Source: Acorus gramineus (Eukaryota; Streptophyta; Magnoliopsida; Acorales; Acoraceae). From it: a DNA stretch of 64,000 bases. Location of the stretch: the NCBI GenBank assembly GCA_030737835.1, contig JAUJYN010000045.1, forward strand, positions 291,464 through 355,463, written 5' to 3'. The notes under the pieces were generated by a model. The model saw only the letters and a program-made list of their open reading frames with translations. It ran no database searches and was not told the origin of the DNA. Below, piece by piece: positions 1 through 64,000 of this stretch. Numbering within the stretch: position 1 is the first letter of the stretch; every line of letters starts with the position of its first letter. Made by a program: the position numbers and the translations under genes.

Positions 1-248
1 GCCTCCCACATCGAGTTCATGTCGGGGGACTGGACTTCCACGCCGCCATCGTTGTCGTCGTCGACGTCGAATTTCAGGCCTTCCAATGCGGAGAGGCCGG
101 AGAGGGTGGTGTCGGAGGTCGGGAGGATGTTGGACTCCGATACGGAGGCGGTCGGGGAGGTTGGCGTCGGCGGTGGGCATGAGGAGGAGGTCAGGGTGTC
201 TTGGGTGGCTCTGAGGCTGCCCATGCTTCCACAGAGGGAGTTTATCAT
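1..248 (-). CDS. N-terminal part of an unnamed protein, possibly a GRAS transcription factor; runs off the left edge
   Basis: The minus strand is open from an ATG at 248-246 to the window edge (82 codons). The first in-frame ATG was chosen because the open frame upstream of it holds no other ATG before a TGA. The protein begins MINSLCGSMGSLR. A Ser/Thr/Pro-rich stretch follows, then an acidic patch (FDVDDDND) and the motif SPDMNSMWEA. Disordered, Ser/Pro-rich and acidic N-termini of this sort are common in plant transcription factors. From memory the opening resembles GRAS proteins such as RAM1, but the diagnostic GRAS domain would lie outside the window, so the family is unproven. GC content is far higher than in the flanking spacer, which supports real coding sequence. 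Confidence 0.55.
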   Translation of the reverse strand, partial: MINSLCGSMGSLRATQDTLTSSSCPPPTPTSPTASVSESNILPTSDTTLSGLSALEGLKFDVDDDNDGGVEVQSPDMNSMWE

Positions 249-1274
249 GTCTTTGTGTTGGTAGGGGTGTTGGCTAAAGGGGAGGGAGCGGGGGAGTGTG
301 GATGTTTTGAGTGGAGACACTACAAGTGCATAGGTTTCTCAAAACTTAGTTCGCATCACACATGCATGGTTGACATTCCAAGGTTTGGAGATAAGAGAGA
401 GAGATATGATTAGATGCCATGATACTTTGCTTCTTTGATGATATAATAGTACGAAGCAGAGGCCGTGCTTCTTTTTTAATCTTTGTCATGGTTCGTTTGT
501 TTTTTTTGTTAATTTTCTTGAATCTAATTCTCCTCTACCTTAGGCCTCAGGGATTCAGATTATCTGCGTGTATTTGTTTTTGTTTTGATTAAATGATATG
601 ATTCTCATTTTATCAAATAAATGAGTTATCCGTGATGAATGAGTGCATTTATTTGTTTTAAAAATATAAAATAAATACAAAAACAAGATAGGATAACACA
701 AGATGATGGATCTGATGCTCTATTAAAGACTGATATGTAATTAAAAAAAATGCAAATGTCATGTCATTGGATATTGAATTTAACAATAGTCCCTCACTCC
801 CTCTTAATATTTTATATATACACATGGCTTGAGTTCCATTTTATAGGTCCATGTTATCAATTGTCACATTAACCATATTATAGCAAGGTATATCATTAAT
901 TATCCCAAATCTCTAGGACACTTTCACCTAATAATACAGTATGAACACCCGCGGTCACCTATATATATACTACATTTTAAATTTTGTATTACGACAGGTA
1001 TATATAACTCATTAACTCATTAATGTGATTTATTTTTAAAAAAATATAAATTTTTTTTGATGAAATATATAAGAGTTTAATATATTAATGAAATGCGTGC
1101 CATTCTTGTTAAAAATGGGTTCACTCTGTTAGCGCGCCTGCCATAAGAGCCGGAATGCCCAAGAAATAACGTGGAACTTTACATCATGCATGCATCCCCA
1201 TTTCGTTCATGCAGTCACGTTCACAAATGAAACCGCGGTTGCCGTCTAAGAAGAGAGAACAAAAATATAAAAAT

Positions 1275-1280
<6 letters not shown>
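249..1280. other. Upstream region of the left-edge gene; AT-rich spacer
   Basis: No coding sequence is supported here. The stretch next to the left gene is its presumed 5' UTR and promoter. A GA-rich run (about 394-405) is pyrimidine-rich on the gene strand, as is common in plant 5' UTRs. The rest is AT-rich with poly-T runs and no recognisable repeat. Confidence 0.4.
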
Positions 1281-1312
<32 letters not shown>

Positions 1313-1320
1313 TGTGTGTG
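1281..1320. repeat. (AG)15(TG)5 microsatellite
   Basis: Fifteen AG dinucleotides are followed directly by five TG dinucleotides. Short ORFs across it on both strands are by-products of the repeat. Confidence 0.95.
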
Positions 1321-1479
1321 GGATCCAAATCCAAGACGAACAGCTCCTTTGGCAAATCCAAAGAGCAGGCGGCGACACCGACGCTGCTACCGACGGCGTC
1401 GCCAATGACTGTCTGTCAGCATCATCAACCGAATCCAAACTTTTTCGATGAAGCCGGCCAAAAACCCAAATATAAAACG

Positions 1480-2240
1480 GGATTTTTATTTTTAAGTTCT
1501 CGTAAATTTTGTTATTTAGTGATCTATTCCTAAACTTTTAGATATTTTTTTTAAGTCTCTAACTTCAAACGCTATTTTTGATCAGAGGTCGAGCAGAGGA
1601 CCGGACTGCTTACCACTGAGGAATTATGGATAGCAGGAAGGGAACTGAAGAGGGTGCAACAAAACAGAAGAGAACAAGTGAACTCTCAAACAATTGTTCC
1701 GATGGCATGCAGCGTGTGGCGAACTCGAAATGAGATGATCTTTCAGGGTGCGAGTGCGTGCGAGTGCCTACTTGGAAAACATTTGGGACATGTTCAGGTT
1801 GCTCGTGAACGACTGGGATCATTACATTGCATAGGGTAACTCACACCCGCAGATTCAGGAAAAGCGGGGCACGGATTTGATGGAGGGCCGATGGCCTTGG
1901 TTTAGATACCTTTTCTAACTGGGCTATTGGCTCCCTTTGTTCCTGTTTGTGTTTGTTTTGATTTTTCTTTTTATTTCCCCCTTCCATCCCCCCCACTATC
2001 CCCCTTCAGAGTTTGTAATTCGGTTATAAAAAATGAATCAAGTAGTAAATATCTATCTTTTCTTCAAAAAAAAAACTTCAAACGTTATTTTATTATTAGT
2101 TTCTTCACCAATGCCAGTTTGTTTGAGCTGACGGATAGTTGAAATTCATAAACTATCATTTAAAATTTTTATTTTAAGCACTTATAAACCATGTTATATA
2201 GTGATTGATTCATATCTTCTTCATATTGCATTTAAATATA
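1480..2240. mobile_element. Possible fold-back MITE split by a LINE insertion
   Basis: The sequence left of the LINE fragment (a 'tttttaagttctcgtaaa...tttagtgatc' type end) resembles the arms of the fold-back element at 34728-35003. The right side carries a related inverted sequence around 2150-2210. The LINE tail at 1579-2073 sits inside it. Boundaries are approximate. Confidence 0.3.
1579..2073 (+). mobile_element. 5'-truncated LINE tail with poly-A and 18-bp target site duplication
   Basis: The segment ends in a poly-A run at 2066-2075. It is flanked by an 18-bp duplication, aacttcaaacgctatttt at 1561-1578 and the same with one change at 2074-2091. Inside, a frame reads MACSVWRTRNEMIFQGAS. 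This matches the linker just before the RNase H domain of plant L1-type LINEs (CWxIWKxRNEixFxG). The rest is 3' UTR. The reverse transcriptase is absent, so this is a short dead copy made by truncated target-primed reverse transcription. Confidence 0.85.
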
Positions 2241-3012
2241 AATAAATAAGTAAATAAAAACTAAAATAATAGTAGCGTAAATGTAAAATAAATAAATAAA
2301 TAATATAAATGTGTTAGATTCTCATAAAATCACTAAATCTCTAATTAAATAAAAGTTTAGAACAATGCACTGCATATAATTTTTTTAATAACATTTAAAT
2401 TTTTAAATTTTAAATCAAAATTACATAACATAACAAATTTTAAGTAGACTTAAAAATAAAAATCTTATATAAAAAACCTCCTATGTGTGGAGCCGTCTAG
2501 GGTTCAGTACAAGATCTGCAACACGACAAAAAAAAGTCTCCCCACTGAGAGATAAAGCCTTCGTTTTCCACTTCAAACGCATCATGATACAAACATTCAT
2601 TTAAAAGTTTGAAACTGATAATAGGTAATGTGGATTTAGACTTTCCAATCATTTGATGCTTTATAGATTTCAATTTATATATGCTACTCATGTTCTTGTT
2701 TTTAGAAGCTATTGATGCATGTCACTCATCAATAATAGGTATCAAATGTTAGTTACGATCATGGTCGGCCCATATGGTCGCCTTAGTGGCCCACTAATCG
2801 AGGCTGGGCCCACCCAAATTGCATAGGTATATAGTGAAGATATCAAAATTAATTAAATATTGCATTCACAAAACATGTGAATACAAAAAGTAAAGGGGAT
2901 GATAGATTGTACGAATGAAGTGTCTTTTAGAAACTTGAATTATAGTAAATTTATTACATATTAATTATTTATTAAATTTCAACTTATGAAAAGGTTTTTA
3001 ACATATAGGATT
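2241..3012. other. AT-rich spacer, no gene seen
   Basis: Only short chance ORFs and A/T runs are visible; no terminal repeats or domains were recognised. Confidence 0.5.
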
Positions 3013-3567
3013 TAAGCCATCTCCACCAAAAGCCAAGAGAAATCTGGTTATGTAGAAGGAAACAATTCAAAGGACAAAAGAGTGCCAAATATGTATTCCG
3101 TCCAAATTTGGAAATGTGATGTCACATAAAGAACTTTTCTTTACATGCTAGATGACAATACTTTTCAAGAAGAAACGCTTGTGAGACTTTTTCATATAAC
3201 TATATATCAATTGAAATGTGGATACTTCCATAAAAAAAATGATTATTTATCATCTATATGATGCTTTCTCATTGGCACCTCAACGAGATATTGTGTGTCT
3301 GTGGCAATTGAGCTCATGTAGTGTGTCATTGTTGGGAGCTAGGGGTCAGGGCCTCAGGGGTGTATCATTTTTGAGAGGTTTGATTGTCCTTTTTTTTATG
3401 GGTTGAAATCAGTTTGTGTCAAAAATTAAATAGACTTTTGGCTCATTAATAATTTTTTCTTGTCTTTTAAAATGAGTGGTGAAAGGAGGTTTTTAGAGTT
3501 GAGTTTTAAAAGTTTTGACTCTCTATAAAAAAAAATATGGTGTAGGGAGGCTTTTAGAGATGCTCTT
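3013..3567. mobile_element. Non-autonomous TIR element (MITE), about 555 bp
   Basis: The left end reads taagccatctccaccaaaag. The right end, on the other strand, reads taagagcatctctaaaagcc. These are imperfect inverted ends of the common plant 'GAGCATCTCC' MITE type. No coding capacity is seen. A short TAA/TTA target duplication is possible but is not distinct from the ends. Confidence 0.5.
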
Positions 3568-3718
3568 ATAAATTGAAGCACTTAAACAAATTGAATTGTC
3601 AAAACCTTCGCAACACTTGCACTTTTTTGTAAAAACCGTTGTAGGATGTTATGTTGACAAAGAAGATATAAAAAAAATCTTGAAATATATATACTAAAAT
3701 GTTCTATTTTGGGTAGGG

Positions 3719-3955
3719 TTGTTACACTCATTTTTTTACAGTCTCAAATGCATTTCTATATACCTTGTCAATCCCCTCTACTCATTGTATCAAAGTATAC
3801 AACTCGTTAATTTTTTTTCACATTTTCTATAAATAGTATCATTTAATTAATTAGAGTATATACTAGACAGTGCACAACTCATTATATGACTTTTAGAAAA
3901 ATGAAAACATGTGTGATCTATGTTTTAGACTATAAAATAGACTAAGTGTAACATT
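3719..3955. mobile_element. MITE of the 'GTTACACTNAGTC' family, copy A
   Basis: The left end is gttacactcatttttttacag. The right end on the opposite strand is gttacacttagtctatttta. Related copies occur at 3967-4590, 10843-11095 and in the cluster 53690-54775. It is noncoding. Confidence 0.6.
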
Positions 3956-3966
3956 TTCATTTGGGT

Positions 3967-4590
3967 GCTGTTACATTCAGTCATTTTTCCAGTCCCAAAT
4001 GCAGTCCCATATATATGGTTAGACATTCAGTGAAGTATATGCCGAATAGACACGGCATAATATATCTTGTTAAATTTTCTTACACTTAATTAAAAATGGG
4101 TTAATTTAATTCGAAGTGGGGCAATATATATTTTTTATTAAAGCATATACATCATTAGACGATATTTACTATTTTTTTAAAATAATAATATGTGTGATCT
4201 ACGTTTTAGATTGTAAAAATGACTAAGGCCCCGTTTGGTTGCGCGTTTGGACGCGCTTTTGTTTTTTGAAAAGCTAAAAAGTTAAAATCGTGCAGCCAAA
4301 CGGGGCAGCTTTTTACAGAATCAGAAGCTGGATTCCTTTTAATTTTTCCCTTGAAATCTGTGTTTTAAAAAGCTCAGAAACAATGCTTTTTGGTCGGAAT
4401 CGATTTTTTTAATTGAAAAGCAACTTTCTCTACCAAACATTAAACTCCTTTCAAATATTGATTCCTGAATTAAAAAAAAAAAACATCCTAAAAAAGTCAA
4501 GGTCTAAAATCATCTTAAAAAACAGCTTTATTCCAAAAGCTACTTTTCAATATGTGTTTTCAAACAGACTGTAACATTTTCCTTTTCGTT
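3967..4590. mobile_element. MITE of the same family, copy B, interrupted by another element
   Basis: The left end is gttacattcagtcatttttc. The right terminal sequence 'gactaag...gtaacatttt' is split at 4226-4573 by an unrelated element. By comparison with copy A, 'gactaag' and 'gtaacatttt' were once adjacent. Confidence 0.55.
4226..4573. mobile_element. hAT-like MITE with GGCCCCGTTTGG end, nested in copy B
   Basis: It begins ggccccgtttggttgcgcg, a typical plant hAT-type terminal sequence. It ends near 'gttttcaaacagact'. It has no coding capacity and carries internal copies of 'ccaaacgggg' and 'accaaac'. A clean 8-bp duplication was not resolved. Confidence 0.5.
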
Positions 4591-4599
4591 TTGGTAGGG

Positions 4600-5786
4600 A
4601 TGATGAAGGCCCACCCAATGATCCAACGGGCCTTAATGCCGATGTAGTTTTAAGGGCTCACACAATAGAAAGCTGAAAACGGGCCCGGAAAGCCAGGCCT
4701 GGGCTAATTTGTGGCCGAGTTCTGGGCTAAGATTAAGGGCATTGTTGGACGCAGTTCTGGGCTAATTTCACTAACAAGATATGTTTTGTTAGATAAAATA
4801 CACAATTTTAATTTTACATGTAACAGAATATATATAATTATTAGGGTATATACTTCAAGTTTTTTAGTGAAAGTAAATGTAAAATTATACTATTTCAAAT
4901 ACGGTGTGATACAATCATTCTTGCACTGCCTTTGCAACCCCACACGTAATGATTTTTTTGAAAAAATATATGGATTGGGGGGATACAAAGGACGTTGCAA
5001 AAGCTTTAGTTTGGCGTCGGGATAAGATTTTGAGGATCAAATAACCACATTTGAAGGGATGAAATATTCTATCAATTCATCCTTATTTATATTGTTAAAA
5101 TCAAAACAAAAAGAGGAAATAAATGTTACTCTACCTTTTAGGTGGAATAAGAAATCCTTCATTTTAAATCATGATACGTGTCCATGCTTTCTTCCAGTTA
5201 TCTTCATAACACACATGATAAGTTATTCTCCTCCCATTTATCTCAACATTTATTCATCCTCTGTCCAATCTAGTCCTTCAAAGAAAATCAAGGCATGTGA
5301 GAATTGCTGACAAGATTATCCCAAACCATTTAATATTTGCACTAACACAATGCAGTAGTGGAAGACAAATGTGAATTTCCCAGGTTTTTGTCCCAAGAAA
5401 AGCTGGAGGCAGCAACTATTATTAGAGCCCTCTCATATACTCTTGAATCTACCTCTTTTTTTGTCTCTAATTAAATCAGCAGCCCAACCCGTGAGTCTAT
5501 CAATCCACAGCTATACAACAAATATTCTTCTTTTGAAAAGAAAAAAAAACACCTCACAATCACCTCCAACACATGCATCCAAAGCTAACTCTTCACATGC
5601 CGTTGTTTTTTTATGCGATGCTGTTCTTAATTCGAATGGTGAGACTAGATAGACCTCTACATCCCTCTCACACACTCTATCACGGATTTAACAACTTCTA
5701 TTTAAAAAAAAAATATACCCACCATTTCAAGATCTCCTCAAAGAAGAGCAACCTCTTTCAGAAGCTTCTCTGCTTCTGCAACTTCA
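4600..5786. other. Spacer and presumed promoter of the Ole e 1-like gene
   Basis: No gene is supported. A degenerate piece of the MITE family above may lie near 4905-5000 ('tgatacaatcattcttgcac', 'ggttgc' type ends). A weak TATA-like 'ctatttaaaa' lies at about 5697, 90 bp before the ATG of the downstream gene. A pyrimidine-rich leader follows. Confidence 0.4.
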
Positions 5787-6787
5787 ATGTCTTCCAGGAA
5801 TCTATGCATCCTCTTTGTTCTTCTTTCAGCATTGTTTGTTGGCTCACTCTCTGTTGAAACCAATCACAGACCTATCTCCAACATCACTGTAATAGGCACT
5901 GTGTACTGTGACACCTGCTCCAACAACAGCTTCTCCAATCACAGCTACTTCTTGCAGGGTAAGTTAAAAAAACCAACAAAAACTACTACCCAGTTCAAGT
6001 TATGTTTTCAAAGTACTGAAATTTTGCTTCTTTCGATCCCTGATCAGGTGTGGAAGTGGGAGTGAATTGCAGGTTCAGAAATCCAAAGTCAAGGAGAAAA
6101 ATTTCCTTCACAGTCAGGAGAACCACAGATAAATATGGAGCTTACAACCTTCAAATCCCGGCACCTCATCGTTTCAGATGCAGAGAAGGCCATGAAACCA
6201 AACCCATATGTCGCGCGAGATTGCTCAGGAACCCTTCTTCGCTGTGCAACCTCCCCGGTGTGAGAATCTCGTCCGAACACCTCGCCATCAGAGTTAAAAA
6301 ACCTGCTCTCTGCATCTACAACTTGAACGCGTTGAGCTACAGACCATCAAAGAAGATCAAGAATTGTGGAGGAAGTCGTCCGAAAGAGGCAGTCTCAAGG
6401 AATTTGAATTCCTCGAAGTTCTTCTGGCCTCCATTCATATTCCCATTTCCTTTTCCGTTTCCTTTCCCGTCTCCACCGTCCTTTCCATTTCCATTTCCAT
6501 TCCCATGTCCACCAACACTGCCATTTCCATTCCCATTCCCATTCCCATCTCCACCACCGACACTTCTTCCTCCCTTCCCACCTTTCCCTTTCCCTCTTCC
6601 ACCATTCCCTCCGATCTTCTCACCACCATCGTCTCCTCCGCCGTCTTTCCCTTTCCCACTCCCACCATTTCCTCCTCTCTTCACACCATCACCACCACCT
6701 CCATCACCTCCTCCCCCATCTTTCCCTTTTCCATTCCCTCCATTTCCACCCCTGTTTCCACCATCTCCTCCTCCTCATCCTGTATGA
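5787..6787 (+). CDS. Pollen Ole e 1 / extensin family protein with Phe-Pro-rich C-terminal tail
   Basis: There are two exons, 5787-5958 and 6048-6787, joined by a GT-AG intron in phase 1, giving 303 aa. Residues 1 to about 23 are a signal peptide (LCILFVLLSALFVGSLS), so the product is secreted. Residues about 32-165 form an Ole e 1-like domain. Visible marks are ITVIGTVYCDTC, a further Cys after the splice (GVNCRF), TDKYGAYNL, paired Cys in HRFRCREG and KPICRARL, SLCNLPG, and a closing ..KIKNC. From about residue 184 to the end the protein is a low-complexity FPFPFPSPP/PPFPP tract. Proteins with this layout are structural cell wall proteins. The exact role is not shown by sequence. The gene converges on the GSA aminotransferase gene. 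An AATAAA at about 6931 could serve polyadenylation. Confidence 0.88.
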
Positions 6788-7344
6788 GCATTACACTCTC
6801 TAAGAAACTCCAATGTCATGCAAGTTCTTCACCTGCTCAACCATAACAATATATATGTAATTTTTTTCGTATTTTTTGTTCTATAGTTTTTTAATATTTT
6901 GCCCACAAGATGCTCTATATCGGAAGTGTTAATAAAAATGATACGAATATTCTTCACCCTAAATAGATTCCATTAATTTTCAGTATCTGCCATGTCTATG
7001 GAATTTATATACACTTGACTTTCATTGATGTGCATTGATGAGGTATCCTAAGATATAGATTATTCTCATAATGAAATGAAAATCTCAGGTTTCAAAACAC
7101 ACCAAGAAAAAAATTACAATGCATAACGGAAAAGGAAAACAGCAAGAAATTATTGCACTTTGCAACTTCAAAAGCATAAATAAATAAATAAATCATGCAC
7201 TGATGCTCATAACTACATCGATACAATTTTATTGAAACAACATACAACATAATTCACGCTCATTGTAATAACTCATACATAGAATCACAACTAATTACCA
7301 AAACAGGAAAAGAAGAATAGCAAAACTAAACAGAGTTCGAGTGC
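6788..7344. other. Convergent 3' UTRs of the Ole e 1-like and GSA aminotransferase genes
   Basis: About 560 bp separate the two stop codons. A plus-strand AATAAA lies at about 6931 and a minus-strand AATAAA at 7233-7228, consistent with tail-to-tail polyadenylation of the two genes. Confidence 0.55.
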
Positions 7345-10300
7345 CTAAATTTGTCGGAAAACCTTCTCTGCAGCCTCCACCGTCCGCTGAATGTCTTCAG
7401 AAGTGTGTGCTAAGCTGGTGAAGCCTGCCTCGAACTGCGACGGTGCCAAATACACCCCCTCCTCTAACATTCCCCTATGGAATCTCCCAAATTTTGCAGT
7501 GTCACTCTTCTTAGCATCCTCAAAATTGTAAACTGGTCCTCCTGTGAAGAAGAAACCAAACATTCCGCGAATGTATCCTCCTGAAACCTCATGCCCAGCC
7601 CTCTTTCCAGCTTCTAAAATCCCATTAACAAGTTCACCGGTGACCTTATCCAAGTACTCATAACAGCCTGGCTCCTTCAGCCGCCTGAGAGTGTGAATGC
7701 CAGCGGTCATTGCCAATGGGTTTCCACTCAAGGTACCCGCTTGGTACATAGGCCCTGCTGGAGCCACCATCTCCATAATTTCTCTCCTTCCACCATAAGC
7801 TCCAACGGGAAGTCCTCCTCCAATGATTTTCCCAAGCGTTGACAGATCAGGAGTTATGCCAAAGTATTCTTGAGCCCCACCATAAGCTAGACGGAATCCG
7901 GTCATTACTTCATCAAATATAAGGAGCGTGCCTTCTTGTTTTGTGATCTCACGAAGGGCATTGAGGAATTCAAGCTTTGGAGTGATGAAGCCTGCATTTC
8001 CAACAACGGGCTCAAGGATCACTGCAGCAATCTCACCCTTGTGGGTATCAAACAGCTTCTCAATTGTCGCGATGTCGTTGTAGGGAGAAGTTAGTGTATC
8101 GGCAGTAGAAGCTTTGGGTACGCCAGGGGAGTCAGGGAGGCCAAGGGTCGCGACCCCACTGCCTGCCTTGACAAGGAAGGGATCTGCATGGCCATGGTAA
8201 CAACCCTCAAATTTGATGATTTTTTGATGCCCAGTGAAGGCTCGTGCAAGACGGAGCACACCCATGCAGGCTTCAGTACCCGAGTTGACAAACCGAACCA
8301 TCTCAATGCTTGGAACAGCAGAAATCACCATCTCAGCTAGCACATTCTCCGAATAGCATGGTGCACCAAAGCTTGTACCTTTCTTTAGGGTCTCAACCAA
8401 AGCTGCATTCACCTGCACATATTGCATGGCATAATGTTTATCATTATGCAAATATGTAACATTGAATACTGATGTTATCTTTGAAATGAGATGGTGACCA
8501 CACACAGTCACACATGCTATGGTTACAGTGTTAACCAACATATAATGCTTTGTCTGCAAAGTTCTCACCTATTAAAGACTGTCATTCTATGCAAAGTAGG
8601 ACTTTATGATTCTTAATTTCTTATTATTGATGGCTATAATCCAGCAGCCAGCCAAACACTTTCAAGGGTGGACCCTTTCTTTCGAGACTGTTTGTCAGTG
8701 GCATGAGATACATGAGTATTTCTAAAACCTTCCTTAACTCCTGGTGCTATTTTAATCTTCCAGATGATATGATTGCTATTTCTTCAGTTCCAGGACTTAA
8801 ATGTGAAACAGATGCACTCCAATTTTCTTGTGTATTCTTTATCTCCAGATTTCCGTAGGAGTCAACTTTAATTTCTAGAAACTGACCAGGAAGATTTACA
8901 ACAAATCACACAGCTGACTTCTAATATTGAGTTACCAAAGTCACCAAGAGAATATAATTTTTTTTCCTTTTCTTGCAAAGAGTTGAATTACTGTTTGTTA
9001 CTTTGAAGTCAACAATATTGTTTAAGTTGCAATATCAGAGTAACATCTACCTGGCAAATTGATTAAAAGGCAATATATATAATTTATAATATAATCAAAG
9101 CATATCATTAGTAGTATGTGCACAATTTTCATCAAATGCTATTCAATCATATAAGAGTGAGATAAGTTAACACAGAGTACTGCTAGACGGAAGAGAAAAG
9201 GAATCACCGTATCATCTGCATGTCCGATGATTGCGGGGCCCCATGATCCAACATAATCGATGTATTCATTACCATCTACATCCCATGCGTGTGAACCCTT
9301 CACAGAATCAAACACAATGGGCTGTCCACCAACTGATTTGAAGGCCCTAACAGGTGAATTAACACCTCCAGGCATCAGATCCTGAATGCATAAAGGGGAA
9401 ATCAATCTCAATAAACAACACAGGAAAAAAAAAGTCATTTTTTGCTTTCTAGGGAAAATACAGTCAACTTACTCAGAAGCAAATGCAATGACTGTAAAAA
9501 GCAAAAAGCTACCATGATGAATCACAAGTCAAATACACTTCAGATAAGATATGATAAATACCAATAACTGTCTAACAGTTAAAATTTATCTTTTTTTTTT
9601 TCTGGATTTTGCTTCTGAAGATCAATAGCCAGATTAAATAGAATGCATTGAGTCCATTGAATGGAAGATTGTGTTCAGAGAATAAGAAGGTCGCAGACGA
9701 AGTCCATGATGCAGTTTTGACATCAACTTAACTAATCAATCCCTTAATTGTCAAAGTTAACTTAAACAAGTTGGGGCCATCAGCCATGTCATGGATCCAG
9801 TTCCACCATTAACAATCAAATGGAAGTTTTTGTAGTTTCTGACTAATTGTAAGTTTCCACCAACATCCAATGCAGAATAAAAGGCCTCCTTTGAATGTCA
9901 ACCTATCTGCTGCTCTTCTTGAAAGTTATAACATTAAGCACAAGCCTCATGTGCATCAAACCATACTATCACTGGTCCTATTCAACAACTAACCAAAATT
10001 TTGAATTTCACATCCCTTATCTTCTGCACATTTTCCCATATAAACTAAAAAAGAATATCTAATTTCTCTCATGCAATTTAAACTTCCAATTTAACACATT
10101 CAGCTCAAATTCCTTCAAATTCACATCAAAACCCAAGAAATCTTAAGAAAGTCAACTGACCCATTTCAAAGAAGAGCAGAACAAACCATCCCAACCCAAC
10201 AAAAAGCTTACTTGACATGGTTATATATGTAAATAAAGAAATATCGGAGAGAGATTGAGAAACCTTCGCAGCCTTGAAGATCTCCTCGGATTTCTGGAGG

Positions 10301-10437
10301 GTGAAGTTCTTCTTCTCCACCGAGACCGCCATCTTTGGACCTCCTCCGGCGGAGAAGCCTCGACGTATCGATCGAGAAGACTTTGAAGGGGCACAGAGAG
10401 AGACATTCGAACTCCACGAGAGACCAACACCCGACAT
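7345..10437 (-). CDS. GSA: Glutamate-1-semialdehyde 2,1-aminomutase, chloroplast
   Basis: Three minus-strand exons, 10437-10264, 9381-9208 and 8412-7345, join in phase 0 at GT-AG sites to give 471 aa, the usual length for plant GSA-AT. The enzyme converts glutamate-1-semialdehyde to 5-aminolevulinate in plastids, the step that commits carbon to chlorophyll and heme. Residues 1 to about 36 are Ser/Arg-rich, as in a transit peptide. The body starts at [20 protein letters not shown]. Family marks are [35 protein letters not shown], the cofactor Asp in [10 protein letters not shown], and the pyridoxal-phosphate lysine in [17 protein letters not shown] (about Lys311). The start at 10437 gives a normal transit peptide. 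The longer overlapping ORF from 10556 is in another frame. Confidence 0.97.
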
Positions 10438-10440
10438 GAC

Positions 10441-10455
10441 TCTCTCTCTCTCTCT
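10441..10455. repeat. CT repeat just upstream of the GSA start codon
   Basis: A (TC)n tract lies about 4 bp before the start codon (GA-rich on the coding strand). It is probably in the 5' UTR, where GA/CT repeats are common in plants. Confidence 0.7.
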
Positions 10456-10842
10456 GTATATGAGAAGATAAAAAGAGGTTTTGTTATGTTATCTTTATTG
10501 AGAAACCATGTCCGGGAAGGGATGACGATGATGAGATACTTCTCTTTTTGTTTCACTCGCGCTTGTCAAAGCGTTCTCATCCGCACGATTTGACTATCTG
10601 TTTTTACAAGGACTCGGGTCAACGTTTTCTTATACTCACCTCCATTAACGTATACTACAGGTAAAGATGGGCCGGGGTTGTGGGTCTTTCGTGTCTAACC
10701 GAGTGGCCCGTGGGCTTCTATGATTTCTACATGGGCTGGGTCGGGCTCCGAACAGGACGGGTCTTCAGACGGGCCTGGGTTAACTTAGTCCATAGTGCAC
10801 TCATCGTCACCATTTTTCCAATGGAAAATGTTAGGAGCCAGG
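10456..10842. other. GSA upstream region
   Basis: This is the presumed promoter of the GSA aminotransferase gene. The stretch 10660-10790 is GC-richer (gggccgggg, gggcctggg), but no ORF or terminal repeat is seen. Confidence 0.35.
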
Positions 10843-11095
10843 CGCTGTTACACTGAGTTCTTTTTAAACGCAATATTGTGAGTAGTCCCATGGACAATCA
10901 TATATACCTCGTTAGTCTTCTAGTAATGCATATATCTTGATAATTTTTTTTCATCTGTTAAAATTGAGTTTATTCAATTCAAAATAGAACGATTTACTTT
11001 TCATCAAATGATACATCTCATTAGACGATATTTACCATTTTAAAAAATTAAAACATGTGGAGATTATCCACATGACTGTCCCTAACATTTTTCTT
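10843..11095. mobile_element. MITE of the 'GTTACACT' family, copy C
   Basis: Left end gctgttacactgagttcttt and right end 'catgactgtccctaacattttt' match the ends of copies A and B. The internal 'cattagacgatatttac' is shared with copy B. It is noncoding. Confidence 0.55.
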
Positions 11096-11351
11096 TTGAA
11101 AGTATATTCTGAATGAACTGGGTATAGAAACTCCCTTTTTTCAACACACTTACAATTTGTTTTGAGGGAGAATAATGTTACATTTTAAATTAATGATCTT
11201 GTAATTTATACTTATTTTTTTGGTGTGTGATGACCAAAGGTTTAAATTAACTAACATGGAATGGGTATACCACACGGATATTATTATTTCGATGAAAAAC
11301 ACTAACAAAAAATGTAATATTTTGAAACATCACATAACATGGAATGCATAA

Positions 11352-11433
11352 GGGAAAAATTGATATAACTCCCTGTAAACTTTGTTAAATTGGTTTTAGT
11401 CCCTACAAAATCGTTTAATCATCACAAGTCCCT
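11352..11433. repeat. Left terminal inverted repeat of the MULE
   Basis: It pairs with 17403-17484 over about 82 bp with roughly eight to ten differences, most of them transitions. Preceded by the 9-bp duplication at 11343-11351. Confidence 0.92.
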
Positions 11434-12241
11434 GTATTATTGAAAAACTGCCATTTCAGTCCCTGCCGTCACATGTGTTAACCCAGTGTATAGTCAACCC
11501 TAACCACGTATTGAAATTACCCTTACGCCCTTGCCCCTTATATGTGTTCTAACCCATCACATATGATTCTCTCTCACACACTCTCTCTCCCGTTTGCAGC
11601 CGATGATCGACCCCATGAACTCTGGCGAATGCACTGATCGAACACAAAAAACCCATCACGATTTGGTTCTCTCTCTTTCACAAATTATCTCTCTTTATCA
11701 CTCTCTCCCTCACACTCTTTCTCTCCCGCGAGTGGTTTGCGCATCCCTTTTAGGCGTTCGACCCCATGAACCTCGATGACCTATGAATTAGTATCACGGG
11801 AGGCATATGAAACATCTATCAATCGTTCCCCTCATACCTCTCTCAGTAAGTGCTTTAGGGTTTCTAAAATGTAAATCAATTATACTAGGGTTTTTGAAGT
11901 TTTCTTTTTGAAAATTTTTGTAGTTTTGAGTTTGATTTGGTATGGTTGTGATAAGGCATTGTAGGATTTCACATTGGGCATAATTTTGTGATTAGGGCTT
12001 TACCTGTTCACTGTTGAAATGGCATATGTGAGTTTTTTTTTTCTCTTTCGAATTGCACATTTGAACCAACAAATCCTCCTCTAAACTATGGCATTTCTAG
12101 TCTTGTTTTGGTTTTCACCTTTTCATTTTGATTTTGGGTTTTTTTTTTCCTTTGGTTTATATGGATTTTGAAATTTCTGATTTGGTTATGTTTAATTATT
12201 TATTTGGGTTTGTCTGTCTATTGGTTATTTGAATCAGTATA

Positions 12242-14926
12242 ATGGATGATTTGTATCATGTAACATTTCTATATGGTGGATATTGGAAGCCCGTGAAGTC
12301 ACGAAATGGACAGAACTATGTGGAGGGTAAACAGTTCACAAAAATGTTAGACCGTGATAAGATTGCGATGATAGATCTGTGGGATGATTTTTTCAGAGTG
12401 GTCGAATACAAACAGTACAAAATCCATCACTTTTACATATTTGTTGCCTAACCAATTGCCAAAAAAATACGTAGAGGTAAAAACAGATGCCCAATTACTG
12501 GATATATTCAAAGAGAATGAGATAACCCACAAGTTCAGTCTATATGTGATTAGCTCAGATAAAACAGCAGATGAGGTGGTCGAGGCTATTGAGAGGTCAA
12601 AGACAGTGAAGCAGTCAGATGTGGTGGACCTTGATATACATGAAGAAGAGGTGGTTGAGGCTGTTGAGAGGTCAGCAGAAGAAGAGGCTCAAAGGCTTGC
12701 ACAAGAAGAGAGTGAAAGACCCGCACCTACTAAGAGAGTGGTTGACACAGTTGATGAAGAAGGTATTGCAGAGATAGAAAGTGGTGCACAGCTTCCAATT
12801 GAACCAAGTAATGAAGAGTATGTCTTGTGTGGCTCTTTACCCAATGTTGATCAATTATTTGAAGATGATGGTGATGATATTCAAATTGGTGAAGATTTCT
12901 CTAGCAAGTCCCAATATCATGAGGAGGGGTTGGAGGGTGGGAGGGAGTCGTCTGATGAGGAGCTTGGAGGAGAGGAAAACACACATGAGGAGGAGTTGGA
13001 GTATGGTCAGAAGGAGCCTACTGTGCATGAAGAGATGGAGTACTCAGGTACTGACTCTGATGTGTCGGTTAGAGATTAGGGTGGTACTGTTTTGCACTAT
13101 GATCCAGAATTGCTAGTCATGGAGGTGGGATCACAATTTTCCAATGTGGAAGAATTTCGTAATGCACTAAAGCAGCATTGCATTCTGCATGAGTTTGGAG
13201 TAAAGTATATTAAGAATGACAAGTTCAGGGTGACAGCCAAGTGCCAGGGTGTCGATTGTCCATGGCGCATTCATGCCTCCGTCATACAGGACAATGTGAC
13301 ATTTGAAATGAAGACATTGATGAGTGACCACTCATGTACTAGTGTCAATAAAGTGGGCAATGAGATGGCAACATCAATTTGGCTTGCAACAAAGCTTGTT
13401 CCTATTTTACATAGAACCCTTGAAATGGGTGCCTCGAAGATGAAGATGGAGCTTCAACAAAAGTATCACCTTACATTACCCTATGGAAGGGTGTTGGCTG
13501 CTAGGGGAAAGGCAGTGGAGCTCATCTATGGCAAGGCTTCTGACTCATTCCATCTTGTTCCGGAGTTACAGCAGCAGTTGATTCAGTCAAACCCCAGATC
13601 CATTGTCATTTACTTGCTTGATGTTGACCACTCATTCATGAGATTCTTTGTTTGTTTGCATGCATGCTGTTCTGGATTTTTACAAGGGTGTAGGCCCTTC
13701 ATTGGGCTTGATGGATGCCACCTCAAGGGAGGTATAAGGGTATCTTGCTTAGCGCTACTGCCTTGGATGGAAACGGTAATTTATTTTCTTTGGCCTTTGC
13801 TATTGTTGAATCGGAGAGTGGAGAGACATGGAGGTGGTTTCTCGAGGGTTTATATGAGGCTATTGGGATGGTTGAAGGTTTAGCTTTCATGTCCGACAGG
13901 GACAAGGGCCTTGAAGCAGCAGTTCCCATAGTTTATCCTAGCGCAGAGCATCGCACATGTGTGACACTTGTACAAAAACTTCAAAAAGAAGCATCCAGGT
14001 GAGTTGCCTTAGAGACTAGTGTGGATGTGTGCCAATTCATACCACTTGTCAACATTCTTATCTCATATGATAGAGATTAGAAGGGCATCTCCATCAGCAA
14101 CAGCTTACCTTGAAGGAGTAAAAGGTCAAGTGTGGAGTAGACATCAATTCGGGACAGCAGCCAAATCCCATTACCTCACAAATAACTTGTCTGAGTCGTA
14201 CAATGCATGGATAAATAAGGCCAGACAACTGCATATTGTGGAGTTGGTTGACACCATTTGAGGGATGATAATGGTTAGGATGAACTATCGTCGATGCTTG
14301 GGAAGAAAATGGAAAGGCAAGCTTGTACCAAAAGCTTTCAGATATGTTCAGCAGATTTGTAAAGAGAAAGGAAACTACATTGTCAGAAGGAATTCTGATA
14401 TGCAAGCAGAGGTGGTGGGCCCAGAGAACACTTGTGTGGTGAACTTGGAGGACAAAACTTGCACTTGTAGAGCATGGCAGGTGACAGGGTTACCTTGTGA
14501 GCACTCTGCAGCATTTATTGCATCTGTTAGAGGATTGGACATCACATACTTTATTGATGACTACTATAGTGTTTAAAGATTTAGAGCTGCCTATGCCATT
14601 CCAGTGGGGGCTATGCCTGGTAGAGAGATGTGGGGTAGAGTGGAGCTCTCTTATGTGGTGGGTCCTCCAAAAACCATTCGTCCAAGAGGAAGGCCTAAAA
14701 AGAAGAGGATACGTGATCCAAATGAGAAAAGAAAGAGTAGACACAAGTGTACTAGGTGTTCTCAGTTTGGTCACCACAAGAACACATGCAAAAATCCAAT
14801 AACAGAAACAAGTAGTCAAGGAAGTACAAGACACATGAGGTATCCTATTAGCTAATTACATTGTCATTTATCTAGCATTGACATTCATTTATTCAATATT
14901 CATTTATCCAAATTTTCAATGTTTGA

Positions 14927-14957
<31 letters not shown>

Positions 14958-15513
14958 CAAGGATTCCAACATTTGTGAATACCACCAACTCTACAGAAGC
15001 ACAAACTCACACAGGAGCACCAATGAGAACAAGTGTGAATCTCAGTGGTATGACCATTCACTCATCTGTAGGAGAATTTCATACTAGAACAAGCATCAGA
15101 CCATTTAGTTCTCAATCGAGCATGTCTGCCAATTCAACAAGCATGAGTGGATTCCCAAATGCAATTAATTTTGGTGGAATGTCAGCTCAAACAACTAGTG
15201 GTGGAATGAGGTATATCCCTGGCTAATGTGATATTATAGCCATTAGTTTGCCTTAGATTAGTAATTCTATGTGTTTATTTTCCTAATTTCAGTTTTAGCA
15301 TTGGAGGACTGAATGTTAGTGGTCCAAGTACACAAACAAGTGTACACCATTCAAGGTATAACATTGTGCTGCTTAGTTTGATGTGTTCACTGGATCTACA
15401 TGCAAATTTTTTTAATGCAATTTGTTTTACGCTCTATTATCAGGTCCAGTATGGGAGGTAGAAGAGGTAAATTCCTTCCCAAAAGAGGTGGTAGTCATGC
15501 CAGTAACATCTGA
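12242..15513 (+). pseudogene. MuDR-type transposase, decayed
   Basis: Reading order: an N-terminal PB1-like piece from 12242 (MDDLYHVTFLYGGYWKP); an acidic linker; a MuDR domain from about 13113 (VGSQFSNVEEFRNALKQH...CPWRIHAS); the MULE catalytic core (FIGLDGCHLKG with the first Asp, AFMSDRDKGLEAA with the second, then HRTCVTLVQKL); a SWIM zinc finger at about 14433-14515 (CTCRAWQVTGLPCEH); a CCHC knuckle at about 14745-14790 (CTRCSQFGHHKNTC). Small 3' exons near 14950-15226, 15290-15356 and 15443-15513 encode a Ser/Gly-rich tail. In-frame stops lie at 13077-13079, 14259-14261 and 14574-14576. Frame changes lie near 12420, 13730 and 14000. Two of the stops fit C-to-T decay of CGA and CAA codons. 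The family cuts and pastes Mutator-type elements. Confidence 0.92.
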
Positions 15514-15651
15514 AAGGTTAGTGTTCTTCTTGTATACTGACAGCTAAGTTATTAAACATTGGGTGTGGGATGCTAATGATTCTCAGTTCAATGTTAGGGA
15601 GATTTTTTTGCTAGAGAAAGTCATATTCCAGTCTGGATGATGATGTTGCAA

Positions 15652-15725
15652 TCTGGGAAGCAGTGATGTATGAGAGGAAGAAGTGCAGTCTGGGAAGCAA
15701 TGATGTATGAGAGGAAGAAGTGCTT
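15652..15725. repeat. Two-copy 37-bp tandem repeat in the MULE
   Basis: Two adjacent copies begin tctgggaagcartgatgtat and differ at very few positions. They lie after the last transposase exon. Confidence 0.85.
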
Positions 15726-16356
15726 CATTGTAGGAATCATATTCTAGTCTGTTTTGAACTATGTATGCAGTCAGAATGTAATGTGTTAAACAATCAGTGT
15801 CTGGATGTTTTGAACTATGTATGTAGTCTAAATGAATGTAATGTGTTTTAATCAATGTATGCAGTATGCAGTCTGTGATTTGTCTTTATAGATGTTGAAC
15901 TTCTATAATATAGTATGAAAGTATGTAGTATTTACCTATGTATGCAGTCTGAAAGTATTCAACAGTTATAACTAGTTCAATGTATGTTTCAGTTTATGCA
16001 GTTTATACTACTAAAATGTGATGTTGTTTTGCATATGTGTGATGTATATTTGCCAATTTGATGTGAAATGTAATCTATTATGCAGTGTAAGGGAGCAGGT
16101 GGATCAACAATGTAGCTTGCACTGCAATTTAATTTGTAGCTGCAATGTAGCATGTACTGTAATTAAATACTTTAATTTACTCATATTAAATCTACACTCA
16201 ATTACAAATCTCTACTATAATTAGTTACATATCTACACTCATATTTAATCTGGAATTTAATATGTACTCATATAGGATTTAATATAATGCATACTAGACA
16301 ATGACTAGGTTAGGATTATAAGAAAACTACAACAATAGTTCATTACATAACTCAAC

Positions 16357-16792
16357 TTAGAAAGACTTCATATACATATACATCATTGAAATCATGAAAT
16401 GCACAACTACAAAGACCAGTATCACATTCAATTTCTTATTCAGACTTTGCAACAAATTGAGCTTTTTCTGCATTGATTCTTCAAGGCCAATGAGTTGATA
16501 CTTGATATCGATGGTAGAGTGATTCGGATCGTCCACCCATTCAAAGAAATTACAATCTGCTGGAGTCTACATTAAAAACTAGTAAGAATAAGTACCCATG
16601 CATTTAGGCAAATAGTCAGTATAAATGGAATCTAAAATGAAACTGACATACCCTGTACATGGGGCAAGAGTAAAACCTACAACCTTTATTTTGTTCTTGA
16701 CGAGAGGTCTTGACAACACAGTCACCCTTCTTGCATCGACATAGACGTGGGGGAACGTATGCATACAAGGGCCTAAACGCACTACTAGATCC
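16357..16792 (-). CDS. GRF-type zinc finger protein with C-terminal membrane segment, carried by the MULE
   Basis: Two minus-strand exons, up to 16652 and 16566-16357, join in phase 0 across a GT-AG intron (AGG|gtatgtc ... atgtag|ACT). The joined frame reads CRCKKGDCVVKTSR, then GCRFYSCPMYR, then across the splice DCNFFEWVDD. These are the Cys, GxRFYxC and FFEW marks of the GRF zinc finger, which binds single-stranded nucleic acid in other proteins. A short coiled coil follows (QLIGLEESMQKKLNLLQSL). After it comes a hydrophobic segment, VILVFVVVHFMISMMYMYM, and a stop. The 5' end is uncertain. The frame is open to 16792, where a possible acceptor (ctatag) lies, and an upstream first exon is likely. 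No break is seen in the two exons, in contrast with the transposase. Confidence 0.75.
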
Positions 16793-17402
16793 CTATAGAA
16801 ACCCAAACAAAGTCTGGTTTAAACATTTCATCGAACATATAAACTGCAATGAAAAGGAAACTAAAAAACTTGTAAATGGCAGCCCTGTTTTGGCATTTCA
16901 TCGAACATGTTCAAGTTTTCAAAAGAAAATGAAAAACTCCTTACAACATCCTTTACAGAGTCTTTGGGGATGAATTTGCAATGATGACACTTAATGAAGA
17001 GAAAGAGAAGGTTTACAATGGTGAAAGGCTATCGGTGGTGGTGACACAGTGTCGGATTCCTTGTCGGGGGTGGTGACACACCGCGGGATTTCCTTGTCAG
17101 GGGTGGTGATCGGGGGTGGTAAAAGGTTGCATATCGGAGGGCATTTGAAGCAAAGTTTCCTTCCAACGGTCACTTTTTTTACCGTTGTCGATGATGATGG
17201 ATGGTGGTGGTCTTTTGTAGAGAAGGCAGGGGTATATTCGACTACCTAGGGACTAAATCAGATTTTCCAGAGATTGTAGGGACTGGATTGAACGTTGAAT
17301 TAGAAGACCACCATTACTAGACGGAATATTCGTACAAATATTCCCTGGAAACTAACTGATTTTTAACCCAGGGACTAAATCAGTTAACCAAATATACTTT
17401 AA

Positions 17403-17484
17403 GGGGACCTGTGATGATTAAATAATTTTGCAGGGACTAAAACCGATTTAGCAAAGTTTACAGAGAGTTATATCGATTTTTCCC
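17403..17484. repeat. Right terminal inverted repeat of the MULE
   Basis: This is the inverse of 11352-11433. It is followed by the second 9-bp target copy at 17485-17493. Confidence 0.92.
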
Positions 17485-17770
17485 AATGCATAAGTGTAGT
17501 AATAGAATAGAGAAAGGATCACCGGTCCAAAAGGAGAGGATCCAATCTCTTGTATTTTTGAGATTTGATTTGATCTCACAAGGTTTCAAAATTTCAATCT
17601 CTCTCCACGATTTTCAAGCATGTATAATAAACTCACAAGGTTTGTAGAATGAAACACAAAAGTACTGTTTCAATGGAGACATTAGCTACTAGGCAAATAT
17701 ATACAATCAGTCTCACATTTTTCATAAAAATCAATCCAAAGATGGGATAAAAATTGAGAGCAATTGATGA

Positions 17771-18188
17771 CTAAGAGTCCATTTGGATGTAGGATCCCAA
17801 ACTCTGCGTTGCTACTAATATGTGTTTGAGAATGAAACACACTCTTGGACACGTCATAAAAGCAGTCCAACATAGATTACAGAAGCTGCATACGCACATT
17901 ACTAAATATCCTTCATTTTATAATGTCAAGTTTTTTTTTATGGGGTCAATAATTGGAAAATAGAAAAGACCATGGGCAAAAGAGTAAAATCAAATGTCTC
18001 AAAATGGGTCAGTAGTCTACATTTTCAAAATCGTATTTTTAAGGTGTTTGAATCCATATTTGCACGGTGAAAGCAGAAGGGGTGTGTTGCTGTTACAAAC
18101 ACATGGAGGTGTTTGGGACAGCGATTCAACTCCTCACTGATTCCACGACACATAAACACTCCCACCATACATCCAAACAGGCCTTAAG
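17771..18188. mobile_element. Possible hAT-like MITE between the MULE and the MORC gene
   Basis: The left end is taagagtccatttggatgta. The right end, read on the other strand, is taaggcctgtttggatgtat. No coding capacity or clean target duplication is seen. Confidence 0.4.
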
Positions 18189-18418
18189 GCCAACCCATTT
18201 GAATCCATGTTTGACCAATTGTGCATTTCAAATCTCACAAACGCGAAATGCTAATCCAAACTCACACTCCACGTTTGCATTCACATGGCCGCTTGTAAAA
18301 AAAGACGACTTTTGAAAAGCTATGAAAACATGCTTTGTAAAAGCTGAGGGGGGATTACATGAGCTCCAGGCTTACTAGTATCCACTGTACAGGGGCTAAC
18401 AATGAATAATAATAATAA

Positions 18419-18435
18419 AACTATCTATCTATCTA
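18419..18435. repeat. (CTAT)4 microsatellite
   Basis: A short tetranucleotide run in the presumed 3' flank of the MORC gene. Confidence 0.8.
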
Positions 18436-18571
18436 TACATGACATGCAAAATCAAGAACTCAATGAAAGAAGAGACTGTGCTGCCACTGGATACCGCAAC
18501 TTGGTTTCAGGAGGGGTTCCTACAAGATTGGCTGATCCAGTCCATTGAAGTTATCAGTTGCGCCAAGGAAT

Positions 18572-21500
18572 TCAGGTTTGATATTTTTTCTTCAGAATGA
18601 TCAACTGCTCTTGCAACTCGTTTATGGTATTCGAGTTCTCCTGAAACATACATCATATGAAAAAAGGGATGAGCAAATGATCAAAAGAGTTGATCTCTAT
18701 GCAAGCGATGTGACATTTTTTTGTTTATTCCTCACCTTGACTTTCTTTCTCAAGTTCTCCTCTTCCCTGTCCCGCCGACTCCTTTCTTCCGAAAAAATCT
18801 CTATGATAGCTTCATTCTCTCTGTTTGCCTCTTCCAACTTATTTTTTGCTTCTTCAAGCTTTGTTTAGGAGAAAAAAATCAAGGGAGGATTTAGAAACAG
18901 TGAAAATGCCATCTGAGAAATGCAATTCTTCTGAACCTAATTTAGTAGTGAAAAAACACAACAAATTTGGTAGACTCACTAGGACTTAATTGATACTACA
19001 ATAAAATGGTAAGGTATGCTGCATGGCATGCAAGTGTACAAAGGGTTGGATTAAAATAACGGTTGAGGTGATTGAAGATACTGTTTTCCATTTTTCAGTT
19101 TTATGGTACTGCAATGGCATTTAAGTTTAATGGCAATGAATGAATCTCATAACCCAACTTAAACTATACTCAATTCCTCACCAAATCGACATGTCACGCT
19201 CTAAAGACCGGAATCACCGGATATATCGAATTCTGCATATTGCCTACTCAGTGTTTGACATCTGAAAGATTATGAATCAATTATTGAAGCCCAATACATG
19301 AAAACCCACAGCCATATATTCCATTTTTGCTTTCATAATACTATCCTACTAGTGTTGAAAATGGCAAAGGACTTAGATGATGCACTAAACATGATGCCTC
19401 TCATTCTATACCTATCAAATCGCCTGTGAGGGAGCAAAAACGTCCAGCATAGAACTAACTTTGAGAAAGCCATCAGCTGCCTCTCAGGTATGTCACAATT
19501 CTAACCATATATTTTTTTTTCTTTTTGAGACCGACCATAGATTAAATTAAGCAACAAAAAACATAAATAAAAAAAAACAAATGGGGAAAACAACGCAAGC
19601 ACAGTGCATAAAATGCACTGCATGTTCACCTTCCCCTAGCAAACCTTTTCCATCAGTTAATTGAGAACTATTAAATTACCATGTCAAATAAAAATAACCA
19701 TAAAAGAGAGGGAAAACAAAGTTGTTGGAGAAAACAAAAAACAGGGAATGGCTATCAAGTCAAAAACATCCAACACAAATACATGACAGGAGCAGGTAAC
19801 ACACCTGTACATTCAGGCTCTTGGCTCGATCGTTCTCACATTCAACCAAAGCTTCCAATTTCTTAATTCTGAGATGATAAAAAGTTTGAATTGAAGTTGA
19901 AAATATAATAACACAAAGAGCAGAATAAAAAAATGACATGTTTCACCTGTCCTTTAGTTCCTTGTTTTCTTTTTTCAGTTCTTCTAAACTCTCGTCGGAT
20001 TGGCAAGCATCAGATTTGCTTCCATGATTTGTCATACTTACAACCTGACAAGTAAATAAAATCAGGAACTAAAGTTCTTGTTATACAACCTGACAAGTAA
20101 ATAAAATCAGAAACTAAAGTTCACTGAACCAAATCATCTAACTAAAGACATGTCTCATGCAGTTCAAAGCCTAGATGATTGCAGATTTCCTCAAATAAAT
20201 GCAAGGTGAAAGAAAATTAAACTAAAAATGGCCAACTTCAATGCTATGTCCATAAATAGGGTTCAAATAACACAATTATGAGTAGGATTAACAATAAATA
20301 TTGCTCAAAAGATTAGAAGAAGGGCCACAAAAATTACAAGAGGGGTAATCATTTATAAACTTAACAAGAAAGCCCATAAAATCTTATGATTTCCAACCAT
20401 TATTGATAAACTTAACAAGAACGACCATGATATCCAATGATTTCCATCCGCTATTGACACAACCCTATGATTTCTAGTGGTCAAACTGTGCCCAGAATTA
20501 TAAACTCAACAAGTACATCCATAAAATCCACAAAAATCCACCCCGATAACTAAGATGTTCCAAAATGACTTCAATGCAAATGAAGATTGTATTGACCAGG
20601 GAACAAAACAGGTGGAAAAGAAAACAAACTGGAAGCAATTTTCCAATTAGAATATTTAAGGATATGCAAACAGTTTAACGTCAAAGTACATGGTAATTGG
20701 AGAACCTCAGATGAGGGAAAATCTATTTGGATGACTAATGAAATCAGCCACCCTAAAAATTAAGACATTTCTACACTGATACCAGTATAAAAAGTTTTAC
20801 ACTGACAGCTGAAGTTGAGAAATTACCCTTGAACGAAGTAATCTGGTGGTTCCCTCGCTGACGGGAGAATGATTTTCTATGCCATTCACTTTCAGATGGG
20901 AGGATGATGGAGATGCAAAAGAACTCTCTTTCTGGAATGATTTTCCTAAAAGAGAACCCTTATTTCCCATGGATCCATTTACAGGTCTGTCAATAGGGTT
21001 GACTTCAATATCAGAGTCACTCTCATCACTTGAAATAGTTGAATTCTCATGAAAACTTGATCTTCGAGAACGTGTTCCTCTGCCACTCTTTTGTGCTGGA
21101 GAGGGGATATGTCCATTTGCTTGTTTTGCATTCCTTGTTTTGGCAAACCGAGTATCACCTTTTCCCATTTCTCTGTTGTCTGTCCGTTGATTGAATTTAT
21201 AAGAAGATTTAGTTGGGTTAAGCGACTTGTTGCCATTCATGCTTGGGGGAGGAGCTTTATTTTTATGCTGCGCCAACGACCGAGGAGTCTCAGGAGAACT
21301 ATCTGTAGAAATACATTAAGCAACAAAGAAAGTTCTATGAACAATGCATAAGAGTAGTCAAATTATCATCATCAGAATTGGCACACTGAGTCAGTTACCT
21401 CTATCGAAAGATCCATTTACAAGTTTCTTATTACGCCTCGGAGCATAGCCAATTCTATGACAATTTGTAGACCTGAATCCAAAAGGTAAATTAACATAAG

Positions 21501-24500
21501 AAAATGAAAAACACTCATTTCTAGTTCCGTTAATATCCAACACATGAGCATGAAGAACAAACCAATATTGTTTTTGCATATGCACCAACCGCGCCTCAAG
21601 TCTTGCAAGCATTGTGGTTCGTTCAAAACCTTGTTTATCATGGGCTGGTTCAATGAAATTAGCTTCTAACAAACCTGTGTATATCAATGAAAAAAATTGG
21701 AACAAACTCAGTTTCGACAAATAGAAAAGATAAAATAAATAAACAAAATGTGAGGTTTCTACCTATGACTCCACGACCATCACTTCCAGCAGCATGCCAC
21801 ACCCTCCAAAAAGGCTGAGTAAAGAATCAATTGTTATTGGGAAAGACAAAAGAACAAGATCAGTTTTGTATCAGGTTTATATATTTCACTAAATAGCAGG
21901 GCATGTGAAAACTGAAAAGAAACAAGTTGATAAACCAACATAATCAAGATCATTTTTTTAAACACATTCTAAAAATTTTAATTGCACTGAACAAAAGATC
22001 CCGAACATAATCAAACCTTGATGTTGTGCTCAAAAAAAAAAAAAAAAGAATCAAACCTTGATGAGTCGATTTTTATGATAAACGTTGAATCCTTGAACAT
22101 CAATATGATCTTTAGCATCCTTCACAAACCCAATAGTCACAACAGCAAAGATCTATACAATAAAACACACCATGATTAGGATACGAATTACCAAAAAGTG
22201 CAATAAATTTATAAGTGCCAGTTGTGGAGTCATACATTTGGATCCTTGATAGGAGTCCCATCAGGACCTGCTTGTGGCCTATAGGTAATCTCCTGCTTCA
22301 ACATCATATCATTAACTATGTTGTGATACTGAACATCTTTTCCTCGTAAAGTAATCTTAAATCCCCGTGGGAGAGTGAGGTAGAGAATTGATGCATAACT
22401 CTGCACATTGAAGATGATAACTAAATGCAAGAGATGAAACAAGCTCACATAACAATTTATTAATTCATTTTCTGTTTCTATTGCGTACAAGAAGAATAAC
22501 AATATGTTTATATTAGACCAAATAAGAACACTTATTTAGTTGACCAATTAAAATGCAACCAGCTAAATCTGTATTTGAAAGTTTGGATCATGGCAGAAGA
22601 TACAGCTATGTCTAATGAACATGCCGAAAAAATCGATATATCGACATGGGTCCCAAACAATATATCGATTTTTTTTTGCTGAAATATGAGAAAATGAAAA
22701 GGAAAAAAAACAAAGAAAGATACAATAAGAAAAATTTGTTAAAAAGGGGGAAAATGGAGAACAACAATTGCATATTTATTTATGAATATTTTGGATAGTT
22801 TTGGTAAGAAAGCCTTCAACTAGTCCACCAAAGTCCAGGATAAAAGCATTCAAGAACTCCCACCAAAGTCCTCAAACTAGTCCACCAAGAAAAAAAAAAT
22901 TTGGGGATTTTTGATGGATTTTTTTTAGAATTTTAGATTTTTTTAAAAAAAAATTATTTGGGCACTTTTAGGGATAGAAGGGATTTTGGGAGAATTTGTT
23001 TGCTAAATGTGAGTAGTAGAGGGTGTGTAGAAGAGATTAAGTAGTAGAGAAGAAGATTGTTGATTTGTAATGAAAATGGAGGTTTGGAGAGGTAGTAGAG
23101 AAAATGAGTGGTTCAAATGGAAAAAAAAGGAGAGGTTTTTTTATTAAAAAAAATCACATGTTTTGTTGCCCGTTGGGGTCCAACGGGTGGGTAGCTGTTT
23201 TTTTTTTTATTTTAAGGAAATGATAGATGTTCACACCTATAATATTAATAGGAGAATGAAAACCCGAAGCAGGGAAAACAAAGAACAACACCCACGCAAT
23301 TACATCATATTGTAGAGGAGATCTCTAACTATGATGCCCCAATACACAACCCAACAATCAGGAAACAACAAAAGAACCACCCGAAAAACATAAGGAACTC
23401 GCCCCTGCGCACCCGAAAAACACAAACAGGTGGATAGCTGTTGGACCCAACAGCTTTGTAGCCGTTGGATTTCCAACTGCCACATGTTTTTTATTCACAC
23501 CCGTTTCACGAAAAACTTGCAAAACAAATCAATTTAGCGATTCACTCTCTAAAATCAATATATCAATCGATATCTCGAGATATCGATTGATATTTTAAAC
23601 TATGAACGTACTTCTATAGGTAGCATGAAAATCAAGTAGTATTCTAAATAGGTGTTGCATACCCTGAGTGAATGCCGATAAGTAAGGAAGTGTCTGGAGT
23701 TTGGGAATTGTTGAGCCATCTGTATCTTCTTCTCATCCCGATTGACACCTCTAATTTGAATGTCCTGACATCACAATCATTACACTAATAAAAAATGGAT
23801 GCACATAAGACCAATTTAACTTCTCTCGAACTAAAGCATATATTGATGCCACGAAGCATGCATCTGGAAGATGCTTATAAATTCTTTGTCCACAGGAAAA
23901 GGTCAGATAAGATATTACATAAAAAGGAAAGAATGGGTCACTTACATAACGATCAGCACCAAAATCAAGTTCAAGGTCTCCTTGGTCATCCTCCCAGAGA
24001 CTGTATATTATTATTCGTGTTCCTTGGTCTTTCATTGATAGGAACTGCAAGTACAGCATTTAAATAAAAATTAATTACATCTTTTTAAACCTCCCATTTC
24101 AGAAAGATAAGTTCTCCTAATAAACAAAATCCAAAATATCCAATTAACCAAATCTAGCCCAATGGGGGCAGACACGAATCATGATTGTTTTCTGCTCATT
24201 GGTCATTGCATACCAAATACAACATAATAGGCAGTCAGGAAGCAACAAGTAAGTTTAACTAATCCATAAAGGGTGAAAGCAGATCATTGTAATAGATGGC
24301 CATGTTTATGGGTTTTATTTATTTATTTATTTTGGGGAAATTTTATATGGGGGGAATTAGTTGACACTGATTGAAGAAGGGGTTGGGTGGTGAAGGATAT
24401 TTGAGATTGTTTATGTAATGTTATTAATGCATTTTGATCTTCTTGTTTTTCTTTGTTTCTTTAAAAATCCCCCATATACTTTAATTGTAGTTATACCTCT

Positions 24501-27500
24501 AATGATTAATAAATCCCCAGGTGATGAGCTCCCACTCCTCCACCAAAAAAAAAAAAAAAATCATTGCAAAACATATAAAGTATCAAGCACACATGCCCAA
24601 GTATGAGATGTTGGTAATGAAAGTTCAAGTATTCATATTGCATTGAAAGTTATTTTTTACAATCATCATATAAGGATCATTTAGAACCTAAAATTTCCTT
24701 TGGCAACAATAACACTCGAATTCAAAATTTGTCCACCCCCATTTTAAAGGAAAAAAACATGCTCTTACATAACCAGCGATGATGATAATAACATAATTTA
24801 ATTGTCACTTGTCAGACATCCATGTAAATGTACAATAATAAAGAGAACTCTGTTTCACCTTACACAATAAAACTGTGTGACCATCAATGAAAGATGAAAC
24901 TGATCTCACCTGTTGCAAAAGATCCTCTTCATTCTCATATGGGGACCACTGTACTATAGCTTCCAAGTTTCTATCCCAATTAAATTGAGATGCTCGTACC
25001 ATCTTGTTGCAAGACTGTCCTCTAATCTCATAATCAAGCTTAATTATTCAAAGCAAAAGAAGAAACATGTTAAAAATTCTAATAATAACAAACTAATATA
25101 TAAGAAAAATGCTAAATCTATGACTAAGTTTGCCTTTTGATGTCACCAAATTCTCATCAGAACTAATCATTCTAATAAAAACAGGACCCTTGAATGTATT
25201 AAAAAATCATTTTTTTCAAAATATTAATAAATCAAGATAACCAAATAAATTAAATTTAAAATAAAATTTTGGAAACTTTTCAAATTGATATGATGAAACA
25301 ACATTTGAGTGGTACATAAATTTGTTGGTATAGGTTACTAGTGTCTAAAATATAAAAACCCTGATTTCCATTTTAAAATTTGAATGAATCGGATGACGTG
25401 TAAGCACCATTTGACATTCCAATAGACTAGTGGATAGCACGTGTGATGCACATGAACATTAATTTGATGGGAAAAAATTCATGATATTTTCATAAATATA
25501 ATAGTTTTTTTTTTTTTTTTGCATTTTAAAATAAGTGTCATTTGTGAAAGGACACAAATACTCAACCCCAACCCAAGCCCTACCCCAAACTGGACCAAGG
25601 AAAAACAACACAAAACCATAACATCCAAAACAACCACCGACACCTTTAACTCTTCTAGGCTCTGTCCAATCTCGATGTGGGCGGGGTGTGGTGTGACGGA
25701 CGCAAAAACACCCCTCACATGGATGAAAGAGATTAGAAAGGTCCAGATCATATTGGCATGACCCTGGTGCCACATTCCCAACCCGAGCTCAAGCTAGGCG
25801 ATGTGGGCAGGGTGTGGTGTAACAGACGCAAAAACACCCCTCACATGGATGAAAGAGATTAGAAAGGTCCAGATCATATTGGCGTGACCCTGGTGTGGAG
25901 TTAGAAGTCCACATTCCCAACCCGAGCTCAAGCTAGGGTCAGGCTCGGCTAACCATCAACCTGCCTAGCCCAGCATATGCCCACCCCATATCAAAAAAGA
26001 ATGAAAGAAAACAGGAAGAACAGCCGCTACATACAACATGTTAAGGACAACTTGTGCAGACCAAGTCAAACAACATGCATGCCTACGCTTTTATAACATC
26101 ATTTTCAAGCCATTCATAAATTTTGTGCCTGAGACTCATTGTCCCATTTAAAGCATACGAGTGTCTAATCAGGCCTGGGTTTGATCAGTACCAACAGTAT
26201 CGAATTGAGCTTCTAAATCGAATTACATAACTTATGAATCGAACTGCACAATATATTATTGGGTATACGATCCACTCTCCATGTTTTAGGAATCCAAGTT
26301 TTATCCAATAGCTGTCTAGATCCAATAGGAGAGTGGAACTTATACCCAACAATTGACTATACAGTTCGATTCATAGGTTGTACAGTTCGATACTAATGGT
26401 AGTGAACAAACCCGGGTCTTACTGGATCCAGACTCAATGAAAAAAGACCACAATGCGAAAGAGGTTATTGTGTATAAGACCTTTTTGGGAACATAAACTC
26501 CCACCACCTACATTACTGTCCCACTACCCTGTTAAACCCACCACCTAAATGTTATTAAAATCCTAACCCCACCATTGCATATATACAAATTTTCTCACCT
26601 TTTAATCTCACCACCCTTCTCTTCTTTCTTCTCTCCTCTCCCCTCCACCCTCATCTTCATTGCATACCACCACTGCAGCCACCACATTATCATCAACCCC
26701 ATCACCACGACCACCATCCCACCACCACTGCAACCACTAGTCCACCAACACCATGGGCACCACAGACACCTCCACAGCCACTACTACAGCCACCACGGAC
26801 ACCTCCATGGCCTCACTCATGCTACCCCCCCCCCCCCCCTTCCAACCCACTTTCTTTATCTCCCTCCCCGACCCTTCTCAACATACCCTCTCATAGTCCA
26901 ACAACAGCTACCCATGATTAAAGAAACCCATCTTTTCAACAATGTGGTCTTTTTTTTGTTGTTTTTTCAATGGGTCGCAAATCTGATGTTTTTGTGTGCT
27001 TTTTTCAATGGGTCTTTGAATAGTTTGGGTTTCGATGTTGATTTTATATTATTATTTTTTTCAACAGGGGATCTTGATTAATGGGCAGTTTTAGGGCCCT
27101 AAATCTAGTCTGTGACGAATGATAATTTGATCATCAATGTCTTCAACAGCCAATAAATGGATTAATATTAATAATATTTATTAATGAGTTTTCATATAAC
27201 ATTCTATAATTTTAAAAATGATAAGAAAAAATGGAGGGGGATGGTTGGAGTGCAACCCCCTCTAAAAAGGAATCTCTTCCAAATATGTAACCTCCATATT
27301 TGGAGGCTTGGGTTGGAGATGCTCTTAATGTGAATATATGCTCCAATATCTTTTTATCAATGTATATGGGACTAGAATTGGGATTTGGGGCTGGAAAAAA
27401 AAAAATGTGTGACATCACTCATAAAAAAAGTACGCTGAGCATTTCCTCCTCCTCCTATGTCCTCGTTGTCGTTGTCGCGTTGCTGCATTGCCAGTAGAAA

Positions 27501-30500
27501 GGATTTTGGATTTTGGGATAGAAATAGTGTTCTATGTGTCCGTGGTGCCCATGGTGGTGGGATTAATGATTTTTTTAATTAGAAAAAGAAAAAATGAATT
27601 TTTTATTTTTTAAGGTAGTGGACTAAAAAAATAGCGTAGTAGGGATAGTTGATCCCAACTTTTTTTTTATAGGAAAATTAATGAACCATTCAAGATAAAG
27701 ACTGGATATATATTGTGCAATCATGCTTACCATAGGGACTACAATATCGTCTTTCCCGGTGCTCCTCAAGAATGTGTAGGACAACATCCCAATGCTCTGT
27801 GTGGGGCTAAAGGTCAGGTTCCAGAGGTTATCAGTCAGTTTCAAAAAGAAAAGAACAGATCAAAAGGGAAAATAAGAAAATACATCTATAGCATCATATG
27901 ATATGATATAAAATATAAATATACATGATCACATATAAACACCCAAGGAGAGGACTATAGCATAATTCTAAGACAGCTAGAAAAGACCGAAGCAGCTTGA
28001 TCTCATTTGACAGTTACGATCATCATAATGAAAGCTGTAGCATGCTCCATGGTGCATAATCTTAGTACCCCCAAAAATTTAATGAAAATGGAACATTTCA
28101 AACCACTATACAGACCGCTAAGGTTACCCAAATTAAAACCTTCATTAACTAACTTTACATTATTTTGAAGCTTAGAACACAACACATGCATCAGAGTACT
28201 CTCTCACTGTGCAAGGAATGACTTATGTGTTTTCCAATTATGTTATAAATAATCAATATAAAGTTCTCAATATCTCTTATTAAAAAAATATATTTTAAGA
28301 TCCAACCCAGAATTATCCAACCACAAAAAACACCAAGAGGGCCCGGAGTATCATCGGTGTGCTACCATATAAGAAAAGAGAGGATTTCACGAAATGGATT
28401 CCTTTCTCATAAGTGGAATCTATACAAAAACAAAAGGAATAATGGTGCCTGCCTACAGAAATTAGTGATGACAGCTAAAATGTTGGAGTGAAATGAAAAA
28501 ATGAGATGCCCAATCTTTTCCAAATATAAAAGAAAACCAAGATCTTGTTCCTTCGTTACATGGGCAAATTGCAGGACCAAAAAAGGTTGGACACTAGCAA
28601 GTCTTCAATTAAAGAAAGTGAACCCCTCTCCTGCTTACCATCTAAGTTCCCGAAAAATTATGCTAATCCTTAATGGGCCATTTGGGTAAAGGAATAAATG
28701 TGGAATAATAATGGAGGGAAAAAAATCTATTTGGATTGGGAGAATAAGGTGGTATTGATATGACAAAATAGAGGGAATAAGGTGAACTGGGATTCCACGT
28801 CCCCTAGATTTGGGTTATTCCACCCAATCTATGTCACTGATATAAGGGAACTCGCACATCAAATCACTTTTTTCACCTCTTATAAATTAGATGGGCCTAC
28901 ATGTCAAATCAATTTTTATCTTTTATAAATCATTATCCACATTTTATTCATTTTTTATCAACAACTTTATCCATGGTCACCCACCAAGGTCTTGGTAAGC
29001 TGGCTAGCACCATGGGTTTGCTCTCCATTGGCGCGTGTTCGATTTGCACGTTCGACTTACCCAGGTGTCCATAGGGTAACTTTCGAGTAGGTAGGTGCTA
29101 ACACTAGGAGGATTAGCCCTTGCCTCAAACAGTTTGGAGTACCTCCAAAAAAAAAAAAAATCCAGAGTCAAACTCAACAACAAAAACTTCATTATTGTGT
29201 TTCCCATGAGAATAACTAAATATACAACCACACATAAATGACTTATCAGTTATTACACTTGCATAATTATCTATCCCAATATAGTTATCTTTCCCGAATA
29301 ACCTAATTCATCTACCCAAACATGGGGTAAGAGAACTGATAACATATTTAGATCCAATTTTAAAAATTTATCTCATACATCTAAAAAGCTATATCTATCT
29401 TATACTTGTCAACAAATCTGGAAAAAAAATATGGAACAAAGATATTTAATTAAGAATGGATGGTTCCATGAATGTGTGACAAAACAATGTTTATAAGACC
29501 TGGAATTGGTATTGGGCGTCTTGCACCTCTCAAATCTATATGCATGTCCCCCATGTTTGCACACGCCCCCGTGTAATGGGATCTAATTAGACGCCCCACA
29601 TATTTAAAATCCCAAAATGAATTTCTTTGCACACAACAACACACACCTTGGCATTTCTCATTGGTGAAACCATCATGTATCTCTCTCGGGTGTCCTTCGT
29701 CGCCCAATCCCACGCCTTTGATATTCTTGGACTCAACACTTTCCTCCTTCAACTCCAACATGAACCCCAGGAAGTCCTTCTCCTCCCCTTCAACATCCAT
29801 TTTCAACCATCTCTCTATTATCTCATTATTTATCCCATCAAATCTCCTATACAGCCCCTTCATCATCCTCTCCACACCCTGCAAGTTCAAATCCCTCAAA
29901 TCTGGAAAAAAAATCTGAAACATTTGACCTCCCCAATAATTTTGTTATCTCCACCACCCAGCAGCCTGTACACCACCTCCATCTCGTTGGACCCAGCATT
30001 TCGCCTCCTCAGACCTTGCACAGCATCTGCCACTCAGTGACTTCTGGGCTCCAAGCAATGTCGCAGCCCAGATAGACAATGCTAAGGACCGCGGCGAGGA
30101 CGTCGTGGTTGGAAAAGATGGCATCATGGGTGCGCAAGATGTCACGCGCGACGAACAAGGAGGAGACCACCACGCCTGTCAGCCATAACTCTTCATTGGT
30201 CATCCACTTCCTCCTCTCTCGCACATACGGCAACGTGGGTTTAATCCTTGGATCTAGGAGGGGGTGGAAAGAAATGTGGAATGTGAATGGTTTTTTTGTA
30301 AAGATGGGGGGTGTGCACACATATTCGAGGGGTGCAAATAGAGGCACCCATTGGTATTAGGTTGACCCAGTCCAAACCAATGCAAATCAAATGCCATACA
30401 CAATACACGTGGAAATCACATGATATTGTTGCCCTTATTTGATCATAAGCCTCATTTTTCTTCCAAAAAATAAGTCTTTGTTAGATGTTTAAAATTAAGA

Positions 30501-33500
30501 AATCCAATCCCTATATGGAAGGTACACAAAAAATGAGTAGAAATAAGGAAAAAAGGGGAAAAGAAAGAAAAAATATAGAAGTTAGATATTGTATTTTGAC
30601 AGGTAATATGTATTGTTAAAGTGAAAGAAAAAAAAAAGAACCATTACATTCAGTTGGATATCCTTGAACTCTTAGATCGACTTTAAAAAAAAAAAAAAAA
30701 CGGGGAGGCCCATTTAACTCAAGTCTTTCCTAACACCATCAATGGAGTACCTATTCTTCTCGCATGAAATCAGTAAAATCTAAACAAGTATCACAAAAAC
30801 AACATTGTCCTTCAGAACTAACCTTACAACGCAAGTCTCATGTGCATCGCTTTACAACATATTTCAGATTGGTGTGTATTTTATTTCATTATCCTTTTTT
30901 CATACCTTTTTTTGCATTTGTAGTTAATCATTGGCAAAGACACTGCAGCATGGCCAGTAATATAATAACAATAATCTAATGCCTTTCCAGATTAAACATG
31001 TGATAATGTGTTCCATTATTTGAAGAAAAGCCTTATCAAGCAGTTACAAAATGAAAATTAAATAAATAAGAACAAAATGAAACCTTTTCCCATCCTGTCC
31101 ATGGCAACGAGAGAACACGATAACATCTGCTCCAAGTCGCATGGTGCTTGTTTTAAAGCCATTTCCATCTAAGAAACAAAACAACAATAAGATAAGATTC
31201 ATAAAATACAGACAAGTAAGATGCATGTACAGAATCCATGAACATTATAAAAAAAAAAAGGTTATCCCGCCTTTCTGAAAATAAATATCTCACATTGTCC
31301 AATGGTATTGGCTATTTTGCTTTTTGCCGAGTACCCAAGTGACATGCATTGTCGCATTTTATCTGGATCCATTCCTCCACCATCATCTGCATAAGCCAAT
31401 AAAGTCATCTATATTAGATTATAATTAAAATGTAAACTTACACATAAAGAACTGATGGACATCAATTCAGATATTATTCAGCCATGGCAAACAAAGCCGT
31501 CATAACTTTCATCCCAATTATCTAAAGTCCTAACACTCATTGTATAACAAAGCAGGAATCCTTTTTAAAAAGCTCAAATGCACAGCAACCACAGGAGGTG
31601 ACTGAAAGAGAGCTAAAATACTCCAAAAATGTAATCAAGAGACATTTAATAGTGCCATTCAACCAATTGCATGAGAGAATTAACATCAATCTTTTTTAAC
31701 AAGAATGGGAATACACTGCCAAATAATGGAGATCCATTTAATCACCCAAATTAGTTTGTTAGGCCCTTCCATTCGGATATATAAATTCAGCATCAACAGA
31801 TATTATATATCTCAACCCCCTCACCCCACTTACCCAAAAAAGGAAAAAATGATACTCTTAACATCAGAATATATCCTATCAAAAAGTGAAGATCATATCA
31901 GTTTCCACCAAAAAAGAACCATACCTTCTACCAATAACATATTGGTTCCATCCTTCTTATTCTTCAGCATGTCCACCTTAACATATGTAGCTCCATGACA
32001 AACCTAATAAAAAAGTCCATAATTAAGGAAATGAAGAAAGAAAGAGATGAACTAGACATGTTAAAACAAAGATATTTACCTCATCTAAAGCATTGTCCAA
32101 AAGCTCAGCAAATGCTGTTCAGGAAGAATAAAGAATTACAGTGACGAACCCATAGGAATTATTGATTTGGGAGGAGTAATTATCTTAGCAGACAATGACA
32201 CCACATACACATCTTTTAGAGATAACATAATGTATTGTTATTCAAAAATACAATTATACCTCCAAGAGCCCATTTGTGGCTCGTTGCATTTGAATGTAGA
32301 AACTTGGGATGCACCCTAACATGGTCCATACCATCTACAAAATGCATAAAGTGGTTCATCGTGAGCCCGAAAAAAGCATAATATATAAATAATTAAGACA
32401 AACCAAAGGATATTATAGAGATAAACAAAAAATCACATGACTTTCCTGCAGAAAGGGAATAAGAACAATATTAGTAAATCACTAATATTTTACTTCTCAT
32501 TAATACTTAGGCTGCATCAAACAAACTCCATGCCAGCTACAAAATTCTTGAAAATCAAGTGTGCCATCCCAGAATAATCAAAATTTGATGATAAAAAATT
32601 ATAACGATCCAGCAACAAAAAGGAAACTTAGGACAATACCATTGAACATTTTTGTTTTTACAATAATTCGAGATTTACTTTCTTCGTTTGATAAAGTCAT
32701 CAAGATCGTGTGACTGGGAGGACTATCAAAAGACCCACAAAGGCATGTGCATAGCAGCATAGGGAGGATCCACGATGAAATCACACATTTATAAGAGGAA
32801 GAACTGAAGAAGCATGCATAATGCATGCAAGCAGCCATCATACATTACGTCATATCAGAACCTTAACAATCTATAATATTGATTTTTTTTTTTGAAAGAA
32901 GAAACTCGATTAATCTTAAGAGGCAAAGATTTTTATTCTGTTAAAAGGGAAGTAACCATAACAATTTTGACTGCACTTTATGTTCATTGTCTTTCATCTC
33001 CTTCCATAGTACCATCTATATGATCACATTCTATACTAAAGATAATATACCGCTCTTCAAAAAGGTGTAGCCTCCAACTCTCGTTGCACATTAACCACTT
33101 CAACTGACTTTCCTACAGAACTGCACTAGCACAAAGGAGGGCCACTATCCCCAATCAATATCATGAAATTATGACAATTATAACTGCATTTTTTCATTGT
33201 CTTTTATCTCCTTCCATAACACCCTCTATACGATCCAAGTTCTCTACTGAATATAATCTACATGCTCTTCGAAAAAGTGCAATATGTGGCTCCCGTTGCA
33301 CATTAACCACTTCAATTGCCTCTCCCTCAAAGTAACCCTATAATATTGTGGAAGAAGCTATAACAAATTTAAAAGGGAAAGTAATTAACTAATTTAACAA
33401 TTTTAACTCCATTTAAGTTCATGTCTTCCATCTCCTTCCAATGTACCATCTATACGACAGATTCTCTACTAAAGATAATCTACTCGCTCTTCGAAAGGTG

Positions 33501-34371
33501 CAATCTCTGACTCCCATTGCACATTAACCACTTAACTCTCCCTCAGCTTACCCCTATATTGTAAAACTGCTATAAAGGAGGCCACTATCCCCAATCACAA
33601 AACAAAGGCTGCATTTTTTTAGACGTATTGTAATTTGTAAAACATGGGCTACTTTAAATACCCTCATAATTTCAAAAATGACAGAATATCAACCAAATAT
33701 TCCCCCACCCATCATGTGAGAAAATATTGATAAGCCTCGAATTAGCGTCCTGTTTCTTGATGAGCCCGTGGAAGAATACATATCACATTGTTTAATGAAA
33801 AATTAACCAAAAACATGTTTCAAAATAAATAATCAGAAAAAACCAATAGAAATCAAGATACTGAACCAAAACAGACGAAACAAAAAAAAACAACAAATTG
33901 ATCTTCAAATATATAGTTAACATGTAAACAGGGTGCATTGAACATACCAGTAGTATACGCGGTCATGTCAACAGCGACGTTATCTCCTTCATAATCCCCG
34001 GCCTTCCAGAACTGCCGGGAAGACTGAGTACCCGTCCGTACAACTAATTCCGCCGGCAATACCGACGAGATCGGCATCGGAACCGATACAGCCGCCGCCA
34101 GGTGGTCATCCTCCTCCGGCGGGAAGGGGTCGAGGAACCCGAGGGGGAGGGGGACCCCGGCGCCGTCGTCCGTCCTCTGCTTCTTGCCGGATCCCCCGCC
34201 GTCAGGAACCCTAGACCGCTTGCCGGAGGGACTCGCTGCGGCGGCGCTTCCGTCACCGTCGCTGTCGCTGTCGCTGAGTTCGATCACCGGCGTAGACAGA
34301 GGCGGCGGACCTGATCGGCGGCGGAATGGCGATTGGTGTTCATGCGGTTCGTCTTTAACGATGGATCCCAT
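18572..34371 (-). CDS. MORC family GHKL ATPase, MORC4/7-like
   Basis: Twenty minus-strand coding exons with GT-AG junctions all join in phase: 34371-33948, 32334-32260, 32114-32080, 32003-31925, 31386-31294, 31168-31084, 27806-27731, 25038-24910, 24044-23946, 23764-23663, 22400-22236, 22152-22057, 21814-21763, 21674-21563, 21472-21399, 21302-20827, 20044-19947, 19868-19805, 18858-18736, 18640-18572. They give 841 aa. Residues 1-140 are a disordered, acidic lead with a Lys/Arg patch (KRSRVPDGGGSGKKQR). The GHKL ATPase follows: VHPKFLHSNATSHKWALGA, ELLDNALDE with the catalytic Glu (about 170), DDGGGMD (about 205), GNGFKTSTMRLGAD. An S5-type fold carries WEDDQGDLELDF, RHFLTYRHSLR, RGKDVQYHN, GFNVYHKNRLIKPFWRV and FIEPAHDKQGFERT. 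A basic Ser-rich linker and a C-terminal coiled coil (about 735-841) close it. Plant MORCs act in the nucleus in gene silencing and immunity. GFERTTMLARLEARLVHMQK and HRIGYAPRR point to the MORC4/7 branch. Confidence 0.95.
20041..20122. repeat. 45-bp tandem duplication spanning the acceptor of MORC exon 17
   Basis: The copy at 20041-20085 (caacctgacaagtaaataaa...) repeats from 20086 with one or two changes. Each copy contains the minus-strand acceptor TTGTCAG|GTTGTA. Use of the upstream copy would add 45 nt that begin GTT GTA TAA, an immediate in-frame stop. Confidence 0.85.
23200..23428 (-). mobile_element. Truncated retroposon tail (LINE 3' end) in MORC intron 10
   Basis: A poly-T start at 23197-23209 marks a minus-strand poly-A tail. 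Flanks ggtgggtagctgtt (23186-23199) and ggtggatagctgtt (23429-23442) form a 14-bp duplication with one mismatch. The minus-strand body resembles a plant LINE 3' UTR. The surrounding sequence, about 22620-23600, with repeated 'atcgatat' motifs, may be an older insertion. Confidence 0.6.
24293..24559 (+). mobile_element. Probable LINE 3' tail in MORC intron 8
   Basis: It ends in a poly-A run at 24545-24560. It is flanked by atcattgtaa (24283-24292) and atcattgcaa (24560-24569). No coding part remains. Confidence 0.5.
25673..25936. repeat. Two-copy tandem repeat, period about 126 bp, in MORC intron 7
   Basis: Copies start cgatgtgggcrgggtgtggt at 25673 and 25799 and stay nearly identical through 'cccgagctcaagctagg'. 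The second copy carries about 12 extra bases. The GC-rich sequence differs from the surrounding intron and may derive from a short LTR-type repeat. Confidence 0.8.
26170..26424. mobile_element. Fold-back MITE with arms of about 110 bp in MORC intron 7
   Basis: The left arm (gcctgggtttgatcagtacc ... ttgggtatacgatccactctcc) is matched in inverse by the right arm (ggagagtggaacttataccc ... gggtc), leaving a short centre. It is noncoding and could form a hairpin in the pre-mRNA. Confidence 0.7.
26575..26840. repeat. CCA/ACC-rich low-complexity tract ending in poly-C
   Basis: Pyrimidine-rich and then ccaccacc-rich sequence ends in 15 cytosines at 26825-26839. The His/Pro-rich ORF across it is a by-product of composition. 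Confidence 0.75.
27211..27330. mobile_element. Small MITE remnant
   Basis: It contains 'ggatggttggagtgcaaccccc' and ends 'ttggagatgctctta', the right-end motif of the GAGCATCTCC-type MITEs. Confidence 0.35.
28672..29332. mobile_element. TIR element in MORC intron 6, interrupted by a SINE
   Basis: The left end is atgggccatttgggtaaagg. The right end, on the opposite strand, is ttaccccatgtttgggtaga. Both sides carry 'gaataa' motifs. It is noncoding, and the SINE at 28982-29161 lies within it. Confidence 0.45.
28982..29161 (+). mobile_element. tRNA-derived SINE
   Basis: The head (ggtcttggtaagctggctag) resembles a polymerase III A box. A B-box-like gttcgatttg and acgttcgact follow. It ends in a poly-A run at 29147-29160. 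A weak flanking duplication (atccatggtca / atccagagtca) is visible. Confidence 0.6.
29716..30200 (-). pseudogene. Cytochrome P450 fragment (CYP706-like) inside MORC intron 6
   Basis: One minus-strand frame reads VVSSLFVARDILRTHDAIFS and continues NHDVLAAVL and CDIAWSP.(V)TEW(Q)ML(C)KV. A second frame reads SDFFPDLRDLNLQGVERMMK, then LYRRFDGINNEIIERWLKMD and KDFLGFMLELKEE. Both match the N-terminal half of plant CYP706 P450s, in order. The join near 29930-30009 skips about 90 residues of the normal protein and changes frame, and a stop follows MLCKV. The I-helix, ExxR and heme-binding Cys regions are absent. It is a truncated, internally deleted host gene copy on the same strand as the MORC gene, spliced out with the intron. 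Flanking repeats were not identified, so the mode of arrival is open. Confidence 0.75.
32961..33600. repeat. Three-copy diverged tandem repeat, period about 215 bp, in MORC intron 1
   Basis: Copies begin near 32961, 33175 and 33399. They share 'tctccttccat', 'ccatctatacga', 'ctcttcgaaa', 'gttgcacattaaccactt' and 'ggccactatccccaatca'. Divergence is clear, so the repeat is old. No coding capacity. Confidence 0.75.
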
Positions 34372-34727
34372 GGAAGATGCGTACGGAGAAAGATCAAATA
34401 TTTTTTTCTCTTTTTTTTTTCTTTTTGTGCTTTTGTTATTTTGGAATAGCTGTATAAAAGGGTAATCAGAGGCGGTTGTTTTATTTTTACGTTATCTGTG
34501 ATTATTTAAGCCGGAAAGCCCCTGTAACTTTAGAATATTTACCATAAAAGTCCTCAGAAGGGCTGTTAACCTGTTATAGACTGTAGATATTCTGATGAAT
34601 GGCTGACATCATTCTTGCCTTTCGGGGGTGCATAAGTGCAATAAATGGGTGCACGTTGAACGAACGGTTGGGATTTAATAAAAATTTAAAGTTGAAGATT
34701 CCAGGGATATGTATTTTTATTTTTTAA
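34372..34727. promoter_or_regulatory. Upstream region of the MORC gene
   Basis: This is the presumed promoter and 5' UTR, with a poly-T/C-rich tract at 34399-34440. It is GA-rich on the gene strand. No distinct TATA box was assigned. Confidence 0.35.
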
Positions 34728-35003
34728 AGGGTTTGTTATTTTTAAGTCCTCATGAACTATATGATTTAATGATCGATCTCTCATTTCTTCATATTTTAGT
34801 TTAAGTACTTAAATTTAAAGGATATGTTTCTTTTTAGTTCCTCCTTGAACTAAAAAGGAAACTAAATAATATAGTGATAGGTTCCTCCCAGGGACTAATA
34901 AGAAACATACATTTTAAATCTAGGGATTTAAACTGAAATATAAAGAAGTTAATGATCGATCACTAAATCATATAGTTTACAGGACTAAAAAACAAAAAAT
35001 CCC
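34728..35003. mobile_element. Fold-back MITE upstream of the MORC gene
   Basis: The left arm (ttttaagtcctcatgaacta ... ttagttcctccttg) is matched in inverse by the right arm up to 'tagtttacaggactaaaaaa'. The arms are about 115 bp with moderate divergence. Each contains 'atgattta(a/g)tgatcgatc'. A related sequence lies at 1480-1560. Confidence 0.65.
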
Positions 35004-35062
35004 ATTTTTAAACTGTTGATGATTAATACTTTATAATAATTATATTTTCATCATATATTGTT

Positions 35063-36103
35063 AAGGGTTTTTTTTTATGTATATCATAAAAAATATGGTA
35101 TTTATTTTTATACCACCACAAATAATGTATTTATTTTTATACCATTAGAATTTTTTTGGGCAATTGACAAAATAGCACTCATAAATTAAATATTAGCATA
35201 AATAGCATCAAATGTTGAATATTTGCAAAAAGTAGCATTGATCAATGTTGAACTTTTTTTTTTTAACACTCGAGGTCTTTATTTTTATTTTTTTTAAAAG
35301 AGGCACCATATATATGGGCCTACTTTATTTTCATTTAGTTGAGATCCTTGATTAAATATTAATGATTGAGATTCTTTTGCTGAGATTTTTTTTAAAATAT
35401 ATTCGATTGAGAAAAGAGAAAATCATGGAAGATCATGAACTAAATTTTTTTGTTTAAAATATATCTGGTTGATAGAGAAAATCATTGAAGATTTGTTTAT
35501 TTGATTAAATTTTAATGGCTCAAATTGAAGGAAAAAATCATGGTAGATTTGTTTATTTGATTAAATTTTAATGGCTAAAATTGAATGAGAAAATCGTAGA
35601 AGATTTTTAAACAACTGTCGAACAAATCTTCCATGATTTTTTCTCTCAACAAAAAATCTCAGCCATTAATTAATCAGATAAAAAAATCTCAGCCATTAAT
35701 ATTTAATTGAAGAAGAAGAAGAAGTAGTGATTTCAATAATAAAAACAAATGACACCCTATATATATGTATTTGCCAATAAATAGTTTATATAATTGATTT
35801 TTATGTTTTTGGATTTCAGATGAAATTTAAGATTTTCACGTTAAAATGAATATTTTTTATTTTTATAAATATTGTATGTGGTAAAACAAAATATGCAAAA
35901 TAAACATATTAAAAATAAAGGTAATTTGAAAATTTCTCTAAAAATTTAACGGTTTTAATAGAAATTTGGATGAAAATTAACTAGGATGATAAATATGCAT
36001 AAGCATAAGTTGTATATATTTCAATGGTATAAAAATAAATAGGTTATTTGAAGTGGTATAAAATTAATAGCATATTTTTGAATGGTATACATGTAAAAAA
36101 CCC
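35063..36103. mobile_element. Non-autonomous TIR element, about 1.04 kb, Mutator-like
   Basis: The left end (agggttttttttatgtatat...atttttatacca) and the inverted right end (agggttttttacatgtatac...) match over about 90 bp. Flanks attgttaa and attattaa may be a degenerate target duplication. The centre has inverted copies of 'atcatggaagat' and no coding sequence. Confidence 0.6.
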
Positions 36104-38384
36104 TATTATTAATTATAAAAAGTGAGTAATGTCTACTCAATGAGCAAGAAGAAATACATACAAAAAGGTCTTTAATAGAATCTCTCTTTTAGGATTCTAG
36201 CATACATGTAACTAGATTATTTATGATTTATCATATATAAAATTTGTTGTGATTAAGATATAAAATTTGTTCTAGTGATATAATTTTTTTCGTACCAATT
36301 AAAAAAAGATCTAAAATTTGTTGTGATTAAGGATTTACTTAATTAACCTAATTATCTCTTCTAATATTTATACTTGTTCCCCTGTATTTAAAATCTTGCA
36401 TTCCCCACTCAAAGGATAAAATTTAATAACTTAGAAAATAGTTTTTTTTATTTGTGAATATTTTTAATTTTCTTACATTTCTAAGTACAGCTGAGACCTG
36501 GGCCCCAGAAATTAAGCTCTATTTATGAGCCCCAATAGGTGACACTCTCTTATTGGTTCCCTATTTAACTTTTTCTAACAATAAAAAATAACAATGACAA
36601 TACTACCATTCTTATACTTTTAAAAATTGACTCCAACTAACTATCCTAACTGAATCCTACAAAGGCTGGCACCATCAAGACTTAACATGTTTTCAAAAAA
36701 TTTGAATTTTAGGGTTTTAATTTGGGTGAAACCATATGAACGGAAAAAAAAGGACAGATTTGTTCCCACAATCGATACTTCACCATCGCTTTTTTTTTTT
36801 GCGAAATAAACAGGTCGATTGTATCTGGAACACCATCACTGCCTGGTGAAAAAAAAGAACATCATAAAAATAAAAATAACAACCTTAAAAAAATGGGCTG
36901 AAAATCAAATTCAGATACAAGTGTATTTGGAATTTGAATTAACAAACACATTAAAAAAATGGACTGAAATTCAAATTCAGATACAGAATTTGAATTAACA
37001 AATACATATTCCATACAAGTGAATGTGCACTGTATTTGAAAAATCTTGAATCTGAATGAGTCGAATAATGCTGATACAAAGCTAAAAAATATGATGAATG
37101 ACACATTATGCATAATTTACACAAAACACACAATCATAAATGATTGTATAGATCATACTTGGTACACAACAATGTATGTAAATCAAGATACACGCCATGT
37201 ATCTGAATTTAAAATGAAATTCAGATTCAATACATGTCAAACAAAACTAAAAAATATAATCAAAATCAGAAAATCCAAAGAGTCAAAACTGAATCAGAAG
37301 AACTAAAACCTAATACATCTTATTTTGATAAAAAAAAAAATCAAACAAAGCTTTTCATTGGAACTCCAAAAACAAAATACAATTTTTTTACCTACCAAGA
37401 TCATAAAATCTGTCTTTCCAAACTCACTGTCAATTGATCTTCATCCACAGAACTTTCAAAACCCATAACACAAGAAAAAATTGATCATCAATTGATTTTT
37501 CCAAAATCATCGTCAATTGATCTTCAATTGGAAGGGATCACATAAGAAAAAATTTAATGAACAAACGGCATTGATACAATCATTTTAAATTATAACCACC
37601 TCCTCAAAATATGGGGAGCAATAATAGCAAAAATACAATAAAAAGGTATAATGAGTATTGTACATGTGCCAACTCATTGGACTTTTGATGGGGCCTAAAA
37701 TTTGAGGCTTAAAAATCATTATTGTTCTACAGTATCATATAAAGAATTGACATTGTCAATAAAAAATTAGAATTTTATTTGAATATTTATGAATTTTAAA
37801 ATATTTTAGGATTTTTTCTTATTTTATCTTATGCAGCTTAAATAAGAATTTTTTCTACAATTGTTAAAAATAAATTTTTGAAAATATCTTGTAAAATTTA
37901 GGTTACACAAAAAAATCATGTAAAATTTAGGAATGCTAATTTGACAATGATATTACTCATTTTTATTAGGATAATCAAACATACTATCAGTGTTCTGGTA
38001 TGCGGTATGCGGTTTGCGTACGGTTGGGATTCCACACAAGGTATATGTAGTATATGGGAGTATATGCGGTTCTGTAATATTTTATTAAAAAAAATAATTT
38101 ATGGTGATGATAAAGTATAATAAATATAAACATAATCAACAACATTACTAAACATAAATTAAATAATAAAAACAAAGTTTACAAGACATAAAAATAAAAC
38201 AATTAACAAAAACAATCAAACATGAACATTTGTCACCCTTTCACATTAACCTATTATAAAAAAAAAATTAGCCCATGTGAAACTTTCAGCATATTATAAA
38301 ATATAAACCCATGTATCACTTTCACATTAATAACATATTATTAAAAAAAATATAAACTCATGTGTCACTTTCACATTATTAACA
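36104..38384. other. AT-rich spacer, no gene seen
   Basis: Only chance ORFs are present. A short direct repeat at about 36895-37005 (ctgaaaatcaaattcagata / ctgaaattcaaattcagata) and homopolymer runs are the only structure noticed. Confidence 0.45.
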
Positions 38385-38388
38385 TATT

Positions 38389-38415
38389 ATCTATCTATCT
38401 ATCTATCTATATCTA
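38389..38415. repeat. (TATC)n microsatellite
   Basis: A tetranucleotide run leads into 'tctatactacttataaaag', which resembles the 5' end of some plant Helitrons. Confidence 0.75.
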
Positions 38416-38597
38416 TACTACTTATAAAAGTACCAATCCATGAAAAACATTCATTGGACATATTTACCCTTATCAATTCATGAAAAACCATTCCTATCCC
38501 AAATGATATTTCATCATACATATTTACCCTTTCAAATTATTCGTATTTACCATTTTACATTCTTCACAATCAATTACATGATATCATAAATTTTTTA

Positions 38598-38787
38598 ATA
38601 AATTCAATTTCATTTTATATAATTATATAATATATCTACATATATTATATTGTAACGTTTAGAAAATTCTTATATAAAATAGAAGTCCTATGTTTGTAAT
38701 TATTAATAAAAAATATACAAATATGTAAGGGATAAATTCAATTTCATTTTATATAATTATATAATATATCTACATATATTATATTGT
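38598..38787. repeat. Duplicated AT-rich host segment left of the TRIM insertion
   Basis: The segment 38600-38652 ('taaattcaatttcatttta...atattgt') recurs at 38733-38787. The block 38653-38729 ('aacgtttagaaaattc...') recurs after the insertion at about 40864-40940. So an older tandem duplication of about 133 bp was the target of the insertion. Confidence 0.8.
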
Positions 38788-40169
38788 TGTAACGCCCCAG
38801 GCTTACACAGCAAGAAATTGTCCGCTTTGCCCCTAAATGGGCTCACGGGTTTAAAACGCGTCTTGGTGTGTAAGAGCTGTGCTCACATATAAGCACAGAC
38901 TATCTCCTCCCATTAGGCGATGTGGGACTAAACACCCTCACCCTCACCCAATCCATGGGCCTCTTGGGACTCTTGGGCCTGGGCCAGGCGTCACAATCAC
39001 CCCCTCTAATAGGCCACACGTCCTCGTGTGGGGCCACCCACACCCACCATCGCGTAATGGACAGGCTCTGATACCAATTGTAACGCCCCAGGCTTACACA
39101 GCAAGAAATTGTCCGCTTTGCCCCTAAATGGGCTCACGGGTTTAAAACGCGTCTTGGTGTGTAAGAGCTGTGCTCACATATAAGCACAGACTATCTCCTC
39201 CCATTAGGCGATGTGGGACTAAACACCCTCACCCTCACCCAATCCATGGGCCTCTTGGGACTCTTGGGCCTGGGTCAGGCGTCTCTGATACTAATTGTAA
39301 CGCCTCAGGCTTACATAGCAAGAAATTGTCCGCTTTGCCTCTAAATGGGCTCACGGGTTTAAAACGCGTCTTGGTGTGTAAGAGCTGTGCTCACATATAA
39401 GCACAGACTATCTCCTCCCATTAGGCGATGTGGGACTAAACACCCTCACCCTCACCCAATCCATGGGCCTCTTGGGACTCTTGGGCCTGGGCCAGGCGTC
39501 ACAATCACCCCCTCTAATAGGCCACACGTCCTCGTGTGGGGCCACCCACACCCACCATCGCGAAATGGACAGGCTCTGATACCAATTGTAACGCCCCAGG
39601 CTTACACAGCAAGAAATTGTCCGCTTTGCCCCTAAATGGGCTCACGGGTTTAAAACGCGTCTTGGTGTGTAAGAGCTGTGCTCACATATAAGCACAGACT
39701 ATCTCCTCCCATTAGGCGATGTGGGACTAAACACCCTCACCCTCACCCAATCCATGGGCCTCTTGGGACTCTTGGGCCTGGGCCAGGCGTCACAATCACC
39801 CCCTCTAATAGGCCACACGTCCTCGTGTGGGGCTACCCACACCCACCATCGCGAAATGGACAGGCTCTGATACCAATTGTAACGCCCCAGGCTTACACAG
39901 TAAGAAATTGTCCGCTTTGCCCCTAAATGGGCTCACGGGTTTAAAACGCGTCTTGGTGTGTAAGAGCTGTGCTCACATATAAGCACAGACTATCTCCTCC
40001 CATTAGGCGATGTGGGACTAAACACCCTCACCCTCACCCAATCCAGGGGCCTCTTGGGACTCTTGGGCTTGATCCAGGAGTCACAATAACCCCCTCTAAT
40101 AGGCCACACGTCCTCGTGTGGGGCCACTCACACCCACCATCGCGAAATGGACAGGCTCTGATACCATTC
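38788..40169 (-). mobile_element. Tandem array of TRIM elements (LTR kin), five units
   Basis: Five head-to-tail units, most of them 291 bp and one shorter, each read on the minus strand. A unit is an LTR of about 208 bp, which starts TGTGACGCC and ends GGGGCGTTACA, then an internal piece of about 83 bp. The internal piece starts, two bases after the LTR, with TGGTATCAGAGCC, the initiator-tRNA-Met primer site. It ends in a purine-rich tract (agagggggtg) before the next LTR. There is no coding capacity, as is normal for TRIMs, so it depends on other elements. The units are very alike, which points to recent spread by unequal exchange between LTRs. A related single LTR is at 57901-58667. Confidence 0.88.
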
Positions 40170-40858
40170 TGTGACGCCCCCAAATCCACGACTCCGTTTT
40201 GAAGTGTGAAATCCGGGTGCGTTAACTAAATTCCTCGAATCTCAGAGTTCTATATATATATATAGATATATTTTTCATCCAGAGAACATACAAATACATC
40301 ACCATAATTATACATATATTGTCAACGCTAAAATCCAACACAAATTCAATATACATCGAAAACAACTTAATTTATATATCCACACTATCATACATATGGG
40401 TCCTCTACATGCCAAAGAAATGACCAACACCTTTTACACAAGTCTAGTGCTCCGAAAATAAAATACGAGCTTCAACCTCCAACACCTTAACGAGATCGAC
40501 AACCTTTCAGATTAACTGTTGGTGGTTGTCGATCTCGTTAAGGCGTTGGAGTTTGAAGCTCGTATTTTATTTTCGGAGCACTAGACTTGTGTAAAAGGTG
40601 TTGGTCATTTCTTTGGCATGTAGAGGACCCATATGTATGATAGTGTGGATATATAAATTAAGTTGTTTTCGATGTATATTGAATTTGTGTTGGATTTTAG
40701 CGTTGACAATATATGTATAATTATGGTGATGTATTTGTATGTTCTCTGGATGAAAAATATATCTATATATATATATAGAACTCTGAGATTCGAGGAATTT
40801 AGTTAACGCACCCGGATTTCACACTTCAAAACGGAGTCGTGGATTTGGGGGCGTCACA
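40170..40858. repeat. Near-perfect palindrome, 335-bp arms with a 19-bp centre
   Basis: Arms 40170-40504 and 40524-40858 are inverse copies with only two mismatches seen, both near the centre. Each arm begins at its outer end with TGTGACGCCCCCAAATCC, an LTR-like start. The right outer end is the CA terminus of the whole insertion. The centre is tttcagattaactgttggt. The arms look like facing LTR fragments of a different family from the TRIM array. Transcription in either direction would give a long hairpin RNA. Confidence 0.92.
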
Positions 40859-40991
40859 ATTGTAACGTTTAGAAAATCCTTATATAAAATAGAAGTCCTA
40901 TGTTTGTAATTATTAATAAAAAAAATATACAAATATGTAAGGGAGATAAAATTGAACCAAAAATTAATATATACCCTTTCAATTACATGTT

Positions 40992-41260
40992 GTTTACCCT
41001 TAACAATTCATGAAAATCTATTCCTATCGAAAATTATTTTTGATTAGACATATTTACCTTTTCAAATTATTCCAATCTAAATTATAAAAAAACCGTAATA
41101 TATGTTATATTACATGCACATTTTTGTTTACCCTTAACAATTCATGAAAATCTATTCCTATCAAAAATTATTTTTGATCAGACATATTTACCCTTTCAAA
41201 TTATTCTAATCTAAATTATAAAAAAACTGTAATATATGTTATATTACATGCACATTTTTA
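40992..41260. repeat. Two-copy tandem repeat, period 134 bp
   Basis: Copies start gtttacccttaacaattcat at 40992 and 41126 and are nearly identical. A partial third copy of the right half lies at about 41345-41400, and a diverged one at about 38450-38540. Confidence 0.8.
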
Positions 41261-44200
41261 TCCTTATATATTTTTGAGAGATTTAATAAATAATGACAAT
41301 CTATCAAATTATAAATTGTATCGTGAAGTTTATGTTTAAATCAATGTATCTAAATTATTACAAAATCCTAATATATATTATATTACATGCACATGTTACC
41401 ATATTAACCTATATATATTTAATGATCGACGAAGACACTGTTAATTTTGAAAATTTTCAATACAAAACCAGGGCATCCCCTTTAATTGTTTGGCTTCTCA
41501 TCTTTCCCCCTCATAAAACCTTCGGCTTCATTCCCTAGCCATTAAATCCCACCGTTAAAACCCCTCATCTTCTCCGACATGTCAATCGACGCCCTTCCAG
41601 AAACGGTCGCATTCATTCGCACGACATTGAGGAGCTCCACCGGCAAAGCACGATCATCCCCGTCCCTATTTATGTGGATCCATCGTCGATCTCTCCTTTC
41701 TGTAAAAAAAAAAAAATATGCCATTACGAAGGTTCGGTCAGTATATATCATGCACACTTTGATTCACAAATGTTAATTTTTTTCATTTAATCCCCCTTTT
41801 TTGGTTTATTTTGGTTGTTCTTTAATTTTTTTTTAATGGTCTTCTCATCGTTATGTATGAGGAAAAAAATTATGTTCTTCCACTCATTGTTTATTATAGG
41901 TACAGTTAGACTTCACTTCGTCATTCTCTGTCATATTTATTTTTTTGTATGTATTTTTTATGGGCTACTCATTGTTATGTATGAGGAAAAAAAATTTGTT
42001 CTTCAACTCTGTATTTTTTTTAAAATAATGTTCTGCTTTTTTTTTGTTATAGGTTCATATATTTAATAATGTTTTTTTTTTTTATTTCACTTCTTCATTC
42101 ACTTCATTATTTCTTTCTCTGTTGCTGCTCAAGTGAAACAAGACACATCATAGTGAGAGATGTTCTTAACTAGGAATTAAATATCAATATAGCCAAAACC
42201 TTCAACCCTAATGATTTACAACAACATTCCAATGCTGTGCTATAGTATTAAGTTTTCATTTACATTCGTCTGTGGCAAGATTATCATGTTATGAATTTTT
42301 TTTACCCTTCTTAATCAATGTTTGCAATTTTTCTTCTTATTCTTGCATCTTGTCTTTCATTCTTAGTTGTAACACAAAAGTGAAAATAAGAAATCTAATA
42401 CAAAATATATTGTTTTGCTCTTAACAGATTCTTCTTCGTTTCTCTATTGTGGTTGGACGTAGGACAGGTGTGCATATTGTGGTGAGTGCCTTGATTAAAA
42501 TAATGTTTGCTTACATCATTTTTTCGTATTGCAACTATGAGTTATTTGAATATTCATTTTTTGTTGGATGAAGATTTTTGAATTTTTTTTTATATTTTTT
42601 GCAATGTGATTTTCATGAATTTCAGCTCAGGCAAGTGAGAAGATTGGTCTTTTGCTTTTGCTTGTAATTAAAATTTCACTTTTATCTGTGTTATTTAAAT
42701 TTGTATTTTATAATTTAGTTTAAGTAACACATCCATATACATGCAAATTCCTGCTGTAAATGATCAGAGGTGAAGCTTTTTATGTATAATATATACAGCT
42801 AATACGGGGGATTCCTTTTGGAGGAAAGATAATTTCATTAAAGCATGCTATGGGACTGAAATTGTGCTATATACCCTTAACCTTCAACTTTCATAATTTG
42901 TTTACCATCCAAATGTTGTGCTATAGTATTAAGTTTTCATTTACATTCGTCTGTTGGCAAAGGAGGATAACTTTATTTTGGGTTTGGTGGAGTTAATGCC
43001 AAAACTGGCTTTTAAATTTTTAGTTTCTTTTAGTTAATCCAGCATTTAGACTTTTTTTCCTTCTTTCTGAAGTTTGGTTAATTGTTATGCTTCTCTTGAT
43101 TTAAAAACTATCTAGGAAAAGTTTAGCCCTCTATATTTTGAGTCTGTTAAGAAGTATTTGATTTTTGTATTAGTCTCTTTATATTTTTTTTAGTTATATG
43201 AGTTTAGTTATACTCATTCTGTGGATGTGTTTGAAGGCTACTTTAGGCTTGTCATTAAATATTTATATGTTCTGTGTGTCATCAGTGTCTTTTGTAGCAA
43301 CTACAATCCTTATGAAAATTATATATATAAGGTTTGAAGTTTAAAATATTTTTAAAAAATGACTCACTATTGTGTTTTCAGTTTTCTCTTAGTTGTTGTG
43401 GCTAATTAAAATTGAAACTTTTTAGGCTTTACTTGAGGTTACACGGTGTTTCCAACTTTTTCTCTACCTCTTCATTTGAAATGTTGATCTCTCCGGTGTT
43501 TCCAACTTGAAAGATTGATGATGGTTTAGGATAGGCCTCCTCTAACAATAAACAGAAGAGGTCTCTTTTACAATAGATTGAGGAACTACCACCATTGCCA
43601 CTGCTTGTATAGCTTTGGAATTGTTTTTCCATCTCTTCAGTTCAGGATTCCTTTTATACGTTTCCTACCTACATAGGGAAAGTTAAAAGAAGCAAAAAAA
43701 GAATAGAAAAGCCATCACCTCTGACATACTGAGACCATCTCATGGATACCAATTCAACACTTCATCCAAAAACAAAACTGGCCCATGTCAATAAATTGAA
43801 CAACCGTTAAGCATTCTTATAGTCCAAAAAATTCAAATGGATTCTTATAGTCCAAATGGATACTAACCAAGAAATCTCCTGCATGTATATAGTTCCCATA
43901 TCCATTGACTGACCCATCTCTACTTCCAGCTGTTTCACAATGAACTCTTTTTCCCTGCCAATCTCCTTTTTTGTGGCACCATTGGCGATAGAGCAAATTT
44001 CTGATAAAAAAACTACAATAAGATGATAGAATGACAAGTAGTTGCAATTAAAAAAAAAAGGCTCTTGTCGACAGGCTATGTACAAGCATCCAGCATGTGG
44101 ATTTCATTTTTACAAGGCTATGTACAGGCTCTTGTAGAATGATTCTGTCTTATTTTCTTCCTTTGTGGATTTCATATTCCCTACCCTCTCATCTCCATCT

Positions 44201-45991
44201 TACTTCGCGTACCTTAATATAGCAAAAAAAAGGCCATGTGAAACATAAACACAATTATCAGTTATTCTTCTACTATCCTTGCTTTCATTTGTAGACACAA
44301 CGTGATGACAGTATTAGTTTATGTCAATTCTTGTTGTTTCATCATCAGCACAGAAAAATTCATCTAATAAGAGATTAAATTTTCCTAAATGTGCTGGGCG
44401 GTTTAGAATTGCTAAACTGAGACTTTTTACCCCCTTTTCTGGGGAAAGGGTGGTGTCATCAAGTTTTATCACAGAAAACTGCTATAACTTCATTGCATAG
44501 AGAAAAGGAAAAACAATGAGGATAGACAATTTTTTTTTTGGGTGGGGGGGACTGTTTAGACCACAAGGACACCAGACGTATAAAACTCAGGACCCATGAT
44601 CCTGCAGCAAAAAAAAAGGACATGTTAAGACACCTCATTCAACATAGAATCTGCTCTCTCTCTCTTTCTCTCTCTCTAAATAGAAATCGTGTCAGCCTTG
44701 AGAATGAATTTGGGCTAGCCCCTGAGGAAGCATATAATTGGGTACTGAGTGTTTTCAATGTAGAGATCTCTGATCTCAAAGACCTCCTCATTTCTGGAAA
44801 CCACAATACTCAGCGAACAGTCCTTTCAAAGGAGAGTTGTGCCCCCACTTTTTTCTCCCTTTTCATATCAATGCCGACAGAATGGAGCAAACCCAAAAGT
44901 TCCACCACCTCCTCAGATGCAACCTCATACCAATGCTGACAGATTGCTAAACTGACACCTTACCACATATAATGTTTGTTTATGCATCATACCTGGTGCT
45001 GTTGTTTGGGTTTTTTTTTCCCTTAAGGGCTCTTTCAATTTTTGAAATGGGTTTCTAAAAGATGAATTCTTGGTGAAGGCTTATGCATGAAGTAGGTTTA
45101 GTGAATGCCTTTAGAAACATTTGTGTGAGCTTTTGTGTTTTCTTATTTTCAGCAGAATCTTTGTGACTATTTTTTTGGCTAACGCATCTTTGTGACACAT
45201 TATGTAATTGTTCATTGCACTTGAGGATCACACTTCCGTACCTGTGGTTTCACCAGTCTATCAAAACATGTATCTCTAGCCATTTATCATAGGGTAATTT
45301 TGTGAAGAATGAAAAAGAAAAAATCTGGTTCATTCTCTTGGAGCAAAGCAGAATTTGTTATTCAAAGCATGATTTTTTTCCAATATTCTGATTTACATTC
45401 ACGAGAAGGTGCCATTGAAAGTTTATTGGATTGTTTTGGTCTTCCTATGATTCTTTTCTATATTTTATTTGTTTGAACAGCAAAATTAGATTTGTTCCAT
45501 TAAAAACTAGATTAATTTCTGCAAATTCATTCACTTATTTTGGGATAGCTGATGGCCTGCCTGTGTTGACATTGTAAATGCTCCCATAGTTCACCTTTAA
45601 ATGTTAGATCCTCTTGGGTTTTCTTATGCCGGTGGAACAATTAATTTAACAAGCAAATTTTTATGAGACTTGTCTTCTGTTGGTGTAAACTTCTTGTATA
45701 ATCTGTCACAGTTTCCGTACTTTAGAATTTGACTCTACTTTAGAATTGTAGTTTCTAAACTCTCTTTCCCTTCATTTATATCTAACTACTTTTTGGAAAC
45801 ATTGCATTTTATTTAACTACTATGTTTATTTTCTATTTCCCAATAACATAAGACGACATACATCAATAGTATTGTATTGTAGTATTGTATTTTTGGGTTG
45901 TGTAACATTTATTACCTCATTTTTATGGTCATCTAAAGTTGATATGAACAGTGATTTTTAAAAAAAAATTATTAGACAAGAGGGTGAAAAA
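41261..45991. other. Gene-poor stretch, no supported coding region
   Basis: Chance ORFs only. A direct repeat of about 45 bp (gtgctatagtattaagtttt...cattcgtctgt) occurs at about 42236 and again at about 42915. Minus-strand pieces at 43429-43632 and 43807-44085 have protein-like composition but no recognised family. The pyrimidine/T-rich sequence with (TC)n at 44655-44677 has no clear role. The stretch may be part of the element that carries the RPA1-like gene. Confidence 0.4.
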
Positions 45992-48638
45992 ATGACGTAT
46001 GCTCGTGAAGATTTGATTGGTCATCCTACACCGTTAAATGCTCTGAAATTTTATGACAAGATATGGAATATTAAGGTCCGAGTTATAAGACGAGGATCTA
46101 TAGAAACATACAACAACCAAAAAGGGTCTGGGGAGATATGGAAAGTGATCGTAATAGATGATGAGGTTAGTAATGTGTACATGGTTTTATGTTTTCATTA
46201 CAATTTCATTTTTTAAAGTTTTTTCAACTAACATGTACAGGGGACTAGAATGCAAGCAATAATGTTCAAAGAGGCGATCTCAAAATTCAATGCATTGCTG
46301 TTAAAAGATAAGACGTACTATATTTCTAACGGAATGGTCAAACCAGTTCACCCAAATTATGCCTATGTTAACAAAATGGAGCTATCACTCACAATTCATA
46401 CACACATTGAGGAATTGGAAAGCGATTTGATTTTTCAAAAATCGATATATGATTTCACACCATTGAAGAACATTATTCAGAGTCGAAAAGTGGACGAGCA
46501 ATTTGGTATGTATACTAAAACTTTTAAAATACAATAAATAGTTTATTTAATATTCAAACATGAAGACTATTAATAATTGCTGTGTATTTCATGCAGACAC
46601 TATAGCTTTTGTGCTAAATGTGAGGACTACATATAGAATGGGGAAAGATAAGGAACGTCCACCAACAAGAGTTTGAGAAATTATCATTAAAGATATAGAG
46701 TAGAATCCTATGAAACTTCATGTTATTATCATGTAACATATGTATACAACAAGTAAATAATGTTTTTCTTTCATTGGTACCAACCAACAGGTCAGAATCA
46801 ATTAAACTCAGATTGTGGGGTGACCTCGCTGACAATGAAGGAAAAGAATTAGAGGAATTGATCGCAGACAATCCTATAATTGCAATTTCAAGAGCAAAGG
46901 CTACCATGTCCGATGGTAATACACTCTACTTGGCCTTACGCTTAACTATGCCTAATAACAGACATACCTACTCATTAAGTTTATAAATTAGCTTAGAAGA
47001 CAAATGAATATAAGCTTCATAATGGAAGCTATACAATAAGACTTCTCAACATTTAAATGAATAAACTGAATCAGATCTTAATTACATGCAAAAACATTAT
47101 ATGGCATCTCAATAATAAACTACAAAAAAATATCTACCAAAATATTCCTTTATAGTATTGCTTCCTATTAATAAAGTATGAGGAATTTAAATTTCATTTC
47201 AGTACTCCAGTTTCATATGGAACGGGATAAAATAAAATTATATATAAATTTAGAAGAATACAGGTTTAAGTAATGTTAATTTGACATCAAATTACTATAT
47301 GAGCTTATATTAGTTATAGTTTGATGTATATTACTATATGACCTTATATTACTTTGATGTATATTGTTGTTTACTAATTCATATTTTAAACATGTGCGTT
47401 GCACAAAAAAGGCATTATTGTCCATTAACCTTCAAAAAGCATATTTGCAACTGTATGTGTTGTTCCAACAGAGTTTGTTCTTTCTATTAACACATATTTC
47501 ATCACAATTGTACTGGATCATATCAGCGATTTGATACCGGTTCATGTTCTTTTTTAAAATTATTTATTATTTTGTATAACAAAATACAATTTTCATCCAG
47601 GTGAATTTTGTATCAACTCAGGAATACCTACAACAATTGAAATCAACCCATCAATTCAACAAGCTAATGAGCTCAGACAACGGTATCATATGGATTTTAT
47701 TACACAATTTTATTGGTTTTCTGAGATTTATTGGTTTTCAAAGATTTCTTAAGTTATATTATGCAATCAAATTATTAACATCATAATAAACAGTTTCATA
47801 TCTTTGAAGAAAAGTGGGGACCACAAATTTTTTCTCTTGCCCACAAAGACGGTGAGAGATACCACTGAAATGACAATCGATCAAATCATCCGTGAAGGCA
47901 CATCTCAAGTCAAGGTATATATGAATTATAAAACATAAACACACACATATATATAACAGGTGTATTGTACAAATGAAATAATTATTATGAATAATTAACT
48001 TTTCAAAGTTAATTGAAATTGCAGACTACTTTCTGCTCATTCCAAGCAAACATCATGAGCATTGAAAACAAAAGGGAACCATATTACAATGCATGCAAGA
48101 AATGTTATAGTAAGGTTGACATGAAAGAAGGCGCAGTATAATGCTATAAATGTAAAAAAATTGATGTCGAATGCAATCAAAGGTACGTATTATAGAATAA
48201 ATAGCTATACTACTCATATGACAACTTATTACTTCCGTTGATTTCAGGTACATCTTGAAGCTTATCGTAACTGATGGTGAACAAAGTATTAAGATTACCA
48301 TTTTTGATGATTCAGAGATGTTAATTGGTTGTCCAGTCTCAGAATATATGAGCATGAATGGGGAGGTACGGTGAGCAATTAATTACAAATTTTGAAATAG
48401 TTCAATCACTAAATACATTCTTATGTTATTACAGAAAGACATGCAATCCAAATTTAATAGGAATTTGATCTCGTGCGTCGGGAAGAAATATGAGTTCTAC
48501 ACAAAAGCCAATAAAATAAGTGAGGATGACAGAGCTATGGGACGTTGGATTGCTCAATATATAGAGCGTATCGATGACGTAGAAGATGAAGACATCAACA
48601 AGGACGATGGATGCCAAAACAAAAGAAGAAAATTATAA
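45992..48638 (+). pseudogene. Replication protein A large subunit-like gene (RPA1), broken; probable Helitron cargo
   Basis: Nine likely exons: 45992-46165, 46241-46505, 46597 to about 46699, 46791-46915, 47601 to about 47682, about 47846-47914, 48025-48182, 48248-48365, 48435-48638. The product reads as RPA70-type OB folds: FYDKIWNIKVRVIRRG, GTRMQAIMFKEAISKF, a middle fold with RLWGDLADNEGKELEEL, and the C-terminal fold with a CKKC...CYKC zinc ribbon and ILKLIVTDGEQSIKITIFDD. It ends in a basic tail, NKRRKL. RPA binds single-stranded DNA during replication. Plant Helitrons often carry such paralogues. In-frame stops lie in the third exon (after PPTRV, consistent with CGA to TGA) and inside the zinc ribbon (after EGAV). 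No Rep/helicase partner is seen in the window. Confidence 0.8.
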
Positions 48639-49109
48639 TATCAAAATATCATCGCTCTTACTCTTGTTTTTATGTTTACTTGTTTCACTTAATAAGGAAG
48701 ACTTTTCAGAGTTTATGTTTTAATGAGTGTTGTATGTTTATGAACATTTGTCATTTCAATTGTTTAACGTATAGCTGATGTTATACATTTGAGGATGTCA
48801 AATGTTTGGAAAAATTATAATCCATGGTGCCTATTCATGTACTATTTAATATTATATGGTAAGTAATATTGTTTAATAGATTGTTTTTTTGAAGGGGGGA
48901 GGAATGGAACCCCCCTTCAATTTTTTTTTTAATTTATAAATCCTTTTAGTTTTTTTTATAGGTCCTTTAAATTTTTTTTGTGGATGATTGATTTAATCAT
49001 GGGCTCCACATATGAAATTCCCTAAACAGCAACAACTCACAACTAAAAAATAAATAAAAATAATAATAATCTATTATCCATATAAATCATCCATGTATAT
49101 GATGTGCCC

Positions 49110-49921
49110 TAGGCCTGTCAACGGGTCGGGTCCAGACCCGGACCCGACCCGATTTGGACCTGACCCGAGTTGGACCCGACCCGGCGGACCCGAACAAACA
49201 AACAGGTCGGGTCCGGGTCCACCCCGCCCCGACCCGTTGGACCCGAGACCCGATTGTTTTATTAAAATATGCTCATATATTATAAGACCATTAATATTAG
49301 TTGATACATAATTTTATGTCTTACTTAACTTATTTTTGTATCTACAAATTCATAAATCATAATCATAACAAGCCTATAAATCGGTTTGTTTTGGACAATT
49401 AACTTATTAGCTTTTGAATTTGTATGATTAATTAGTTTGTTGCATGATTTATGTTTATTATTTAGGTTAATATGTTAGTGTTTATTGTTTTGAATGTTGT
49501 TTAGATTAATATTGTTTTGAATGTTGTTTAGGTTAGTTATGTTTATTATTTAAGTTAATATGTTTTTTTATGTTAGTGATTATTGTTTTGGATGTTGTTT
49601 AATAATTCATTTACTTTTTTTAAATTGTATAAAATTATATTCAAACATAGTCTCATTAACAATAATGTTTTATTACAAAAAATTTCAAATAGAATGATAA
49701 GGCAAACAAATACATGAGCTCTTCTCTCTTTTTTTTTTTTTTTTTTTACCCAACCATCCGGGTCGGGTCGGACCCGGACCCGACCCGGGTCCGACGGGTC
49801 CGGGTCCACATTTCCCCAGACCCGCCGGGTCCTAGGTTGGACCCGGACCCGCCGGGTCCTGTCACGGGTCGGGTCCGGGTCCACCCCGACCCGACCCGGA
49901 CCCGACCCGTTGACAGGCCTA
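49110..49921. mobile_element. Non-autonomous hAT-type element, 812 bp, 8-bp target duplication
   Basis: Both ends read TAGGCCTGTCAACGGG inward. Perfect 8-bp flanks, atgtgccc, lie at 49102-49109 and 49922-49929; 8 bp is the hAT signature. Subterminal regions of about 150 bp at each end are dense in GGGTCGGGTCC-type motifs in both orientations. The centre is AT-rich and noncoding. Arg/Pro-rich ORFs over the ends are by-products of the repeats. Confidence 0.9.
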
Positions 49922-50690
49922 ATGTGCCCTCAACCCCTTCTTTTAATTAATTCTCCCCCCTCCACATAAAACGAAAGTCATTTTTTACTCTCTTTTTTCA
50001 TTTACCCCTAAGCCTCCTTCTATCCATATCCCACAAACAATCATGAAGGCACAAATCCCACTCCTCGGCATCCCAATCTAGGCATACATTTTGAAAAAAA
50101 TAAATTTTCTAATCTCTTTTTGTCTTTTTATGTATCTCAACTATTCCTAATATCAATCCTCATCTCTAAAAAAATCAGTAATTGGGAATCTAACACCTGT
50201 AATCCTCTCCTCTCCTCTATCAATACTTCAAAAATATAGAATTTTTAAATTTTACTTTATTGTCATTGTTACTAATTTATTTAAAGTTTAAAATATTTGT
50301 GTAAATATCTAAAATAATTAAATCATTCAACATTTTCAGACTATGAAACCTCGTTAAGGTCAAATTTAAAATGTATGTATTGCTTATTAGATTTATGTTT
50401 TGACATATTTTTTTGTGAATTATCAATATGAAATATGACTTCTTGTTTTAAAATATAATAATTATTTTTTTAATTATTCAGTAATATGTTTTATATGAAT
50501 GTTTTTATTTTATTTTATACATATTTTAAATCTATGCTATTGAAAAAAAAACATAATGATATAACTTTGAAAAATATTTATATAAATCACATTAGGCCCC
50601 CATTTAAAAAAAAATGGCTCTGCCACTGCTATAACTGTCACAAAACTCTTATACATAATAGAAGCTCTATGCATTTCATTATTAATAAAA

Positions 50691-50972
50691 GGGAAAATCC
50701 ATAAAACCACCTGTAATTTTGTAAATATCCATATAACCCCTTGTAAACACACCATAAATGTGAATAACCCCCTGCTATTAAATTTTTTTTCACATAGGTC
50801 AAATATTCAATCCATATCTCATTTTCTAAACAAAGTTTAACAAATATGTATTCTTTTAATTTAACCCTAAAAAAATAACAAAGATTAACATAGGTAATAT
50901 GAATGTATTGAGCTTACAGGGGGTTAATATAAATATCCCAAAGATTACAGGGGGGTTATTTGGATTTTACCC
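50691..50972. mobile_element. Mutator-type MITE, 282 bp, 9-bp target duplication
   Basis: The left end gggaaaatccataaaaccac and the inverted right end gggtaaaatccaaataaccc match over about 55 bp. Perfect 9-bp flanks, ttaataaaa, lie at 50682-50690 and 50973-50981. The ends follow the same plan as the MULE at 11352 (GGGAAAA...AACCYCCTGTAA), so a Mutator-type transposase probably moved it. Confidence 0.85.
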
Positions 50973-50989
50973 TTAATAAAAAAAAAATT

Positions 50990-53680
50990 GATCCTCTTCT
51001 TCATCTCTTCAACTCTCCGTCGATTTGTTACCCACATCGGCCACGAGACACTCTTCCGCTAATTAAAACCGTCCTCTCCAGATAGGAAACAAAAATCCAA
51101 ACCATAGGTCTCCTCCACAACCCTAGGTCTGATCGATTTCATCAATCGAGTTCGACAGATACACGGGGACATGCACAGCCCTGGCTTTCACGGCCTCCTC
51201 TGCAACCCCGGTGCAGGGGATGCCACAGGTAATTCATATGAAGATTTATCTGTTTTAAATTTGTTTGGGTTTTCTGTGAGTTGATTTGATGGGGTTTGTT
51301 GTGCGTGTCTAATCAGAGGTTTAAGGATTTTTTTTCATGTAAATTAATTTTTTCCATTGAGCCTGTGTGAGATCTTGCCTCTGCATATATGTGTGTCTTC
51401 TGTTTTGAATTACCAGTAATCTACACATTTGGCATAAGTACTAAAAAATTGTTCGGCAACACTGGGTAGGCTTACAATGTCTGAAGTCAAGAGTAGTATA
51501 CTGAGTGTATAGTTATAAGTTTTCATTGCTATTTCCCTCCACCTCATTATGCATACCAAAGGAATGTCTTAATTTACACTTTTTTTCTACATTGTGGACT
51601 TCGTGATTCTATGCCGCATTTTTAGCCCTTTAATCTTAAAAAAATAAGGAAGTAAGGATTTGGTGGAGATTAAAAGCACTACTACTGAAATAACTGCATT
51701 GAAAGAGGCAACTTTGCGGGAAGTTCTGTAGAGATTCATTGAGGTTGGTCTAAATCAAACTATTGTAAACAGGTAATAATTTTATCCACATTATATCTCT
51801 TCTCATATAAGTTCAAGTGGAAAAAATTACATCATAAATATATAACATACATTCAAGTTTTCATAATTGGGTAATTAATCTTCGGTTTAATGTTTAGACT
51901 GATTTCCTATTTATAATGGTAAAATACTTTAAAACTCTTATTTCTTCTTTATTTTTTTCAAAGAATGACAGCCATGCATATGATGACAAAATGAAAGGAG
52001 AGATTACATGTGAGTCCAATAAACTTGAAAACATAACAAACTTGTAATGATCTAGAGTTCAATATAAATTTAGGACTTATTATTTTTATATATTTATATA
52101 ATTAAATATCTTATTTATTAAATTATAAAAAAAAAAAAAAAAATTCATGCGCAACTCACGTGTGCCTCAACTATTTAAAAAAAAAAAAAGTGTAAACCCT
52201 ATGTGTCAAATAGAGAGAGAGAGTGTGAGAGTTTCAAAACAAGATAAAGGGACGGATGAAGACAGACTGTGAGGGAGAGACTGATTGTGAGATAGAGACA
52301 CAGATTAAATGAGAGGGAGAACATATTTGAAGAAAAACTGCTGAAGAACATGAAGCCGAGATGAAGAAGACGAAGACCTGAAGATGAACCGATGAAGAAG
52401 AGAAGTCGGAGCCTCGAAGGTCGGACTTCGGAGGAGAAGTCGCGCTCGGGCTGAAGAAGAAGAAGACCCTTCTGTTCTCTGAATCTCTGTTAGGGCTAGC
52501 AGAAGAAGACCCTTTGTCGGTTTTTTTTTTTTTTTAAGTATTAAATTGTTCGGGCAGGCCCATTCTGTCCGACCTGTTAAAAAAACAATAAAACAAGCTG
52601 GCGCACATGCGGAATCGGGTCACATGTGCGGGCCTGACCCGCAGATGGCCCGATTCCCTTGAACCCAACCACACAAGCAGCATGTCATCATCCCTATATT
52701 ACATGTCGATAACAAAGAGTCTCAATTAAAAAAGTAAGTGATGGCGGGGAGTGAAAAGTGTTGTGTGGTGTGTGGGGCCTGTGGGCTGTGGACTGTGTTC
52801 GGATTAATTTTGAAACTTGTTTGTCTCTTATCCACAGGCATTTATGAATCTAATACCACTGACTGGATCCCATGGGCATTTTTGGAGTCACGGTTGACTC
52901 TATTTTAGAGCAATCGGCTCCATTTTGGAGTCACAGTTGTCTCCTTCTATTTTTACTTTTAAATTTTTTAATATTAACTTAAATAATAATATAATAATAA
53001 ATATAAAATTAGTTAAATTAATATTATTTATTTTTTAAAATTTAATACATAAATAATTAATATAATATAAAATTCTAAGTTCGATGTATCAATCCCTGTT
53101 AAATGTATCTCAATTTCAATGTGCATTCAGTTAATGTATGAAAATTGTTATGTGAATTATTTTAAATTATGAATTACATGACTAATTATAATGTCAAGTA
53201 ATACATATAAAATTAATTAATATGAAATAATTAATTAAAATGAATGTGTAATAACTTAATTAATATTAGACTGATTTTGAAGGTCTCGACGAGACCTTTC
53301 TAATGATATAATATTTATAAATAAACAAGGGGTAGATTTAAACTTAACTTAAAATAAGTAAAAAATTTATTTTATGGTAAAAGATACAAATGGAATAATT
53401 AAATATTGTATGCACCAGGGGAGGGTAACTTTGTCTTCAAAAAATAAATAAATAGTGAAATGGAGGGGAATGCATTTTGCCCCCTCCACTTGCAAACATG
53501 CAGACCCTCCATGTTTGACTGCATTTTGCAATCGAAAATGGAGGCCGATTGGAGTTCAACTGGGATGCAATTTGAAAAAATGCATCCCGGCTGGAGATGT
53601 TCTTACACTCAATCTCTTTTATAACCTCAAATACAGTATTATATATCTCATATATTAGCCCCTTTCATCCACCATATCGA
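50990..53680. other. Spacer with possible exon debris
   Basis: The sequence just left of the Mutator-type MITE (about 50628-50690) resembles the block at 38653-38729. At 51000-51228 a GC-richer leader is followed by a possible donor (ccacag|gtaattc). At about 51660-51771 a frame reads VEIKSTTTEITALKEATLRE before a stop. These could be exons of a decayed gene, but the family is not recognised. A GA-rich tract lies at 52330-52510. The rest is AT-rich. Confidence 0.35.
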
Positions 53681-53689
53681 GGTTTATAT

Positions 53690-54775
53690 CTTATTGAAAA
53701 AATTTCACATTTTATATAAATAATATCATTCAATTCATTGAAACATATACTTCATCTTTTATAAAAGTACATGCCTCATTAGATAAGGTATATGGATTTA
53801 AAAAATGAAAACCTGTGTGACCTGTATTTTGGACTGTAAAAATGGGCTGAGTGAAACATTTTCCAGTGACCAATGATTTAAGAGCGTTGATATACTGTTC
53901 GTTTTGCAACCCCGTTTGCCATCTCATAATATATGATAACGTAATATATATTGCACAATATATAGAGTTCTATAATAATTTATGACGTAAAAAATTATTT
54001 TTCAAAACAAAAAAAAATATATTAACGTATCTCAGTATATACTTTATTTTGTATAACAGCATGTACTTCAATGGGAGAGTGCATTATTTTTATATATAAA
54101 AAAAAATGGTGTTGACTGCGGAAAGGGCTACACTTGGGCTGGGTGTATCATTTTCCATTAAACGTCGATACACTCAGTCCATTTTGTAGCCCGTTTTGCA
54201 GCTCCATACACTATAATAACGCAATATATAATATGCTATCATTGTGTGTGAGATTCTATCATTATGTATGATGCAAAAAAAAATCATTTTTTAACGTGTA
54301 AAAAAATATATTAATGTATCTTAGTATATACTTTATATCATATAACAGCATGTACTTCAATAAAAAAAAAAAGTGTATATTTTTTTAAAAAAAAGAAAAT
54401 CGACGTGGACTACAATGGGGGCTGCACAAGTAGCTGGACATATCATTTTCTTTTTTAATTTCCATAATTTGAATACATGGGCCAATTATGATTTAATTAG
54501 GAGCGCTGATACACGCAATCTTTTTTACAGCCAGTTTTGTAGTCTCATATACTATGATAGCGTAGTATATACTGCACTATCATAGTGTATGGCCCTATCA
54601 TAGCATATTACCCTTTTTTTCATTATGAAAAAAAATGCACTAATGTATCTCCGTATATACTTCATTTCATATAACCGCATACGCTTCAAAGAGTGAGTGT
54701 ATGATTTAAAAAATAAATAAATAAAATAGACTGTAATTGGGGTTGCAATGGGGGCTGTGTGTATCTTTTTCCTTT
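53690..54775. mobile_element. Head-to-tail cluster of related MITEs
   Basis: At least three units lie side by side: about 53881-54156, 54158-54450 and 54499-54773. A partial one lies upstream at about 53690-53866. Each starts with a 'gcgttgatacact...ttttgcagcc' type end. Each ends with 'gggctg...gtgtatcattttcc'. The shared middle is 'tatctcagtatatactttat...ataacagcatgtacttca'. The family is related to the copies near 3.7-4.6 kb and 10.8-11.1 kb. Confidence 0.65.
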
Positions 54776-55278
54776 AATTAGCCTATCAAGCCCAATAGAG
54801 GCCCAATCCCAAATATAAAATTTGAGAATTTTAAAACATGAATGAGGTGGTTATCCCAGTCGGTACATGGGCTCTTTGGTGCTTTTATGGGGACATCGTT
54901 TCTATGTTGAGAACCTATGAGAGGCTACGGTGAATTTTATCAAAGATTGGGGATGTTATATTGTCGGTGTCAAGCACATTGATATAAATCAGAGGACGAT
55001 TCGTATCATGGGGTGAGTGAGTACTAATTTCACGAGGTTTTTGGGGAGAGAAGTGAATAGAACTCTCTTCTATTCGCCTTCTTGGCGGCTCGTATTTTGC
55101 TTTATTTCTTATTTTAATTTCTTTTTATCCTCTATCCCCTCTATGTAATCCCTTTCAGATCATTGCAACTACGATATTAATATATTGGGGTGACAATTGT
55201 CTACTGACTTCAAAATATATAACAAAAACGCATGACTCACGCATGACTCACATGAGTGCGGTGGTAATACAAATCTCT

Positions 55279-55281
<3 letters not shown>

Positions 55282-55334
<53 letters not shown>

Positions 55335-55347
55335 CACACACACACAC
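55282..55347. repeat. (AT)n followed by (AC)n microsatellite
   Basis: About 49 bp of AT repeats run to 55330 and are followed by ACACAC to 55347. Length is prone to vary. Confidence 0.95.
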
Positions 55348-55577
55348 GGACAACACGGATAATATATTATATCACAAAAAATTGGATATTTTAAAAAAAA
55401 ATAGTAAATGCTATTTTGTAAAATTTAAGAAAAATGTTTAGACAACTCGAGTACGATCTACACATTTTGATTTTTTTTTTTATAAAAAGTAAACACCCTG
55501 TAATGAAATACATATATTTATAAAAATGTATATACTTTCTTTATGCATTGCATGCAATTGAATGAAAAATATAAATC

Positions 55578-55579
<2 letters not shown>

Positions 55580-55642
<63 letters not shown>
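55580..55642. repeat. (AT)n microsatellite
   Basis: About 31 AT dinucleotides. Confidence 0.95.
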
Positions 55643-55644
<2 letters not shown>

Positions 55645-55681
55645 CGAGGAGTTATAATTGGGATTGACTAGAAGCTGTTGA

Positions 55682-55912
55682 TACATATTGTTTGGTTGTA
55701 ATGGTGAAGGTACTGTTGGGGACTGGGGAGGGTGGTGACTGGTGAGGATTTAAATACATACTTTCAATTATTGGCATTTCTATGTGGAGCTTATCACATT
55801 ACATATTGTTTAATTGGTTATAATGGTGAAGGTACTGTTGGAGACTGGGGAGGGTGGTGAGGATTTAACTACTTTCAATTATTGGCATTTCTATGTGAGC
55901 TTATCACATCAT
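55682..55912. repeat. Two-copy tandem repeat, period about 118 bp
   Basis: Copies starting tacatattgttt at 55682 and 55800 share 'aatggtgaaggtactgttgg', 'ggggagggtggtga' and 'caattattggcatttctatg' in order. A few small indels separate them. Confidence 0.85.
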
Positions 55913-57900
55913 TCATATAATTCTTTACATTATATTTATTAATGATTAATATATATATATACTGTGAGAACTAATTAGTAACTTATCATGAAAGCAATAT
56001 TGAAATGTCTCCCAGCTAAAAAATGACTAACATGCCATGTGTTTGTCATTTACTTGATGGCATGATTTTAAATTAATTCCAATAAAATAAAATAAACACA
56101 GGTGTAATTTTCTAGAACACCCACTTATATAATTATATTCACTTGGTGATGTTTTCCAGATAGGTAATTTTTTAATGAAGTTGTAACTTTCAAACATGCA
56201 ATCTAGTATGAGTTGGAAATTTTAGATTATATATGCATTACAAGGCTAACAATAATTCATTGATTGATAATACAAAACTCCATTTTAAATGTGCAATTTG
56301 ACCATGCTCTTTACAATATTAAACCGCAAAGACAAAGTCCTAATTAATTGAAATTGAAAAATAATTTAATAATTCTCTGTGAAATAGTCAACTACATGTA
56401 AATGATATCATTTACCAATCCTCTCTATCATTTACCCAAGAGATAGATTATAAAATGTTGATCTTTAAATTTACATACATATCGTCTAATAAAATAATAT
56501 AATAACCAACTCAATTTGTTATTATTGTTTTCATTATTTACAGACAAAAAAATATATTTCCATGTGGGGGAGGGGGTGCCTGTGGCCTTCTTTTTTCTCT
56601 TTATTTTTATTGAAAAAATTCTTCCCTTGTTAGTTATATATATTAGTTTAACTACCACTTTATTTGAGGATTTCTTTTTGTATAAGGTCGTGCTTGAAAT
56701 TAAAGGCTAGTTTGGTTATTTTGATACAGAAGTGTGTCATTAATTATATTATTAAATATTTATATTTACTATTTTTTTAAAGATCTATATTTGATATATT
56801 GACATATAAAAAGAGTGTCATTGATTTTTGTATGAGAAAAATAACTTTAAATCAATAAAAATTCTCCCTCAGTACCCTTCCTTATGGGATTTAAGAAGTA
56901 TTTGGGAATATTGAGGATGGCCGTATTCTTTATCATCTCACGTTGTGTATATATTCAAAACATTTTATTATATTTTGATATATATTTTTTCAAAAATCTT
57001 ATTTATAATACATTTTTATGACTTCACAATAAAAATAATTAAATATATAATATAATATTCATCTAGTATAGATATATTTAAACGGAGAATTTTTTTTTAA
57101 TTTTTTTTTTAATTTTTTTTTTTTTGACATCTGAATCCATATCTGACTTCAATAATCCATATAATTTATTCAAATTTTAATATTAGAATAATCAGATGAT
57201 TGAGAAGCTCAGTGAATATATATCCAATTGAAAGGTGTTTTAGGACAAGTGTACAACACAATTAAAACCAGACTTTGCCTCTCTGTTGACACCTTCACAA
57301 TAAAAAAGACACGTACAAAAGCATGACAATATGTGTGTTCAAATTTCTAATTTTCTATACATATTTTAAGGATACAGATTTGAAATGGATGGAATGACTT
57401 CTCCACTCCACTATTCCAAAATTCTTCCTAACAAGGACACTACCTTATCCTTACAGAGGCTTTTTGCTTGAATTGGGAGTTCCAAAAAAAAAGGGTATTG
57501 GCAAGAGGAAGTCAATGGAAAGATGCATTCATGTTCTATTTTATTGGAATAAGCATCGTTGTCATGCCTTGTTGGTTGGTACTGGTGTGGTTGCTCTCGG
57601 GGTGGGTAGTATGTGCTTTAAATTTTTTTTTTTTTTTTTTTTTGTTAAAAATCCCTCAATGAAGAGGAAGATATCTCTTCCCACTCATCAGAAAGGTGAT
57701 TTGGCCAGTAGTTTATATTTATAATTGCATTATTTGCATTCCACTTTCTTAAATTCTAGTTCTTCCTACCTTGTTAATTAAGAAACCCTAACATTTGAAA
57801 ACAATGGATCTAAATTTATGGAATTCCAAGAGAAACTGAAAATTTTAAAATTAATCTTGGGATTTTGTATGAAGTTTGGCACTCTAACCCGTCTTGGGGG
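55913..57900. other. AT-rich spacer, no gene seen
   Basis: Chance ORFs and long T runs (57086-57124, 57625-57642). No domain or terminal repeat was recognised. Confidence 0.4.
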
Positions 57901-58667
57901 GTGATGCATCGGGATAGTTAAGAGGCCCAAAATTCTTGAGAGGCTCATGGATTGGATAATGATGAGGATGAGGAAGAGGGCCGAGTGAGGTGTGTTTAGT
58001 CCCACATCACATGATATGTGTTTATATGTGAGGATGAGGGTGTAATTCGGTAGATTTAGTTCAGTTTTTTGCAAACTCAAATTGAACCGAACTATATTCA
58101 CATGTAACCTGAAACCGAATCGAAAATCTAAAACTGAACCAAATCGATTTTTGTTTGGTTAAACTGAACTAGACTAAACCGAACCGTTAAAGATTGATGG
58201 GTTGGTTAGAGTTTTTTGGGAGGTTGGTTTACAACTTTACATAAATATCAAAATGCTAGAATTGATTGTATAAATTAATATATTCATTTTTTATGAATAT
58301 TAATGCTATAACAAGAATATAGTTTTTAATATAAAAAGAATGATGTAAATGAATACTGATTATGAATAATCATGTGTTTAAATTTAATTCAGTTCAGATC
58401 GATTAATTCAGTTTTTTTTAAGTAAAACTAAACCCAAATCAATGTAGATCGGTTTATTAATTTTTAATCCATACCCAAATCAAACCATAAAACTATTGAC
58501 TCAAACCCGAAAAAAATCGGTTTGGATCAGTTTAGACTCGATTTAATCGACCAAAGTTGCACCCCTAATGCAAGTACAACTCTTACACACCCAGATGTAT
58601 TTTAAAGCCATTAGCCCACAAATGACGAAGCGGATTATACCTTTGTGTGTAAGCCTGGGGAGTTAAC
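57901..58667 (+). mobile_element. Single diverged TRIM LTR, interrupted by an hAT-type element
   Basis: Read on the plus strand it follows the array LTR: 'ttagtcccacatca', 'tgtttatatgtgag', then after the interruption 'caactcttacacaccca', 'ccattagcccacaaatgacg' and 'gtgtgtaagcctgggg'. It is clearly more diverged than the array copies, hence older. No internal region is attached. Confidence 0.7.
58035..58568. mobile_element. hAT-type MITE nested in the TRIM LTR
   Basis: The ends are tgagggtgtaattcggt and, inverted, ttaggggtgcaactttggt. Flanks tgtgagga and tgcaagta are degraded copies of the tgtgagca found at this place in the intact array LTR, which fits an 8-bp duplication. Inside are many 'aaccgaa' and 'ttcggtt'-type motifs in both orientations. 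Confidence 0.7.
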
Positions 58668-59047
58668 GTATTGTGAATGTGGGACTCTCAGATCCAGTTT
58701 GGGAAGTGAGAGATTTTTCAAGATGATTGGCTTCCTGTCTTCCATATAAATATCATTAACATATTCAATACGAATATATTACCATTTCATGAATTTGCAA
58801 GTTGCATTCATGTAATCAAATTGAATTAGGTTTCTAGGGTTTGTGTGTGTCTTGTATATATTTTAGTTACCATTATTGAGTTGGTTGATGCAAGGATATA
58901 CAAGGCATGATACATATATATAAATTAAGATGAAAGCTTATTAGTAAACACTTGTTCCGTTAATAGAGTTTCTTGTCAATCTGAACAAAACATAAATCTT
59001 CCAACACCTGGCTATCAAATATATATCTCCAGTATATATACCTATGT

Positions 59048-59048
59048 A

Positions 59049-59083
<35 letters not shown>

Positions 59084-59097
59084 CAATAATAATAATA
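59048..59097. repeat. (AAT)n microsatellite
   Basis: Trinucleotide AAT repeats with a single CAA interruption near 59080. Confidence 0.9.
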
Positions 59098-60143
59098 TAA
59101 TAAACCTCTTGCATGGAAATAGTCCACAGCTAATTATTTTATTTGTCTAAAAGTGGATTAGCTCTGACTAAATAAATACATGATATGAGAGATGTGGTCA
59201 TACATGACCTGAAGTTGAAAACCAGTTAAATAATTATTTCTAAGATTATCTTTGTTTAATCATAGTTCATATATAATTGTATTTTGAATAGCATATAATT
59301 ATTAACCATAATACCATATATGTACCCCCCCCCCCCCTACCAAAAAAAAGAACTTAAAAATAAAAACCAATTATTATTATTTTTCAAGAAAAAAATGAAA
59401 TTTTCTTTAGCTCATAAAATTTTCATGTAAAACCATTACTAAACTGAAACCATCCATTGAAACTAAAATTAGGGAAAAAACTGATCTCTTCACCTGACTG
59501 AATCCTGAAAGTATGGATTTGAAAATCCATGTATCAGATGGTTGAAAGAGAAAAATAGTATAATTAATTAGTCTAAAAGAAGGAATCTTTGCATTTTATT
59601 GTTTGATTATGAAAAAAAGTATTGGAAATTAAAGACTTAATATATCTATAGTTTGAATTCTTAATTGTTTAGTTAATAATTTCCAATATTCTATTTTTCT
59701 CTCTGCAAGTCTTCTAGGATCTCATAATGTTCATAGTGTTCATTTAATTAATGTTTTTATAATAATTTATGTATTGACTTAATTGAGTTCCTAATTGAAG
59801 CTAATTGAATTTTTATATAAGAATACATGTAGCCAAATAATAAAAACTATCTTTTCATCAATAACGTTCCGTGTTTCTTTTCTTTTTGAGAGTTGTGTAT
59901 GAGAATTTTGACATTGATTGGATTCTTTGTAGCTTTATGTTGCGTTGAATGTTATTCAAAATTTATGTTATTGGTGCGTCAAAGATATCTATGTACCGTG
60001 AATGAAACACAGCGTAGTCGTCATGCATGAAAAGGAAACTCATATTTAATTTCCAACCAAATTTTCTTTCAAAAAAAAAAAAAAAAAACCATCTCTTCCA
60101 TACGAAGAAGCACGACTTGTGCAAATCAAAGTCCTACGACCAA

Positions 60144-60175
<32 letters not shown>
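60144..60175. repeat. (AAT)n microsatellite
   Basis: About ten AAT units. Confidence 0.9.
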
Positions 60176-60177
<2 letters not shown>

Positions 60178-62421
60178 TGGTCATACCAATAACAGTGTGT
60201 TGAAGAACAATTCTCAGAATTAGAAGTCCTTTTCAGTAACAGCTAGATCTGATTGAGAAATTCTTTTTTTTAGGTTTGAATTTGATTTATATTGGACGAA
60301 TTCTCCGAAAGCGGCTTGCGCGCATGCGAATTAATTAATTTATAGCTTAAATTGACTGATCTGCAGTGACTGATCAATAAACTTGTGGAGGATGTATTTC
60401 AGATAAATTTGCATGAGCATGTGATTTTTAATTTTGCTATTTGAGTATGCCAATTGCATATACAAAAATCTTTTAAAATTTTATGTTAAAAGACTTGAAG
60501 ATACGATGAACTCTTTTATTAATTAAGCAGTGAGAGGCAAAAATTAAACTCTGTTTAATTAATGGAAAGAGATTAATTAGTGAAAATTAAGTAATAATAA
60601 TCTATCAGTCCAATAAATTAAATTTATGAACTGTATCTCAGACTAAATAAAATATCATGCACTCCTCCTCTACCCCTTCACCAGGTAAACAAAAATCTTA
60701 ACAAACTTAATAAATTTAGTATTTCAAACAATAAAATCCTATTCATGAAACTATTCTAATATCCACTAAATTCAAAAACATAAATAATTTTAATTTGTTT
60801 ACTTCCATATTGGTTAAGTAGGAATAGTAATAAAGAGTAATGACATTATAAATATGGATCATGGATTGATGGGTGATTAAATGGGTGATAATGAAACTTC
60901 ATAAGACTAATAAACATAATATAAACGTGTATTGTTTATGATTCATTTAAATTATGATAGTATGTGTTAATCTTATTAAATTCTCCTCACACACATTTTT
61001 TTCCTCTTTGATTGCGTGCATCACACATACCTAACACTAACTTGAGATGAAAACAAATTATGCCGATTGACATACATAATAAACACAATTTACAAACCAG
61101 GTTTTGACATGAATACAAATAAATTTAATTAGTAGAATGTTGGGTGTGACACTGCTCATTAATTTATGCACATTTTAAACTGTTTGATCTATTTATAATA
61201 ATTTCAAGTGGCTCAATAAAGAATTAGCTAGTTAGGTACTTGGGAGTGTATTTGCATCTTATGTAAATCATTTCATGTGTAACTCACGAGAAAATTATAA
61301 TTTAGCCTAAAAAAAACTCATACTTCACTATCATTATATATATAAGTAGTATTTTTTTTTATAAAGAAAAGAAAGATATTTGTTGCTCGATTTTATACTG
61401 AATTCGAATTACAAACTTCAAAAAGAGAAAAAATAGAACACAAAACATGATAAAAAAAAAGGATAGAAAAGGCATATGAGACGACTATAATTAGAAGAGG
61501 TATCCCACTCCCACACAATATATATATAATTAGTAGTTAAGAACCTAAGGAGATGCATCAATGAGAAGGTAAGAAGTACAAAATATTAAATACAACGCAT
61601 ACCATCCACTGAAAAATGAAAAAAAGCTGAGAAATATGTGAGGAGATTGAAACCTAAATCCCTTTTTGTGAAGCATCATATGTGCCAAATAGAACCAGAT
61701 AAGTTTTGATATATCAAAATTAAGTTAGAATAAAATCTAATAATTATGTAAATTCTGATAATAATTTAAAAGGGGGGTTAAATAGTTTGTATATCAATAA
61801 ATTAAAATATATATTTTTGTATCATTTTAAAAAGCTATCTTAATTAACATTCCTGTATGTTCAAAAACATGCATGTCACATGTATCATTACATCTATCAC
61901 ATACACAGTGGTGTCTCTATGAATATTTATAGATGAAATCATTAAAAAAAAAATCCATAAAATTTTTAAAAAATCTACTTTTATCATATATTTATCCAAA
62001 ACATAAAAACATTTTGAAAAACGAAACAACTTACATTAATAAAAAAATAAGCCATCAAATAAAGGAGATGAAAGATTTTCAATATATAATTTTTTTTATA
62101 ATTATCCTCGATGGTTTCACATACTTGGGGATTTTAAATATAAAACTTGGGCTGAGCAAAGTCAACTAGTGAGCTAGTAGGGTCACGGGTGGTTGGTTGG
62201 CTAGGTTGCTATAATTAGGAAGGGTAATAGTAATAGTTTTTTTTTTTTAGTGTCATATGATCAATTGAACTCACCACATACATCACCCTCGTATATTTGC
62301 AAACACAACCAAATAATATAATCATAAAATTTTATTTAAAAAGTCATAAATATTTGTTTATTCTTATCTATTGTTTATATTTTCTTTTATTTAAAAGAAA
62401 GTGAACTAGACAACAAAAGTA

Positions 62422-62740
62422 TCACTACAAAAAAAAATAGGCATTTGCGACGGCCTAGATCCGTCGCACAAGGGTACCTAAACCGCCGCAAATATTTTTT
62501 GCGGCGGTATTGGGAGGGGACCGCTACGCGTCGTAAAAATGTAGCGACGGTTTTGAAACCGCTGTAAAAAACTATTTTCGACGGTTTTGCTATCTGTCGC
62601 AAAACCACTTTTTGCGACGGATTAATTGCTGTCGCAAAACTGCTTTTGGGGCTTTTGAAATTTCACTTATTATATTATTTGTGACGGCCTCAAACCGCCG
62701 CAAATAACATTTTTTATTTTTGCAAATAAAATTTTTGTTT
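62422..62740 (+). mobile_element. CACTA-type transposon end (fragment)
   Basis: It begins cactacaaaaaaaaataggc, the CACTA terminal motif. Subterminal repeats based on TTTGCGACGG and CCGTCGCAAA follow in both orientations for about 290 bp, as bound by CACTA transposases. No matching TGTAGTG end is seen to the right. A second, weaker start (actacaagaaaacag) lies at 62787. It is a truncated end with no coding part. Confidence 0.75.
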
Positions 62741-63866
62741 TATTAGATAACCTGTATTACATTTTGCTGATTTCTTCAACATTTACTACAAGAAAACAGA
62801 TATTTTGCATGTCATCCAACAACGAAATTTTCAACTAAATTCAAAAATCATTGTAACGTTAATAAGCTTGAGCAATCCTTGTTTTGTGTATAACAACACA
62901 ACATGCATTGAGAAGCATGCAAACATATATTATTTAAAAAATAATAATATATATGTTTTTTTTTTCCTTGATAATAACAAAAAAATCTCAACTAAATTCA
63001 AAAAATATTTTTATTCTACATAAATTATTATTTATCCCAAATGGGGATTTAGAGAAGTTATACTCCAAAATAATAATTTTACCCCCCCTCACCTCAAATA
63101 AAATAATAAATAAATAAATATGGACTGTGGAGAATACCCCAACTACACTCGACCAACGCACACACCAAACTTTTTGGATCAGATAGAAGTGACTTCGGAT
63201 CCCCTTACGATGTCTTTGTTCTTAGACCTCGTGACGAGAATTGGTCTGGTCCCATATCACCCCTATAGGAAAGGAATTAGCTCGCGAAGAAGGCGAACAA
63301 AAATCGACGTTTGTTCGGCTTTGGCTACAGAGTTTTTTAATTCTCTTCAATTCAACATCATACGTTGAGAGAAAGGCCGTAGAATACATTGAAGCTGTCT
63401 AATTCAAGTATTTTTTTTCCAAAAATAATAATAAAAAAATAAATTAAAACATTGCGTACAGGGGGACCTCCATACATATTTTTTTAAATCTAGGAGAGTT
63501 GACAAACTCCTCCCTATGTAGCAATATATATGTGGGTATGAATCAAAACCTCCTCCTCATCATAACCAAAGCAATCAAAGAAACACCTTCTCCTTTGCCC
63601 TCCAATTCCCTTCTCTTCTAATGTTTCACATTTTTTCTCATAATTTCTTGTTGTAGATGTTAATAACATGAGTAACCCAACACGTCCAAGGATGAAAGTC
63701 GTGGTCAACCTAGTTTACGATCGTGGATAGCTTTTCCATCAAAAACCCTCTTTTCCAAAAGAAAAAAAAAAAAAAAAATCTTTGTTTCTGAATCTTATGG
63801 TAGGATGATAAAGATACTTTAGGGATTTAGATTCAATTCTTGCCGTCGATCCATTGATTCATTAAA
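62741..63866. other. Spacer and upstream region of the SAUR gene
   Basis: AT-rich. A TATA-like 'caatatatatg' at about 63523-63533 lies some 335 bp before the SAUR ATG. The 82-codon ORF at 63120-63368 has no recognised family. Confidence 0.4.
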
Positions 63867-64000
63867 ATGGAGAAGTCAAAGAAAGGCCTGATATCGAAGA
63901 CTCTCAACCGATGCCGCACCATGCGGTCCCCAACAAGAAGCAAGTCTTGGTCAAGGTCGCCGCCTGAGGGCTGTTGCACGGTTTACGTGGGACCAGAGAA
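63867..64000 (+). CDS. SAUR-like auxin-responsive protein, N-terminal part; runs off the right edge
   Basis: The frame starts at the ATG at 63867-63869 and is open to the window edge (44 codons and two bases). The lead is basic and Ser/Arg-rich (MEKSKKGLISKTLNRCR, then RSPTRSKSWSRSPPEG). It is followed by GCCTVYVGPE, the start of the SAUR domain (GxxxVYVG). SAUR proteins are small, usually intronless, and rapidly induced by auxin. Many act at the plasma membrane by inhibiting PP2C.D phosphatases so that cells expand. The rest of the domain is outside the window. The basic N-terminus resembles longer-leader SAURs, but the subgroup cannot be told. Confidence 0.85.
   Translation, partial: MEKSKKGLISKTLNRCRTMRSPTRSKSWSRSPPEGCCTVYVGPE

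Follow-up and report, generated by a model that had tools for sequence, protein, structure and literature searches.

A TRIM array and a folded LTR end within a single target-site duplication in Acorus gramineus, probably a reverse-transcription chimera

The window analysed here, a 64,000 nt stretch of the Acorus gramineus genome, has open frames at 12384-13883 and 7345-8568 (minus strand) in the open-frame list, which by eye we take to resemble a MULE/FAR1-type transposase and a glutamate-1-semialdehyde aminotransferase, respectively. At 38788-40858 it contains an insertion composed of a tandem TRIM array (38788-40169) and a 689 bp palindrome (40170-40858), with one ATTGT duplication around both. 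The two copies of this target-site duplication (TSD) were read from the window sequence at 38783-38787 and 40859-40863, and the outer termini of the insertion are TGTAAC and GTCACA. The unoccupied target (..ATATTGTAACGTTT..) lies 134 bp upstream of the insertion, within a local 134 bp duplicate (38598-38731) to which the left and right flanks, once joined, align across the junction; it is a paralogous duplicate within the window, and not an allele from another accession. The initial annotation, which had proposed the bounding duplication, the surviving pre-insertion sequence, the palindrome and its TGT...ACA outer ends, is borne out by the sequence on each of these. When shifted 5-mers on the flanks of five such insertions were compared as a control, only 71 of 15120 comparisons matched (0.5%), hence the agreement of the ATTGT flanks is not attributable to chance. 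An alternative in which the palindrome is a nested insertion in its own right, with a separate TSD, was ruled out by eye, its left neighbours being CATTC and its right neighbours ATTGT. The target ATTGTAACG (40859-40867 and 38649-38657) has nine bases in common with the TRIM internal/LTR junction ATTGTAACG; this likeness is taken as chance, since the targets of the other composites described below show nothing similar.

The array belongs to a family here termed TRIM A and consists of five LTRs of 205-208 bp, four full internal pieces and one 12 nt remnant, with its sense on the minus strand. Sequence comparison delimits, all on that strand, LTR1 (38788-38995; the 3' LTR of the array in element sense, providing the outer U5 end), internal piece 1 with its primer-binding site (PBS; 38996-39078), LTR2, lacking its first three bases (39079-39283), the 12 nt remnant of internal piece 2 (39284-39295), LTR3 (39296-39503), internal piece 3 (39504-39586), LTR4 (39587-39794), internal piece 4 (39795-39877), LTR5 (39878-40085) and internal piece 5 (40086-40166), the PBS of which is TGGTATCAGAGCC at 40154-40166. 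Five TRIM units had originally been described; five LTRs are indeed present, but the units are unequal, with the second retaining just 12 nt of the internal piece of around 83 bp. The same comparison places a GAA spacer between U5 and PBS at 40167-40169 (minus strand), as in the 5' LTRs of the family B elements discussed below, whereas within the array AT precedes the PBS after every LTR with a full internal piece. In element sense the order is therefore palindrome-GAA-PBS (TGGTATCAGAGCC)-internal piece 5-LTR5-internal piece 4-LTR4-internal piece 3-LTR3-12 nt remnant-LTR2-internal piece 1-LTR1, and this order, together with the change of spacer from AT inside the array to GAA at its edge, indicates that the palindrome occupies the place of the array's 5' LTR.

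Several features identify the array as TRIM: LTRs of 208 bp, an 83 bp internal piece with the PBS TGGTATCAGAGC and the PPT-like AGAGGGGG adjoining the LTR, a unit of less than 1 kb with no coding room, and a TSD within the 4-6 bp of this class. The PBS is of what we take to be the initiator-Met tRNA type. Plain or nested TRIM A sites read on both flanks had a 5 bp TSD by eye in six of seven cases, the one without being C43:1215980. An Rfam scan of 38500-41500 (E up to 1) detected no 5S-like sequence, the hallmark of Cassandra; its three weak, sub-threshold microRNA matches, at the palindrome centre, were set aside as what would be expected of any hairpin. A diverged relative of the TRIM A LTR (75-77%) is found in pieces at 57923-58665 of the window.

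The TRIM A LTR (e.g. 39587-39794, minus strand) also contains GTCCCACATCG 25 nt above the TATA-like TTATATG, a spacing that we presume to be U6-like, and hence of the Pol III type. The inferred start of the TRIM A RNA lies 28 nt below this box, and the TTTT found just after it speaks against a Pol III reading of the LTR. The USE of plant snRNA genes, to which GTCCCACATCG corresponds, has the consensus RTCCCACATCG in the available text of PMC9845283.

The junction formed by the 12 nt remnant occurs exactly twice in the genome (allowing up to two mismatches), in the window and at C1:29687937, and both carriers are composites of TRIM A with B; over 236 nt the two stretches are 98.3% alike. Given this common junction, the array of the window is likely to have been mobilised as RNA and to have encountered B on two or more occasions.

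The palindrome has arms of 335 bp, differing at two positions, around a 19 nt centre at 40505-40523. A genome search with one arm gave at least 41 matches, two of which were the window's own arms (the best 40 of 639 candidates were scored), and all 28 loci taken as native ends of LTR B (L003-L030) yielded an aligned end. In 5' LTRs of B (e.g. L007, L009, L010, L012-L014 and L016), the U5 end is followed by GAA-TGGTATCAGAGC, the same join as in the window, which identifies the arms as the last 335 bp of LTR B, one in sense and one inverted. Comparison with native LTR B accordingly assigns 40170-40504 (minus strand) to an inner arm, the U5 side of the LTR with its sense toward the PBS, and 40524-40858 (plus strand) to an outer arm, an inverted LTR end that stops exactly at the U5 terminus; the loop (40505-40523, plus strand) runs on into the outer arm without a break, just as it does in native LTR B. 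GAA was abandoned as a marker exclusive to B, since one TRIM A copy, at C1:21281145, carries it as well.

The geometry of the fold can be read directly from the same comparison. In antisense, native LTR B runs ..GACAACC-ACCAACAG(C/T)TAATCTGAAA-GGTTGGG..., and the window follows it through GGTTG before reversing as ..GGTTGTCGATCTC. A 3' end in GGTTG pairing with the CAACC 19 nt behind it, forming a 5 bp stem and a 19 nt loop, would give exactly this structure. Relative to the commonest base among the 28 native ends, the two arms have seven variants in common, from which it appears that both probably derive from one copy. With native LTR B as the reference, both differences between the arms sit in the inner one: at the first, all 28 natives agree with the outer arm, and at the second 22 of 28 do so, with four siding with the inner arm. 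This is as expected if the inner arm were copied from the outer one, the latter being the first strand, two changes being a weak count. The palindrome centre occurs once in the genome, and two further matches, at three mismatches, are the native LTR form. The fold sits around 67 nt below the TATA-like box of B; relative to the start that this box suggests, itself only a prediction, the strong-stop DNA would have ended approximately 35 nt too early.

Element B has an LTR of around 2.45 kb and an internal region of around 1.38 kb (L033), and is by length a large-LTR non-autonomous element, its LTRs being long and its internal region too short for gag-pol. In addition to its normal PBS, this internal region (e.g. 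L033 2999-4377) has an inverted one (GGCTCTGATACAGAATGGTATCAGAGC), which has the look of a former primer-site fold-back that became fixed in the family; another PBS-to-PBS fold is found at C58:748396. A further element, D, is located inside a composite at C32. Pfam matches on four unmended frame pieces, which carry no implication of intactness, give gag, aspartyl protease, RT, RNase H and integrase domains in the order of an autonomous Ty3/gypsy element; rve scored 31.6 bits, just under the curated cut-off of 32.6, whilst the other integrase domains pass. The same search of unmended frame pieces found no chromodomain family in D at E <= 0.001; D may belong to the Tekay-type chromoviruses, which have a chromodomain at the integrase end. 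D and B have around 650 bp of their LTRs in common at 90-91% identity, and their PPT regions match over 41 bp at 95%. Through the PBS, the U5 of D joins the TRIM A internal piece at either end of the C32 composite; the U5/PBS spacer of D itself is known from such chimeras only, and reads GAG at the D-A joints. The gag-pol domains of D, its likeness to B and its PBS joins with TRIM A suggest that D, or an intact relative, is the likely source of the proteins, a helper role that we infer for a D-type element.

TRIM A was searched for across the genome (398.6 Mb in 137 contigs), scoring the best candidates only, so that all counts are lower bounds. At least 115 pieces were found in 38 clusters, corresponding to around 35 sites after merging three pairs, and 15 of the sites listed, chosen as the best matches, were read in detail. 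Six were TRIM A joined to B or D (the window, C1, C82, C58:743844-749394, C32 and C58:664k), two were A-only inverted (C7:6220971-6221971 and C58:756681-757910), one was TRIM A nested in LTR B (C1:21280940) and the remaining six were plain single or tandem TRIM A. The insertions include a B and A composite at C1:29683479-29688648 (TSD GTTTC), an A-B-A composite with its outer parts inverted at C82:595498-600597 (TGAGT), an A-D-A composite at C32:11063696-11073584 (AAACA) and head-to-head TRIM A at C7:6220971-6221971 (CTACA). At C58:664k, the LTR and PBS of D lead via a short other internal piece to LTR A. At C7:12582.7k and C54:1937.3k there are two older joins, in which a B-like LTR leads through a PBS to a TRIM internal piece.

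A direct 5 bp TSD bounds five of the seven composite or inverted insertions for which both ends were read, the window included. The comparison with shifted controls covered these five, the two C58 sites having been left out since their flanks lack a direct match, and the outer flanks of C58:664k, C7:12.58M and C54 lying outside it; the TSD was present in 5/5 tested sites, against 71/15120 of the controls. Neither of the two C58 composites has a direct TSD, their flanks being AGCAA/TTTTT and TTGCT/AAAAA, which fits two insertions with TSDs AGCAA and AAAAA later joined by one inversion between them. Across C58:743844-757910, the two inverted TRIM composites have their outer flanks swapped and complemented, as if the approximately 7 kb between them had been inverted by recombination.

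Further copies of the array/palindrome junction, for which the initial annotation had recommended searching, fall into two kinds of result: the palindrome centre is unique, but the junction of ACA-GAA-PBS and TRIM internal piece (a 27-base pattern, up to two mismatches) has nine matches in the genome and none in the control. In the eight of these nine that were read upstream (all but C5:2.6M), the sequence there is B or B-like in three cases (the window, C7:12.58M and C54), D in two (C32, twice) and TRIM A in three (C1:21.28M, C5:10.9M and C5:21.0M). Joins of A with B or D are found at the PBS in the window, at both C32 ends and at C58:664k, C7:12.58M and C54, such that several integrated chimeras are joined at the primer-binding site. 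Others, between A and B, lie away from it: at C1, a short AAT common to both marks the passage from the U5-GAAT of B to LTR A, near position 176 of the latter; at the left of C82, U5-GAAT is followed by a few odd bases and then position 35 of the internal piece; at the right, 18 nt of antisense B U5 precede LTR A position 130; and at C58:744511, B U5 enters LTR A at about 123. Sense TRIM A starts at LTR position 130-132 at the right of C82 and at the two C58 head-to-head joints, although these two are identical in sequence and may go back to a single origin, and thus may not be independent. As the TATA-like box at LTR position 104 places the RNA start 26-28 nt below it, 130-132 is the expected end of strong-stop DNA.

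The window insertion is thus probably a reverse-transcription chimera that integrated once. That its two parts entered as one unit, as had been proposed from the sequence, is very probable: there is a single TSD, the end of the palindrome coincides exactly with an LTR terminus, and a further four insertions of this kind each have one TSD. The exact route that we think reasonably likely begins with self-primed strong-stop DNA of B, proceeds by PBS-guided transfer onto TRIM A and ends in integration via two U5 ends. In the order of steps that we infer, one virus-like particle would have packaged the RNA of element B together with that of a tandem TRIM A array, priming of each being at the same PBS. 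Synthesis of first-strand DNA would have started at the primer site of B and passed through U5 on its way to the 5' end of the RNA, and before completion the 3' end of this DNA, ..GGTTG, would have folded back on CAACC. Extension of the folded strand along itself could then have reached its 5' end and continued into the primer tRNA, giving U5'-loop-U5-PBS. With its PBS, this new 3' end may next have undergone second strand transfer in trans, the acceptor being the TRIM array's first-strand DNA. The product would have had U5 termini at both ends, that of B at one and that of TRIM A at the other, for integrase to insert with an ordinary 5 bp duplication. Against this route stand the position of the fold, some 35 nt short of the predicted start, the GAA in one TRIM A copy, the 4/28 natives that side with the inner arm, the several related joins away from the PBS, the 0/2 direct TSDs of the C58 composites and the nine-base likeness of the target.

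Alternatively, the first event may have been insertion of the TRIM array, complete with a normal 5' LTR and the TSD ATTGT, this LTR having been replaced by the palindrome in a later chromosomal fold-back or gene conversion with a B copy. Replication fold-backs can generate inverted repeats, and the palindrome fills exactly the place of the missing LTR; nevertheless, such a replacement would have to coincide exactly with an LTR terminus at each side and leave the TSD intact, and it leaves the other single-TSD composites unexplained, making it unlikely. For the same reasons of TSD, terminus and recurrence, growth of the palindrome on the edge of an earlier insertion, the other possibility initially raised, is less favoured than entry as a single unit. 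The chimera might instead have formed earlier elsewhere, with the window copy a later transposition. Whilst the remnant junction common to C1 suits an array that moved as RNA, the palindrome centre is found only once in the genome, and a normal cycle would give two matching LTRs rather than outer termini of B and A; we regard this as decidedly improbable. Palindromes and tandem repeats are both prone to assembly error, yet an artefact at the repeat and hairpin is very improbable, given four unlinked insertions of the same kind with different TSDs, and a TSD and unoccupied duplicate that are coherent with one another. Finally, fusion of separate neighbouring A and B insertions by deletion or unequal recombination, with the flanks matching by chance, is barely credible even though recombinant complexes outnumber the others 20 to 2 in the Triticeae set of Sabot & Schulman and the two C58 sites suggest that recombination between such copies also occurs, as fusions should be without flanking TSDs according to the accessible part of that study (PMC1950507), whereas all five tested sites have them, against 0.5% of control 5-mers.

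If the insertion is indeed a reverse-transcription chimera, its relevance extends beyond this locus. The element that moves a given TRIM is mostly unknown: in the available text of Gao et al. 2016, 278 of 289 TRIM subfamilies had no identified element encoding the enzymes that they require (PMC4717578). Chimeras that must have been made in one particle name the partners without relying on sequence likeness, and the cross-family joins are evidence for TRIM A sharing particles with B and D. We tentatively suggest, as a reading that falls a little short of probable, that TRIM A is packaged as one group with the large-LTR element B and the gag-pol element D, that the chimeras record misdirected reverse transcription and that self-primed strong-stop hairpins carrying a U5 at each end truly serve as substrates for integration. 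Were this so, the helper of a TRIM could in general be sought through joins of this kind. The fold-back end suggests that self-primed cDNA can be integrated, and offers a route to inverted TRIM dimers with two U5 ends.

The initial annotation had known of no standard element with this structure, which holds for the insertion as a whole but not for its kind: template-switching complexes and inverted TRIM pairs are already in print, and the window insertion is a variant thereof. The accessible sections of Sabot & Schulman 2007 describe complexes that arise by template switching between co-packaged RNAs, with several LTR and internal segments inside one 5 bp TSD, as here; these are direct LTR-int-LTR-int-LTR arrangements of a single family with outer LTRs that are alike, whereas the window joins different families, a TRIM and a large-LTR element, at a PBS, with one fold-back end (PMC1950507). 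One TSD surrounds all parts of the window insertion, but its outermost ends, a TRIM A LTR and a folded LTR B end, differ, hence it is outside the strict published class whilst working like one of its members. Gao et al. 2016 report tandem TRIM arrays of LTRs and internal pieces and one inverted pair bounded by a 5 bp TSD; in contrast to the window and related composites, no cross-family or gag-pol join, nor a palindrome of an LTR end, features in the available part of that work (PMC4717578). Tandem Cassandra arrays similarly consist of TRIMs with the PBS TGGTATCAGAGC, but the portion of the source at hand places a 5S sequence in their LTRs (PMC7215508), for which 38500-41500 of the window has no Rfam match. 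Template switching of Tnt1 in plants is already known from sources available in part, and TRIM chimeras as such are not new, since the accessible text of a review names those of the Veju TRIM and BARE-2 (PMC13317346); among the open-licence titles and abstracts listed, none describes a TRIM whose PBS joins it to either a gag-pol element or the folded end of an LTR. The closest parallel to the fold itself is the self-priming of HIV-1 minus strong-stop DNA, which likewise folds back and primes its own extension; there, in the part of the study available, self-priming competes with strand transfer, whereas here the fold-back product was seemingly completed by PBS transfer and integrated (PMC4668388).
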